From IMG/VR virus record IMGVR_UViG_3300038369_000238, positions 1 to 39,791 of that record: a DNA stretch of 39,791 bases; one strand, 5' to 3'. The translations under genes were made by a program, and so were the position numbers. Each line of letters begins with the position of its first letter. Position 1 is the stretch's first letter. Shown piece by piece: positions 1-39,791 of this stretch. The stretch comes from a virus. A model generated the notes under the pieces. It searched no databases. It worked only from the letters and a program-made list of their open reading frames with translations, and was not told where the DNA came from.

Positions 1-127
1 GCCTATAGAAAATGTACCAGTATTGGTGCTTAAAAACTCAAAATACCATTTACCAGTTTTTAATCCAAAAGTGCTAACAGCAGTTCTATTACTAGAACTT
101 GATTCGGTGAAATCTAAATTACCATTA
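1..127. repeat. Terminal direct repeat, left copy (circular closure)
   Basis: These 127 bases recur exactly at the right end of the window. The repeat lies inside a gene whose frame continues across the joined ends, so it marks a circular or circularly permuted molecule. The length of 127 matches a common assembler k-mer, so it is more likely an assembly overlap than a physical terminal repeat. Confidence 0.95.
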
Positions 128-1041
128 TTTAAAGTTGCTCTTTGTTCATTTCCTTGTCCAAGTGCAATAGAGTTTAAAGTGCAGAAATTATTTGTAGGTG
201 TATCTTCTAAAGAATCATTACCAGCACCAGCACTTACAGAAAATCCATTTGGTGTCCAATTATTAGAATTACCGCTTGAATCTTTGCCAAGTGTTGTTGC
301 AGTCGTTCCAGAATTATCTGAAAAATTTAAATACCAACCAGTAGTCCCAAAACTGCCAGTATATTCTTTAGGTACAAGTTGACCTGTAGTTATATTTGTT
401 TCAGTAAAATATGAAGGGTCATAAGCCTGACCATCAATAAAATAAAATTCAGCCATATATCCACAAAAGAAGTTATACCACCAACTACTTCCTGTATATC
501 CTTGACCATATTCTGCAAATCCAAGTTCATGTATTTGATTAGTGTTTAACTTTCCATTTGCATCAGCAAAGTTTGTAGCTGTTGAAACTTCCTGTCGTAC
601 ACCATTTACAAATATTTTTGCCCTGTCAGCAGTTGTACTATTAGCATAATCAGCTACAACTACAATATGATACCAAGCACTAACGTCTCTAAATACGGCA
701 TTAGTAGATATATTTCCCGCAGATCCCCCCGAATCACTTCCTTGTGTAAATTGAATTTTATCGGCTGATGTGAATTTTATTACGCCTCTGTTACCCGCTC
801 CAACAGTATGAATTATCTGCTGACCACTATTGCCAGAACTATTTGAATAACTTGTGTTTCCTAACTCACTCCTTTTTACCCAAAAAGAAACTGTAAATTT
901 TTTAAGATTTCCTCCTGATTGAACAGTTCTTGTTAATCTTGTAGGTGAACTTTGGTCATCATCAAATCTTAAACTGCGTTCTACTTCGTATGCCTTCTTC
1001 CCTCCAAAGAAGAATGGTGATGGACTTCCTATACTGGTCAT
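1..1041 (-). CDS. LamG/SPRY tail fiber adhesin, N-terminal 347 codons (gene wraps the window ends)
   Basis: This is the 5' part of a 953-residue tail fiber whose remainder lies at 37844-39664. The ATG at 1041 overlaps the upstream stop codon (TAATG). No stop codon occurs down to base 1, and joining base 1 to base 39664 keeps the frame: 1041 + 1821 nt = 954 codons. The N-terminus (MTSIGSPSPFFFGGKKAYEV) leads into a LamG/concanavalin A-like jelly-roll region with 'FTVSFWVKRS' near residue 48 and 'AWYHIVVVADYANS' near residue 120, which is typical laminin-G spacing. Such repeats are common in receptor-binding fibers of marine phages. It is last but one in the fiber operon, before a small chaperone-like gene. 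The function as a host-surface adhesin is inferred from domain type and position. Confidence 0.85.
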   Translation of the reverse strand, partial: MTSIGSPSPFFFGGKKAYEVERSLRFDDDQSSPTRLTRTVQSGGNLKKFTVSFWVKRSELGNTSYSNSSGNSGQQIIHTVGAGNRGVIKFTSADKIQFTQGSDSGGSAGNISTNAVFRDVSAWYHIVVVADYANSTTADRAKIFVNGVRQEVSTATNFADANGKLNTNQIHELGFAEYGQGYTGSSWWYNFFCGYMAEFYFIDGQAYDPSYFTETNITTGQLVPKEYTGSFGTTGWYLNFSDNSGTTATTLGKDSSGNSNNWTPNGFSVSAGAGNDSLEDTPTNNFCTLNSIALGQGNEQRATLNNGNLDFTESSSSNRTAVSTFGLKTGKWYFEFLSTNTGTFSIG

Positions 1042-1469
1042 TAGCTAAAGTTTCCGACAAACTGTGCAGAAATTTTAGTAGATGATCGAGCGATCCATGC
1101 AATCATATCAACTGCATTTGCTCCTGTAGACAATGTAGGTGCTGTGCCATCTGAAAAGTCCCAATACGATTCAAAAGCTGCGGTGTGGCCTCCAGTACCG
1201 TCTTGAATAATAAAAATAACACCTGATTGACCAGCAACTAAAGTAGTAGGATTAGCAAAAGTAGTGTTTCCAGTAAGAGTGGTTGTAAAATTATTTCCTG
1301 TTTTAAAATCTAGCGTTATTGTCGAAGCATAAGTAGCAGTAATAACTTCTCCGATAGTTCCTTTTGTAGTAACCCTTCCGTTACCACCAGAGTTTCCACC
1401 GTTATCAAATACAAGTGTATTAAGTCCGCTTGTTTCGTGTTTTACGTTAGTGACTTTTAATGTGCTCAT
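1041..1469 (-). CDS. Small tail fiber or appendage protein
   Basis: A 142-residue Thr/Gly/Asn-rich protein in the fiber operon. It begins right after the stop of the chaperone-like gene at 1470 and its own stop overlaps the start of the wrapped LamG fiber, so expression is probably coupled. The middle (about residues 40-110) is predicted beta-rich and resembles short cyanophage and pelagiphage tail proteins with a 'LxGNTTFANPTT' turn. No enzyme motif is seen. A structural tail or fiber role is inferred from composition and neighbours; the precise attachment point is unknown. Confidence 0.65.
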   Translation of the reverse strand: MSTLKVTNVKHETSGLNTLVFDNGGNSGGNGRVTTKGTIGEVITATYASTITLDFKTGNNFTTTLTGNTTFANPTTLVAGQSGVIFIIQDGTGGHTAAFESYWDFSDGTAPTLSTGANAVDMIAWIARSSTKISAQFVGNFS

Positions 1470-1781
1470 TTAACTAGGTTTCGGATTGTCAGTTTTAACT
1501 TTTTCACAAGCTGCATAATACGCTTCTAGTTTAGTCGAATCTCCCTTACTATTCCAATACATAGCGTCTGCAAAATCTTCTAATAGTGGATATAAAGGTT
1601 TTCTGTCATCTTTGTATTTAACTTTTGCATAATCAGAATCTATAGTTGCTCGTGCAGCATCTATTTTGCTTTGTTCAAGAGTTATAGACTTTCCATCTTT
1701 ATCAAAAGCACCCGTTCCATCATCAATACTGACAACTGTTCCAGCGTATGCTTTATAAATAGCTTCGTGATCTAAACTCAT
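1470..1781 (-). CDS. Tail fiber chaperone-like protein (NPKPS C-terminus)
   Basis: About 103 residues. An upstream ATG at 1811 is in frame, but the start at 1781 (MSLDHEAIYKAYAG) overlaps the previous stop as ATGA and is preferred. The C-terminal half carries a 'YPLLEDFADAMYW' segment, like the 'YPxxxxQLDxLY' motif of small phage tail proteins encoded beside fibers. It ends in NPKPS, exactly as does the protein at 2407-2757, which suggests the two are diverged paralogues. It lies between two fiber genes. A role as fiber assembly chaperone is inferred. Confidence 0.6.
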   Translation of the reverse strand: MSLDHEAIYKAYAGTVVSIDDGTGAFDKDGKSITLEQSKIDAARATIDSDYAKVKYKDDRKPLYPLLEDFADAMYWNSKGDSTKLEAYYAACEKVKTDNPKPS

Positions 1782-2404
1782 GCTGCTACCTCCATTGCAG
1801 TTATGGTACAAATAGTTCTTGCGTATGCAGCTCCATCAGTATTAGCAGCTGTTCTATTAATATCTACTGTGCCTCCTTGAACTTTTGTTTGTAATTGATA
1901 TGTGGTAGATGAAGTTGTAGAAGGGCTATCCAGAAGTGTTATTGATCCATTTAATGCTGCGTTTGAATCATTAATTCTTTGTTGATAAGCAGCCTGTGAT
2001 CTTGAACCAGCAGCATCTCCAACTGAAAGAGTTGTACTATCTCTCTTCAATCTAAACATTGCATTATTGCCTCCAGTTGTAGAAGAATTTGCTTCCACCA
2101 TGACTAATACTTTATTTGAACTTGATGATGGCGTTATTGAAACTGATACTCCTGTAACATCTGTATATGAAGTACTTGCTGTGCTAAAAGTATCTGTTTT
2201 TACTGCTTGAATAACTTGAAGAATTTTTCCGCCTCCTGCTGCATCAAAACTTAAATTTCCTGATCCATCAGTTTTCATGAACTGACCAGCCGACCCATCT
2301 GCATTTGGTAGTTTAAATGCTACGTCTGCTGATGTTGGTGCGGAAGTTGGTGAGTTGAGTGAAACAACATTACCGCCTGAGTGTTTGAGTGATATTTTGC
2401 TCAT
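1778..2404 (-). CDS. Tail fiber protein
   Basis: A 208-residue protein whose N-terminus (ISLKHSGGNVVSLNSPTSAP, then 'FKLPNADGSAGQFMKTDGSG' at about residues 30-50) is the recurrent attachment-type N-terminus of marine cyanophage and pelagiphage fibers. A Gly-rich linker near residue 57 is followed by a C-terminal beta-rich Ser/Thr domain, probably the exposed trimeric part. It lies in the fiber operon between the two NPKPS chaperone-like genes. The fiber family assignment is by recall; receptor specificity cannot be read from sequence. Confidence 0.75.
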   Translation of the reverse strand: MSKISLKHSGGNVVSLNSPTSAPTSADVAFKLPNADGSAGQFMKTDGSGNLSFDAAGGGKILQVIQAVKTDTFSTASTSYTDVTGVSVSITPSSSSNKVLVMVEANSSTTGGNNAMFRLKRDSTTLSVGDAAGSRSQAAYQQRINDSNAALNGSITLLDSPSTTSSTTYQLQTKVQGGTVDINRTAANTDGAAYARTICTITAMEVAA

Positions 2405-2406
2405 AA

Positions 2407-2757
2407 TTAACTAGGTTTTGGGTTAGCGTCTTTAACCGCTTTGTTATGAATAGCAAAGCTACCAGTTGCATCTAGTTTACCTGCAATAATGTCGTCATAC
2501 AACATTCCAAGCTGTTCTCCTGTTGGTGCATACGTTGTAGAGCCTGTTTGTGTTCTTTTAATTTTATATTCTTCTGCATTTTTCCATGCTGTGTAAGCTG
2601 CATTTAGTTCATCATCTGTAGGTTGTGAATCGCTGTTACCAGAACCCCACTCAATAATTTTGTGTGGGGTACAACTTTGATCTAGTCTGTAAAAATTTTT
2701 ACTTTTTCCTAGCTGTAATAAAGCTAAATTAATGTCTGTATCTGAATTTATTGCCAT
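2407..2757 (-). CDS. Tail fiber chaperone-like protein (NPKPS C-terminus)
   Basis: 116 residues. The N-terminal half is variable. The C-terminal half has 'KRTQTGSTTYAPTGEQLGMLYDDI', the Y-P/T-x-G-x-Q-L-x-x-L-Y signature of small phage proteins accompanying tail fibers. It ends NPKPS like the protein at 1470-1781. It is separated by 2 bp from fiber genes on both sides. A role in folding or attaching a neighbouring fiber is inferred from family resemblance and from its alternation with fiber genes. Confidence 0.6.
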   Translation of the reverse strand: MAINSDTDINLALLQLGKSKNFYRLDQSCTPHKIIEWGSGNSDSQPTDDELNAAYTAWKNAEEYKIKRTQTGSTTYAPTGEQLGMLYDDIIAGKLDATGSFAIHNKAVKDANPKPS

Positions 2758-2759
2758 AA

Positions 2760-3413
2760 TTAAGACTCCTTAAAAATTACTACGGTTGTATAAGTTTCTG
2801 GCCCAAATTGACTAGCATAACCATATCCATAACTGGAACGAGTTACTTGACCAGCCATTCTAATGTCAAAAGCTTTTGCTGAAGCAATAGTAATCCTTGT
2901 TTTTAAGTCAATATAAAAATTAGCACTTACTCCTGTGCTACTATATCCAGCTTCACTTTGAATAACATCACTTGAATCTGTTACGTTGTAGAGTTTCATT
3001 TTACAAAAGCCAACCATCATATATGGCATCCTTGCGTGTATAAAATAACTGCCAGCTTGTAAAGTAAATTGATTACTACTAAGTGATACTATTCCATCTG
3101 CATCTGCTACTTCAGTTTGCAAATCTCTTACCCTCCAATCTCCAGTTGTAAAAGTACCTCCATTTGTCGTGTTGGATTTTACATCAGCGATAATTGCATA
3201 ACTAGCAAATTTACCTCCAGCAGATATTCCAGTTCCAGAAATACCGCTATTTGTTATTGATATTCTTTCAACACCACCAGTTGAAAACTTGATAGTGTCA
3301 GCAGCAGGAAAACTTATTCCTGTATTGCCATCGTCACCAGTTATAGCTGGTGCAGATACAGATCCAGCTACTCCTTTGATCGCTGGTGTTGTTCCTGATA
3401 GTTCTAAGCTCAT
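2760..3413 (-). CDS. Tail fiber protein with C1q/TNF-like C-terminal domain
   Basis: 217 residues. The N-terminal region (MSLELSGTTPAIKGVAGS, then 'ISFPAADTIKFSTGGVERI' at about 33-52) is the standard short-fiber start seen in marine phages. The C-terminal portion ('VSLSSNQFTLQAGSYFIHAR' around 110-130, with alternating hydrophobic strands to the end) resembles the C1q-like jelly roll of phage fiber tips. It follows the fiber at 3416-4042 by 2 bp, so the two are probably co-translated. A structural receptor-binding role is inferred. Confidence 0.75.
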   Translation of the reverse strand: MSLELSGTTPAIKGVAGSVSAPAITGDDGNTGISFPAADTIKFSTGGVERISITNSGISGTGISAGGKFASYAIIADVKSNTTNGGTFTTGDWRVRDLQTEVADADGIVSLSSNQFTLQAGSYFIHARMPYMMVGFCKMKLYNVTDSSDVIQSEAGYSSTGVSANFYIDLKTRITIASAKAFDIRMAGQVTRSSYGYGYASQFGPETYTTVVIFKES

Positions 3414-3415
3414 AA

Positions 3416-4042
3416 TTAAAGAATAACAAGAGTTGCACCACTTGGCACAGTTACTTCGACATTATTATTTATTGTAGGCGATACTGTAATCGCATTTTTA
3501 CCAGCCGTTAAAGAATAGGTAGTTGTAATAGTTTGGCCTGTCTCCAAAAACACCTCATCATTACCACCCCCAGTAGCTCCAGCACCTCCACCAATAGCAC
3601 CCCAAGCATTTGTATAGCCTTCAAATTGTCCTGTAGTTGAGTTGTATCTAAACTGTCCTGCTGCTGCTGACCCTGGTCTTTGTGCTGTTGTACCAACAGG
3701 AACTTTCAAAAATCCAGTTGAGTTCATCGCTACATCACCTGTCATCGTAGGTGTTGCTGCATTAACTAAACCTAAATTAGCTTGTGTAATATTTCCAATA
3801 GTTGTAAACGTACCCGTTCCAGAAGATACTGCGGTACAGATTTTTAATAAATTAGTAGATGAGTCAATATGTGGCTGAAATTGAACTACATTTCCATCTC
3901 CAGAAGGATCTCCACTTGCAGAGTTTATTGTTCTTAAAGCTGAAAAAATATCATTTATTCCTGCACGAACCGCAGCACCCGTTCCATTGGCTACATTAAA
4001 ATTATTACCCGTTTCTTTAGTTGTACTGTTAACTCTTGCCAT
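3416..4042 (-). CDS. Cyanophage-type tail fiber
   Basis: 208 residues. The segment 'LKVPVGTTAQRPGSAAAGQF' near residue 112, followed by 'RYNSTTGQFEGYTNAWGAIG', a Gly-rich hinge, 'DEVFLETGQTITTTYSLTAG' and 'GKNAITVSPTINN', matches the C-terminal repeat I recall from many marine cyanophage tail fibers. It is the first gene after J, the usual site for accessory or side fibers. It has no catalytic motif. Family recognition is good; its location on the particle is inferred. Confidence 0.8.
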   Translation of the reverse strand: MARVNSTTKETGNNFNVANGTGAAVRAGINDIFSALRTINSASGDPSGDGNVVQFQPHIDSSTNLLKICTAVSSGTGTFTTIGNITQANLGLVNAATPTMTGDVAMNSTGFLKVPVGTTAQRPGSAAAGQFRYNSTTGQFEGYTNAWGAIGGGAGATGGGNDEVFLETGQTITTTYSLTAGKNAITVSPTINNNVEVTVPSGATLVIL

Positions 4043-4067
4043 TTTGGTAATATTTTATTTTATTTTA

Positions 4068-7000
4068 TCATCCCTTACCAAATCCGACAGCTTGATAAGT
4101 GAAATTTCTATCAATCGAAGCATTTGATGAATTTTTAAAGTGAACAGTAAATCCTGTACCACTAATATTAGATAGTTCAAAGTAATCACCACTAGCCATA
4201 TTTTGTGCAGTTATTCCAATTGAAGGTAAATTTGAATTTACTCCGCCTATAGCAGAAGTTCCAGTAAAGAAAGAATCTGTAAATGTGACAGCTTTTGCTC
4301 CTGCTCCAGACGCAATAGCTGAAGTGCTTTGTTCAGTTCTTCTTTGGAATGATGCTGTATAACCTAATTGAAATACTCTTATGTCTTGGTCAGGATCTTC
4401 ACTTGTAAGATTTACTTTAAATTTAAACCCTCTTCCTTTATATGTTCCATTCGCAAAAGTTTGAAAAGGTCTATATGTAGGCGATCCAGAAGTAGGATCA
4501 TCTTGAGTTACCGCAACTAACATTTCAGCATTAACCTTTGTTGCTGTTACTCCATCAAAATCTACTCTTGCATCTACATCTGAAACAGAGTCAAACAAAT
4601 CTGAAGGGAAGAACGCTTCAGTAAGAAAATGACGTTTTAGATCAATACTGAATACACTTCCCAAATCTAAAAATGCTGTTCCAGGTGCTCCTCCAAATTC
4701 ATATGTACCTAATGGAGCGATACCTCCAATATCATCTAACGAACCAACAGTATCAAAATTAGTAATGCTATCAAATTGTCCAATACCCGATAAGTTTAAA
4801 GAATTTGTTGTAGCATCAAAAGCTACGTTAGTTTTTGTACCTTGGAATTTTGGAGCATCTAAATCTTCTCGTCTTGATAAAGCAACTAAAGATGCAAGAT
4901 TATCTGGTAAATCTAAAACTACACTTGCTTCTCCTGCACTAAATCTACCGCCATCATCTTGAAATTTTAAAATATATTCACCTTCTAAATATGGAACTTC
5001 AGCAGTTGTAGTATTTCCTGCAAGAGCTTCAATTAAATCTGTAGCATCTGAAAATGTTGCTGTTCCATCGGTTTTTGTAGAATGTCTTACATAAACACGA
5101 CCACCGTGAGTAACGTCTAAATCGTTAGATAAATTCCAACGTAATCTTACTAATTTATCGCTTATAGGTTCTCCTGTAAGACCAGTAACATCACCAGGAA
5201 GGGCACTTTTACCGACAGCGATATGTGTAAAAGTTGTTGGGTTTGCTGAAGATTCAAGATTTGAACCAACACTAACTAATTCAAAATTATAAGTACCTTC
5301 TAATGAATCCAGTATTTGAAATTCGGGCGTTTGTGATTTTAATGTTTGAAAGTTGCCATCATCTACTTGATACTTCAATTCATAATGAATAGCCCTTGGC
5401 ACAGAATTAAAGTCTACATTTAATCTTGTTCTAGCTCTATTACCTTCTGTAAAAAATTCTTCTGTAACTTCTGGAGCAGAAGGAGCAGGAACAGGTTCAT
5501 TTAATATTGTTATATTGCGAACAGGTAACGCAGATCCATCTTCTATAAATGCAAACTTTCCTGAGTTATAAGCCGTTCCAACAATCGCATAATTGTCCTT
5601 ATCTTCAGTTACGCTTACGACTCTCCATTGAGTAGTTTGTAAGGTTGTATTTTCAAGAATCCAAATACTGTTTGTATTAGGAGCAGTAGTAAAGCTGGTT
5701 GCAGTTGTTCCGTCAGCCCTTGTAACTGAATTAACTGTAATCACGGCTCCGCTTATTGAATCTACAACACCTTTTTCAACTGTACCGTTAGGCAAGACAA
5801 CACTAACTGTTGCATTATTTGTGGCATCCAGATCGGTATCTGCCGTATTATCAACAGTAATAGTTGTAGTTGTAGCCGAGCTAATACGACCACCCCGTCT
5901 TGCTCCTGCCCTTACTGGATCGCTTACTTCAATAACTTGCCCTGGTCTAACAATTACACCCTCTCCTATTCCAGTAGTAAAACTAATGGTTTCAGTAGAA
6001 TTTTGCTCTTCAAACAAAATAAATCTGCCTAATCTTCTAGCTTGATTTCTAGATGTACAACCAAAACCTGTTATTTTTTTATGAATAATTCCATATTTAT
6101 TTTTGGCAGCAGTATCTTCAACAGTTTCAAAATCTGGTTCTAAATTGTTCATATCAAAATAAGATACTGAAACAACAGTTGATCTTGTTTTTAAACTCGT
6201 GCCAGAATATATGAATCCTTCAGAAGTTACATTAGAAAGATTGAATAGATAACTAGCGTCTGTGGGTCTATCTTGAGTAAGTGTTAAAGATCCTGCACCC
6301 CAAAAGGTCATAGCTCTCATAACAGAACTAAGAGCCATTACTGTTTTGAAAGCATCTGCTCTTCGATTTAGGACAACATTACAACTAAATCTAGGTTCTT
6401 GACCGCCTTGTCCGTCATCGACTAACGCGGAAGAATAAACTGAAGCACTATAAAAAGAATATTTATCTAATTGAGCATCAGTAATATGTTCCCCTAATCC
6501 ATATCTACTATTTGTTATAAGGTCAAATAAAATCCAAGCAGGATCAGTTGTCCAATGTGTAGTTGTAGTAAGTGTTCCATTAAAAGTCCCTGTGTAAATT
6601 AACCTTCCGTTTGTTTGATCTACAGTTGCATTATGGGGAATCTTAACTTTTACTCCACGAATCCTGTATAAACGTCTTGGAATACTAGGAAACTGCTCTG
6701 CATCAAAACGCAAATAAGTATGAGCTACATTTGGATATGGCCTTTGTTCATCTATTATCTTTGTAAAAGATGACCACCTAAACGTATCTGTTATTCTTTC
6801 GCTTGTGCTATCAGCAGAGTCTCTACCAACTGTTATTGAAATTGGAAAAACTGTATCTTCTCTTAAAGTAATCTTAAAATCTCTAGAATATGCACCTCTT
6901 GATTTACCCCTAACACTAAAAGCAGACGTTGGTACTGTAAGTAAATTTAAAAATCCACCAGGGCCAGTACCAGTAATTTGATTTCTATCAAAACGGGTTG

Positions 7001-7574
7001 TTCTTCCATTATTTTCAGTAATTAATATAAATACATCAACTGTGGTTCCTAAATTTTTGCCATCTTTCTCGTTAATATTAACAAGAGCATCAAAACGTAT
7101 TGTGACTCTAACTTCATCAATATTAGATTCGGTTATTGTTCTAGTTACTGGTGCTGCATTAGTTACTGGAGCATTTACACTAACTTCTGTTTCTATATCA
7201 CTAACAACAGGTATTGAAGTTTGATTTGCCGTTCCAAAACGAGTTTTAAACAAGACTCGTTGAAAGTTAAAATCAGCATCCGTTATATTACTTGAATTTG
7301 CTGTTGATTTTACGATAGGTGTTTTGTCTAAAAACACATCTTTTAAAGAGGCTTTGTTGTAAGCATCAGTTCCTTGAGTAAGTCCTGCTGCCGAAGGAAA
7401 ACCTTCAATCTCTCCTTCACTTATAACTTCTACAATATTTACTGCTTGCCTACTTTGTACCGAGCCAAAACTTATAGTGGCAGTACCACCACCACCACCA
7501 CCAAACCAGCTAAAAGGGTTTAAATTTAATTCTTTTGGCCCTGCTCCAGGGTGAACTCCAGGTACTTTAAACAT
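4068..7574 (-). CDS. J: Tail tip host-specificity protein J homologue
   Basis: 1168 residues, the usual size for lambda J-type central tail tip proteins. The N-terminus has a poly-Gly stretch (about residues 25-30) and 'VNIVEVISEGEIEGF', the hallmark J start. The core to about residue 650 is the tip hub ('RIRGVKVKIPHNATVD', 'TNSRYGLGEHITDAQLDKYS', 'DRPTDASYLFNLSNV'). Fibronectin III-like modules follow ('PVPAPSAPEVTEEFFTEG' to about 900), then a variable C-terminal domain that likely contacts the host. It overlaps the I-like gene by one base and ends the M-L-K-I-J order seen in lambda. The role is well supported by size, motifs and synteny. Confidence 0.92.
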   Translation of the reverse strand: MFKVPGVHPGAGPKELNLNPFSWFGGGGGGTATISFGSVQSRQAVNIVEVISEGEIEGFPSAAGLTQGTDAYNKASLKDVFLDKTPIVKSTANSSNITDADFNFQRVLFKTRFGTANQTSIPVVSDIETEVSVNAPVTNAAPVTRTITESNIDEVRVTIRFDALVNINEKDGKNLGTTVDVFILITENNGRTTRFDRNQITGTGPGGFLNLLTVPTSAFSVRGKSRGAYSRDFKITLREDTVFPISITVGRDSADSTSERITDTFRWSSFTKIIDEQRPYPNVAHTYLRFDAEQFPSIPRRLYRIRGVKVKIPHNATVDQTNGRLIYTGTFNGTLTTTTHWTTDPAWILFDLITNSRYGLGEHITDAQLDKYSFYSASVYSSALVDDGQGGQEPRFSCNVVLNRRADAFKTVMALSSVMRAMTFWGAGSLTLTQDRPTDASYLFNLSNVTSEGFIYSGTSLKTRSTVVSVSYFDMNNLEPDFETVEDTAAKNKYGIIHKKITGFGCTSRNQARRLGRFILFEEQNSTETISFTTGIGEGVIVRPGQVIEVSDPVRAGARRGGRISSATTTTITVDNTADTDLDATNNATVSVVLPNGTVEKGVVDSISGAVITVNSVTRADGTTATSFTTAPNTNSIWILENTTLQTTQWRVVSVTEDKDNYAIVGTAYNSGKFAFIEDGSALPVRNITILNEPVPAPSAPEVTEEFFTEGNRARTRLNVDFNSVPRAIHYELKYQVDDGNFQTLKSQTPEFQILDSLEGTYNFELVSVGSNLESSANPTTFTHIAVGKSALPGDVTGLTGEPISDKLVRLRWNLSNDLDVTHGGRVYVRHSTKTDGTATFSDATDLIEALAGNTTTAEVPYLEGEYILKFQDDGGRFSAGEASVVLDLPDNLASLVALSRREDLDAPKFQGTKTNVAFDATTNSLNLSGIGQFDSITNFDTVGSLDDIGGIAPLGTYEFGGAPGTAFLDLGSVFSIDLKRHFLTEAFFPSDLFDSVSDVDARVDFDGVTATKVNAEMLVAVTQDDPTSGSPTYRPFQTFANGTYKGRGFKFKVNLTSEDPDQDIRVFQLGYTASFQRRTEQSTSAIASGAGAKAVTFTDSFFTGTSAIGGVNSNLPSIGITAQNMASGDYFELSNISGTGFTVHFKNSSNASIDRNFTYQAVGFGKG

Positions 7575-8176
7575 TATGTTCCTCCTGAGAAGTCCTCTGT
7601 ATCAATTCCTGCTGATACAATTATAGATCCAGTAAACACTTCGCCATAAACTACTGGTATCGCACTTCCAGCGTTTATCGTATTTAAAATTCCATTAAAA
7701 TTAAAACTATTTGGATCGTCAAAGTTAGTATCTTCTGGTGTAGGAGTTAGCATTTGTGCTGCTCCCGATAATGCAAAATATAAACCTAAATTTCCTAATG
7801 CGACAGTTAAAGCACTTGCTCCTGCTGATCCTGCAACAAAACCACCTGTAGTTAATGCTGGTGCTGCTCCTGGTAATGCTATAGCAACACCTATAAGGGC
7901 TACACCTAATAAAACTCTTCTAAAACCTCTAGCACCAACAGCTACAGGTACTATTTTTATTTCTTGTTGACCAATCGGAGCATCTAATTCTTTATCAGTT
8001 ATTTCGTAATCTCCAACCTTTATACAATAATTTTGTTCTATCATGTGCGATTGCAAAGCAGGAAAATTTGCTATTAAAAATCTAATGGCATCTACTGTAG
8101 AATTTATTTCAGCTTCAAAAGTACGTTGTCCCAAAAAGCGAGCTAATCTGCCGTAAACTTTTATTTTACTGAGCAT
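7574..8176 (-). CDS. I: Tail assembly protein I homologue
   Basis: 200 residues. The N-terminal ubiquitin-like part ('MLSKIKVYGRLARFLGQRTF') and the small hydrophobic Ala/Gly-rich second half ('GFRRVLLGVALIGVAIALPG' at about 83-103, likely membrane-active or buried in the tip) match lambda I family proteins. It sits between K and J with short overlaps, the canonical position. It is needed for tail tip assembly in lambda and is not thought to remain in the virion; whether that holds here is inference. Confidence 0.88.
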   Translation of the reverse strand: MLSKIKVYGRLARFLGQRTFEAEINSTVDAIRFLIANFPALQSHMIEQNYCIKVGDYEITDKELDAPIGQQEIKIVPVAVGARGFRRVLLGVALIGVAIALPGAAPALTTGGFVAGSAGASALTVALGNLGLYFALSGAAQMLTPTPEDTNFDDPNSFNFNGILNTINAGSAIPVVYGEVFTGSIIVSAGIDTEDFSGGT

Positions 8177-8873
8177 AGCGATACCTCTTCTTTGTACATT
8201 CTATCCATTTTTGGTTATAAGTTTCTCTAGAACTAAGTCTTTTCACACAATGTTGAAGAATAGTTTGATCTCCTACATATAAAGCTACATGATCTAACTT
8301 TCCTGTATTAGTAGTGTCCATAAGAAGAACATCTCCAACTTCTGTCTCATCATTCTCATCTATTTCTATAAAACCTAGTTTGGGTAAACCATATTCAAAT
8401 AAAGGAGATTCAGCAAATTCTTTTGGACTCTTAGGTCTTTTCCAATGCTTTATAACTATATCTCTCTTTTGCTTATACCAATCAGTAATTAAGCTCCAAC
8501 AATCTTGAATATCCCATACCCATTCTCTTCCAATTAATCCTTTTTTATAACCAGAAGGTTCAAAGTAATACCAATCTGATGTTTCTGGAGTGACAATATA
8601 AAAAGGTAAATCTAAATACTCACAACTAGCAAGGTCGGCTTGACTAGGTGTAGGAGGATGATTTGGATGACTATGAAATACAGCTATAATTTCGCCCTGA
8701 TCTTCCGCATTTATCCAATCATCAGGATCTAAAATAAACTGTTCTCCTAACTCTTCAGCAATATTTTTACAAGGATAATATTTTTCTTTTCCTTTATAGA
8801 TAGCTACTAAACCGCAAGCCTCATGCGGTGCATCTTTTTTTGCGTGTTGTAAAGCAATATCTTTCCAGGTCAT
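8166..8873 (-). CDS. K: Tail tip protease/peptidoglycan hydrolase K homologue (JAB + NlpC/P60)
   Basis: 235 residues with two domains. The N-terminal JAB/MPN metalloprotease has the complete JAMM set: E18 in 'HEACGLVA', H67-S-H69, and D80 ten residues after H69. The C-terminal NlpC/P60 cysteine peptidase has 'DCWSLITDWY' (C125) and 'DHVALYVGD' (His near 194). Lambda K has the same architecture and acts at the tail tip, where the NlpC/P60 domain is thought to cut peptidoglycan cross-links during entry. Stop/start overlaps with L and I indicate coupled translation. It is the only peptidoglycan-active gene recognised in the genome. Confidence 0.92.
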   Translation of the reverse strand: MTWKDIALQHAKKDAPHEACGLVAIYKGKEKYYPCKNIAEELGEQFILDPDDWINAEDQGEIIAVFHSHPNHPPTPSQADLASCEYLDLPFYIVTPETSDWYYFEPSGYKKGLIGREWVWDIQDCWSLITDWYKQKRDIVIKHWKRPKSPKEFAESPLFEYGLPKLGFIEIDENDETEVGDVLLMDTTNTGKLDHVALYVGDQTILQHCVKRLSSRETYNQKWIECTKKRYRYAQ

Positions 8874-9445
8874 CCTCTAAATGCTCCAATGCCAGGAAAT
8901 AGTTCTTTAGTCGCAATTCTTCGTGGTAGTTTTACATTTATTAAATCTAAAGCAGATTGAGCTTCCCATGTAACTACATTTCTATTTTCGGTAACTTTTC
9001 TATCTAAAAAATAAATTTCTTGAGGAAACTCTGCTGAAGGGTCAGGAGTTCCATAAGGATTTGTATTATCAGTAAAGTTTACAGCATCTAAAAAACGTGC
9101 CAAAGTTCTAATTCTTATAAATTTTGCTCCGTTTAAATCATTTCCAACAGTATTTTGATTAACATTTTGCATTATTGTTGTTATTGTTCCAAAAATATTA
9201 CTTACTGCGATTTTTGGTCTTGGTAAAGTTCCTGTTGAACCAAATTCAAACCCAGTACATTCAATAGGAAATCTTAAATAAGAATTACCAGCCCAAACAA
9301 CTTCTCCATTTGCGTTCATATTTGCACCGTTATGAAAACGGTATATTGTGTTTGAACCATGCAAAGCTGTGCTTAGTTCAATCGTAAAAAGTTCAATAAT
9401 CGAACCAGGGTTAATTGCTTGTAGTTCTGAAGTTGGTATTGCCAT
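8870..9445 (-). CDS. L: Minor tail protein L homologue
   Basis: 191 residues. It opens with 'SELQAINPGSIIELFTIEL' and contains 'EVVWAGNSYLRFPIECTGFE' (about 48-67) and 'LPRPKIAVSNIFGTITTIM' (about 75-93), characteristic of phage tail protein L. Lambda L binds an iron-sulfur cluster through C-terminal cysteines; here only one Cys is visible, so the cluster is probably absent. It overlaps M by one base and K by four. It is a tail tip baseplate-like hub component by homology and synteny. Confidence 0.88.
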   Translation of the reverse strand: MAIPTSELQAINPGSIIELFTIELSTALHGSNTIYRFHNGANMNANGEVVWAGNSYLRFPIECTGFEFGSTGTLPRPKIAVSNIFGTITTIMQNVNQNTVGNDLNGAKFIRIRTLARFLDAVNFTDNTNPYGTPDPSAEFPQEIYFLDRKVTENRNVVTWEAQSALDLINVKLPRRIATKELFPGIGAFRG

Positions 9446-9786
9446 TAGGGTTCAAATACTTGCTCAAAACTAGCTGTTATTCTACTTCTATCGGAATCAA
9501 ACATTTCTCTACCAAAACTTTTACAAATCCATTTATAGGTTGTAGCTTCATCAGGTGGAGACCAATCAAACGATGCACCATCTTTACCTCTAGCTTCTAA
9601 AAATGTTTCTATTATATCTGCATCACTATCTTTAACATTAAAAGTAAGACTCCAAACTTTAGCATCTTGATTTAATCCAAAACTTACACGTTGTTGATAT
9701 CCGTCACCAAATTGTGTGATACGTTGCTGTGGCTGACTACGTTTTGTAGCAGAATATTGTGGTTGAAAATCAGGAAAAGTAGCCAT
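9445..9786 (-). CDS. M: Minor tail protein M homologue
   Basis: 113 residues, the family's normal length. 'QPQQRITQFGDGYQQRVSFG' near residue 18, 'WSLTFNVKDSDADIIETFL' and 'FDWSPPDEATTYKWICKSF' are diagnostic for the phage minor tail M family (distal tail protein type). It sits directly after the tape measure gene and before L, as in lambda, with one-base overlaps on both sides. It forms part of the ring joining tail tube to tip. Confidence 0.9.
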   Translation of the reverse strand: MATFPDFQPQYSATKRSQPQQRITQFGDGYQQRVSFGLNQDAKVWSLTFNVKDSDADIIETFLEARGKDGASFDWSPPDEATTYKWICKSFGREMFDSDRSRITASFEQVFEP

Positions 9787-11516
9787 TATCTATTTAATAT
9801 ACCTCCAGGTCTTTGTTGTTTAACAAGTTCTCCTTGAACAGCAGCAGCTATCAAAGCACCAAGTTCCTGTCCTCCAGCATCATCACCTTGAACATCTGAA
9901 CCTGATGCGTCTACATTAACAACAACATTATTATTACCGCCACCTCCAAGTTTATTATTTGGCACAATCGTTCCAGAAGATCTTGGTACAAATAATTCTG
10001 GCCCTTTTTCTCCTACAAGAAAAGACTTTCCTGATGATACAGGCCCACCACTAGCTTTTTTCCCTCCGAATATATTACCTAAAAATCCAAATATACCCCC
10101 TCCTCCTTTAGGTCCGTCAAACATTTGATCTATTGCTAAATCCAAAAATCTATCAGCAACTTTATTAAGCATATCTGCAAGAGTAGATGTTCCTTTTATA
10201 AGACCTTTTATTCCTTCTTTAATGTCATTTTGAATTGATTTTGCAATATTATCAAAAGCAGCTTGTACTGCTTTAGCATTTTCAGCTTGTTCTTTCAGAT
10301 CTTTATTTATTATCACACCATCTCTAATTCTTTTTAATTGCCCTGCATTTATTGTATCCATAGTCAGACCCATCTCTTCGACCTTTGTTTTAATTGCATC
10401 TTCAATTAAAAATTCTTCTTCCTTGCCAGCGATAATAGCTTTATTTAGGTCATTTTCTTTTTCTAAGTCTGATAATCCAGCAGTAATTAATTTATTTGTT
10501 TTAACTCGTAGTGCGTCTTTATCTTTTTCTAAAATTAAAGTTTCAGCAATTACTCTTTTTTGTCTATTCAAAGCATTTATTTGGTCATTAATTTGTTTAT
10601 TTCTTCCTCTTCCTCCACCTCCAGGCCCTCTTTGAGCTTCAAGATCAGCTATTTGTCTATTTATACCTCTAAATGCTGGATTATTTGGATTCTGTTGCAG
10701 CATTTTAGTTGTTCTACTTTGAACAGACCTATTTTCACCATCACCTAAAGTTTGATTTAAAAGTTTGGCTACTGCTGCTTGTACTTTTGTGAAAAACAAA
10801 ACAGTACTACTAGTTAAATTTCTAAATGTTTCACCAAATTTTCGTAATTCTTCTACGTTTTCTTCGCCTATTTTATCTCCCATCATTTCTAAAGCTGCAT
10901 TTAAAGCTGCTTGCTTACCTTGAGTTTGTTCAATAATTTGTAATCTTCTTTCTTCTATAGTTCCCATGATTCCCATAGACTTAGTTAGAGCAGTTATATC
11001 TGGATTCAAAGCGTTCATTGCTTGACCCAACTCTCCAATAGAAGTTATGGCAGTTTGTATTCCTGTTGCAATAGTTGTACCAACTAAACCACCAGCAAAC
11101 CCTCCCATTTTGCCACCTACTTTATCTCCTATAAGACCACCAGCAAAACCTCCAGCAGCAGCCAATGGGCCTTGTCCGAATAACAAAGGAAATGCACCAC
11201 TAATTAATGCACTAGATAAACCACTTCCACCACCACCTCCACCACCACCACCACCAGGTCTAGGTGCTTGAGTAGCGACATTTGCTTTATTTGCTTTTAC
11301 TTGTCCATTTCTAGCTTTTAATATTTGTTGATCTGTTTTTAAAATTTTATTTTTAAGGGATAATTCTTGTCTTAAAACTTTTAAAGCATTAGTTGTTCCT
11401 GTAACTCTTGATTTATTTATAGCTCTCATTTTCTTATCTAACTTATCTACAGCAGTATTAACTTTATTTAATTCCCGTAAACCTACGACTTTTATTCTTA
11501 GCGTTTCTGTAGTCAC
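9786..11516 (-). CDS. H: Tape measure protein
   Basis: 576 residues. An N-terminal charged, coiled-coil-prone segment (about 1-75) is followed by a poly-Gly run (about 85-95), hydrophobic Gly/Ala-rich stretches (about 98-165), long helices rich in K/E/N, and a C-terminal Gly-rich region with 'GGPVSSGKSFLVGEKGPELF' (about 475-495), the classic end motif of tape measures. It lies between the frameshifted chaperone and M. At about 1.5 angstrom per residue it predicts a short tail near 85 nm; that figure is inference. Confidence 0.92.
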   Translation of the reverse strand: MTTETLRIKVVGLRELNKVNTAVDKLDKKMRAINKSRVTGTTNALKVLRQELSLKNKILKTDQQILKARNGQVKANKANVATQAPRPGGGGGGGGGGSGLSSALISGAFPLLFGQGPLAAAGGFAGGLIGDKVGGKMGGFAGGLVGTTIATGIQTAITSIGELGQAMNALNPDITALTKSMGIMGTIEERRLQIIEQTQGKQAALNAALEMMGDKIGEENVEELRKFGETFRNLTSSTVLFFTKVQAAVAKLLNQTLGDGENRSVQSRTTKMLQQNPNNPAFRGINRQIADLEAQRGPGGGGRGRNKQINDQINALNRQKRVIAETLILEKDKDALRVKTNKLITAGLSDLEKENDLNKAIIAGKEEEFLIEDAIKTKVEEMGLTMDTINAGQLKRIRDGVIINKDLKEQAENAKAVQAAFDNIAKSIQNDIKEGIKGLIKGTSTLADMLNKVADRFLDLAIDQMFDGPKGGGGIFGFLGNIFGGKKASGGPVSSGKSFLVGEKGPELFVPRSSGTIVPNNKLGGGGNNNVVVNVDASGSDVQGDDAGGQELGALIAAAVQGELVKQQRPGGILNR

Positions 11517-11562
11517 TTACGAAAGACCAATGATATTTTCTATTCTATAATACCCTAAGAAA

Positions 11563-12086
11563 TTATCTAGTTCTACGAGCTTTCTCGTATTCCTTTTCTT
11601 GCTCTTCATTTACAATCTGAAAATATGCACTCCAACCTATAAGCTCTTCTAAAGTCATATTTCTTACTTCTACTAAAGTCTTTTTAAGTTCTTTTGCTAC
11701 ACCAAACTGCAACATCATAAGATTATCTCTTTTCAGTTGGGCAGCTAGTTCTTTGGGTCGATTGTATCCTCTTCAGCATTAATTACAGCAAGCATTAAAC
11801 TTTGTAAGTCACTATCTTTGACTTCGTTTTTTAATACATCAATTTCTCCTGCATTAAATAATTTTGCACCATTTATATCCAATGCTTTATTAATAACCAG
11901 TTGAAGAGCAAAAGCATTTGCATCATCACTTCTAGTTTGTTTTTGTGCTCTCTCTCTTTCTGCCATTGTTAATGGTGTTACATACATTTCAAAGATAGAA
12001 CCATCAGATAATGTAACTTCTTTTTTTATCGGTTCAAGATTTGCAGCTTTTCTAAGCTTATCTAGTGCTGATAGATTGCTTACCAT
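11563..12086 (-). CDS. GT: GT-type tail assembly chaperone, -1 frameshift product
   Basis: The upstream chaperone ends at 11745, but slipping back one base at CCCAAAG (11751-11757) opens a reading frame to 11563 and adds about 64 residues ('PKELAAQLKRDNLMMLQF', 'NMTLEELIGWSAYFQIVNEE'), for about 174 residues in total. The 'TLEELxGWSAYFQI' segment is the usual T-domain signature, and there is no separate start with good spacing. In lambda, G and GT are made in a fixed ratio, coat the tape measure and recruit tube protein. Position before the tape measure and the canonical slippery heptamer make this convincing. Confidence 0.88.
11745..12086 (-). CDS. G: Tail assembly chaperone (G-type)
   Basis: 113 residues: 'KEVTLSDGSIFEMYVTPLTM' (about 21-40), then 'AERERAQKQTRSDDANAFAL', then 'KALDINGAKLFNAGEI'. 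This is the standard small tail assembly chaperone layout. It is the unshifted product; the shifted product extends to 11563. No clear Shine-Dalgarno precedes the ATG. A terminator lies between it and the tail tube gene upstream, so it may depend on read-through or its own promoter. Confidence 0.88.
   Translation of the reverse strand: MVSNLSALDKLRKAANLEPIKKEVTLSDGSIFEMYVTPLTMAERERAQKQTRSDDANAFALQLVINKALDINGAKLFNAGEIDVLKNEVKDSDLQSLMLAVINAEEDTIDPKN
11751..11757 (-). other. -1 ribosomal frameshift slippery site CCCAAAG
   Basis: Read on the minus strand, the heptamer C CCA AAG fits X XXY YYZ in the zero frame, two codons before the chaperone stop codon. Slippage by -1 enters the open T-domain frame. 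This is the expected position for the conserved G/GT frameshift of siphophage tails. Confidence 0.88.
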
Positions 12087-12126
12087 AAAATAAAATCAAT
12101 ATATTGATATTCTAATGCAAAACATG

Positions 12127-12151
12127 AAAAAACCCCAGATAAACTGAGGTT
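12127..12151 (-). terminator. Rho-independent terminator after tail tube gene
   Basis: On the minus strand, AACCTCAG and CTGGGGTT pair (eight pairs, one G-U) around a five-base loop and are followed by six T. It lies 18 bp downstream of the tail tube stop codon and would reduce transcription into the chaperone and tape measure genes. Confidence 0.85.
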
Positions 12152-12168
12152 CGTTAACTTATGCTAAT

Positions 12169-12918
12169 TTAAGCTGTTTTAGATAGGTCGAATGTAGGAG
12201 CAGCACTAGGTCTGAAGGCTATCTCTACAAGTTGTCCGTCATCTGGGTTTACGTTGAAACTTGCAGAAGTAAGAATAATATCTGCCAAAATTGATCTACT
12301 TGCGTTTTGATCCACGTTAGCACCACTCATCTGACGATCAATATACAATCTTACCTTTGCACCAGCTTGCTGACGTTGGATAACGTCTTCAACCATTCTA
12401 CTGGAAAGAAGTGTGTCATCATCTGTTGAGTAAACACTAGCAGAACCACTACCATCAGCAAAACCTGAAATAAAGGTTCTAAATGGTGCAGTTTGAGTAA
12501 CAGATTGACCGATACTTGTTACATCAATTTCTGCTCTGGTTATCTCAAAACTCCACTCTCTTACAGATCCAACAACTAATGGTGCTGTAAATGTAATGCT
12601 TGCAAATGTTCCAGCTACAAAAGTAGGTGTTGCTGTAGCTGCTACCGCAGATCCTCCTGCTGTTGCAGAAAGAGTCATTACACCAGTTGAAGAGTCATAA
12701 GTTTTTACAAAATAGTCTCCTGCTGTAATCACACCACTAGGAAGTGTTGCCCCTGCTGGATATGCAAGTGTTACTGTATCATTAACTCTATAACCTAATT
12801 GAGTAGGAAGAGTAATGTTTGCTGAAGTAGCAAAAGCACTTGCTAAAATAGATGTCGCACTTGTACCAGCAGGAGAATAATATAACGCCCCCGAAGTACC
12901 CGATAGAACTGTAGCCAT
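12169..12918 (-). CDS. Major tail tube protein
   Basis: 249 residues, beta-rich. The C-terminal half has 'VREWSFEITRAEIDVTSIGQ' (about 118-137) and 'FRTFISGFADGSGSASVYST', which resembles siphophage tail tube proteins ('E.sRaeiDvTtlgd...FvsGladGsGs'). The insert at about 20-100, with the 'SGVITAGDYFVKTYDSSTG' strand motif, may be a surface-exposed domain. It sits between the tail terminator-like gene and the chaperone, the expected place. An intrinsic terminator directly follows, consistent with a need for high, separate expression. Confidence 0.85.
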   Translation of the reverse strand: MATVLSGTSGALYYSPAGTSATSILASAFATSANITLPTQLGYRVNDTVTLAYPAGATLPSGVITAGDYFVKTYDSSTGVMTLSATAGGSAVAATATPTFVAGTFASITFTAPLVVGSVREWSFEITRAEIDVTSIGQSVTQTAPFRTFISGFADGSGSASVYSTDDDTLLSSRMVEDVIQRQQAGAKVRLYIDRQMSGANVDQNASRSILADIILTSASFNVNPDDGQLVEIAFRPSAAPTFDLSKTA

Positions 12919-12994
12919 GATTAATAATTCTAAGGTTTGAACATACGGGTACTACCCGATATGTCTATAGGATAGCGTGAATTACAACAAAGAT
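12919..12994 (-). promoter_or_regulatory. Leader of tail tube gene with short inverted repeat
   Basis: The 76-bp gap holds a CGGGTAGTACCCG inverted repeat and, further upstream, TTCACGCTATCCTA, which resembles the TTCACTTATCCTAA leader motif found before four plus-strand genes but with one extra base and much farther from the ATG. No convincing -35/-10 pair was seen. A regulatory role is only suggested. Confidence 0.3.
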
Positions 12995-13420
12995 TCAAGA
13001 AATTACTGTAGCTTGAAAATTTGTTTCGATTGTTGATACAAAGAAAGGTCTATCATCTTCAAAAGTAGGCCCAGTTATCTCTCCAGTTCTTACATAAATA
13101 CCGCTTGTAGGCTGCCCTGTATTATTTATTGTTTGTAAACTTGTAAATGCAGTATTTATCAAAGTTTGACTTCTTGCTGGCCCTTTATCTTTTTCAGCAA
13201 ACGCTCGAACAGTAACAATACCCTGAATCTGATCGAACTGTGCAGTCAATCCTGGTTGAGTTGTAACTCCAAATTGAATATTTACATAAACAAATTCGCT
13301 GTCAGCATCCGATGTTACATCACCAAAGTTATCAAAAAATACTGGAACGGCAGGAGATAATGCTGCGTAAGCTGTTTTGATTGGTGCTTCAAATTTTGCC
13401 CTAATTCCTTGATAGTTCAT
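12995..13420 (-). CDS. Tail terminator / tail completion protein
   Basis: 141 residues. 'GIRAKFEAPIKTAYAALSPA' at the N-terminus, 'EFVYVNIQFGVTTQPGLTAQ' (about 42-61) and the C-terminal 'GPTFEDDRPFFVSTIETNFQ' are typical of small tail terminator proteins of the lambda U or DUF4128 type. It lies between the HK97 gp10-like gene and the tube gene, as expected. Its ATG overlaps the upstream stop (ATGA). Function is assigned by position and fold-like resemblance. Confidence 0.7.
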   Translation of the reverse strand: MNYQGIRAKFEAPIKTAYAALSPAVPVFFDNFGDVTSDADSEFVYVNIQFGVTTQPGLTAQFDQIQGIVTVRAFAEKDKGPARSQTLINTAFTSLQTINNTGQPTSGIYVRTGEITGPTFEDDRPFFVSTIETNFQATVIS

Positions 13421-13986
13421 CTAGATTTGCCTTTTTTAAATTCTAATCTAAGTTTTCCCTTTAATTCTCCTCCTTTTAATGTTTTTGGTAGCCAATCTAA
13501 CTCTGCTGTTCTACTTGAAATTACTCCTGGAGTTCCACCTCCAATATCTCCTCTTTTTGTTAAACCTTTTCTACCCGATCCACTTGGCGTTAATCTACTT
13601 TTTCCTAAATTAGTTCTAGGTTTAGTTCCTATTTCTTTTGTACCAACAAAACCTCTACGAAATCTACCTAATTTTTTATCTTCTGCATAAGGAGCACTTC
13701 TAGCTAAGTTACTAATTTCCCATTCTATAAATCCTCTTTTTTGTCCTTGTTTAATTGTTTTTGGAGTCATTTTGGGAGATTGCACAGGTTGAGCATTACC
13801 AGCCCTACGAGTTCCTGTTCTCTTTTCTTTTCCTACCCTAATTTGCCATGAATTTGAATATAAACCTGTCCAAGATGGGCCTCTGAATTGCAGTAATTTT
13901 ACAACATCTTCTACTCCAACCAATGCACCATTTAATCTATTAGCGGTATATCTAGTAATTCTTTTATTAAATTTAGATTCTCCCAT
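13417..13986 (-). CDS. HK97 gp10-like head-tail/tail completion protein
   Basis: 189 residues, strongly basic. It begins 'FNKRITRYTANRLNGALVGV' and has 'GPSWTGLYSNSWQIRVGKEK' (about 35-54), resembling HK97 gp10-like and minor tail Z-type proteins that act at the head-tail interface or in tail completion. Many K/R and G residues in the second half suggest nucleic acid or capsid-neck contact. It overlaps its downstream neighbour by 4 bp and abuts the upstream gene. The family call is moderate. Confidence 0.6.
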   Translation of the reverse strand: MGESKFNKRITRYTANRLNGALVGVEDVVKLLQFRGPSWTGLYSNSWQIRVGKEKRTGTRRAGNAQPVQSPKMTPKTIKQGQKRGFIEWEISNLARSAPYAEDKKLGRFRRGFVGTKEIGTKPRTNLGKSRLTPSGSGRKGLTKRGDIGGGTPGVISSRTAELDWLPKTLKGGELKGKLRLEFKKGKSR

Positions 13987-14364
13987 TTATTGTGGCCTCA
14001 CTATAACTGTATGCAAAATAGGATTATCTCCTCTAGATGTATTAATACTAATTATTCTTCCTACCTTATTCACTCCATCTTCAGCATATTGAATACTATC
14101 TTTAACTTTTGGATAATATGTTCCTAATTCTTTGTTGCCAAAAATAATTTTTAAATCCGTTGTTTGGCTCGTTCCTTCATAAGTCGATCCAGAAACATTA
14201 CTTATCAATGCTTTCATAGAGACATTAGTATCAGATCCACTTACTTCTCCTGTTGTAGTGTTATAAGTCTGAGATGTAGCAGTTTTAATATAAGTCACAT
14301 CAATACCAAAAGTTCCTAACAGTTGTTCTGGTAAGCTCTTAAAAGTATTGTCTATAAATGACAT
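13987..14364 (-). CDS. Head closure/head-tail joining protein
   Basis: 125 residues: 'LLGTFGIDVTYIKTATSQTY' (about 15-34) and a beta-barrel-like C-terminus with 'KVKDSIQYAEDGVNKVGRII' and 'LHTVIVRPQ'. The order connector, closure, gp10-like, terminator, tube is standard, and this gene fills the head-closure slot. It is an SPP1 gp16/HK97 gp7-like candidate by size and fold pattern. No sequence motif proves it. Confidence 0.6.
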   Translation of the reverse strand: MSFIDNTFKSLPEQLLGTFGIDVTYIKTATSQTYNTTTGEVSGSDTNVSMKALISNVSGSTYEGTSQTTDLKIIFGNKELGTYYPKVKDSIQYAEDGVNKVGRIISINTSRGDNPILHTVIVRPQ

Positions 14365-14365
14365 A

Positions 14366-14896
14366 TTATCCTCTGACTACTCTCATTTGAAATGATCCTG
14401 CTCCACCAATCATATAACTTCCAAGATAACTTTGTAACCAAGGGTAAACATCTAAAATATTATTTATAGAACCTGTTCCCTGACTATCAGTATTGAATTT
14501 TACCTCTAAGTCTCCTAGCTTTGCTTGTTCAATATTTCCTTCTTTACCACTTGTTCCTGTAATAGCATCGGTATCATTTGCCAAAGCTCTAGCTAATTCG
14601 TATTGTGCATACTTGATATTATTAGGAATTGTTGTACAAGATAGTTCTACATCATCGACTTGATAGTTATTTCTAGGAAACTTTAATGCTTGATTCTGGT
14701 CACATCTATCTCCAAAAAACACAAAGCTATCAATCCATCTTGTAGCTGCTATCAATGCTCTAGTCTTTTGGTCATTGCTTTTATTGTCCCAGGTTGTTGA
14801 ATCTGGTACGGTTTCAAAGTAACTATTAGCTTCTGTCAAGGTGACATAGCTATTTGCAGTAGCACTTGATAATGTTGCTGTTATACTAGCTGCCAC
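14366..14896 (-). CDS. Head-tail connector (adaptor) protein
   Basis: 176 residues. 'SYVTLTEANSYFETVPDSTT' (about 16-35), 'KTRALIAATRWIDSFVFFGD' (about 44-63) and 'IKYAQYELARALANDTD' (about 94-110) form the helical pattern of the gp6-like or DnaT-like connector family found directly after capsid genes. It follows the capsid gene and its terminator, so it may rely on read-through. Adaptor function is inferred from family and synteny. Confidence 0.72.
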   Translation of the reverse strand: MAASITATLSSATANSYVTLTEANSYFETVPDSTTWDNKSNDQKTRALIAATRWIDSFVFFGDRCDQNQALKFPRNNYQVDDVELSCTTIPNNIKYAQYELARALANDTDAITGTSGKEGNIEQAKLGDLEVKFNTDSQGTGSINNILDVYPWLQSYLGSYMIGGAGSFQMRVVRG

Positions 14897-14934
14897 GATT
14901 TCAAAAAGTAATTTAGTTTTATTGTAGCGTAAAG

Positions 14935-14963
14935 AAAAAACCCCACCAATAATTGATGAGGTT
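14935..14963 (-). terminator. Rho-independent terminator after major capsid gene
   Basis: On the minus strand, AACCTCATCAA pairs with TTGGTGGGGTT (11 pairs including two G-U) around a three-base TTA loop, followed by six T and TTTC. It lies about 27 bp past the capsid stop codon. This is the strongest terminator in the structural arm and would let capsid mRNA exceed downstream connector mRNA. Confidence 0.92.
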
Positions 14964-14989
14964 TAATGACCACCAAATTAATCTTACGA

Positions 14990-16069
14990 TTAATAAGTTG
15001 ATGTATCAAGAGGTGAGTTAACTGTTAACTGAACTAATGGGATCAAGTCAGCATCATATGTAAGTGCCCACTTGTTAGCTGTTGCTAAGTTCGCATTAGT
15101 TGGGTTGTCATCAGCAACATTCCACTTAGTACCCATAACGTGATAAGCACTATGGTAGTCAACAGACATAACATCTTGCTTAGAAAGAATGTTTCTTTCA
15201 GCTTCGATTCTTAGTGCTTGCTGATTACCTTCAAGAATTGTTCCTGCTGTTGTTAAGTAGCAGAAGAACTCAACCTGATGACCACTTGAACTAGATGGTG
15301 CAACTGTGTTAACAGCAGAGTCAACAACAACTGTACAACCAGCAAATTCGCCAACGGCTCTATCGCTGATTCCAACACCACCGCCACCCCATTGGATGCC
15401 AGTTCCAGTTGATAATGCAGAAGTAGAGAATGTTAACATACCAACCTGATATAGGTAGTAAGCAACTGTTGGATGAACGATAAGAATATCGAGATCCTCT
15501 CCTCTTTCTCCAAGCAAGTTTCTTGCCTTTGCGATTGAAGAAGCTGTTAAGAAGTTTGCTTCAGTAGCACTAGCACCAGCTTTTGCTAGGTCTAGTTTGT
15601 TTGCTGCTAATGCAGTTCCAAATAAACCAGCTAAATGTGAGAACAATCTAGCGTTGTTTAATTTGTTAATTGCATCTGCAAGTTGATTTCTGATGTGACC
15701 CATTGGATCTTCACCAGCAGCCAAGATAGCAACGTCATCTACAGCATAAGCAAATGCTCTGTGGCAGATTGTTGCAACCTGTGTGCCTGTGCCAATCTTC
15801 TGTGGTGTTAAATAACCAGCAGTAGATGTTCCCCAGTTTGCAGCACCAGTTAGAATTTCTTCTGTTGGAGCGATTGGGTTGAACTCTGGAACTTGGATTC
15901 TTGTTCCACCTTCTGTTGCATCAAGAAGTGCGTTACGAGTAACAGCACCAGATTTGATGAAAGCACTACGCTCTTTGATAGCTTCGGAAACGTAAGTACT
16001 AAAATTATTTCTCTTAACGACATCCGCTAATAGGACACCGCCAGAGTAATTCTGAAACGGAGCAGCCAT
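14990..16069 (-). CDS. Major capsid protein
   Basis: 359 residues: 'LLADVVKRNNFSTYVSEAIK' (about 13-32), 'RNALLDATEGGTRIQVPEFN' (about 45-64), 'AYAVDDVAILAAGEDPMGHI' (about 106-125), and 'LDILIVHPTVAYYLYQVGML' (about 193-212). This is the pattern of HK97-fold phage coat proteins lacking a long N-terminal delta domain, consistent with the separate scaffold gene upstream. A Shine-Dalgarno-like AAAGG precedes the ATG. Paired hairpins lie upstream and a strong terminator downstream, consistent with independent high expression. Confidence 0.92.
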   Translation of the reverse strand: MAAPFQNYSGGVLLADVVKRNNFSTYVSEAIKERSAFIKSGAVTRNALLDATEGGTRIQVPEFNPIAPTEEILTGAANWGTSTAGYLTPQKIGTGTQVATICHRAFAYAVDDVAILAAGEDPMGHIRNQLADAINKLNNARLFSHLAGLFGTALAANKLDLAKAGASATEANFLTASSIAKARNLLGERGEDLDILIVHPTVAYYLYQVGMLTFSTSALSTGTGIQWGGGGVGISDRAVGEFAGCTVVVDSAVNTVAPSSSSGHQVEFFCYLTTAGTILEGNQQALRIEAERNILSKQDVMSVDYHSAYHVMGTKWNVADDNPTNANLATANKWALTYDADLIPLVQLTVNSPLDTSTY

Positions 16070-16098
16070 TCAGATTTACCTTTAAACTTTTTGCGATA

Positions 16099-16138
16099 CC
16101 CTAATCACAGATAAGGGCATTAGTTTCACGGAAACTAA
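16099..16138 (-). promoter_or_regulatory. Tandem hairpins between scaffold and capsid genes
   Basis: Two adjacent inverted repeats lie in the 75-bp gap: TTAGTTTC/GAAACTAA (perfect, 8 bp, 3-base loop) and CCCTAAT/ATAAGGG (one mismatch). Neither is followed by a T tract, so they look more like RNA processing or stability elements of the capsid mRNA than terminators. Confidence 0.5.
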
Positions 16139-16144
16139 CTATTT

Positions 16145-16873
16145 TTATTGAGCCTCCCTCTTCAGCACGGCTGCGAGGTCGGGGTTCTCATTCTCCATTA
16201 TAATCTGTTGCGTCAAATTGCCAGTCTTCCAAGGATTAACTACTCCACCTGATACATTTGATACAGGACTAGGTTTTGCACCCATACCAGCAGCACTACT
16301 TGGTTTGAAGTGATGTTCCCATCCACTACCAGGATTTTTGAGACTTGTAAGATAGACATTCAAATCCTGTTCAATACCACCATTTATAACAACAACCTTT
16401 CCTTCAGCGTTACGTTGTAGCTTGTTTTGTAGTAAAGAAAGAGTCTGTTCTGCATTAATCGCACCAAGATTACTGATAGCTGCTAATGCTGTGGTTTTGG
16501 TTGATGCCATCTCATTAGAAGTTTTCATGTCTTCTAACTGTTGAGATAAAGTATTTATCTGTTGATCTTTTTCTTGTGCTGTTTTATTAGCTTCTTCCCA
16601 AAGAGTTTTCCATTGTCCTTGATCTTCTAACTCTTGTTTTCGTTGCTCTTCTTTTTTCTTGTAAACTTCGTCTAATTTAGACTTTGCACCTTTAAATTTT
16701 TCTTCGCCTTCAGCGATTTGTTTTTTTAGTGCTGCAATCTGTTCTTCATATTGTGTTTTAACAGTAGTAAGATCAGGTGCGTTTGGTTGTGTTGGTTGTG
16801 AAGGAGTTTCAGTCACCGACTGATCAGTAGGAGTCACAGACTCAGACTGAACTACTTTTTCTTCGATTGCCAT
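16145..16873 (-). CDS. Scaffolding protein
   Basis: 242 residues. A low-complexity acidic N-terminus (E/Q/T/P rich, about 1-35) is followed by a long charged coiled coil (about 38-125, 'KTQYEEQIAALKKQIAEGEE' onward). A conserved C-terminal segment 'NPGSGWEHHFKPSSAAGMGA' (about 178-197) and a short helical tail follow. This is the typical phage scaffold pattern: a long helix plus a capsid-binding C-terminus. It lies immediately upstream of the capsid gene. No protease motif is seen. Confidence 0.82.
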   Translation of the reverse strand: MAIEEKVVQSESVTPTDQSVTETPSQPTQPNAPDLTTVKTQYEEQIAALKKQIAEGEEKFKGAKSKLDEVYKKKEEQRKQELEDQGQWKTLWEEANKTAQEKDQQINTLSQQLEDMKTSNEMASTKTTALAAISNLGAINAEQTLSLLQNKLQRNAEGKVVVINGGIEQDLNVYLTSLKNPGSGWEHHFKPSSAAGMGAKPSPVSNVSGGVVNPWKTGNLTQQIIMENENPDLAAVLKREAQ

Positions 16874-16876
16874 GAA

Positions 16877-17038
16877 TTAGTCAGAAAGTGGGCTTGTGTT
16901 TTTCTTTTTAGAAACTTTTTTTGTTTCTGTTTTTGGTTTAGCTGGTTCTGCTGGAGTGGATTTAACAGCAGGGATTTCTGCCAGTTCCCACTTATATGTT
17001 CCATCAGATTGCTGAACATAATCTAGATGTTTGCCCAT
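16877..17038 (-). CDS. Small Lys-rich protein between portal and scaffold
   Basis: 53 residues, starting MGKHLDYVQQSDGTYKWEL and followed by a Pro/Ala/Lys/Thr-rich tail. The gene fills the portal-scaffold gap almost completely. The N-terminal 'VQQSDGTYKWEL' looks like a compact folded motif and the rest is probably disordered. Function unknown; a minor head role is suggested only by position. Confidence 0.6.
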   Translation of the reverse strand: MGKHLDYVQQSDGTYKWELAEIPAVKSTPAEPAKPKTETKKVSKKKNTSPLSD

Positions 17039-17071
17039 AGTTTATATGTACTTAACTATCATTGTAACAAA

Positions 17072-18514
17072 CTATTCTGGTTTGACCTCATTTGCTGTTG
17101 GTAAAACTTCACCTTGAACAAGAATATCTCTAAATTCTTCTCTATCAATTACCTGTTGATCAAATAAAGAAGTCAAAGCTGTAATATCTTGTCCTATCAA
17201 TCTTTCTATATCAAAATCTCTACTAATTTTTACTTCTGGAGCGTCAATTCCTACATATTCAGCAGATAAATTAAATGCTTTTTGTAATTTTTGCTCTAAT
17301 TCCATAGAAACCATCGCAAGCATAGAGTTTGTATCAACACGATCTAATCTTCTAGCATCAGCAGATTCAGCTACAAATTTTTGTTGACTCAAAGTGCTGA
17401 TACCAAGAGTAGCCATTTGCATTTGTAATTCTTTAATCTCAGCAGATTGAGCATCAAATGCACTAGAAGCTGGTTCTACATAATAAACTTTATTTCCAGG
17501 CTGAGTTGCCATCGCATAATTTACAGATATAGCAAGGTCTTTGGTCTGATCGTCATAACCTTCCATCACAAGCATTGGTTGAGATGCAACGTGCAAACTA
17601 TGAATCAAATCAGCTTGTCTTTGAAAATGTGCAAGATTTAAATATGCAATATCAAGTAAAGGTGGTTTACTTACTAAATTTTCTACTTTTCCTGAATAAA
17701 TTGAAACTAATGGTACTTCACCAAGAGAAAATTCACCTGATTCTGCTAATTCATAATCTTTTGCACCCTCTGGACTAGACATACTTCCTGCATATCCACC
17801 GCCATCATCTTCATAAAGATCCTCAACTGTTTCTCTTTTTCTGAAAACACGATAACGACCTGGTTCTATAACTCGAACTTGGTCATAAATCTTTTCACCA
17901 AAGTCTCCATCAGGTAAAACTGCCTTCTCAGCTATTCTCACCTGTATCAAGTTGCCATAATTTGATTCTCTATCTAATCTCCAGCCATAAATGTTTGTTG
18001 GATCAACTTCAATCCAATAAGGTCTACGATTTTGCTGACGTTCTTCAGCTAAACTTACTGCTCCTGATGGAGCAGGATAATCTACAAGAATATGACTTTG
18101 ACCATAAGTAAGAGAACACATTAATAATCTTCTTGCATATTCATCTAAATCCGATCCACAACCATCAACATCCATCTTAAACATCTCTGTCCAATAAGGA
18201 TCACCTATTAAAGATATTGGTTTTCTTAAAACAAGACCTGTCGCTGCTCTTATTAATCTTTGTGTAAAAGGACTAAATACTGCTCTATTTACTCTTGCTA
18301 AGTAAGCATCGTAATCTTCTCTTGGTTCTAAAGGTAAAAATGCTTCAGAGTTTTCCCTAAGATATTCTGTTCCTTCTGTTACTGCTCTCATTATTTCCCA
18401 ACCTTTCATCATATCCACTACTGCTCTGGTACGAGTAAACGGACTATCACTACCACCTAGATAAGAACTAGCTGTAATAGCGGTTTGAATTCTCCCTGGT
18501 ACTGCGTAAGTCAT
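17072..18514 (-). CDS. Portal protein (DUF4055 type)
   Basis: 480 residues, the usual length. 'LPLEPREDYDAYLARVNRAV' (about 60-79), 'FSPFTQRLIRAATGLVLRKP' (about 80-99) and 'RRPYWIEVDPTNIYGWRLD' (about 163-181) match the DUF4055 portal family of siphophages. The C-terminal part ('STLSQQKFVAESADARRLDR' onward) is the helical crown region. It lies just after the TerL/small-protein block and before the scaffold, in standard order. The identification is strong. Confidence 0.9.
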   Translation of the reverse strand: MTYAVPGRIQTAITASSYLGGSDSPFTRTRAVVDMMKGWEIMRAVTEGTEYLRENSEAFLPLEPREDYDAYLARVNRAVFSPFTQRLIRAATGLVLRKPISLIGDPYWTEMFKMDVDGCGSDLDEYARRLLMCSLTYGQSHILVDYPAPSGAVSLAEERQQNRRPYWIEVDPTNIYGWRLDRESNYGNLIQVRIAEKAVLPDGDFGEKIYDQVRVIEPGRYRVFRKRETVEDLYEDDGGGYAGSMSSPEGAKDYELAESGEFSLGEVPLVSIYSGKVENLVSKPPLLDIAYLNLAHFQRQADLIHSLHVASQPMLVMEGYDDQTKDLAISVNYAMATQPGNKVYYVEPASSAFDAQSAEIKELQMQMATLGISTLSQQKFVAESADARRLDRVDTNSMLAMVSMELEQKLQKAFNLSAEYVGIDAPEVKISRDFDIERLIGQDITALTSLFDQQVIDREEFRDILVQGEVLPTANEVKPE

Positions 18515-18515
18515 G

Positions 18516-18791
18516 TCAACACCTCCATCGTTTTAAGGCTAACGCTTTTCTTGTAGGTCTGCCTTTACTATCTTTAAGTGGCCCTTTGACTCCTGCCATA
18601 CGAGCACAAAAAGATTTTCTTCTGGCTTTTTCTTTTGGTGTAAGACCTGATTTTTTAGTAACAGGTGCTTTTAAATTAGATCCTGTCGCTCTGTTATATT
18701 TTGCTCTACCTTTTGCTGTCAGGCCACCTTTTTTGGATTTTTCACCTCTTCCAATAGATAAACTTACACCTTTACGTTTTTTTCTCATCAT
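18516..18791 (-). CDS. Small basic protein, DUF6321-like
   Basis: 91 residues, about one third K/R. 'GGLTAKGRAKYNRATGSNLK' (about 22-41) and 'RRKSFCARMAGVKGPLKDSK' (about 57-76), ending 'GRPTRKALALKRWRC', are highly characteristic of a small family that I recall as DUF6321, found in marine phages and some large eukaryotic viruses. Two Cys residues are present, with no other motif. Function unknown; strong basicity and position between TerL and portal suggest DNA condensation, packaging or a head-associated role. Confidence 0.78.
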   Translation of the reverse strand: MMRKKRKGVSLSIGRGEKSKKGGLTAKGRAKYNRATGSNLKAPVTKKSGLTPKEKARRKSFCARMAGVKGPLKDSKGRPTRKALALKRWRC

Positions 18792-18937
18792 TTTCCTACC
18801 TTTGCCTGTGCTTTTTTATGAGCAACAGTAAATGAATCTCCTGCTCGCATCCTTCTCTTCATAAACTCCATATGTTTATCACTATGATGTTCAGAATGTT
18901 TCATTAATAGGTTTTTTTGACGAGTAGTTAGCTTCAT
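18788..18937 (-). CDS. Tiny basic protein (MKLTTRQKNLLMKHSEHH family)
   Basis: 49 residues. 'LTTRQKNLLMKHSEHHSDKH' followed by 'MEFMKRRMRAGDSFTVAHKK' and ending KVGK. The ordered His/Met/Lys pattern is one I recall from small marine phage and giant virus proteins. Both ends overlap neighbours as ATGA, supporting translation. Probably helical; function unknown. Confidence 0.7.
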   Translation of the reverse strand: MKLTTRQKNLLMKHSEHHSDKHMEFMKRRMRAGDSFTVAHKKAQAKVGK

Positions 18938-19056
18938 TTTTTCTTTTTCTTCTTCTTTGAACGTAATTTTTTAAGATCAGCAGCAGTAATCTTATCTCTA
19001 GGAGGTGCAACAGCAGCCAGTTTTCTTTGTTTTGAAGAATAAGAACTTTTTGGCAT
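18934..19056 (-). CDS. Tiny basic protein (AAVAPPRDKIT family)
   Basis: 40 residues: MPKSSYSSKQRKLAAVAPP, then 'RDKITAADLKKLRS' and a run of Lys to the end. The 'LAAVAPPRDKITAADLK' core recurs in small marine-virus proteins that I recall beside DUF5872/DUF6321 genes. The ATGA overlap with the next gene supports it. Function unknown. Confidence 0.68.
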   Translation of the reverse strand: MPKSSYSSKQRKLAAVAPPRDKITAADLKKLRSKKKKKKK

Positions 19057-19105
19057 GATTTTTCCTAGATAACTCTATGTTACCGCTTTACACGAGATTT
19101 TACAC

Positions 19106-19204
19106 TCATTTTTTCTTCTTTTTTGCCTTAGTTTTCTTTTTCTTACCTTTCTTGACAGTTGCGATGTACCCTTGGCATCGACTCATGGCAGCAGATTTGC
19201 TCAT
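19106..19204 (-). CDS. Tiny Lys-rich peptide
   Basis: 32 residues, 'MSKSAAMSRCQGYIATVKKG' then mostly Lys. The ATG overlaps the stop of the DUF5872-like gene (ATGA). It resembles its neighbours in basicity. Function unknown; a real gene is likely but not proven. Confidence 0.5.
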   Translation of the reverse strand: MSKSAAMSRCQGYIATVKKGKKKKTKAKKKKK

Positions 19205-19464
19205 TTTTTCTTTTTTCTCGTAGTTTTACGTCTATGTTGGTATGTTATTTTCTTACTACTTGTTTTTTCACGCTTAAATCTTGCTTTTTCTGCTGCTGTC
19301 ATCTCTCCGACAGTCTTAGGTGTCTTACTTGATACACGTTTTTTGGGTCGACAAGCTGGATAACCTCGTTTTTCGCCTTTTTGACGGCCACAAGGTTTAC
19401 CAGTTTTGACATCAACCCAATTTTCTTTGAACCAACGGGTTAAACCGCCACTACTTCTTGCCAC
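19201..19464 (-). CDS. Small basic protein, DUF5872-like
   Basis: About 87 residues from a GTG start at 19464 (GTG GCA AGA AGT, giving MARSSGGLTRWFKENW), preceded by GGAG at good spacing; the longer in-frame ATG at 19536 runs through another gene and is disfavoured. 'GGLTRWFKENWVDVKTGKPC' then 'GRQKGEKRGYPACRPKKRV' is the signature of a family I recall as DUF5872, found in marine phages, bacteria and large DNA viruses. The two Cys could bind metal. Function unknown. Confidence 0.75.
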   Translation of the reverse strand: MARSSGGLTRWFKENWVDVKTGKPCGRQKGEKRGYPACRPKKRVSSKTPKTVGEMTAAEKARFKREKTSSKKITYQHRRKTTRKKKK

Positions 19465-19615
19465 GTTTTTTCTCCACTCGGTAAGTACCACCACGTTTTT
19501 TGTACTCTCGTACAAGCCACGCATTAGCATAAGCACTTGGGTAAACCTTAAATTTACGCTTTGCTTCTGCTTTTACCCTAGAGTATAACGCTTTATTTAC
19601 AGGAACATTCGCCAC
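19451..19615 (-). CDS. Small basic protein (VYPSAYANAWLVREYKKRGG family)
   Basis: 54 residues from GTG at 19615, with GGGAGG about 8 bases upstream. 'KVYPSAYANAWLVREYKKRG' (about 23-42) is a widespread motif in small proteins of marine phages and giant viruses. It overlaps the DUF5872-like gene by 14 bp. Probably a compact helical DNA-binding fold; function unknown. Confidence 0.72.
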   Translation of the reverse strand: MANVPVNKALYSRVKAEAKRKFKVYPSAYANAWLVREYKKRGGTYRVEKKRGKK

Positions 19616-19670
19616 GTTTCTTACCTCCCTTCTTTTTTTTCTTCTTTTTCTTAGTTGTAGAATGATACAT
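19593..19670 (-). CDS. Possible tiny Lys-rich peptide after TerL
   Basis: 25 residues starting 'MYHSTTKKKKKK' and ending 'GECSCK'. It begins 20 bp after the TerL stop and contains the Shine-Dalgarno of the following gene. It fits the basic-peptide theme but is very short and low in complexity. Confidence 0.35.
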   Translation of the reverse strand: MYHSTTKKKKKKKKGGKKRGECSCK

Positions 19671-19689
19671 GATAAGAATTAGGTAGTTC

Positions 19690-20946
19690 TTAGTATATTC
19701 TAAACGCAGTTTGGCCTAATGTCTCTGGTTTTGCCAAATTAAATTGCTGCAAACAAAGATAACCAAAAGCATCAAACGCATGGTCAACCCCTAGATGTTT
19801 ATTAGGCATCCCTGTATTTGGAGCGTAAGTTAAAGTTCTAAGTGCTTTTATTAATTCTTTACATCGAGGATGGATAAATGTTCTTTGATTCCCTTCCGCA
19901 TCCAGCAATGCAGTATTAACAGCAGTTATCTTATCTCTAATTTTCCAGGGAGATTTAGGACTCATAACAGTAAAACCATTTCTTCTTAAAATCGTATGGT
20001 CTGTAACACCAACTCCACTTGTTTTTCTTGCACTACCAGTAGGGTCAGGACAAGCAATTACTCTTCGATCTACTCCATATCGTCTTACGACCTCTTCCGC
20101 AAAATCCCAGGTTGTTGCTCCACCCGTCAACATAATCTCATCAAACACATAAAGACAATCATTATGCTTTACTGCACAAATTCCTGCCATAGGGTCAACA
20201 TTAAAATCCAATCCAATTAACAAGGGCATCATATGTAAGTCTTCAACTTCCTTAGAAATGTTGTCATCACTAAAACTAACAGCGACTAAACCAGTTAAAT
20301 TTTCAAAACTAGCTTCAAATTCCTGCCTGAATGTCCTTGCATCCAACTGACCCCTAGCTGCTTCGACTTCTTCTTCTTTTACATTTCCCCCTTCAATCGT
20401 AGTAAAACTCCACCTTTGCCAATCGTCTCGCTCGGTTTCTCCGCAATAACACCACATATCGTAAAACCAACTTGCAGTTCCATCGGGTGTACTGATAAAC
20501 AATGCCCAGCCCTGCTTATCTGCTAAAGCTGGTCTGATAACTTCTGACCACACCCCCTGATCCATAAATGCTGCTTCATCCAACACCACCCCCGAAAGAC
20601 TTCTTCCCCTTAATGCCATCGCATTTTCTGTTCCTTTCAACTCGATTGTTGACCCATTAATCAATTCAATCCGCAAATCTGTCTCGTTTTTGTTTTTTAT
20701 CCATAATCGAGGCACTAATCTTTTTAATTCTTTCCATGCAATGTCTTTTGCCATCCGATATGTCGGTGCACAGTAAAAATATGTCTCCCCTGGTCGATCA
20801 ATCGCTCCACGAAGAAGTTCAATACACGATAAATAGGATTTTCCGAATCTTCTGCCAGCTACGAGGACACGAAATCGTTTATCACAGTTGAAAACCTGTC
20901 CCTGGGCATATCTTAAATTTATTTCTGGTGCGTTTTTTACGGCCAT
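19690..20946 (-). CDS. terL: Terminase large subunit
   Basis: 418 residues. ATPase: Walker A 'AGRRFGKS' (about 30-37) and Walker B 'SGVVLDEAAF' (about 118-127). C-terminal RNase H-like nuclease: 'IGLDFNVDPMAGICAV' (first Asp, about 245), 'IACPDPTGSARK' (about 294-305) and 'GVDHAFDAFGYLCLQ' (last Asp). All the metal-binding acidic positions appear present. It powers DNA packaging and cuts concatemers. It is transcribed opposite to the TerS-like gene, an unusual arrangement. Confidence 0.95.
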   Translation of the reverse strand: MAVKNAPEINLRYAQGQVFNCDKRFRVLVAGRRFGKSYLSCIELLRGAIDRPGETYFYCAPTYRMAKDIAWKELKRLVPRLWIKNKNETDLRIELINGSTIELKGTENAMALRGRSLSGVVLDEAAFMDQGVWSEVIRPALADKQGWALFISTPDGTASWFYDMWCYCGETERDDWQRWSFTTIEGGNVKEEEVEAARGQLDARTFRQEFEASFENLTGLVAVSFSDDNISKEVEDLHMMPLLIGLDFNVDPMAGICAVKHNDCLYVFDEIMLTGGATTWDFAEEVVRRYGVDRRVIACPDPTGSARKTSGVGVTDHTILRRNGFTVMSPKSPWKIRDKITAVNTALLDAEGNQRTFIHPRCKELIKALRTLTYAPNTGMPNKHLGVDHAFDAFGYLCLQQFNLAKPETLGQTAFRIY

Positions 20947-21047
20947 ACACTAAAAAATAACAAATTTTTCAATTATTACCCCCTTTTTATAGCCTAAATT
21001 GATATTTCTAGGTTATCATTCAATTAATACCTTATCTGATTGAGTCC
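20947..21047. promoter_or_regulatory. Divergent intergenic region between terL and terS-like gene
   Basis: This 101-bp AT-rich gap must hold promoters for both arms. On the minus strand GGCTATAAAAAGG lies about 50 bp before terL; on the plus strand TTGATA (near 21000) is a -35-like hexamer without a clear -10. No site reaches consensus, so the late structural arm may use a modified or phage-specific promoter. Confidence 0.4.
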
Positions 21048-21494
21048 GTGGCTGAATCTTTTATGTCTGGTTTTGTTCCAGAAGAACATAAACAACAACA
21101 AGAAAAAAGAAAAAGACGTTCTAAATTTGCTTGCAATACAAAAGAGCATATTCAAGCTAGAAGTCAAAGATTATATTCTCGTCAACTCGAGGGTAAAACT
21201 ACAAGACAGCTAGTTTTGGAACACGCAAAGATTGAAGGTATTGCAGAAACTTCAGCTTGGAGCGATTGGAGTAGAGTAAAACAATGGAATAATGAAGATT
21301 GGGAAAAAGATAGAGAAAATATGCTTCCAAGACTTCAAGCGATGAGAGTCAGATTATTTAATAAAGCAGTTTCAAAAGGTCAACTACAAACAGCAGCACA
21401 AATCCTGGATTCATTAGGCAAAGTTATTGGAGAGTCAGTAGAGACAGTCAATATTCAAGCACCTGAACTATCTATAAAAGTAGAAACAAAGTAG
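21048..21494 (+). CDS. terS: Probable terminase small subunit
   Basis: 148 residues from GTG; an ATG at 21063 is an alternative start. The basic N-terminus (about 14-45) leads into an HTH-like segment 'GKTTRQLVLEHAKIEGIAET' (about 49-68) and 'SAWSDWSRVKQW', then a helical oligomerisation region with 'RLFNKAVSKGQLQTAAQILD' (about 103-122) and a beta-like C-terminus. This order of DNA binding, oligomerisation and motor contact is that of small terminases. Its place beside terL supports it, although it is on the opposite strand. Confidence 0.68.
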   Translation: MAESFMSGFVPEEHKQQQEKRKRRSKFACNTKEHIQARSQRLYSRQLEGKTTRQLVLEHAKIEGIAETSAWSDWSRVKQWNNEDWEKDRENMLPRLQAMRVRLFNKAVSKGQLQTAAQILDSLGKVIGESVETVNIQAPELSIKVETK

Positions 21495-21624
21495 TACATA
21501 CTTATTAGTAACAAAGATTAGCAATATATGTTTAAGGTAGGCGGTAACTCGATATTGTATAAATATTTTTAATACTACACCCCCCATTGATAAGAAATAG
21601 TAATCATAATAACATCAGTTTTTG
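21495..21624. other. Noncoding interval upstream of the ncRNA promoter
   Basis: No open frame with a plausible start was found. The stretch is AT-rich with a CCCCCC run near 21583. A regulatory or packaging-site role is possible because it directly follows the terS-like gene, but no diagnostic repeat was seen. Confidence 0.3.
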
Positions 21625-21653
21625 TTGCAGTTCTGCTATCACTTTGCTATAAT
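21625..21653 (+). promoter_or_regulatory. Sigma-70-type promoter for the structured RNA and early genes
   Basis: TTGCAG, a 17-base spacer, then perfect TATAAT at 21648-21653. The predicted transcription start is near 21660, immediately before the GC-richer structured stretch. This is the best consensus vegetative promoter in the window, so it probably drives immediate-early transcription by host polymerase. Confidence 0.82.
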
Positions 21654-21659
21654 TAATAT

Positions 21660-21970
21660 GTAACCTACAGGAGGAACACACAGCCGTCCGCAAACACTAG
21701 GAAGTCACCGCTGAAGCCTTCAGCTACATACCGTGAGCCAGTTGCTAGCTCCGAAAGTAAGCAACTCCGCCAACCAGAGGGCGTGTGAAGAGGGTCTGGG
21801 TCTAGCAAGTGGGATGCACTTGCAACACTTTTTACCTTCTACTTCTAGGCTGTAGCACTCACGAAAATAACAGGAAGCAAAGGGGCTTAAGACTTCGGTC
21901 AGGTCTTCTTTCTCCCTCCACAGATTACTTCACGAACTAGCACAGCCTACAAGTAAAAGGTATTTACTTT
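21660..21970 (+). ncRNA. Putative structured noncoding RNA / long 5' leader
   Basis: About 300 nt without a convincing gene and clearly richer in G+C than its surroundings. Visible helices: CACAC-A-GCC near 21678 with GGCGTGTG near 21779; GCTGAA/TTCAGC (21710-21724); GTTGCT/AGCAAC (21741-21765); GCAAGTG/CACTTGC (21805-21823); AAGAC/GTCTT (21889-21907); and 20-nt arms at 21834-21853 and 21942-21961 that pair at 18 of 20 positions. A consensus promoter precedes it. An AGGAGG at 21669-21674 has no start codon behind it. I do not recognise the family. It could be a stand-alone RNA or the leader of the early operon. Confidence 0.6.
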
Positions 21971-21980
21971 TTACTTACTG

Positions 21981-21990
21981 TTCACTTATC
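21981..21990 (+). promoter_or_regulatory. Leader motif copy 1 (TTCACTTATCC, partial)
   Basis: First copy of a motif whose full form is TTCACTTATCCTAA. Here TTCACTTATCC is followed by AAAAG and the ATGACT start lies 20 bases on. No Shine-Dalgarno is present. Confidence 0.55.
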
Positions 21991-22010
21991 CAAAAGTTAA
22001 TTTTAAAATT

Positions 22011-22307
22011 ATGACTTTCGCTTACCAAGTTACTCAATTCAACGGAATTGATTATTCTACTAAATCTCCTAAATGGAATTTGGTTGCAGAGCGTAGAACA
22101 CAGCAGCAAGCGTTGGCAGTATGTCAGACACTCAATCAACGTCAGCCATATTTCCACCGTGTAGAAGTTGTAAAGGCTGTTGAGCTTCCAAAGTTCACAG
22201 TTCTAAAACCTGCAAAAAGAGAATCTGGAGCAATCACGATTCCTGCAAGTTTCAAAGTAATTAAAAAAAGAAATTGGTTTTTATCAATTCTTGGGAGGTT
22301 CTTCTAA
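22011..22307 (+). CDS. Hypothetical early protein
   Basis: 98 residues, the first gene after the structured RNA. The N-terminal half has 'RTQQQALAVCQTLNQRQPYF' (about 29-48), a helix after two short strands. The C-terminus is basic with a hydrophobic end ('RNWFLSILGRFF'). The start MTFAY follows a leader motif copy and lacks a Shine-Dalgarno. Position suggests an immediate-early host takeover protein; no family is recognised. Confidence 0.7.
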   Translation: MTFAYQVTQFNGIDYSTKSPKWNLVAERRTQQQALAVCQTLNQRQPYFHRVEVVKAVELPKFTVLKPAKRESGAITIPASFKVIKKRNWFLSILGRFF

Positions 22308-22432
22308 TGTCTGAAACAGAATTTGAAATTTACTTTGCTGGAATAGATTGGGGGGCTACCTTCGATCTATTCCCAAAAGTGGAGATCACTTATGACCCAG
22401 AATTTCAGGAGCTTTCAAAAAATGAAGATTAA
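22307..22432 (+). CDS. Small acidic early protein
   Basis: 41 residues (MSETEFEIYFAGIDWGATFD then an acidic tail). The ATG overlaps the previous stop (TAATG) and GGGAGG lies 8 bases upstream, an excellent ribosome binding site. Function unknown. Confidence 0.6.
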   Translation: MSETEFEIYFAGIDWGATFDLFPKVEITYDPEFQELSKNED

Positions 22433-22556
22433 ACTAATTTCTTATTTTATTCTTTTTAGCTGTGTGATTTATTCAGGCTTTGGTATTTACCAGAGCTTGA
22501 ATAATCTCACCTCTGATTATTACTCAACTTTACAACAACTAAACAATGAAAATTAA
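22422..22556 (+). CDS. Small single-pass membrane protein
   Basis: 44 residues with one hydrophobic segment (about 4-24, 'KLISYFILFSCVIYSGFGIY') and a polar C-terminus. It overlaps genes on both sides (11 bp each) in alternate frames, so it is translationally coupled. It could be a signal-anchored early membrane protein. Function unknown. Confidence 0.55.
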   Translation: MKIKLISYFILFSCVIYSGFGIYQSLNNLTSDYYSTLQQLNNEN

Positions 22557-22773
22557 AAAATTAGGAGCATCAAAAACGCTCCTTCAATTTCCAGATCATG
22601 AAATTTTTGTTTCTTATGAAACACCAGTTGCAGCCCGTTTAAAAAATGGAGATTGCATCAGGACTTCTAAAAATTGGTCAAGAACGACCCAAAAACACAT
22701 AACTCAATATCTTGAAGGCTTAACAGCTAAAAAGGTTGATCAAAGTGTTTTAGATAATTTATTAGGAGCTTAA
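22546..22773 (+). CDS. Small phage protein, DUF8033-like
   Basis: 75 residues: 'HEIFVSYETPVAARLKNGDC' (about 18-37) and 'SKNWSRTTQKHITQYLEG' (about 41-58). The pattern 'SYxTPVA...W..TT..HI...L' is one I recall from a widespread small phage family (DUF8033-like). No function is known. Confidence 0.65.
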   Translation: MKIKKLGASKTLLQFPDHEIFVSYETPVAARLKNGDCIRTSKNWSRTTQKHITQYLEGLTAKKVDQSVLDNLLGA

Positions 22774-22776
22774 AAA

Positions 22777-22992
22777 ATGTCAGACATTGTTGATGCTTAT
22801 TTCAAAAGCTACAGAGTCCCAAAATATAGGCAGCGTTTAGTCGCTGCCCTCTGTTCTTCGATTACCGCAGAAAGTGATGAAAAATCAGAATTTTTTGCAG
22901 AAATCGCGGACTTTGAAGCTCTGGAATTTTCAGAAAAACAAATTGAAGCGGCCAAAAGAGACGTTTCAAGAATTTTAAAATTAGGGAATTAA
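22777..22992 (+). CDS. Hypothetical small helical protein
   Basis: 71 residues, predicted mainly helical ('QRLVAALCSSITAESDEKSE', 'SEKQIEAAKRDVSRILKLGN'). AGGAG precedes it inside the end of the previous gene. Its 3' end forms the left arm of a terminator. Function unknown. Confidence 0.62.
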   Translation: MSDIVDAYFKSYRVPKYRQRLVAALCSSITAESDEKSEFFAEIADFEALEFSEKQIEAAKRDVSRILKLGN

Positions 22993-23005
22993 TTTTCCCT
23001 TTTTT
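22983..23005 (+). terminator. Rho-independent terminator, end of first early operon
   Basis: AGGGAA, loop TTAATT, TTCCCT, then five to six T. It includes the stop codon of the gene at 22777. It closes the first early transcript before the ArdC-like gene, which then follows a leader motif. Confidence 0.85.
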
Positions 23006-23017
23006 CCTGTAAAAATT

Positions 23018-23031
23018 TTCATTTATCCTAA
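23018..23031 (+). promoter_or_regulatory. Leader motif copy 2 (TTCATTTATCCTAA)
   Basis: One mismatch to TTCACTTATCCTAA; it ends 6 bases before the ATGACT start of the ArdC-like gene. It lies just after a terminator, so it could be a promoter element for a new transcript or an initiation signal replacing a Shine-Dalgarno. Confidence 0.6.
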
Positions 23032-23037
23032 AAAATT

Positions 23038-23949
23038 ATGACTGTTATGAATGGCCGTAAAAAAGCCGATTATGTAAAACCTGAAGAGCTAATAGTGAAT
23101 GAATTAATTCAGGCTCTTGAATCGGGAAAAACTAATTTATGGCGTAAAGAGTGGACAGTTAAAGGCGGTTTTAGAAATGTCTTATCAGGGCATGAGTATA
23201 AAGGCTCTAACCCTGCTCTACTCTGTTTACAGAGTTCTATTAGGGGTTGGCATTTACCACTCTTTATAGGAGCAGGTCAAGCCAAGTCTATTAACTGCCT
23301 ACCGAAAAAGGGTTCAAAATCTGCTCGGATTTTACAACCACTTTTAAGAGAATATGAAACGAAAGAACTTGACGTAAATGGGGAAGCAAAGAAAGCTCAA
23401 TATATGAGCTATAAATGCGTTCCAGTATTCAACGTTCAGGACATTCGTGGGTTAGATGATGAAGCATCAAAGAAATTAGAAAAGCTAATTGATGATGCTG
23501 TTCTAACTGCAAAGCCCAGAGAATTAGATGTCAGGGTTAAAGAAGCTCATGATCGTTTATTCCAATGGGAAAAACAGATCAACACTCTTGTAAAAGGTGG
23601 AGATCGGGCTTATTACAGAGAATCAAGTGATGAGATTGTTATCCCTAAAAGATACAACTTCAAAAATGATCAATCGTATTTAGCCACTTTCGCACATGAA
23701 GCAGTTCATTCAACAAAACATAAATCAAGACTTAATCGAAAAGATTTGACTTATGCGAATGAAGAATTAGTTGCTGAATTAGGAGCTTATCTAATTTGTA
23801 ATAGATTACAGATTTCTAATTTAGACACAATGAACCACGCCGCATATTTGGAAGCGTGGTGTCCAATGCTGAAAAGCGATCCAAAAATCCTTTTCAAATC
23901 ACTAGCTAATGCTAGTAAAGCTGCGGATATGGTAATAGGGGAGCAATAG
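23038..23949 (+). CDS. ardC: ArdC-like antirestriction protein (ssDNA-binding + zincin domain)
   Basis: 303 residues. The N-terminal DUF1738/ArdC part ('EELIVNELIQALESGKTNLW' at about 17-36; 'RNVLSGHEYKGSNPALLCLQ' at about 47-66; 'KGSKSARILQPLLREYE') is the ssDNA-binding domain. A C-terminal zincin-like metallopeptidase has HEAVH at about 220-224 and the distal 'NEELVAELGAYLICNRLQ' glutamate motif. ArdC proteins protect incoming DNA from type I restriction or act on host targets on entry, which suits its early position. The start follows a leader motif and its stop lies in a terminator loop. Confidence 0.85.
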   Translation: MTVMNGRKKADYVKPEELIVNELIQALESGKTNLWRKEWTVKGGFRNVLSGHEYKGSNPALLCLQSSIRGWHLPLFIGAGQAKSINCLPKKGSKSARILQPLLREYETKELDVNGEAKKAQYMSYKCVPVFNVQDIRGLDDEASKKLEKLIDDAVLTAKPRELDVRVKEAHDRLFQWEKQINTLVKGGDRAYYRESSDEIVIPKRYNFKNDQSYLATFAHEAVHSTKHKSRLNRKDLTYANEELVAELGAYLICNRLQISNLDTMNHAAYLEAWCPMLKSDPKILFKSLANASKAADMVIGEQ

Positions 23950-23966
23950 CTCCCTTTTATTTTTAT
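23938..23966 (+). terminator. Rho-independent terminator whose loop contains the ArdC stop codon
   Basis: GGGAGC, loop AATA, GCTCCC, then TTTTATTTTT. The TAG stop spans the loop and the first base of the right arm, so ribosomes finishing the ArdC gene would disrupt the hairpin. This suggests coupling of termination to translation. Confidence 0.82.
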
Positions 23967-23971
23967 TAATT

Positions 23972-24274
23972 ATGAAAAAGTACAAAGCAACCGATCCCGA
24001 AATGGTTCAGGCTCAAAAAGACTTAGCTAAAATGTCGAATTTATCTGATCGTGTAATTACTAACGATAAAGATTTATTTGAAGAATTGGCTACGATCCAA
24101 AGAAAATTATGTCAAATATCTGAGATGAAATCTTATTTTCTTCAGAGATATGAGGACATACTTGATGAACAGCATAACTTAGAAACTCAATTATGCGTCT
24201 TTCAAAATGAGATGCTTCACAGTTTTGAATTATGCTTCAGGTATTACAAGACTAAGAAAAAAGGATTTAAGTAA
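23972..24274 (+). CDS. Hypothetical coiled-coil protein
   Basis: 100 residues, almost entirely helical and charged ('EMVQAQKDLAKMSNLSDRVI', 'RYEDILDEQHNLETQLCVF'). Six bases separate it from the terminator of the previous gene, so it depends on read-through. Function unknown. Confidence 0.62.
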   Translation: MKKYKATDPEMVQAQKDLAKMSNLSDRVITNDKDLFEELATIQRKLCQISEMKSYFLQRYEDILDEQHNLETQLCVFQNEMLHSFELCFRYYKTKKKGFK

Positions 24275-24451
24275 ATGAAACAATTTATTCGAGATACTGG
24301 AAATTTCAACAAGTTTGAAAATCAGTTAGGTCAAGAATCTAACTCTATTCATAAAGTAAGAAGAGTTAGAAATCTTAAGACTAAACAAGAAAGAGTTCAA
24401 AAAGATTTATCTTTACCGAACCAAAAGAAAAGAGAAAAGAAGGGATTTTAA
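24275..24451 (+). CDS. Small basic protein
   Basis: 58 residues, Lys/Arg/Gln-rich ('KVRRVRNLKTKQERVQKDLS', ending 'KKREKKGF'). It starts right after the previous stop codon. Its last codons form the left arm of a terminator. Likely nucleic-acid-binding by charge alone; no family recognised. Confidence 0.6.
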   Translation: MKQFIRDTGNFNKFENQLGQESNSIHKVRRVRNLKTKQERVQKDLSLPNQKKREKKGF

Positions 24452-24464
24452 TTAATCCCTTTTT
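24440..24464. terminator. Bidirectional intrinsic terminator between convergent genes
   Basis: AAGGGATT, loop TTAATT, AATCCCTT, then TTT on the plus strand. On the other strand the same stem ends the minus gene at 24448. It separates the second early operon from the convergent small gene. Confidence 0.82.
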
Positions 24465-24633
24465 CTAATTTTAATTTACACCTAGTCAGAATTAAAGTTT
24501 CATATAGCTTTTTATCTGACTTCAAGGCTTTAGTTAATAGGTTATCCCACTCTTCAGAGGATAATTTATTCAAGTGGTATGGGTCAAAGCCCATTTCCTG
24601 AATCGAAAAGACGTAAGACTTAATTAGACTCAT
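24448..24633 (-). CDS. Small hypothetical protein, lone minus-strand gene
   Basis: 61 residues ('SYVFSIQEMGFDPYHLNKLS', 'SEEWDNLLTKALKSDKKLYE'), helical. No plus-strand gene competes here and it ends in a shared terminator, so it is probably real. It is the only minus gene inside the early plus arm; an antisense or regulatory role is possible. Function unknown. Confidence 0.55.
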   Translation of the reverse strand: MSLIKSYVFSIQEMGFDPYHLNKLSSEEWDNLLTKALKSDKKLYETLILTRCKLKLEKGIN

Positions 24634-24673
24634 AATGATATTGTTACTACACCATTAAATATAGCACAATGGA

Positions 24674-24703
24674 TTGACAATTACACAAAAACAATGTTAT
24701 TGT
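24674..24703 (+). promoter_or_regulatory. Candidate promoter before the third early operon
   Basis: Perfect TTGACA at 24674-24679 followed after 17-18 bases by TTATTG/TATTGT, a weak -10. The leader motif lies just downstream, so this element and the motif together precede the gene at 24732. Confidence 0.5.
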
Positions 24704-24713
24704 TAATAATGAG

Positions 24714-24727
24714 TTCACTTATCCTAA
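24714..24727 (+). promoter_or_regulatory. Leader motif copy 3 (TTCACTTATCCTAA)
   Basis: Exact copy, ending 4 bases before ATGACT. It is identical to copy 4 at 30515-30528 and again has no Shine-Dalgarno in between. Confidence 0.65.
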
Positions 24728-24731
24728 TTTT

Positions 24732-24980
24732 ATGACTCAACACGATAGAGACTTTCAAAAAGTCTTACAAGCTCTAACTGTCTTTGATAAGAAATTATCA
24801 ACTTTAGAAGATGTTGTTAGACAATTAGCAGAAGCTAATGTTAACTACGCTACGAGCCAACAAGAGTTAAACAAAGAGCAATCTGAATTAAACAAAGACT
24901 TGGGTGAAGGTATCAAAATGCTTGGAGATAACCTCGCTTTAGTTATTAAATTTTTACAAAAAATAGGAGGTAACAACTAA
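24732..24980 (+). CDS. Small coiled-coil protein
   Basis: 82 residues with long heptad-like helices ('VLQALTVFDKKLSTLEDVVR', 'QQELNKEQSELNKDLGEGIK') and a repeated SELNKE/QELNKE unit at about 42-56. The start MTQHD follows leader motif copy 3. Likely oligomeric; function unknown. Confidence 0.65.
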   Translation: MTQHDRDFQKVLQALTVFDKKLSTLEDVVRQLAEANVNYATSQQELNKEQSELNKDLGEGIKMLGDNLALVIKFLQKIGGNN

Positions 24981-25531
24981 TGGGTTTAGATATGTACTTA
25001 GAAGCTTCTTTTTCTACCAGAGCTTACGAAAGACCTACCGATCAAGATTACGCTGATATGCGAGAAGGTAAGGAGGTTGAAATTAAAAAATCTTTTGAAT
25101 TTGAAGAAGCTATTTCTGCTATTGGTTTTGAAGACGCTCCAATAGATTATGCCTATAACCATTTCCAGTATGTATTCCCTATCATCACTTGGAGGAAAGC
25201 TAATGCAATACATAAATTTTTTGTTGATGAAGTTCAGGAGGGGAATGACAACTGCCAACGTCATTATGTGCCAAGAGAAACGCTCCAAGAGTTGTTAGAT
25301 CGTATTACTATGATTCTTGATATAAAGACTCCAGTTGCCAGAGAAATGAAGGCTGAAGAACTTCTACCAACTGACATTGAAGGTTGTTTCTTTGGAACTG
25401 ATGAGTATGACGATTGGTATTACAAAAACTTAGAAGATACTAAAAAGACTCTTGAAAAAGTTTTTAAATACGAAGAACAAGCAGAAGCAGGAAAATGCTT
25501 TGATAGCTTTTATTATCAATCATCTTGGTAG
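24980..25531 (+). CDS. Conserved phage protein (MGLDMYL family)
   Basis: 183 residues. 'MGLDMYLEASFSTRAYERPT' is the invariant start of a family common in phages of many hosts. 'DYAYNHFQYVFPIITWRKAN' (about 55-74) with 'IHKFFVDEVQEGNDNCQRHY' follows the family pattern. Function is unknown; some databases carry unreliable enzyme names for it. It overlaps the previous gene by one base. Confidence 0.78.
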   Translation: MGLDMYLEASFSTRAYERPTDQDYADMREGKEVEIKKSFEFEEAISAIGFEDAPIDYAYNHFQYVFPIITWRKANAIHKFFVDEVQEGNDNCQRHYVPRETLQELLDRITMILDIKTPVAREMKAEELLPTDIEGCFFGTDEYDDWYYKNLEDTKKTLEKVFKYEEQAEAGKCFDSFYYQSSW

Positions 25532-25542
25532 GAGGTATATAT

Positions 25543-25671
25543 ATGTCGCACCCTGTAAATGATGAAATTCTTGAAAATCTTTACGAAGAAGTTAAAGAAG
25601 AATTTCCCAATGCCTTAGAACCTTTTGTTATTGCAGAAGTACAAAAACGATTTGAGGATTTATGCACATGA
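25543..25671 (+). CDS. Small acidic protein
   Basis: 42 residues ('NDEILENLYEEVKEEFPNAL'). A perfect AGGAGG lies 7 bases before the ATG, and the stop overlaps the next start (ATGA). Function unknown. Confidence 0.62.
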   Translation: MSHPVNDEILENLYEEVKEEFPNALEPFVIAEVQKRFEDLCT

Positions 25672-25898
25672 ACGAATTAACATACCAACAAAAATGTTTC
25701 ATTTGGGCTTCAGGTCATTATCTATCTGAAGAATTAGACCCAGATTTTTATGATTTAGAAACTGAAGATCAATTTGAAACTTTAGAAGAGATGGCTTGGC
25801 AACCTTTTGAAGATTATAGAGGTAAAGATATTTACCAATATATCTCTCAACTTGCTTGGGATATTGAAAATAAAAAATTTCCGCAGGAGGAGGAATGA
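25668..25898 (+). CDS. Small acidic hypothetical protein
   Basis: 76 residues from the ATG at 25668 (MNELTYQQKCFIWASGHYLS), chosen over 25662 because it overlaps the previous stop and lies 9 bases after GAGGA. It is rich in E/D with several Trp. Function unknown. Confidence 0.62.
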   Translation: MNELTYQQKCFIWASGHYLSEELDPDFYDLETEDQFETLEEMAWQPFEDYRGKDIYQYISQLAWDIENKKFPQEEE

Positions 25899-26230
25899 AT
25901 ATAACAGAGTCCAGAGATGAAGCTTTTGAAGCGATAGCAGAAATGCTGCGTTCCAATGTAAAGAAAACAAAGATAGCTTCTAAACTTGCTGCTGATTATT
26001 GCGTAAGCGATAAAACAGTTTACAAATGGATTACCAGAGTGGAAGAGATGTATGACATCGAACCAATCGAGTCGATCTTACAGCAGCAAAAATCTGAATT
26101 AAAATCTGAAATTTATCAGGATTTAATTCGTGATTATCACAAAGCTAAAACTGATAAAGATGATGAATTACGCAGGAAAATCGGAGCTATATTAAATAAT
26201 ACTTATCTTAAAAAAATTACTTTCAACTGA
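25895..26230 (+). CDS. HTH DNA-binding protein
   Basis: 111 residues. 'TKIASKLAADYCVSDKTVYK' followed by WITRVEE (about 25-51) is a helix-turn-helix of the terminase small subunit or transposase type. A helical C-terminal half ('KSEIYQDLIRDYHKAKTDKD') could oligomerise. GGAGGAGG precedes the start. It might be an early regulator, or an alternative small terminase; a 14-bp palindrome lies right behind it. The role is uncertain. Confidence 0.68.
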   Translation: MNITESRDEAFEAIAEMLRSNVKKTKIASKLAADYCVSDKTVYKWITRVEEMYDIEPIESILQQQKSELKSEIYQDLIRDYHKAKTDKDDELRRKIGAILNNTYLKKITFN

Positions 26231-26233
26231 GAA

Positions 26234-26247
26234 TTTCGCTAGCGAAA
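26234..26247. promoter_or_regulatory. 14-bp perfect palindrome TTTCGCTAGCGAAA
   Basis: It lies 3 bp after the HTH gene and ends right at the next ATG, where a Shine-Dalgarno would be expected. It could be an operator for the adjacent HTH protein or an RNA hairpin limiting translation. Confidence 0.5.
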
Positions 26248-26397
26248 ATGACTTTAAACCTTACCAAAAAAGAATCGCAAGTATTAGATGATGTATTGAA
26301 TTACATGATCGACTATATGCAAGACGATTGTTGGTCGAGTCAAGACAGACTCGCATTTGATCGTATCTATTCAAAACTACACGGAGCTAAAAAATGA
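26248..26397 (+). CDS. Small hypothetical protein
   Basis: 49 residues ('KKESQVLDDVLNYMIDYMQD', 'DCWSSQDRLAFDRIYSKL'). It has no Shine-Dalgarno, only the palindrome, and its stop overlaps the next ATG. It is the first of a run of coupled small genes. Confidence 0.58.
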   Translation: MTLNLTKKESQVLDDVLNYMIDYMQDDCWSSQDRLAFDRIYSKLHGAKK

Positions 26398-26690
26398 TTG
26401 ACAACCCACTACCAGATCAAGTTATGGAAGAAAGAGATTTAGCTCATTTGTCCGATCAGTTTAATCAAACTGCTTTCGATCATGGACTTGAAATAGCTAA
26501 ACACTACAAAGTACATTCTGATTTGCATGATGAATTTGCAGATTGGTATTTAGATTTCATGAAGCAGAATCCTGATTCATTCGATCATACTTGTATCTAT
26601 CTTGATTCTGATTACATAGTCGATTGGTGGGAGGATAACTCCTACCTTTATGACGATTTCGATTCACCTTATATGGAGATTACAAAATGA
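26394..26690 (+). CDS. Acidic hypothetical protein
   Basis: 98 residues with high D/E and aromatic content ('HDEFADWYLDFMKQNPDSFD', 'DYIVDWWEDNSYLYDDFDSP'). ATGA overlaps lie at both ends. The highly acidic, DNA-mimic-like composition is noteworthy; inhibitor function would be speculation. Confidence 0.62.
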   Translation: MIDNPLPDQVMEERDLAHLSDQFNQTAFDHGLEIAKHYKVHSDLHDEFADWYLDFMKQNPDSFDHTCIYLDSDYIVDWWEDNSYLYDDFDSPYMEITK

Positions 26691-27004
26691 CCATTCAATG
26701 TAAACAAGTAGATATTGGAGACAAGTGTGTGGAGTGCCTACGCTCCACTTCTTTTGGAACAGGTCTTTTCGTTAACAGAATACCAGCCGATAATGATAAC
26801 TATATCGGTTGGTTATGTCCAGAGTGTAACTTCCACGAATGTGATCGCTGTAATGAAAAAATTTATTGTGATGAAGATTTTACTCCTTATGATGTTTATC
26901 GGCCAGATGAATTTGTTGATGAATTTGATGATGGAGCTTATAGAGTTCACTACGAATGTCTAACTAATGAAGAAAAGAAACTTTTGGAGGAAAACAACAA
27001 ATGA
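26687..27004 (+). CDS. Zinc-ribbon-type Cys-rich protein
   Basis: 105 residues with CxxC-type pairs: 'KCVECLRS' (about 14-20), 'LCPECNFHECDRC' (about 43-55) and single Cys near 60 and 90. This suggests one or two zinc sites. The C-terminal half is acidic. It is coupled to its neighbours by 4-bp overlaps. No family recognised. Confidence 0.62.
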   Translation: MTIQCKQVDIGDKCVECLRSTSFGTGLFVNRIPADNDNYIGWLCPECNFHECDRCNEKIYCDEDFTPYDVYRPDEFVDEFDDGAYRVHYECLTNEEKKLLEENNK

Positions 27005-27270
27005 GACTTGATTCTATACACATTATTCTTAAAGAATATATTGAAGAACAAGAAAAACTACAATGTCGTTGGCCTTGTGATGCTGAATATAACGTTCCAA
27101 CTTGGGATAATATATATGATGCCTTAGAAGCTATCGAATCTATTATTGATTACGAACCTAGTGATGCTGAACAAGAAGCATACTTTAATGATTATCAAGA
27201 TCCACCTCATGTAAGAAATCAAAAAATGTTAGAAATGAAAAGTGAGTCTCATGGAAGGAGGTTTGTATGA
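27001..27270 (+). CDS. Acidic hypothetical protein
   Basis: 89 residues, many D/E ('WDNIYDALEAIESIIDYEPS', 'DAEQEAYFNDYQDPPHVRNQ'). It has ATGA overlaps on both sides, and its 3' end supplies GGAGG for the next gene. Function unknown. Confidence 0.6.
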   Translation: MRLDSIHIILKEYIEEQEKLQCRWPCDAEYNVPTWDNIYDALEAIESIIDYEPSDAEQEAYFNDYQDPPHVRNQKMLEMKSESHGRRFV

Positions 27271-27461
27271 CTAATTTCGTTCCAATGACACGTTACTCTA
27301 GGTGTAAAAGATACTCAGGTGCATTAATCAAATGCCCTGAGTGTAATTCAATTCAAACTATCTATCATCTTTCTTGGTCATTTTTATATTGTCAAAATTG
27401 TAAAAATACGATTGAAAAGTTTGATTGGTTCATAGAAAAAGGTAAACATTCAAAACTATAG
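27267..27461 (+). CDS. Small zinc-ribbon protein
   Basis: 64 residues: 'KCPECNSIQTIYHLSWSFLY' then 'CQNCKNTIEKF', a clear CPxC...CxxC zinc ribbon (about 25-49). GGAGG precedes it at good spacing. Probably binds nucleic acid or protein; function unknown. Confidence 0.65.
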   Translation: MTNFVPMTRYSRCKRYSGALIKCPECNSIQTIYHLSWSFLYCQNCKNTIEKFDWFIEKGKHSKL

Positions 27462-27471
27462 GAGAAAACTA

Positions 27472-27630
27472 ATGTCCATTTACAACGTCACAGTTACTAA
27501 AAAACAAATCTGTTGGAATGTAGAAGCCAACAGTTATGAAGAAGCTCAAGAACTTGCTTTAGAAGAATGTGAACTCAATTCATATAAATATTACACTTAC
27601 TTTGATGTTGATACAGTTGAGGAGGAATAA
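27472..27630 (+). CDS. Small hypothetical protein
   Basis: 52 residues ('MSIYNVTVTKKQICWNVEAN' then 'SYEEAQELALEECEL'): two strands followed by a helix. The pattern resembles small phage 'VxVxANSxEEAxxxA' proteins. GGAG precedes it. It shares its last base with the next ATG. Confidence 0.6.
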   Translation: MSIYNVTVTKKQICWNVEANSYEEAQELALEECELNSYKYYTYFDVDTVEEE

Positions 27631-27839
27631 TGCCCAAAGGTAAATACTACGAATATCAAATCAAACGTTCCGCACTAGATCAGGACTATCTTTCTGGTAA
27701 TATTGATGACTTTCAATATGCCAGAGAGTCTCTTGACCTAGACTTGGAATATGAACCATATATACTAGCTCAAACTATCAATAGCGAAATCGCTAAAAAA
27801 CAACATGAGATTAATGATGCCGAACAACAACTGGATTAA
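27630..27839 (+). CDS. Small hypothetical protein
   Basis: 69 residues ('YYEYQIKRSALDQDYLSGNI', 'DDFQYARESLDLDLEYEPYI'), helical and acidic. AGGAGG lies inside the end of the previous gene. Function unknown. Confidence 0.6.
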   Translation: MPKGKYYEYQIKRSALDQDYLSGNIDDFQYARESLDLDLEYEPYILAQTINSEIAKKQHEINDAEQQLD

Positions 27840-27981
27840 CTTTCCTAAAGATCCTTATGATGGACAAGTTTTTTACTATCCTCCTACAGAAGATTGTTTC
27901 ACATATATCGCTCCTTCAAAAAAAACAGGAGAAGGACAATGGATTATGATTACTCATCAAGATTTTTCTAAACCTTACTAA
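27817..27981 (+). CDS. Small hypothetical protein at end of early operon
   Basis: 54 residues (MPNNNWINFPKDPYDGQVFY, 'EGQWIMITHQDFSKPY'). It overlaps the previous gene by 23 bp and the convergent nuclease gene by 4 bp, with no terminator between. Aromatic-rich beta pattern. Function unknown. Confidence 0.58.
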   Translation: MPNNNWINFPKDPYDGQVFYYPPTEDCFTYIAPSKKTGEGQWIMITHQDFSKPY

Positions 27982-28829
27982 GCTGCTACTAATTGATCGT
28001 TCTTAACCATATCTTGAAACTCTGCAACCTTTTCCTTAAATAACGCACCACAACCTATCAACTCCATAGCAGTTACCCACCGAAGTTGTAATCCGTTCTT
28101 CCTTATTATACATATCAATCCTCTTTTTGCTCGCACTCCTGTTTTTTCATATAGTCCTTCATTGTACGCACCTATCTGTAATAAATGATCCTGTAAATAT
28201 TTTTCTGGTTTATCCGTATCTTTCCCGTAAGTTTTGAAATCTACTATTGTTAGCTCTGAATGGCCGTCAGGATTTTCTGTATCTATTAAAGCGTCACATT
28301 GACCAGCGTAACCTGATGAATGGTTAATATTAAATTCACTAAGATGAATGGCTTTTATATCCTCCAAAAAGGGTTGTATATTTCGGGTGTACTCACTACA
28401 CGCCCATTGTTCTGGGATTTTATTTTTACCATGAATGGCGTTTTGTAATGCCCATGTTGTAATTGCTTGGCTAGGTCGTGCCAAACCATCTTCATAAGTT
28501 TTCCAACCATTTCTTTTGTTAGCTGAATTTATTGCCAGTATAGACGCTCTTTTTAATATTTTCTCGCAATATGAATGGACTGCTGTACCAATACTACAGG
28601 CCATATCCCTTTGCTCTAAATTACCTGGGCGTTTAGCCCATTTCATTAATGCTGCTTTTTGTTCCGCAGGAGCAGTATGTTTTAATATCGAAGTTACTGA
28701 ATGATATTCTCTCTCTTCTTCATCTCTATAAACTCTGTGCTTTCCTGAATCATCACGCACCAAAGTTGAATGGCGTAATCCAGCTAACAAGTTTTGCCTA
28801 TCCGTATCTTGAGACAAGGCAAGTGTCAT
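27978..28829 (-). CDS. RecB-like PD-(D/E)XK exonuclease
   Basis: 283 residues. The complete nuclease core is visible: 'GTAVHSYCEK' with H85, E165 in 'HLSEFNIN', 'GYAGQCDALID' with D179, 'TIVDFKTY' with D197 and K199, and 'LQIGAYNEG' with Q218 and Y222. This is the Cas4/RecB/MGME1-type metal-dependent single-strand exonuclease layout often found in phage replication modules. It likely acts in recombination or DNA turnover with the ssDNA-binding protein from the same strand block. It has its own upstream promoter. Confidence 0.85.
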   Translation of the reverse strand: MTLALSQDTDRQNLLAGLRHSTLVRDDSGKHRVYRDEEEREYHSVTSILKHTAPAEQKAALMKWAKRPGNLEQRDMACSIGTAVHSYCEKILKRASILAINSANKRNGWKTYEDGLARPSQAITTWALQNAIHGKNKIPEQWACSEYTRNIQPFLEDIKAIHLSEFNINHSSGYAGQCDALIDTENPDGHSELTIVDFKTYGKDTDKPEKYLQDHLLQIGAYNEGLYEKTGVRAKRGLICIIRKNGLQLRWVTAMELIGCGALFKEKVAEFQDMVKNDQLVAA

Positions 28830-28853
28830 TTGTTTATGAATGATTTTTGTTTT

Positions 28854-28882
28854 ACTGTAACTGGATTGCGTTTGATTTGCAA
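28854..28882 (-). promoter_or_regulatory. Candidate promoter for the RecB-like nuclease gene
   Basis: On the minus strand TTGCAA, a 17-base spacer, then TACAGT, ending about 25 bp before the ATG. Spacing is ideal; the -10 is fair. Confidence 0.5.
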
Positions 28883-28883
28883 G

Positions 28884-29069
28884 TTATAGGTCTTTTTCAG
28901 TTATATCGACCCAATGAAACCAATCTATTGTTGATTTTAAAATGCAATCTCCAAAGTCTTTCTCTTCATATCTGAAAGTCCTCTTTAGGTCAAAGTCGTA
29001 ATGAACCTGACCTATATATGGAGCTTTAGGAAAATCTATCCCCATTGATGATCTAAAATATATGCTCAT
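28884..29069 (-). CDS. Small hypothetical protein
   Basis: 61 residues from the ATG at 29069, which overlaps the previous stop (ATGA); an in-frame ATG at 29081 is less likely. 'SMGIDFPKAPYIGQVHYDFD' and 'FRYEEKDFGDCILKSTIDWF' suggest a small beta-rich fold. Function unknown. Confidence 0.58.
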   Translation of the reverse strand: MSIYFRSSMGIDFPKAPYIGQVHYDFDLKRTFRYEEKDFGDCILKSTIDWFHWVDITEKDL

Positions 29070-29353
29070 AATCTTTGCCAACCTTTTTTATTTCTATATG
29101 AATGGCCTTTTCTTCTAAACTTAAGTACGTTATGACTTTTAGGTTTCATTGAAGTTAAGTGCCAACCATTTCCTTTAGGACACTCATAAGCATATGAATG
29201 GCCTTTTCCTTTCTTGCACATTTCTGCTGCAATAATTTTTGCTTCTTCTTCTGATTTATAACTGACCTTATCGCATTTATAACAATGGCCTAAAACTATA
29301 AATCCTTTTTCGTGAATGTAACTTTGAAGGTTTAAAAAACTAAGACGCTGCAT
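29066..29353 (-). CDS. Small Cys/Lys-rich zinc-finger-like protein
   Basis: 95 residues from 29353 (MQRLSFLNLQSYIHEKGF), preferred over an upstream in-frame ATG inside the ribbon-helix-helix gene. 'HCYKCDKVSYKSEEEAKIIA' then 'ECPKGNGWHLTSMKPKS' is the small phage zinc-ribbon pattern 'YxCpxxxGWHLTS'. The unit KGHSY occurs twice. Likely nucleic-acid-binding; function unknown. Confidence 0.65.
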   Translation of the reverse strand: MQRLSFLNLQSYIHEKGFIVLGHCYKCDKVSYKSEEEAKIIAAEMCKKGKGHSYAYECPKGNGWHLTSMKPKSHNVLKFRRKGHSYRNKKGWQRL

Positions 29354-29642
29354 TTGTTGTTTCTTTTGGCTGTAAATCTTTCCATAATTCCATTTCAGGA
29401 GCTTCAGGCATAACATTTTTGTTAGCTAAAGATTCTTTCTCCCATTTCTCCATCTTCATTTCTTCCAATCTTTGTTCGATTACTGGCTGAAACATATCAT
29501 CAATAGCTCTTCTTATCATTGAAGATATTGAAGTTCCAGGGCGAGCATATTCTTTCAACAGTTCATACTGCGATTTAGTTACTTGAATGGAAATTCTCTG
29601 TAAAGAATTAGCATCCGAAAGTACGTCAGATAGTGGAGACAT
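29340..29642 (-). CDS. Ribbon-helix-helix regulator
   Basis: 100 residues. 'RISIQVTKSQYELLKEYARP' (about 16-35) then 'GTSISSMIRRAIDDMFQPVI' gives the beta strand, helix, turn, helix order of CopG/Arc-type repressors. The C-terminal third is charged and probably flexible. It could control the nearby divergent promoters at 30427-30466 or its own operon; the target is inference. Confidence 0.7.
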   Translation of the reverse strand: MSPLSDVLSDANSLQRISIQVTKSQYELLKEYARPGTSISSMIRRAIDDMFQPVIEQRLEEMKMEKWEKESLANKNVMPEAPEMELWKDLQPKETTNAAS

Positions 29643-29708
29643 TTGTTTTTAGTATATATGCCATCATTGTAACACTATAATTTATATCTTTGCAACATAA
29701 TCTTTACA

Positions 29709-29740
29709 TAAAAAAACTGCCAGTAGATTAAGCTGGCAGT
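29709..29740 (-). terminator. Rho-independent terminator after the ssDNA-binding protein gene
   Basis: On the minus strand ACTGCCAG and CTGGCAGT pair perfectly (8 bp) around a nine-base loop, followed by seven T. It separates the gene at 29764 from the ribbon-helix-helix operon. Confidence 0.9.
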
Positions 29741-29763
29741 CAGGATTGCGTTTAACTCTTTTA

Positions 29764-30366
29764 TTATCCTCCGAAAGGATCTTCATAGGATAAAAGTTTC
29801 TTTAAGTCGAAACCTTTTGACTTAACTTTCTCCCATGCTGATTCCAACTCTGGTTGATCGTCTTCATCTTGTGGCTCTATTTGAACGTCATAGTTCCAAC
29901 GACCACCTTCTCTATCTAATGAAAGAGATAAATCCCATGCCATTAGATTTTTATACTTTCTGTTTAAAGATAATTTTCTAATTTTGCTAAGAATTTGATA
30001 TTGGTCTGCTTCTAAGATACGAACCATTTTGTTCTTGTAATCGTAGATAGGCCAAACGTATGTTTCTTTTGCTTCTGCTGGTTCTGTACTTTGGAATTTT
30101 GTTCCTCTTGTATAAGAACCACCCATTTCAGTAAGAATTTCTTCTTCTGTTGGTTTGCTCATAAATCTAAAGGATTTACCTTTTTCTCCGTGAACAGACT
30201 CTCCGTAAATTTTCCAAAAGATTAGGGGATCTTCTTCCAATAATGCGAAAGAAACTGGTTCTTTTGGATCTACTTTTGATGGGTTTAAATAAGAAGAAAC
30301 AAGTGGGCGATCCCCCTGCTCTTCTGCTTTTTTGACTTTTTCTTCAAAAGTGGCTGAAAATTTCAT
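29764..30366 (-). CDS. Probable single-stranded DNA-binding protein
   Basis: 200 residues. 'PVSFALLEEDPLIFWKIYGE' (about 37-56), 'ETYVWPIYDYKNKMVRILEA' (about 101-120) and 'YKNLMAWDLSLSLDREGGRW' (about 138-157) alternate strands in an OB-fold-like pattern with many aromatics. The acidic tail ends LSYEDPFGG, close to the DDxPF tip by which SSBs recruit partners. It sits between replication genes with its own promoter and terminator, suggesting high expression. The assignment rests on fold pattern and tail, not a definitive motif. Confidence 0.68.
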   Translation of the reverse strand: MKFSATFEEKVKKAEEQGDRPLVSSYLNPSKVDPKEPVSFALLEEDPLIFWKIYGESVHGEKGKSFRFMSKPTEEEILTEMGGSYTRGTKFQSTEPAEAKETYVWPIYDYKNKMVRILEADQYQILSKIRKLSLNRKYKNLMAWDLSLSLDREGGRWNYDVQIEPQDEDDQPELESAWEKVKSKGFDLKKLLSYEDPFGG

Positions 30367-30426
30367 AATAGTGAAATTGTTAAATAGCGTTTGTAATCAA
30401 TGGGCAAAATATATTTGCACAATCTC

Positions 30427-30455
30427 ATTCTAATAGCTTGACCCTCGATTGTAAA
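30427..30455 (-). promoter_or_regulatory. Promoter for ssDNA-binding protein gene (overlaps divergent promoter)
   Basis: On the minus strand TTTACA, 17 bases, then TAGAAT. It overlaps the plus-strand promoter at 30438-30466 by 18 bp, so both probably cannot be occupied at once. Confidence 0.68.
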
Positions 30456-30466
30456 TAGCCTAAAAT
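30438..30466 (+). promoter_or_regulatory. Promoter for primase-helicase gene
   Basis: TTGACC, 17 bases, then TAAAAT. The predicted start near 30473 falls at the foot of a hairpin, so the mRNA would begin with a stem. Confidence 0.72.
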
Positions 30467-30467
30467 G

Positions 30468-30516
30468 AAAAAACCTCCGAAGTCTGTCGATTACCAAAAC
30501 AGAAATCAGAGGTTTT
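30468..30516. other. 5'-leader hairpin / possible minus-strand terminator
   Basis: AAAACCTC and GAGGTTTT pair around about 33 bases, with an inner TCTG/CAGA helix. On the plus strand it would sit at the very 5' end of the primase mRNA; on the minus strand it ends in T6, like a terminator blocking read-through toward 30366. Confidence 0.6.
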
Positions 30517-30528
30517 CACTTATCCTAA
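30515..30528 (+). promoter_or_regulatory. Leader motif copy 4 (TTCACTTATCCTAA)
   Basis: Exact copy, partly within the right arm of the leader hairpin and 11 bases before the ATGACA start. An out-of-frame ATG at 30533 opens a 6-codon minigene, MIHDNY, that overlaps the real start. Confidence 0.65.
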
Positions 30529-30539
30529 TAGAATGATAC

Positions 30540-32684
30540 ATGACAATTATTAGTTTCGTCAAGACTCTTCCAGAGAACCTCGTTTACGCACCTATATATA
30601 AAAAAGATGCACTAATGAAATCAGGCCGAAAGGCTACAGGTAAGAACCCATTAGAAGAATCATGGGAAAGAGATTTTGATAAGCATGATGTAGAACTTGC
30701 TATTGAAAAGAATCCTGATCTACAAGCAGTTGGACTTTATACAGGAATCAGAGGTAAAGGTATCGTAATCCTCGATATTGATAAAGACCATGCAGCATTA
30801 AAAAGAAAATGGTCTGAAACGCTTGTAGGTGCTCCTAAGATAACTTCTACTAAAAAAGATGCAGCAAAATATATCTTTAGCGTTCCAGAAGCTCTATGGG
30901 GTGAGGTAAAGGGTCATGGCCTTCGTAAAGAAGAAGGTGGTAATTATGAAATACTTTGGGGAAGAAGACAGGGTGTCATTTTTGGTGCTTACCCAGGTGG
31001 ACATAGTTCTGAAGAAGGTTTTTATACATTAACTGGTGATCTTTCAAAAATACCTGTAGCTCCTGCTTGGTTATTGGCTGAGATGAAAGCTCCTCCAAAA
31101 CCAATACAAAACAAAAAAGATTTAGATTTCAGCGATAGAACAGAAGATGAGATTGCTCAAATCATTCACGATTGCTTATCGGTTATTTCTCATCAGGGTT
31201 TAGGTAGTAGAGAACATTGGGTGAGAGTTGGAATGGCTATCCATTCTGCTTTACCTAACGATCTTGGTTTATCTTTATGGTCATTTTGGTCTGCTCAAGA
31301 TCCTGACTTTGCTGCTGAATGGGAAGATGCAGGAGATTATGATACTCCCTGCACTACTGCTTGGTATTCATTTAAAGGTGGTGGTATCGGATTAGGAACT
31401 CTTATTTGGTTAGCTGATAGGGAAGATCCTGAGAGACATAGATTCTCTGCTGAAAATAAAAAGATTGTCAAAGAAGCTGAAGAGAAAAAAGTTCAAGAAG
31501 TTAGAACATCAACTCTTGATTTTGGCGATGTAATTAAACGTGCCAAAAATATTCTTGAGTTGGATAACCCTGCCGAGATGAACTACAAGTTGAATACTTT
31601 GGCATTGAAAGCTGGTTATAGAGATCAATCATCTTTAGAAAAACTTATTGTCGATCAGATTCAATATGAAAGCCAGAAAGGTATTCTTGATATAGCTGAT
31701 CTTTTTGCATTAGATATTCAAAGGGAATACTTGATACCTGACATTCTTCCTACTCCTTCAGTTGTTCTTATATATGGTGCTGGTGGAGATGGTAAATCCA
31801 TGAGTGCTTGGACTATGGCAAAACATATTGCTACTGGAGATCCTTTCCTAGTTAGAGGTAGTAAAGTTCCTGTAGATCAAGGTAATGTTCTGCTACTGAA
31901 TGGCGATCAACCATTATCTCAATTAAAAGAACAGTTAGAAGAAGTTAACTTTCCTATTGAAAGCAACGTAAAAATTCAAACTGATTGGCAGTTGCAAAGA
32001 TATGCTCAGTTTATTAAGTTGATGCAAACTTATACTCCAAAACTAGTTGTGATTGACTCTTTGATTGGTTGTAGCGGTGGTAGAGCTTTTGATGAAAACA
32101 AATCAGACTTTGCTCAACCTTTGTATTGGCTAACTAGAAATAACGGGGTTCTCTTTCCAAGAACTACTATCCTTATCATTCATCACGCTAATAAGAATGG
32201 TGGATTTAGAGGAACTTCAGCTATCAGAGATGCTGTTGATGAAACTTGGAAGTTATCTAAACCGACCCAAGAACAAGTAAATAAGGTAGGTCGTAATAGC
32301 AGATTTATTACTATCGAAAAATCTAGATCTGGAAGAATGGGGACTCAAATGATAATGAAGATGAAAGATGATCTTACCTTCGCTATCGCTGATTATACTC
32401 CTGAAGTTTCTGATGATTCTGGATCTCCTACAACTGTTCAAGATAAAGTTCTTCAGAAGTTAAGGAAGATACACCCAGAAACTTATACCATAAATCAAAT
32501 GATTCACGATCCAATGGTTGATGGTAAAGATGCTGCGATAAGAAAATCGTTCCAAAGATTACTTAAAAAAGGTCTTATTGAAGTGTGTGTTGATGCCTTT
32601 GAAGATGATAATTCTACTAAGTCTTATAGAGCAGTCCTCGCACGGGGAGAGGGTGCATATCTTGTCCCATTAGAAGAATCTTAG
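30540..32684 (+). CDS. Bifunctional primase-polymerase / RecA-fold helicase
   Basis: 714 residues. The N-terminal PrimPol domain (about 10-190) has 'GIVILDIDKDHAALKRKW' with catalytic DxD and 'ITSTKKDAAKYIFSVPE'. A PriCT-2-type segment (about 205-300) has 'GSREHWVRVGMAIHSALPND' and 'AWYSFKGGGIGLGTLIWLAD'. The RecA/RepA-like ATPase has Walker A GAGGDGKS at about 413-420, Walker B 'KLVVIDSLIG' near 500 and sensor 'TILIIHHANKNGGFRGTSAI'. A winged helix lies at about 640-690. It likely primes and unwinds at the origin, with the iteron array at its 3' end. No separate polymerase gene was found. Confidence 0.9.
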   Translation: MTIISFVKTLPENLVYAPIYKKDALMKSGRKATGKNPLEESWERDFDKHDVELAIEKNPDLQAVGLYTGIRGKGIVILDIDKDHAALKRKWSETLVGAPKITSTKKDAAKYIFSVPEALWGEVKGHGLRKEEGGNYEILWGRRQGVIFGAYPGGHSSEEGFYTLTGDLSKIPVAPAWLLAEMKAPPKPIQNKKDLDFSDRTEDEIAQIIHDCLSVISHQGLGSREHWVRVGMAIHSALPNDLGLSLWSFWSAQDPDFAAEWEDAGDYDTPCTTAWYSFKGGGIGLGTLIWLADREDPERHRFSAENKKIVKEAEEKKVQEVRTSTLDFGDVIKRAKNILELDNPAEMNYKLNTLALKAGYRDQSSLEKLIVDQIQYESQKGILDIADLFALDIQREYLIPDILPTPSVVLIYGAGGDGKSMSAWTMAKHIATGDPFLVRGSKVPVDQGNVLLLNGDQPLSQLKEQLEEVNFPIESNVKIQTDWQLQRYAQFIKLMQTYTPKLVVIDSLIGCSGGRAFDENKSDFAQPLYWLTRNNGVLFPRTTILIIHHANKNGGFRGTSAIRDAVDETWKLSKPTQEQVNKVGRNSRFITIEKSRSGRMGTQMIMKMKDDLTFAIADYTPEVSDDSGSPTTVQDKVLQKLRKIHPETYTINQMIHDPMVDGKDAAIRKSFQRLLKKGLIEVCVDAFEDDNSTKSYRAVLARGEGAYLVPLEES

Positions 32685-32831
32685 TCGTACCAATAGATTT
32701 CAATGGGACAACTATGTGAGACAAGATAGATTGTCCCATTATAATTGGAACGTGAGACAACTTTACTTGTCCCATACCCTTGTCCCACACCAAATCAATG
32801 CTGTGGAGCGTGATTATAGAGAATGGGACAA
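32662..32831. repeat. Dyad-symmetric iteron array (candidate replication origin)
   Basis: Eight copies of TTGTCYCAY: forward at 32662, 32731, 32767 and 32780; inverted at 32703, 32716, 32752 and 32823 (leftmost bases). Six inner copies are placed with exact mirror symmetry about 32745.5 and the outer pair is off by 1 bp. The spacers are not conserved, so selection is on the nonamers, as for protein binding sites. It lies at the 3' end of the primase-helicase gene and fills the gap behind it. Confidence 0.8.
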
Positions 32832-32886
32832 TTTCAGCCACTCTCCCCAGAGAAAACACTAAATAACATTATTAGAATCTGAATCT

Positions 32887-32985
32887 ATGACTACAGAACA
32901 GAGAATTGAAGCCGCAAAACAACGAATTGCTGAATTGGAACGTTTAATTGAGTATTGGACAAAAGTTAATACAACGAGATTGTGA
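32887..32985 (+). CDS. Tiny coiled-coil peptide
   Basis: 32 residues (MTTEQRIEAAKQRIAELERL, then IEYWTKVNTTRL), a single amphipathic helix. No strong Shine-Dalgarno. Small 'RIAELERLIEYW' helices are frequent in phage small genes. Function unknown. Confidence 0.45.
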   Translation: MTTEQRIEAAKQRIAELERLIEYWTKVNTTRL

Positions 32986-33009
32986 TAATATAGTTTTAAA
33001 AAGATATTC

Positions 33010-33306
33010 ATGGCTCAATCTGGTAAGAATCCTCGAGGAAACAAAAAATATTACCATGTTTTGATAGACATAAATCGAGGAGAACTTTTCGATAAATACA
33101 TTAGAGAGGAACTAAAAGTTAAGCCTACGTCTTGGATTCGAGATATTGTTTATAAATTTTTACAAGACAATATTGATGAGAGAGAGTACAATGAAGCTCT
33201 AAAGAAAGATGAGGAAAATTGGAAAAAAGTTATTCAGAATCGATTACAAGGCAGGGCATTATCAAGACTTCTCAACTCAATCAACAACAAATCAAACCAA
33301 AAATAG
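33010..33306 (+). CDS. Ribbon-helix-helix-like small protein
   Basis: 98 residues. 'KKYYHVLIDINRGELFDKYI' (about 12-31) then 'KPTSWIRDIVYKFLQDNIDE' (about 38-57) gives a strand, helix and a second helix opening with a W-I-R motif, like CopG-type regulators. A helical tail follows. It could regulate the origin or neighbouring genes; unproven. Confidence 0.58.
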   Translation: MAQSGKNPRGNKKYYHVLIDINRGELFDKYIREELKVKPTSWIRDIVYKFLQDNIDEREYNEALKKDEENWKKVIQNRLQGRALSRLLNSINNKSNQK

Positions 33307-33389
33307 TTACTGATGGAACGTATAATTATAAGATCATCAATGGGGTTCGACATTGGTTATCAACTCCACCTGACACTTATGAAAAATGA
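33219..33389 (+). CDS. Small protein overlapping two neighbours
   Basis: About 56 residues if started at TTG 33219 (GAGG 4 bases upstream). The C-terminal part 'TDGTYNYKIINGVRHWLSTP' then PDTYEK looks like a compact fold. The stop overlaps the next gene as ATGA, which supports translation. The start is uncertain and may lie further inside; it overlaps the gene at 33010 by 88 bp. Confidence 0.5.
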   Translation: MEKSYSESITRQGIIKTSQLNQQQIKPKIVTDGTYNYKIINGVRHWLSTPPDTYEK

Positions 33390-33670
33390 GCGATTCTAAA
33401 AAACTAAGAAAACTAAAAGAGATAAGACGTAAGGATCTTGAAAAAAATCTTTTAGATGTAGAACTAAAAGGTTATGACCATTATATTTTTATAAATGAAA
33501 GAAACAAAGCTCAAGTTGTTTCAAAACAAGGTGGTTGGATTACAGAACATATTCGCACGGCAATTCTAAAATTTAATTTTGAAATTGATAAGACTGACTC
33601 TATGCTAGTTAAAGACTTTGAAAAAAAATATCTTAACGAATACGAAAAAATTTCTTCAAAGGATTTTTAG
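33386..33670 (+). CDS. Small basic hypothetical protein
   Basis: 94 residues. A charged helical N-terminus ('KKLRKLKEIRRKDLEKNLLD'), then a strand-rich core with 'GYDHYIFINERNKAQVVSKQ' and a helical C-terminus. It is coupled to the previous small gene by ATGA. Its 3' end overlaps the convergent gene by 38 bp. Function unknown. Confidence 0.62.
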   Translation: MSDSKKLRKLKEIRRKDLEKNLLDVELKGYDHYIFINERNKAQVVSKQGGWITEHIRTAILKFNFEIDKTDSMLVKDFEKKYLNEYEKISSKDF

Positions 33671-33908
33671 GTTTCACCTTTCTCATTTCAGCTACAACAC
33701 GATTAGCTTCTAGCTCAATTAATCTATTTAACAAAGAAGCCATAAAAATATCTTGGTCAAACTTCTTTCTAACCATATGAGTGCAATATCTTTTTATATT
33801 ATCTAAATCATTACTTTTCATAATCTCTCTACATTGCATTTCAACTTCTAACTCCAGTTCTGGAGGTGCTGGTTCGATGTCAATGTTGAGAAATTTAGTA
33901 ATTTTCAT
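33633..33908 (-). CDS. Hypothetical helical protein
   Basis: 91 residues, helical ('ELEVEMQCREIMKSNDLDNI', 'QDIFMASLLNRLIELEANRV') with a basic C-terminus (PKNPLKKFFRIR). It is coupled by a 4-bp overlap to the hydrophobic gene at 33905. It forms a short minus pair facing the plus arm. Function unknown. Confidence 0.62.
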   Translation of the reverse strand: MKITKFLNIDIEPAPPELELEVEMQCREIMKSNDLDNIKRYCTHMVRKKFDQDIFMASLLNRLIELEANRVVAEMRKVKPKNPLKKFFRIR

Positions 33909-34066
33909 GCTGGAGGAAAAAGTTGTTTTTCTAAAATTGCAACCGCTTTATCATCGAGTGTATTTGTCGTTTGTTTAGCTATTGTTTTTAATAAATCTAC
34001 TATTAATCTTTTTACAGCAGTTGTTGTTAAAAAGGTGAGTAAGATTGGTTTTAGAATCTTATACAT
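33905..34066 (-). CDS. Small membrane-associated cyanophage protein
   Basis: 53 residues (MYKILKPILLTFLTTTAVKR, then 'LIVDLLKTIAKQTTNTLDDK'). The hydrophobic N-terminal helix and the 'NTLDDKAVAILEK' end match small proteins I recall from cyanomyoviruses. It might insert in the membrane, but the segment is short. Function unknown. Confidence 0.62.
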   Translation of the reverse strand: MYKILKPILLTFLTTTAVKRLIVDLLKTIAKQTTNTLDDKAVAILEKQLFPPA

Positions 34067-34133
34067 AGAAAAAATATGTTTTACTTCCCAAACATAGCTA
34101 AAATGCTAGTATTAGACAAGATACTCAGCTTTT

Positions 34134-34556
34134 ATGGCAGAGAAACCAAAAGATTTACCAGAAAAAACAAAAGAATTAGAAGATGATAAGCCTGATTATC
34201 AGGAAAAAATTACTTTTCTAGTTTCTACTATTGCACAGGCATTTATCTTAACTTGGTGTTTATTAGTTTTGTCTCTTGGATATATCAAACTTCCTAATAA
34301 ATTATTTGGAATAGATATACCAGATCAGCCAAGAGTAGATAGTACTTTTGCTGCTGGATTGTTAGGAAATATTTTAGGTGGATTAGGAATAAGTGTTAAT
34401 GCAGCACAGGGAGCAAAGAAGAAAAAGAAAGAAGAAGGAGAAAATGGTGTTATTGGTAACTCTAATGGAGGCACTCAAACCATCATAATAAAGCAACCAT
34501 TAGAAATCGTCACAACAAAACCTGACGTAATCAAAGTCGATCCCACAAAAAAATGA
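34134..34556 (+). CDS. Membrane protein, holin-like or virion-associated candidate
   Basis: 140 residues. A charged N-terminus (about 1-24) is followed by one hydrophobic segment ('ITFLVSTIAQAFILTWCLLV', about 26-45, extending to LSLGY), a Gly/Leu-rich stretch (about 73-88) that may be a second membrane or amphipathic segment, then a Lys run and a polar tail. It leads the secreted-protein trio. One or two membrane segments plus the charged end allow a holin role, but nothing proves it. Confidence 0.6.
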   Translation: MAEKPKDLPEKTKELEDDKPDYQEKITFLVSTIAQAFILTWCLLVLSLGYIKLPNKLFGIDIPDQPRVDSTFAAGLLGNILGGLGISVNAAQGAKKKKKEEGENGVIGNSNGGTQTIIIKQPLEIVTTKPDVIKVDPTKK

Positions 34557-35071
34557 AAAAACTAATTCCACTTTTACTATTAGCAACAACACCTGCTTAC
34601 GCTAATATCAAACAGGAATTTGTAACCTCTGCACAAATTTCTATTGACTCACCTTATGTAATTACAAATGCAGCACCATCTAGCTACAGCATAAGCGGAA
34701 ACAATATCACTACATCTACAGGAACTGGAGATAATATTGTAACTAATGGAATTGGTGGATTAAATCTTGGTAGTTTCGGTAATAATGGAGCACCAAACGC
34801 AATACATACAAATAAAACAGTAACAACTGCTGGATCAGCGTTCTCTTTATCGGAAAGTTATCAAGCTGGAGATGGAACACAAACTGCAATCACTCCTTCT
34901 AGCGGTATAGCAACTCTTCCTGTTCTTGGAGGTCAGACTACTGTTATCTCAGGAGGTACTGCTGGATCTCTTGCCCTAACGTCATTAAGTTCGGGGATTC
35001 ATACCTGTACTGCTGGAGGGTCAGGTACAAGCTGCGTAGGTTCAACTAAAGTAACCATAACCATAGATTGA
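34553..35071 (+). CDS. Secreted or periplasmic protein of cyanophage type
   Basis: 172 residues with a clear Sec signal peptide (MKKLIPLLLLATTPAYA, cleavage likely after AYA). The mature part is Ser/Thr/Gly-rich and beta-like ('NNITTSTGTGDNIVTNGIGG'), with a C-terminal Cys pair (HTCTAGGSGTSCVG). It resembles cyanomyovirus proteins of unknown function. Probably exported to the host periplasm or surface. Confidence 0.68.
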   Translation: MKKLIPLLLLATTPAYANIKQEFVTSAQISIDSPYVITNAAPSSYSISGNNITTSTGTGDNIVTNGIGGLNLGSFGNNGAPNAIHTNKTVTTAGSAFSLSESYQAGDGTQTAITPSSGIATLPVLGGQTTVISGGTAGSLALTSLSSGIHTCTAGGSGTSCVGSTKVTITID

Positions 35072-35505
35072 CTAGACTTTGGTTATTAGTTTTACTATTA
35101 TGTCCTATAAGAACATTTGCTGTTCCTGTAGTTCCACAATTTCGTTCGGGTAGTTCTCAGACAAGCTCGACCTCAGAATCAGTAATAAATGAAACTATTA
35201 CAAGTCATCAGTATCGAACAGGATATTCATATTCTGCGTCAGGGCATAATATTGAAAGTAATGACATTAATGGATATATCAACCCTACAGCTACAACTCT
35301 TACAGAACAAACTGTTGGAGGGGTAAGTTTTAGTTGGACTTCACCAAATCTCGAAGCAGTTCCAAGATGGAAAGTGGTAACTCCAGGGGCAGCCTTTTCT
35401 CTTCAAGAAACTCTAATAACTCCAGGGTTAGATACAGTAACCACAATAACAAGGACAATAAATACAACAACCACAACAGAAACTACAACTACATTTGGGC
35501 AATAG
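35068..35505 (+). CDS. Secreted protein of cyanophage type
   Basis: 145 residues with a Sec signal (MTRLWLLVLLLCPIRTFA). The mature part is Ser/Thr-rich and ends in a long Thr run. The ATGA overlap with the previous gene indicates coupling. The two proteins look like diverged relatives in organisation (signal plus Ser/Thr-rich beta region). Function unknown. Confidence 0.66.
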   Translation: MTRLWLLVLLLCPIRTFAVPVVPQFRSGSSQTSSTSESVINETITSHQYRTGYSYSASGHNIESNDINGYINPTATTLTEQTVGGVSFSWTSPNLEAVPRWKVVTPGAAFSLQETLITPGLDTVTTITRTINTTTTTETTTTFGQ

Positions 35506-36083
35506 CTTTAATTCTTTGCCCTGCAAGGGTTTTGGCTAATACAACTGTTGCATCTCCGAGCAGTAACGCACAGGGCGTGGTAAATAACAATGCTACAATG
35601 ATAACCCCATCAGCCATGCCTTCTTACAAAATGAGTCAGGGTATTGTCTGTGCCTCTCCTAGTCTTACTATCACTCCATATGTAACCGATTCTCACACAT
35701 TCTCTTTACCTAGAGAAACTGTGACCAGACAAAATATATATGATGAAAATACTGGAGAGATAAAATATGTACAGGAAACTCCTAGATTTGAGAAAGAAAA
35801 CTTTAATTTAAATTATGGAATCTCTGCTCAGATAAATATTCCACTAGGAAAATCACCAGCTCTTTGCCATGAAGCAACAGCAGTAAATATTGAAGCTCAA
35901 AAACTATTAATTAAGAAAACCAAAATGGAAATTAGTCTCTATCGTTTGGAGCAATGTGCAAAACAGGCAAAATTAGGTGTTACTTTCAAACCTAATACTC
36001 CTAGTGCTGTTACCTGTGAAGATATTATTGTTACTATCCCACCAAATCAGGTTATCCCACATACTCATAAATTAAAGCAGTAG
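35493..36083 (+). CDS. Secreted protein of cyanophage type, start codon uncertain
   Basis: The reading frame is open from 35334 (249 residues), but its first 50 residues are an out-of-frame reading of the previous gene. The signal-like segment 'IWAIALILCPARVLA' begins at ATT 35493, or ATA 35502, which overlaps the previous TAG stop. No ATG, GTG or TTG lies just before it. The mature region has 'MSQGIVCASPSLTITPYVTD' and 'EKENFNLNYGISAQINIPLG', then Cys-bearing helices. It probably starts at a rare ATT/ATA codon by coupling, or is made by frameshift. Function unknown. Confidence 0.6.
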   Translation: MWAIALILCPARVLANTTVASPSSNAQGVVNNNATMITPSAMPSYKMSQGIVCASPSLTITPYVTDSHTFSLPRETVTRQNIYDENTGEIKYVQETPRFEKENFNLNYGISAQINIPLGKSPALCHEATAVNIEAQKLLIKKTKMEISLYRLEQCAKQAKLGVTFKPNTPSAVTCEDIIVTIPPNQVIPHTHKLKQ

Positions 36084-36150
36084 GCAAGCACGGTTAGACT
36101 TGCCCACCTAGACGCCCTATCCATTGCCTTGTCGAATAGGGTTCTTTTAT
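36084..36150. terminator. Intrinsic terminator region between convergent blocks
   Basis: GGCAAG/CTTGCC (36083-36104), then CCCTAT/ATAGGG (36115-36141) followed by TTCTTTTATTTT. It ends the plus-strand secreted-protein operon and overlaps the end of the convergent gene at 36147. Confidence 0.68.
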
Positions 36151-36788
36151 TTTACATTATCTTTTTTCTTTGTAAGTTTTTTAACGATATTTTTTATAGC
36201 TGGTTTTATTATATTGAGAATAAGAGGGCTACTCGCAGCCACAAGGCCAATAACAGCAGTAGAAACAATAGTGCTCGGTTCTGGGATGTATTGATCCACA
36301 AAAGGAACGTCTTCATATAGAGTAATGCACTCAATCCCATCATCACCTCTTTCATGTCCAATGACACGTTCCAATCGTTTTTCGTTACGAAAGTCTCCTA
36401 CTCTTTGCTGATTTTTACCAGGGCAGGGTTCTAATTCTATTGGTTTATCTTCTTTAATTTCTGGTATTTCTGGTTGCTTTGATTCTGGTAAGGGTGGTGT
36501 TTCATTATTTGTAGGAACTTCTTCTGTAATGACAAGATTCTCAGGTGTATAGTCAAGAGGAACGAAACTAGGAAATGGTACATCGCACGTTGTAAACACT
36601 CCATTAGGATCATCTAATAATAAATTACGATTACCAGTATTTTTTATATCTCGATGTTGATAAGTACAACCAGGAACATCAATATCAGGTGGTTTTGCTA
36701 TCTCAATGTAATGTGGACTATAGATTTCTGGAACGTCTGGAATGTATATCTCAGGAATTTGAATATCAGGTATTTCAATCGTAGGCAT
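36147..36788 (-). CDS. Cyanophage-type Pro-rich membrane-anchored protein
   Basis: 213 residues. The N-terminus is a repetitive Pro/Ile/Glu array (about 1-35, PxI and IPDV units). 'DVPGCTYQHRDIKNTGNRNL' (about 36-55) then 'LLDDPNGVFTTCDVPFPSF' follows, then a Pro/Glu linker, a 'NEKRLERVIG' region, and a C-terminal hydrophobic helix (about 177-200) with a Lys tail. The same order is known to me from cyanomyovirus proteins. It is likely anchored by its C-terminus. Function unknown. Confidence 0.7.
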   Translation of the reverse strand: MPTIEIPDIQIPEIYIPDVPEIYSPHYIEIAKPPDIDVPGCTYQHRDIKNTGNRNLLLDDPNGVFTTCDVPFPSFVPLDYTPENLVITEEVPTNNETPPLPESKQPEIPEIKEDKPIELEPCPGKNQQRVGDFRNEKRLERVIGHERGDDGIECITLYEDVPFVDQYIPEPSTIVSTAVIGLVAASSPLILNIIKPAIKNIVKKLTKKKDNVK

Positions 36789-36942
36789 CTCTCCTCTTAT
36801 ATACCTCTACATAAGAATCACATTTAGGACAAGAAAAATTACTAACCATTGAATATTCTTGATACAAAACAGGTTGAAAATCCTCTTCTATATCAGCATC
36901 AGCACCCCAGATTAGTTCAGTATTACAATGCCAGCAGTTCAT
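36775..36942 (-). CDS. Small zinc protein (MNCWHC family)
   Basis: 55 residues starting MNCWHCNTELIWGADADIEE, with a second pair 'FSCPKCDSYVEVY'. CxxC...CPxC makes a zinc ribbon. I recall this exact N-terminal style as near-universal in marine cyanomyoviruses, so it is a strong lineage marker. It overlaps the following gene by 14 bp and the preceding stop by ATGA. Function unknown. Confidence 0.8.
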   Translation of the reverse strand: MNCWHCNTELIWGADADIEEDFQPVLYQEYSMVSNFSCPKCDSYVEVYKRRDAYD

Positions 36943-37178
36943 ATTTGTGATTCACCCATGATTGGTGGTATTGGTAAAGATGGGCCAGTAAGATCAGGTA
37001 ATCCTTTTTCTAGTACTTTTGGCATCATACCTTGAACATTCCCAAGAATCTCGTTCATAACTCTTGTTTTAAACTGTTCTGAAGTTACATACTTGTAACC
37101 AAAGTACGCTCCACCACTCATGGAAGCTACCATAAGAAAAGAAACAATGCTAAGAACATTAGCTATTTTTTGAAACAT
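36939..37178 (-). CDS. Small membrane protein of cyanophage type
   Basis: 79 residues: one membrane helix ('IVSFLMVASMSGGAYFGYKY', about 11-30) then 'VTSEQFKTRVMNEILGNVQG' and a Pro-rich end ('LTGPSLPIPP'). It matches a small cyanomyovirus membrane protein by recall. The start shares two bases with a divergent plus-strand frame. Function unknown. Confidence 0.72.
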   Translation of the reverse strand: MFQKIANVLSIVSFLMVASMSGGAYFGYKYVTSEQFKTRVMNEILGNVQGMMPKVLEKGLPDLTGPSLPIPPIMGESQI

Positions 37179-37308
37179 GATTAAATTTGCGATACTGAAA
37201 GCACTATCTTTTACAAGTGTGCTTGTATTACTGCTTATTGTAGCCCTATCCCCTCTCTACGTCACTATGGGCTTAATGACAAGACAAATGCAGGAATCTA
37301 CCCGTTAG
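37177..37308 (+). CDS. Possible small membrane peptide on the plus strand
   Basis: 43 residues with one strong hydrophobic helix ('FTSVLVLLLIVALSPLYVTM') and a polar end. It fills an otherwise empty 114-bp gap, but its ATG overlaps a divergent start and no Shine-Dalgarno is seen. It may be chance. Confidence 0.4.
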   Translation: MIKFAILKALSFTSVLVLLLIVALSPLYVTMGLMTRQMQESTR

Positions 37309-37834
37309 GATCTTCTGGATATTGTGTCATATTAGGAGTTCCATCTTCTTTTAATCCATAAAGAGTAACTAAAGCTGCGGTATCTGCACAATTATCAATC
37401 TCTGTTTCTCTTGTCGCACAAGCAGTTCTAACCGCAGTTCTGTAAGTTTTTATTGCTGTAGGAATAGCTTTTGATGCTTCATATTTTCTTATAACGTACC
37501 AATCATATTTTGCTAACAAAGAACCAGCAGTTGCTTTTTCCTGTAACTTCAATACAGATTTAACACCTAAAGTAACAACCTGATTTCCATTTTCATCTTT
37601 TACTAGATTACCTTCTTGATCTTTTGCATCTACATCATCAAGTGCTTTTGCAGATCCATCGCCATTATAAAAACGATTATCATATACTGGATCGTCAGCA
37701 ACCTCAGTAATTCCGAGGTCTTTTTTCTCTTGTGCTGATGATAGTCTTAACCAGTTAGCAGGGTACTGAGTTCCATCAGATGTTTTAAATGCAACATCAA
37801 CAGCTAAAGGTGATCCGTTTAATTTAAAAGCCAT
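37298..37834 (-). CDS. Tail fiber chaperone/assembly-like protein
   Basis: 178 residues. 'AFKLNGSPLAVDVAFKTSDG' then 'TQYPANWLRLSSAQEKKDLG' opens the protein; a helical C-terminus carries 'KYDWYVIRKYEASKAIPTAI' (about 109-128) and regular 'REtEI...aADTAALVTL' helices. I recall this type in marine phages beside large fibers (DUF4376-like C-terminus). It is the last gene of the fiber operon, right after the LamG fiber. Role inferred. Confidence 0.68.
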   Translation of the reverse strand: MAFKLNGSPLAVDVAFKTSDGTQYPANWLRLSSAQEKKDLGITEVADDPVYDNRFYNGDGSAKALDDVDAKDQEGNLVKDENGNQVVTLGVKSVLKLQEKATAGSLLAKYDWYVIRKYEASKAIPTAIKTYRTAVRTACATRETEIDNCADTAALVTLYGLKEDGTPNMTQYPEDPNG

Positions 37835-37843
37835 AACTCTATA

Positions 37844-39791
37844 TTACCTTGCCCTTGCGTTTTTGAAAGGCGATTCACTAAATGCTAAATAAATATATGT
37901 TTGACCATTTTGGTTAGTTCCTTCATCTGCATTTGTTCCTACTAATTTAAAGCCATTTGACAAGAAATCTAAAGCATTATATGCACTACTTTCAAACTCA
38001 GCCCCATTAGTATTAGCTTGAAGATTTAAATCTACATCATTAAATGGATTTCTTTTGTTATCAAAGATACGCCAGTTTTGTGAACCACTTGTCCTTTTAA
38101 TCATTACCCAAGCTGGTCTAAAACTTGTAAAAATAAACGGGCCATTACTTGATCCGTTGCCTGTATATTTTCCAAATTTTGAATATGAGGAAACTTCGCT
38201 GAATACATAACCTACATAATTTACTCCACTAGCATTAGTGCTGCTATCCTCTCTTACTGTAAATACAGAAGAAGTCGGTACAGTATCACCCCAGAGTTTA
38301 TAACCTTGATAGCTACTATAACCAGCATTATCATTTAAAACTATTCTATTTTCAGCCGTAGAATCTCCAGCCAGGTGAAGAACAGCCCAACTACCAACAG
38401 CATTTATTGATTTTGTTATTACTACTTTTGGTGCTACTCCTAATCCATGTCCGACAGTTGTTAGTGACCCTGTTCCTGCATAAGTAACTATAGAAAACCC
38501 TGCTGTTTGATTTACTTTTACTCTTGATTGAGTGGATCCATCAAAATTACTTGATCCAAGGGTTGAGTTTGTATTAATTGCACCCCCCATCCCGCTGTGG
38601 ACACTACACCAATAGTAGAGCTGGGGTGCGGATGCTGGTACTGTTATATGTAATCTTCTTGTAGTAGCTGCTGCAAATCCTAATGTATATTCATTATAAG
38701 TTTTAGATACTCCATCTAAAAAGTAAGTTATTCCAGAAGTATATACAGTTCCATTAGCTGCCGTTCCAATACTAAATGGATGAGAAGCATTTGAAGCGTC
38801 ATCCATGTTAAAGATATAAGTACCACCTTCTGCAAGATCAAGAGTTACAGCTTGAGTTTGGAAATCATCAAAGATATATCTATTATTTCCAGAAAAATCG
38901 TGAACTTTTACTGTATAAGTTTTGCCATCTGTATCGCCAGCGTTCCAGTTCCAAACAGCATAATTTATACTAGATTGATTAAAAAAGGTGGTTCCAGCAC
39001 TTCCTTTTGTGTATGAAAAACCATTGGCATCAAAGGAGTTCAGAAAACCATATGTTGCATTATCAGCAGAAGCACCTTCAGCACCTGCTCCAGGTGAAGT
39101 TCCCCCTCCAAGATTTAATGCTTTAGAATTTCCAGCACCACGAATAGCATCATAAAGTAAGTGATTATAAGCTGCATTTCTAGGTTTAGTCCATAACCAA
39201 TCAGGTTGAAATTCTAAAACATTAGTTTGTGATCCTGTAGCATTACCATTACCTGTATAAAGAACAGTATCAAAATGCTTATCAGGAAAGTTTATTGTTG
39301 GGTCGGATAAGTTTTTTGAACATATTGATTTATAACCTGTTGGTGGAGTATAAGTAAATGCTCTTTGTCCATAGTTAAACGATCCAGACTTAGTGCCAGA
39401 ACTGTTATCAGTAAAAGCCTCTGTATGAAGAGTTTTACCTGTTGTAAAAGTATTTGTAGGAGAATTGCCTGTGGCTGGATCACCTGATTGCCAAGTATTA
39501 TTTTTTGCATACCATATTTTTCCACTATCGAAATCAATAGCAACTCCTACAATATCATTAGTTGTCCAAGAAGAATAACCAGATGTGCCTCCTCCTCCAA
39601 AAGATGAAGAATAAGATCCATTATTTCTATAAAAAGATCCCTGATTATTTTCCATATCGTGCCAGCCTATAGAAAATGTACCAGTATTGGTGCTTAAAAA
39701 CTCAAAATACCATTTACCAGTTTTTAATCCAAAAGTGCTAACAGCAGTTCTATTACTAGAACTTGATTCGGTGAAATCTAAATTACCATTA
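37844..39791 (-). CDS. LamG/SPRY tail fiber adhesin, C-terminal part (gene wraps the window ends)
   Basis: This carries residues from about 348 to 953 of the fiber starting at 1041; bases 39665-39791 repeat coding bases 1-127. After the LamG region comes a SPRY-like module ('GVAIDFDSGKIWYAKNNTWQ'). Then come 'VLEFQPDWLWTKPRNAAYNH' and later 'GVAPKVVITKSINAVGSWAV' and 'FRPAWVMIKRTSGSQNWRIF', three units of a W-rich module I recall as DUF7483-like. A plastocyanin-like insert ('HPFSIGTAANGTVYTSG', 'QLYYWCSVHSGMGGAI') lies between. It ends 'AFSESPFKNARAR'. A starting ATG at 39655 would wrongly truncate the protein. Confidence 0.85.
   Translation of the reverse strand, partial: NGNLDFTESSSSNRTAVSTFGLKTGKWYFEFLSTNTGTFSIGWHDMENNQGSFYRNNGSYSSSFGGGGTSGYSSWTTNDIVGVAIDFDSGKIWYAKNNTWQSGDPATGNSPTNTFTTGKTLHTEAFTDNSSGTKSGSFNYGQRAFTYTPPTGYKSICSKNLSDPTINFPDKHFDTVLYTGNGNATGSQTNVLEFQPDWLWTKPRNAAYNHLLYDAIRGAGNSKALNLGGGTSPGAGAEGASADNATYGFLNSFDANGFSYTKGSAGTTFFNQSSINYAVWNWNAGDTDGKTYTVKVHDFSGNNRYIFDDFQTQAVTLDLAEGGTYIFNMDDASNASHPFSIGTAANGTVYTSGITYFLDGVSKTYNEYTLGFAAATTRRLHITVPASAPQLYYWCSVHSGMGGAINTNSTLGSSNFDGSTQSRVKVNQTAGFSIVTYAGTGSLTTVGHGLGVAPKVVITKSINAVGSWAVLHLAGDSTAENRIVLNDNAGYSSYQGYKLWGDTVPTSSVFTVREDSSTNASGVNYVGYVFSEVSSYSKFGKYTGNGSSNGPFIFTSFRPAWVMIKRTSGSQNWRIFDNKRNPFNDVDLNLQANTNGAEFESSAYNALDFLSNGFKLVGTNADEGTNQNGQTYIYLAFSESPFKNARAR
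39665..39791. repeat. Terminal direct repeat, right copy
   Basis: Exact copy of bases 1-127. Removing one copy gives a 39,664-bp circle in which the LamG fiber gene is intact. Confidence 0.95.

Follow-up and report, generated by a model that had tools for sequence, protein, structure and literature searches.

A conserved mirror-symmetric array of TGTC-core nonamers behind the PrimPol-helicase gene is a candidate replication origin in a family of uncultured marine siphophages

Background

Among the replicons described to date, the Sulfolobus plasmid pRN1 and the origin proposed for Bordetella phage BIP-1 appear, by analogy, to be the nearest to the system analyzed here. The pRN1 protein ORF904 combines a PrimPol, a helicase and a winged helix, and the plasmid origin maps within 166 bp downstream of orf904; it is a stem-loop of ~100 nt, conserved in structure and devoid of iterons, and a comparable stem-loop origin has been proposed for BIP-1 (PMC4234260). 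In pRN1, the PrimPol is paired with ORF56, a ribbon-helix-helix (RHH) repressor (PMC3543421). For the NrS-1 PrimPol, the start site TTTGGTTA, a single-strand template sequence of 8 nt, has been described in two copies (PMC7102993, PMC8718748). The oriV of RSF1010 relies on the RepA helicase, the RepB' primase and the RepC initiator, which acts on iterons, and the alpha protein of P4 carries a primase of the Toprim type and a winged helix that binds origin repeats (PMC4234260).

The phage family studied here shares with pRN1 and BIP-1 a PrimPol-helicase fusion that ends in a winged helix, as well as a (putative) origin that lies directly behind the replication gene, contains a symmetric element and has a proposed bidirectional start; with pRN1 it also shares the presence of an RHH gene in the replicon. 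In contrast to the pRN1 stem-loop, the phage element consists of six to eight putative duplex sites with no stem conservation. The pRN1 helicase belongs to SF3, whereas that of the phages is RepA/RecA-like, and ORF56 is a repressor encoded upstream, unlike the RHH protein of the phage family. NrS-1 likewise combines a marine phage PrimPol-helicase and an SSB with a short site, present in opposite orientations, that has been suggested as an origin, but the phage-family array has six to eight sites of another sequence at fixed spacing and, presumably, in duplex DNA. A RepA-type hexameric helicase (predicted from a weak match to RSF1010 RepA, PDB 1g8y), a separate putative iteron-binding initiator and primase sites are reminiscent of RSF1010, where these functions reside in separate polypeptides, iterons and the hairpins ssiA/ssiB, as opposed to a PrimPol-helicase fusion, an inverted mirror array and an RHH protein. 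P4 alpha is also a primase-helicase fusion with a winged helix, which in P4 binds short repeats; we know of no RHH partner or mirror geometry in P4. Unlike classical iteron origins, the phage array has neither direct repeats nor an AT-rich unwinding element, and no description of such an origin, or of a phage RHH initiator, was found in the open-access literature.

In this work we analyze an array of nonamers first noticed in a single viral record of IMG/VR, the 39,791 nucleotides of which constitute the window referred to below. The original prediction interpreted the array as a replication origin of unfamiliar design and named a multi-operator for an RHH protein as the main alternative. Our results outline a layout that is conserved across a family of phages and that likely marks their origin of replication.

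Methods

Close relatives were obtained by searching IMG/VR with the PrimPol-helicase, yielding 51 loci, 44 of which include the 3′ end of the gene. Distant helicases, down to 41% identity, were collected with aligned queries. A TGTC core was demanded when collecting sites, and its 100% conservation is therefore partly by construction. All intervals in the array skeleton are distances between TGTC cores.

Results

The window contains no more than eight exact TTGTCYCAY nonamers, all of them confined to 170 bp. The expectation from the window's dinucleotide model is 1.5 exact instances per window and 0.0065 per 170 bp, and the probability of observing at least eight within any one 170-bp stretch is ~3e-18. 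When one mismatch is allowed, the genome-wide count (38) is no higher than chance (35), so the signal resides in the exact cluster. The nonamers follow the order F R R F / R F F R, and are hence inverted rather than arranged as direct head-to-tail repeats. The outer left site 1 (32662..32670, + strand, TTGTCCCAT) falls, as originally reported, within the 3′ end of the PrimPol-helicase ORF (30540-32684), and is followed by site 2 (32703..32711, −, TTGTCCCAT), site 3 in the middle of the left half (32716..32724, −, TTGTCTCAC) and the inner left site 4 (32731..32739, +, TTGTCCCAT). Across the central spacer (32740..32751) lie the inner right site 5 (32752..32760, −, TTGTCTCAC), site 6 in the middle of the right half (32767..32775, +, TTGTCCCAT), site 7 (32780..32788, +, TTGTCCCAC) and the outer right site 8 (32823..32831, −, TTGTCCCAT). 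Positions, orientations and start spacings (41, 13, 15, 21, 15, 13, 43) agree with the original prediction, and so does the exact common centre of the three inner pairs at 32745.5; the outer pair, for which no such claim had been made, has its centre displaced by 1 bp, at 32746.5. Neither the array nor its flanks contain an AT-rich unwinding element, AT content being close to the locus mean with no peak. The TATAATT in the central spacer was considered as a promoter and rejected, given that TATAAT is not conserved in relatives.

The expectation that order and spacing would be kept while spacers drift holds in all 44 close relatives, each of which has the array behind the helicase gene. The sole exception in layout is the length of the centre in two loci (L024 and L036), the first of which has an 11-bp insertion at the array centre with all other spacings unchanged. 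Inexact sites in these relatives are near variants that retain TGTC; site 1 has decayed to CTGTCTCAT or CTGTCCCAT in a single sub-clade. Invariant columns make up 76% of the sites versus 32% of the spacers (p ~2e-9 for the non-coding part).

In distant relatives the sites are again located behind the helicase gene or in its 3′ end, and a common skeleton, F-46-R-(13)-26-F-gap-R-26-(13)-F-46-R, is fitted by 107 of 118 phylogenetically non-independent loci, reaching down to ~50% helicase identity. Its inner part is exactly symmetric in 99 of these 107 loci, and the left outer interval is 44 rather than 46 in the clade of the window. The clade at ~50% identity has six sites, lacking the equivalent of site 3, with intervals of 47, 23, gap, 23 and 47. 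The 11 non-fitting loci include one truncated locus (L223), clades in which one inner site is shifted by ~11 bp or degraded (L187-L189, L191-L193, L212), and L207, a locus with a 41% helicase where TTGTCCCACC sites form mirrored F F ... R R pairs ~122 bp apart (2663-2829). Scanning 11 near-complete genomes with the skeleton returned a single match in nine, always at the array, and none in the remaining two, which represent clades with displaced or degraded sites; control windows gave no match, whether reversed (4,458) or shuffled (3,300). A search with the central half-site pattern recovered contigs that carry the array together with the same gene set, as well as solitary chance pairs that lack these genes. 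Locus-specific site motifs cluster nowhere but in the array, which thus occurs once per genome and adjoins the helicase gene, as expected of an iteron-type origin. The helicase stop codon, meanwhile, slides relative to the sites, from one site being coding to all of them, indicating that it is the DNA layout, and not the gene end, that is conserved.

No close relative was detected among the cultured phages in the collection by tblastn with the window, ~50% and 41% helicases and a distant RHH protein. The match to the helicase of phage S-CBS4 is confined to the motor domain, and no comparable repeats lie behind that gene. In cyanophage S-2L (L272), a non-coding region behind the PrimPol gene (23020-23330) harbors many short inverted repeats, including four of the five genome copies of GGGGGGGT and six of the 32 copies of TGTGCY; this region is possibly an origin of another design, in which mirror symmetry is not clear.

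The geometry of the array persists where the site sequence itself differs by clade, taking the forms TGTCCCAT, TGTCCTAT, TGTCCAGGG, TGTCCCACC, TGTCCCCCC, TGTCGCATT or TGTCACATT. The five letters after TGTC differ on average at 1.36 positions within a genome versus 2.55 between genomes, a pattern like that of a binding site co-evolving with its protein. The half-arrays are rigid, whereas the central gap varies in steps of ~11 bp, with observed states of 12, 23-25, 34-35, 55-56, 68, 79 and 112 in the eight-site class and of 28 and 40 in the six-site clade. The unique states of the eight-site class support a period of ~11.1 bp (scan-corrected p ~0.0006). A period closer to 11 than to 10.5 is expected for looping of supercoiled DNA in cells.

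The array is delimited at both outer ends by GC-rich boxes (CTCGYGCGNGGRGA) that point inward. The left box (32637..32651, +, CTCGCACGGGGAGAG) doubles as the LARGE codons of the helicase C-terminus, and the right one (32841..32848, −, CTCTCCCC, or GGGGAGAG on the − strand) is kept even where the next gene differs; the mirroring of the left box against the right flank has a mean z of 2.8 over 28 representatives. A second element occupies the right outer interval (32802..32810, +, TGTGGAGCG; family form GTGNTGGARCGGGATTT) and, in a weak version, the left one (32686..32693, +, CGTACCAA, which becomes TGTGGAGCG in L024 and L036). In many clades, the GTGNTGGARCGGGATTT elements of the 46-bp outer intervals are in direct orientation, and they might specify a direction or be used by the helicase or primase. 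Boundary boxes and second elements are less uniform than the main sites. The small-ORF slot between the array and the RHH gene (32850-33009) is a hypervariable insertion site in close relatives (L007, L008, L016, L017, L042, L045), where it may be empty or contain a coiled-coil-like peptide of 28-34 aa or an unrelated small gene.

The gene preceding the array (30540..32684, +) encodes a PrimPol, a PriCT-2 domain, a RepA-type helicase and a C-terminal region modelled as a winged helix. Residues 30-282 match a PHROG DNA primase, and Pfam matches comprise PriCT_2 (1e-12) and AAA_25 (3e-19); together with the weak match to RSF1010 RepA, the latter assigns the motor to this group instead of SF3. 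Divergently oriented upstream of it, a 200-aa ssDNA-binding protein (SSB; 29764..30366, −) belongs to a family in which eight of 17 members match PHROG 1607, and in 83 of 83 loci its gene lies upstream in the opposite orientation. The 98-aa protein encoded behind the array (33010..33306, +) has no Pfam match of its own, while members of its family match DUF6290 (6/15) and RHH_9 (3/15). Its model places helices at residues 21-35 and 39-54 after a strand region (mean pLDDT 88), and Foldseek, run on the monomer model, returned weak RHH matches only, led by ParD and Reg576; with a predicted strand-helix-helix fold and RHH profile matches in its family, we regard the protein as RHH-like.

Among the early genes compared, only those for an exonuclease, the SSB, the PrimPol-helicase and this RHH protein are present in all ten near-complete relatives; other small early genes, including one for a second RHH protein, are variable, and there is no conservation of the genes that follow the array. 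The second RHH protein (29340-29642) has weak similarity to RelB antitoxins and is not retained in distant relatives. Elsewhere in the window, two adjoining function-unassigned genes (34553-35505) are found in nine of the ten relatives at 30-56% identity, the DNA at ~33.9-35 kb matches Prochlorococcus phages MED4-184, P-HS2 and MED4-117, and 23038-23949 encodes an ArdC-type anti-restriction protein with a zincin-like metallopeptidase domain. Four contigs of the family (L214, L215, L216 and L217) were placed in unrelated MAGs, named as proteobacterium, Microbacteriaceae, Planctomycetota and Saprospirales, and are likely viral contamination of these bins.

The RHH gene was identified in 110 of the 118 loci. 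Seven of the eight loci without it have less than 1.5 kb of downstream sequence, and the eighth (L216) has no such gene in 4 kb. Where found, the RHH gene may directly follow the array or be separated from it by up to 5 kb, whereas the array keeps its place next to the helicase gene. The array is therefore linked to the PrimPol-helicase gene rather than to that of the RHH protein.

Discussion

On the basis of these comparisons, we consider it likely that phages of this family initiate replication at the array. The part of the original prediction that concerns layout stands: order and spacing are conserved despite drift in both spacers and sites, and the array is unique in each genome and associated with the PrimPol-helicase, the SSB and the RHH protein. 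Its function is what we infer from this association. GC skew is at most weakly consistent with this reading and does not locate the origin: genes running in the same direction as forks from the array have the higher own-sense GC3 skew in 10 of 11 genomes, but the array averages only the 74th percentile of candidate positions.

Under the mechanism we propose, a small, dimeric phage-coded protein, for which the RHH protein encoded at 33010 is the most likely candidate, would bind the TGTC-core nonamers as duplex DNA, and two inverted half-complexes would assemble on F R R F and its mirror. The half-complexes would have to share a helix face across the centre, giving rise to one symmetric complex that would load the PrimPol-helicase on both sides, facing in opposite directions. 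The helicase would then open the DNA, the SSB would coat it and the primase-polymerase would start synthesis both ways. We lean towards this model as a whole, in which origin, RHH-bound symmetric complex and two-sided loading go together; bidirectional loading, taken on its own, is in our view evenly poised. That the RHH protein represents a new kind of initiator, loading two PrimPol-helicases in opposite directions from a phased mirror array without an AT-rich unwinding element, is put forward tentatively.

We favor the RHH protein as the binder of the nonamers, with some reservation, because it is the only small DNA-binding protein that is kept and because site changes among relatives are accompanied by hardly any change in the recognition helix of the winged helix. 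The second RHH protein was rejected for this role, as it is missing from most relatives. Site distance and RHH distance are correlated over and above helicase distance; the SSB control is nearly as strong, and co-evolution therefore does not name the binder. That the nonamers are instead bound by the winged helix of the helicase seems rather unlikely, and a slightly lower probability attaches to the fuller alternative of the same origin in which this domain is the binder, following the precedent of P4 alpha, while the RHH protein regulates copy number in the manner of ORF56 of pRN1. The C-terminus (residues ~632-684) is modelled as a winged helix and its coding sequence always adjoins the array, P4 alpha uses such a domain on origin repeats (PMC4234260), and a PrimPol and an RHH repressor are paired in pRN1 (PMC3543421; PMC4234260). 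Against this, the recognition-helix region AIRKSxQRL is nearly constant while the sites differ among relatives, and winged-helix distance and site distance are unrelated (r 0.02) after controlling for RHH and SSB. Furthermore, the sites form no cluster at the promoter of the helicase gene, the expected target of an RHH repressor.

Short repeated operators are the usual targets of RHH proteins, and in the window the RHH gene starts 180 bp downstream of the array, in line with a multi-operator through which the protein would control transcription. We deem this reading very unlikely. With its gene up to 5 kb off in relatives, the array is not a local operator of the RHH protein, and in the window the gene has its own extended −10-like sequence just before the start, without sites. 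Moreover, the array contains no conserved promoter, is not followed by conserved genes and, in many loci, lies partly or wholly in coding sequence. The operator alternative of the original prediction is thus weakened as regards transcriptional control, while the RHH protein is still the best candidate binder, and the two ideas of an origin and of RHH binding probably merge.

A partition centromere, or a packaging or recombination site, is less probable still. RHH proteins act as centromere binders in plasmids and symmetric repeated sites occur in recombination sites too, but the early genes present in all relatives include neither a partition ATPase nor a site-specific recombinase, and the array lies behind the PrimPol-helicase gene rather than the terminase (19.7-21.5 kb). 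Least credible is a single-stranded stem-loop origin of the kind proposed for pRN1 and BIP-1, with the symmetry serving hairpin folding: the array does lie behind the PrimPol-helicase gene (as in PMC4234260) and, as ssDNA, folds more stably than its shuffled versions (z −5.3), but its arms match at the sites only (85%, against 0.229 in spacers where 0.231 is expected, 23 representatives), with no compensatory spacer changes, pointing to putative duplex protein sites and to the reverse of pRN1, where structure is conserved and sequence is not.

Conclusions

For uncultured marine siphophages with a PrimPol-helicase, a widespread lineage, the array provides a candidate origin that is defined in sequence and open to testing. 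It bears on how PrimPol replicons such as pRN1 and NrS-1 choose their start point. Its ~11-bp phasing and rigid half-arrays supply natural variants in centre length, from 12 to 112 bp, for the study of bidirectional helicase loading. If the RHH protein is indeed the initiator, a fold associated with repression, partition and conjugation would gain a role in origin recognition.
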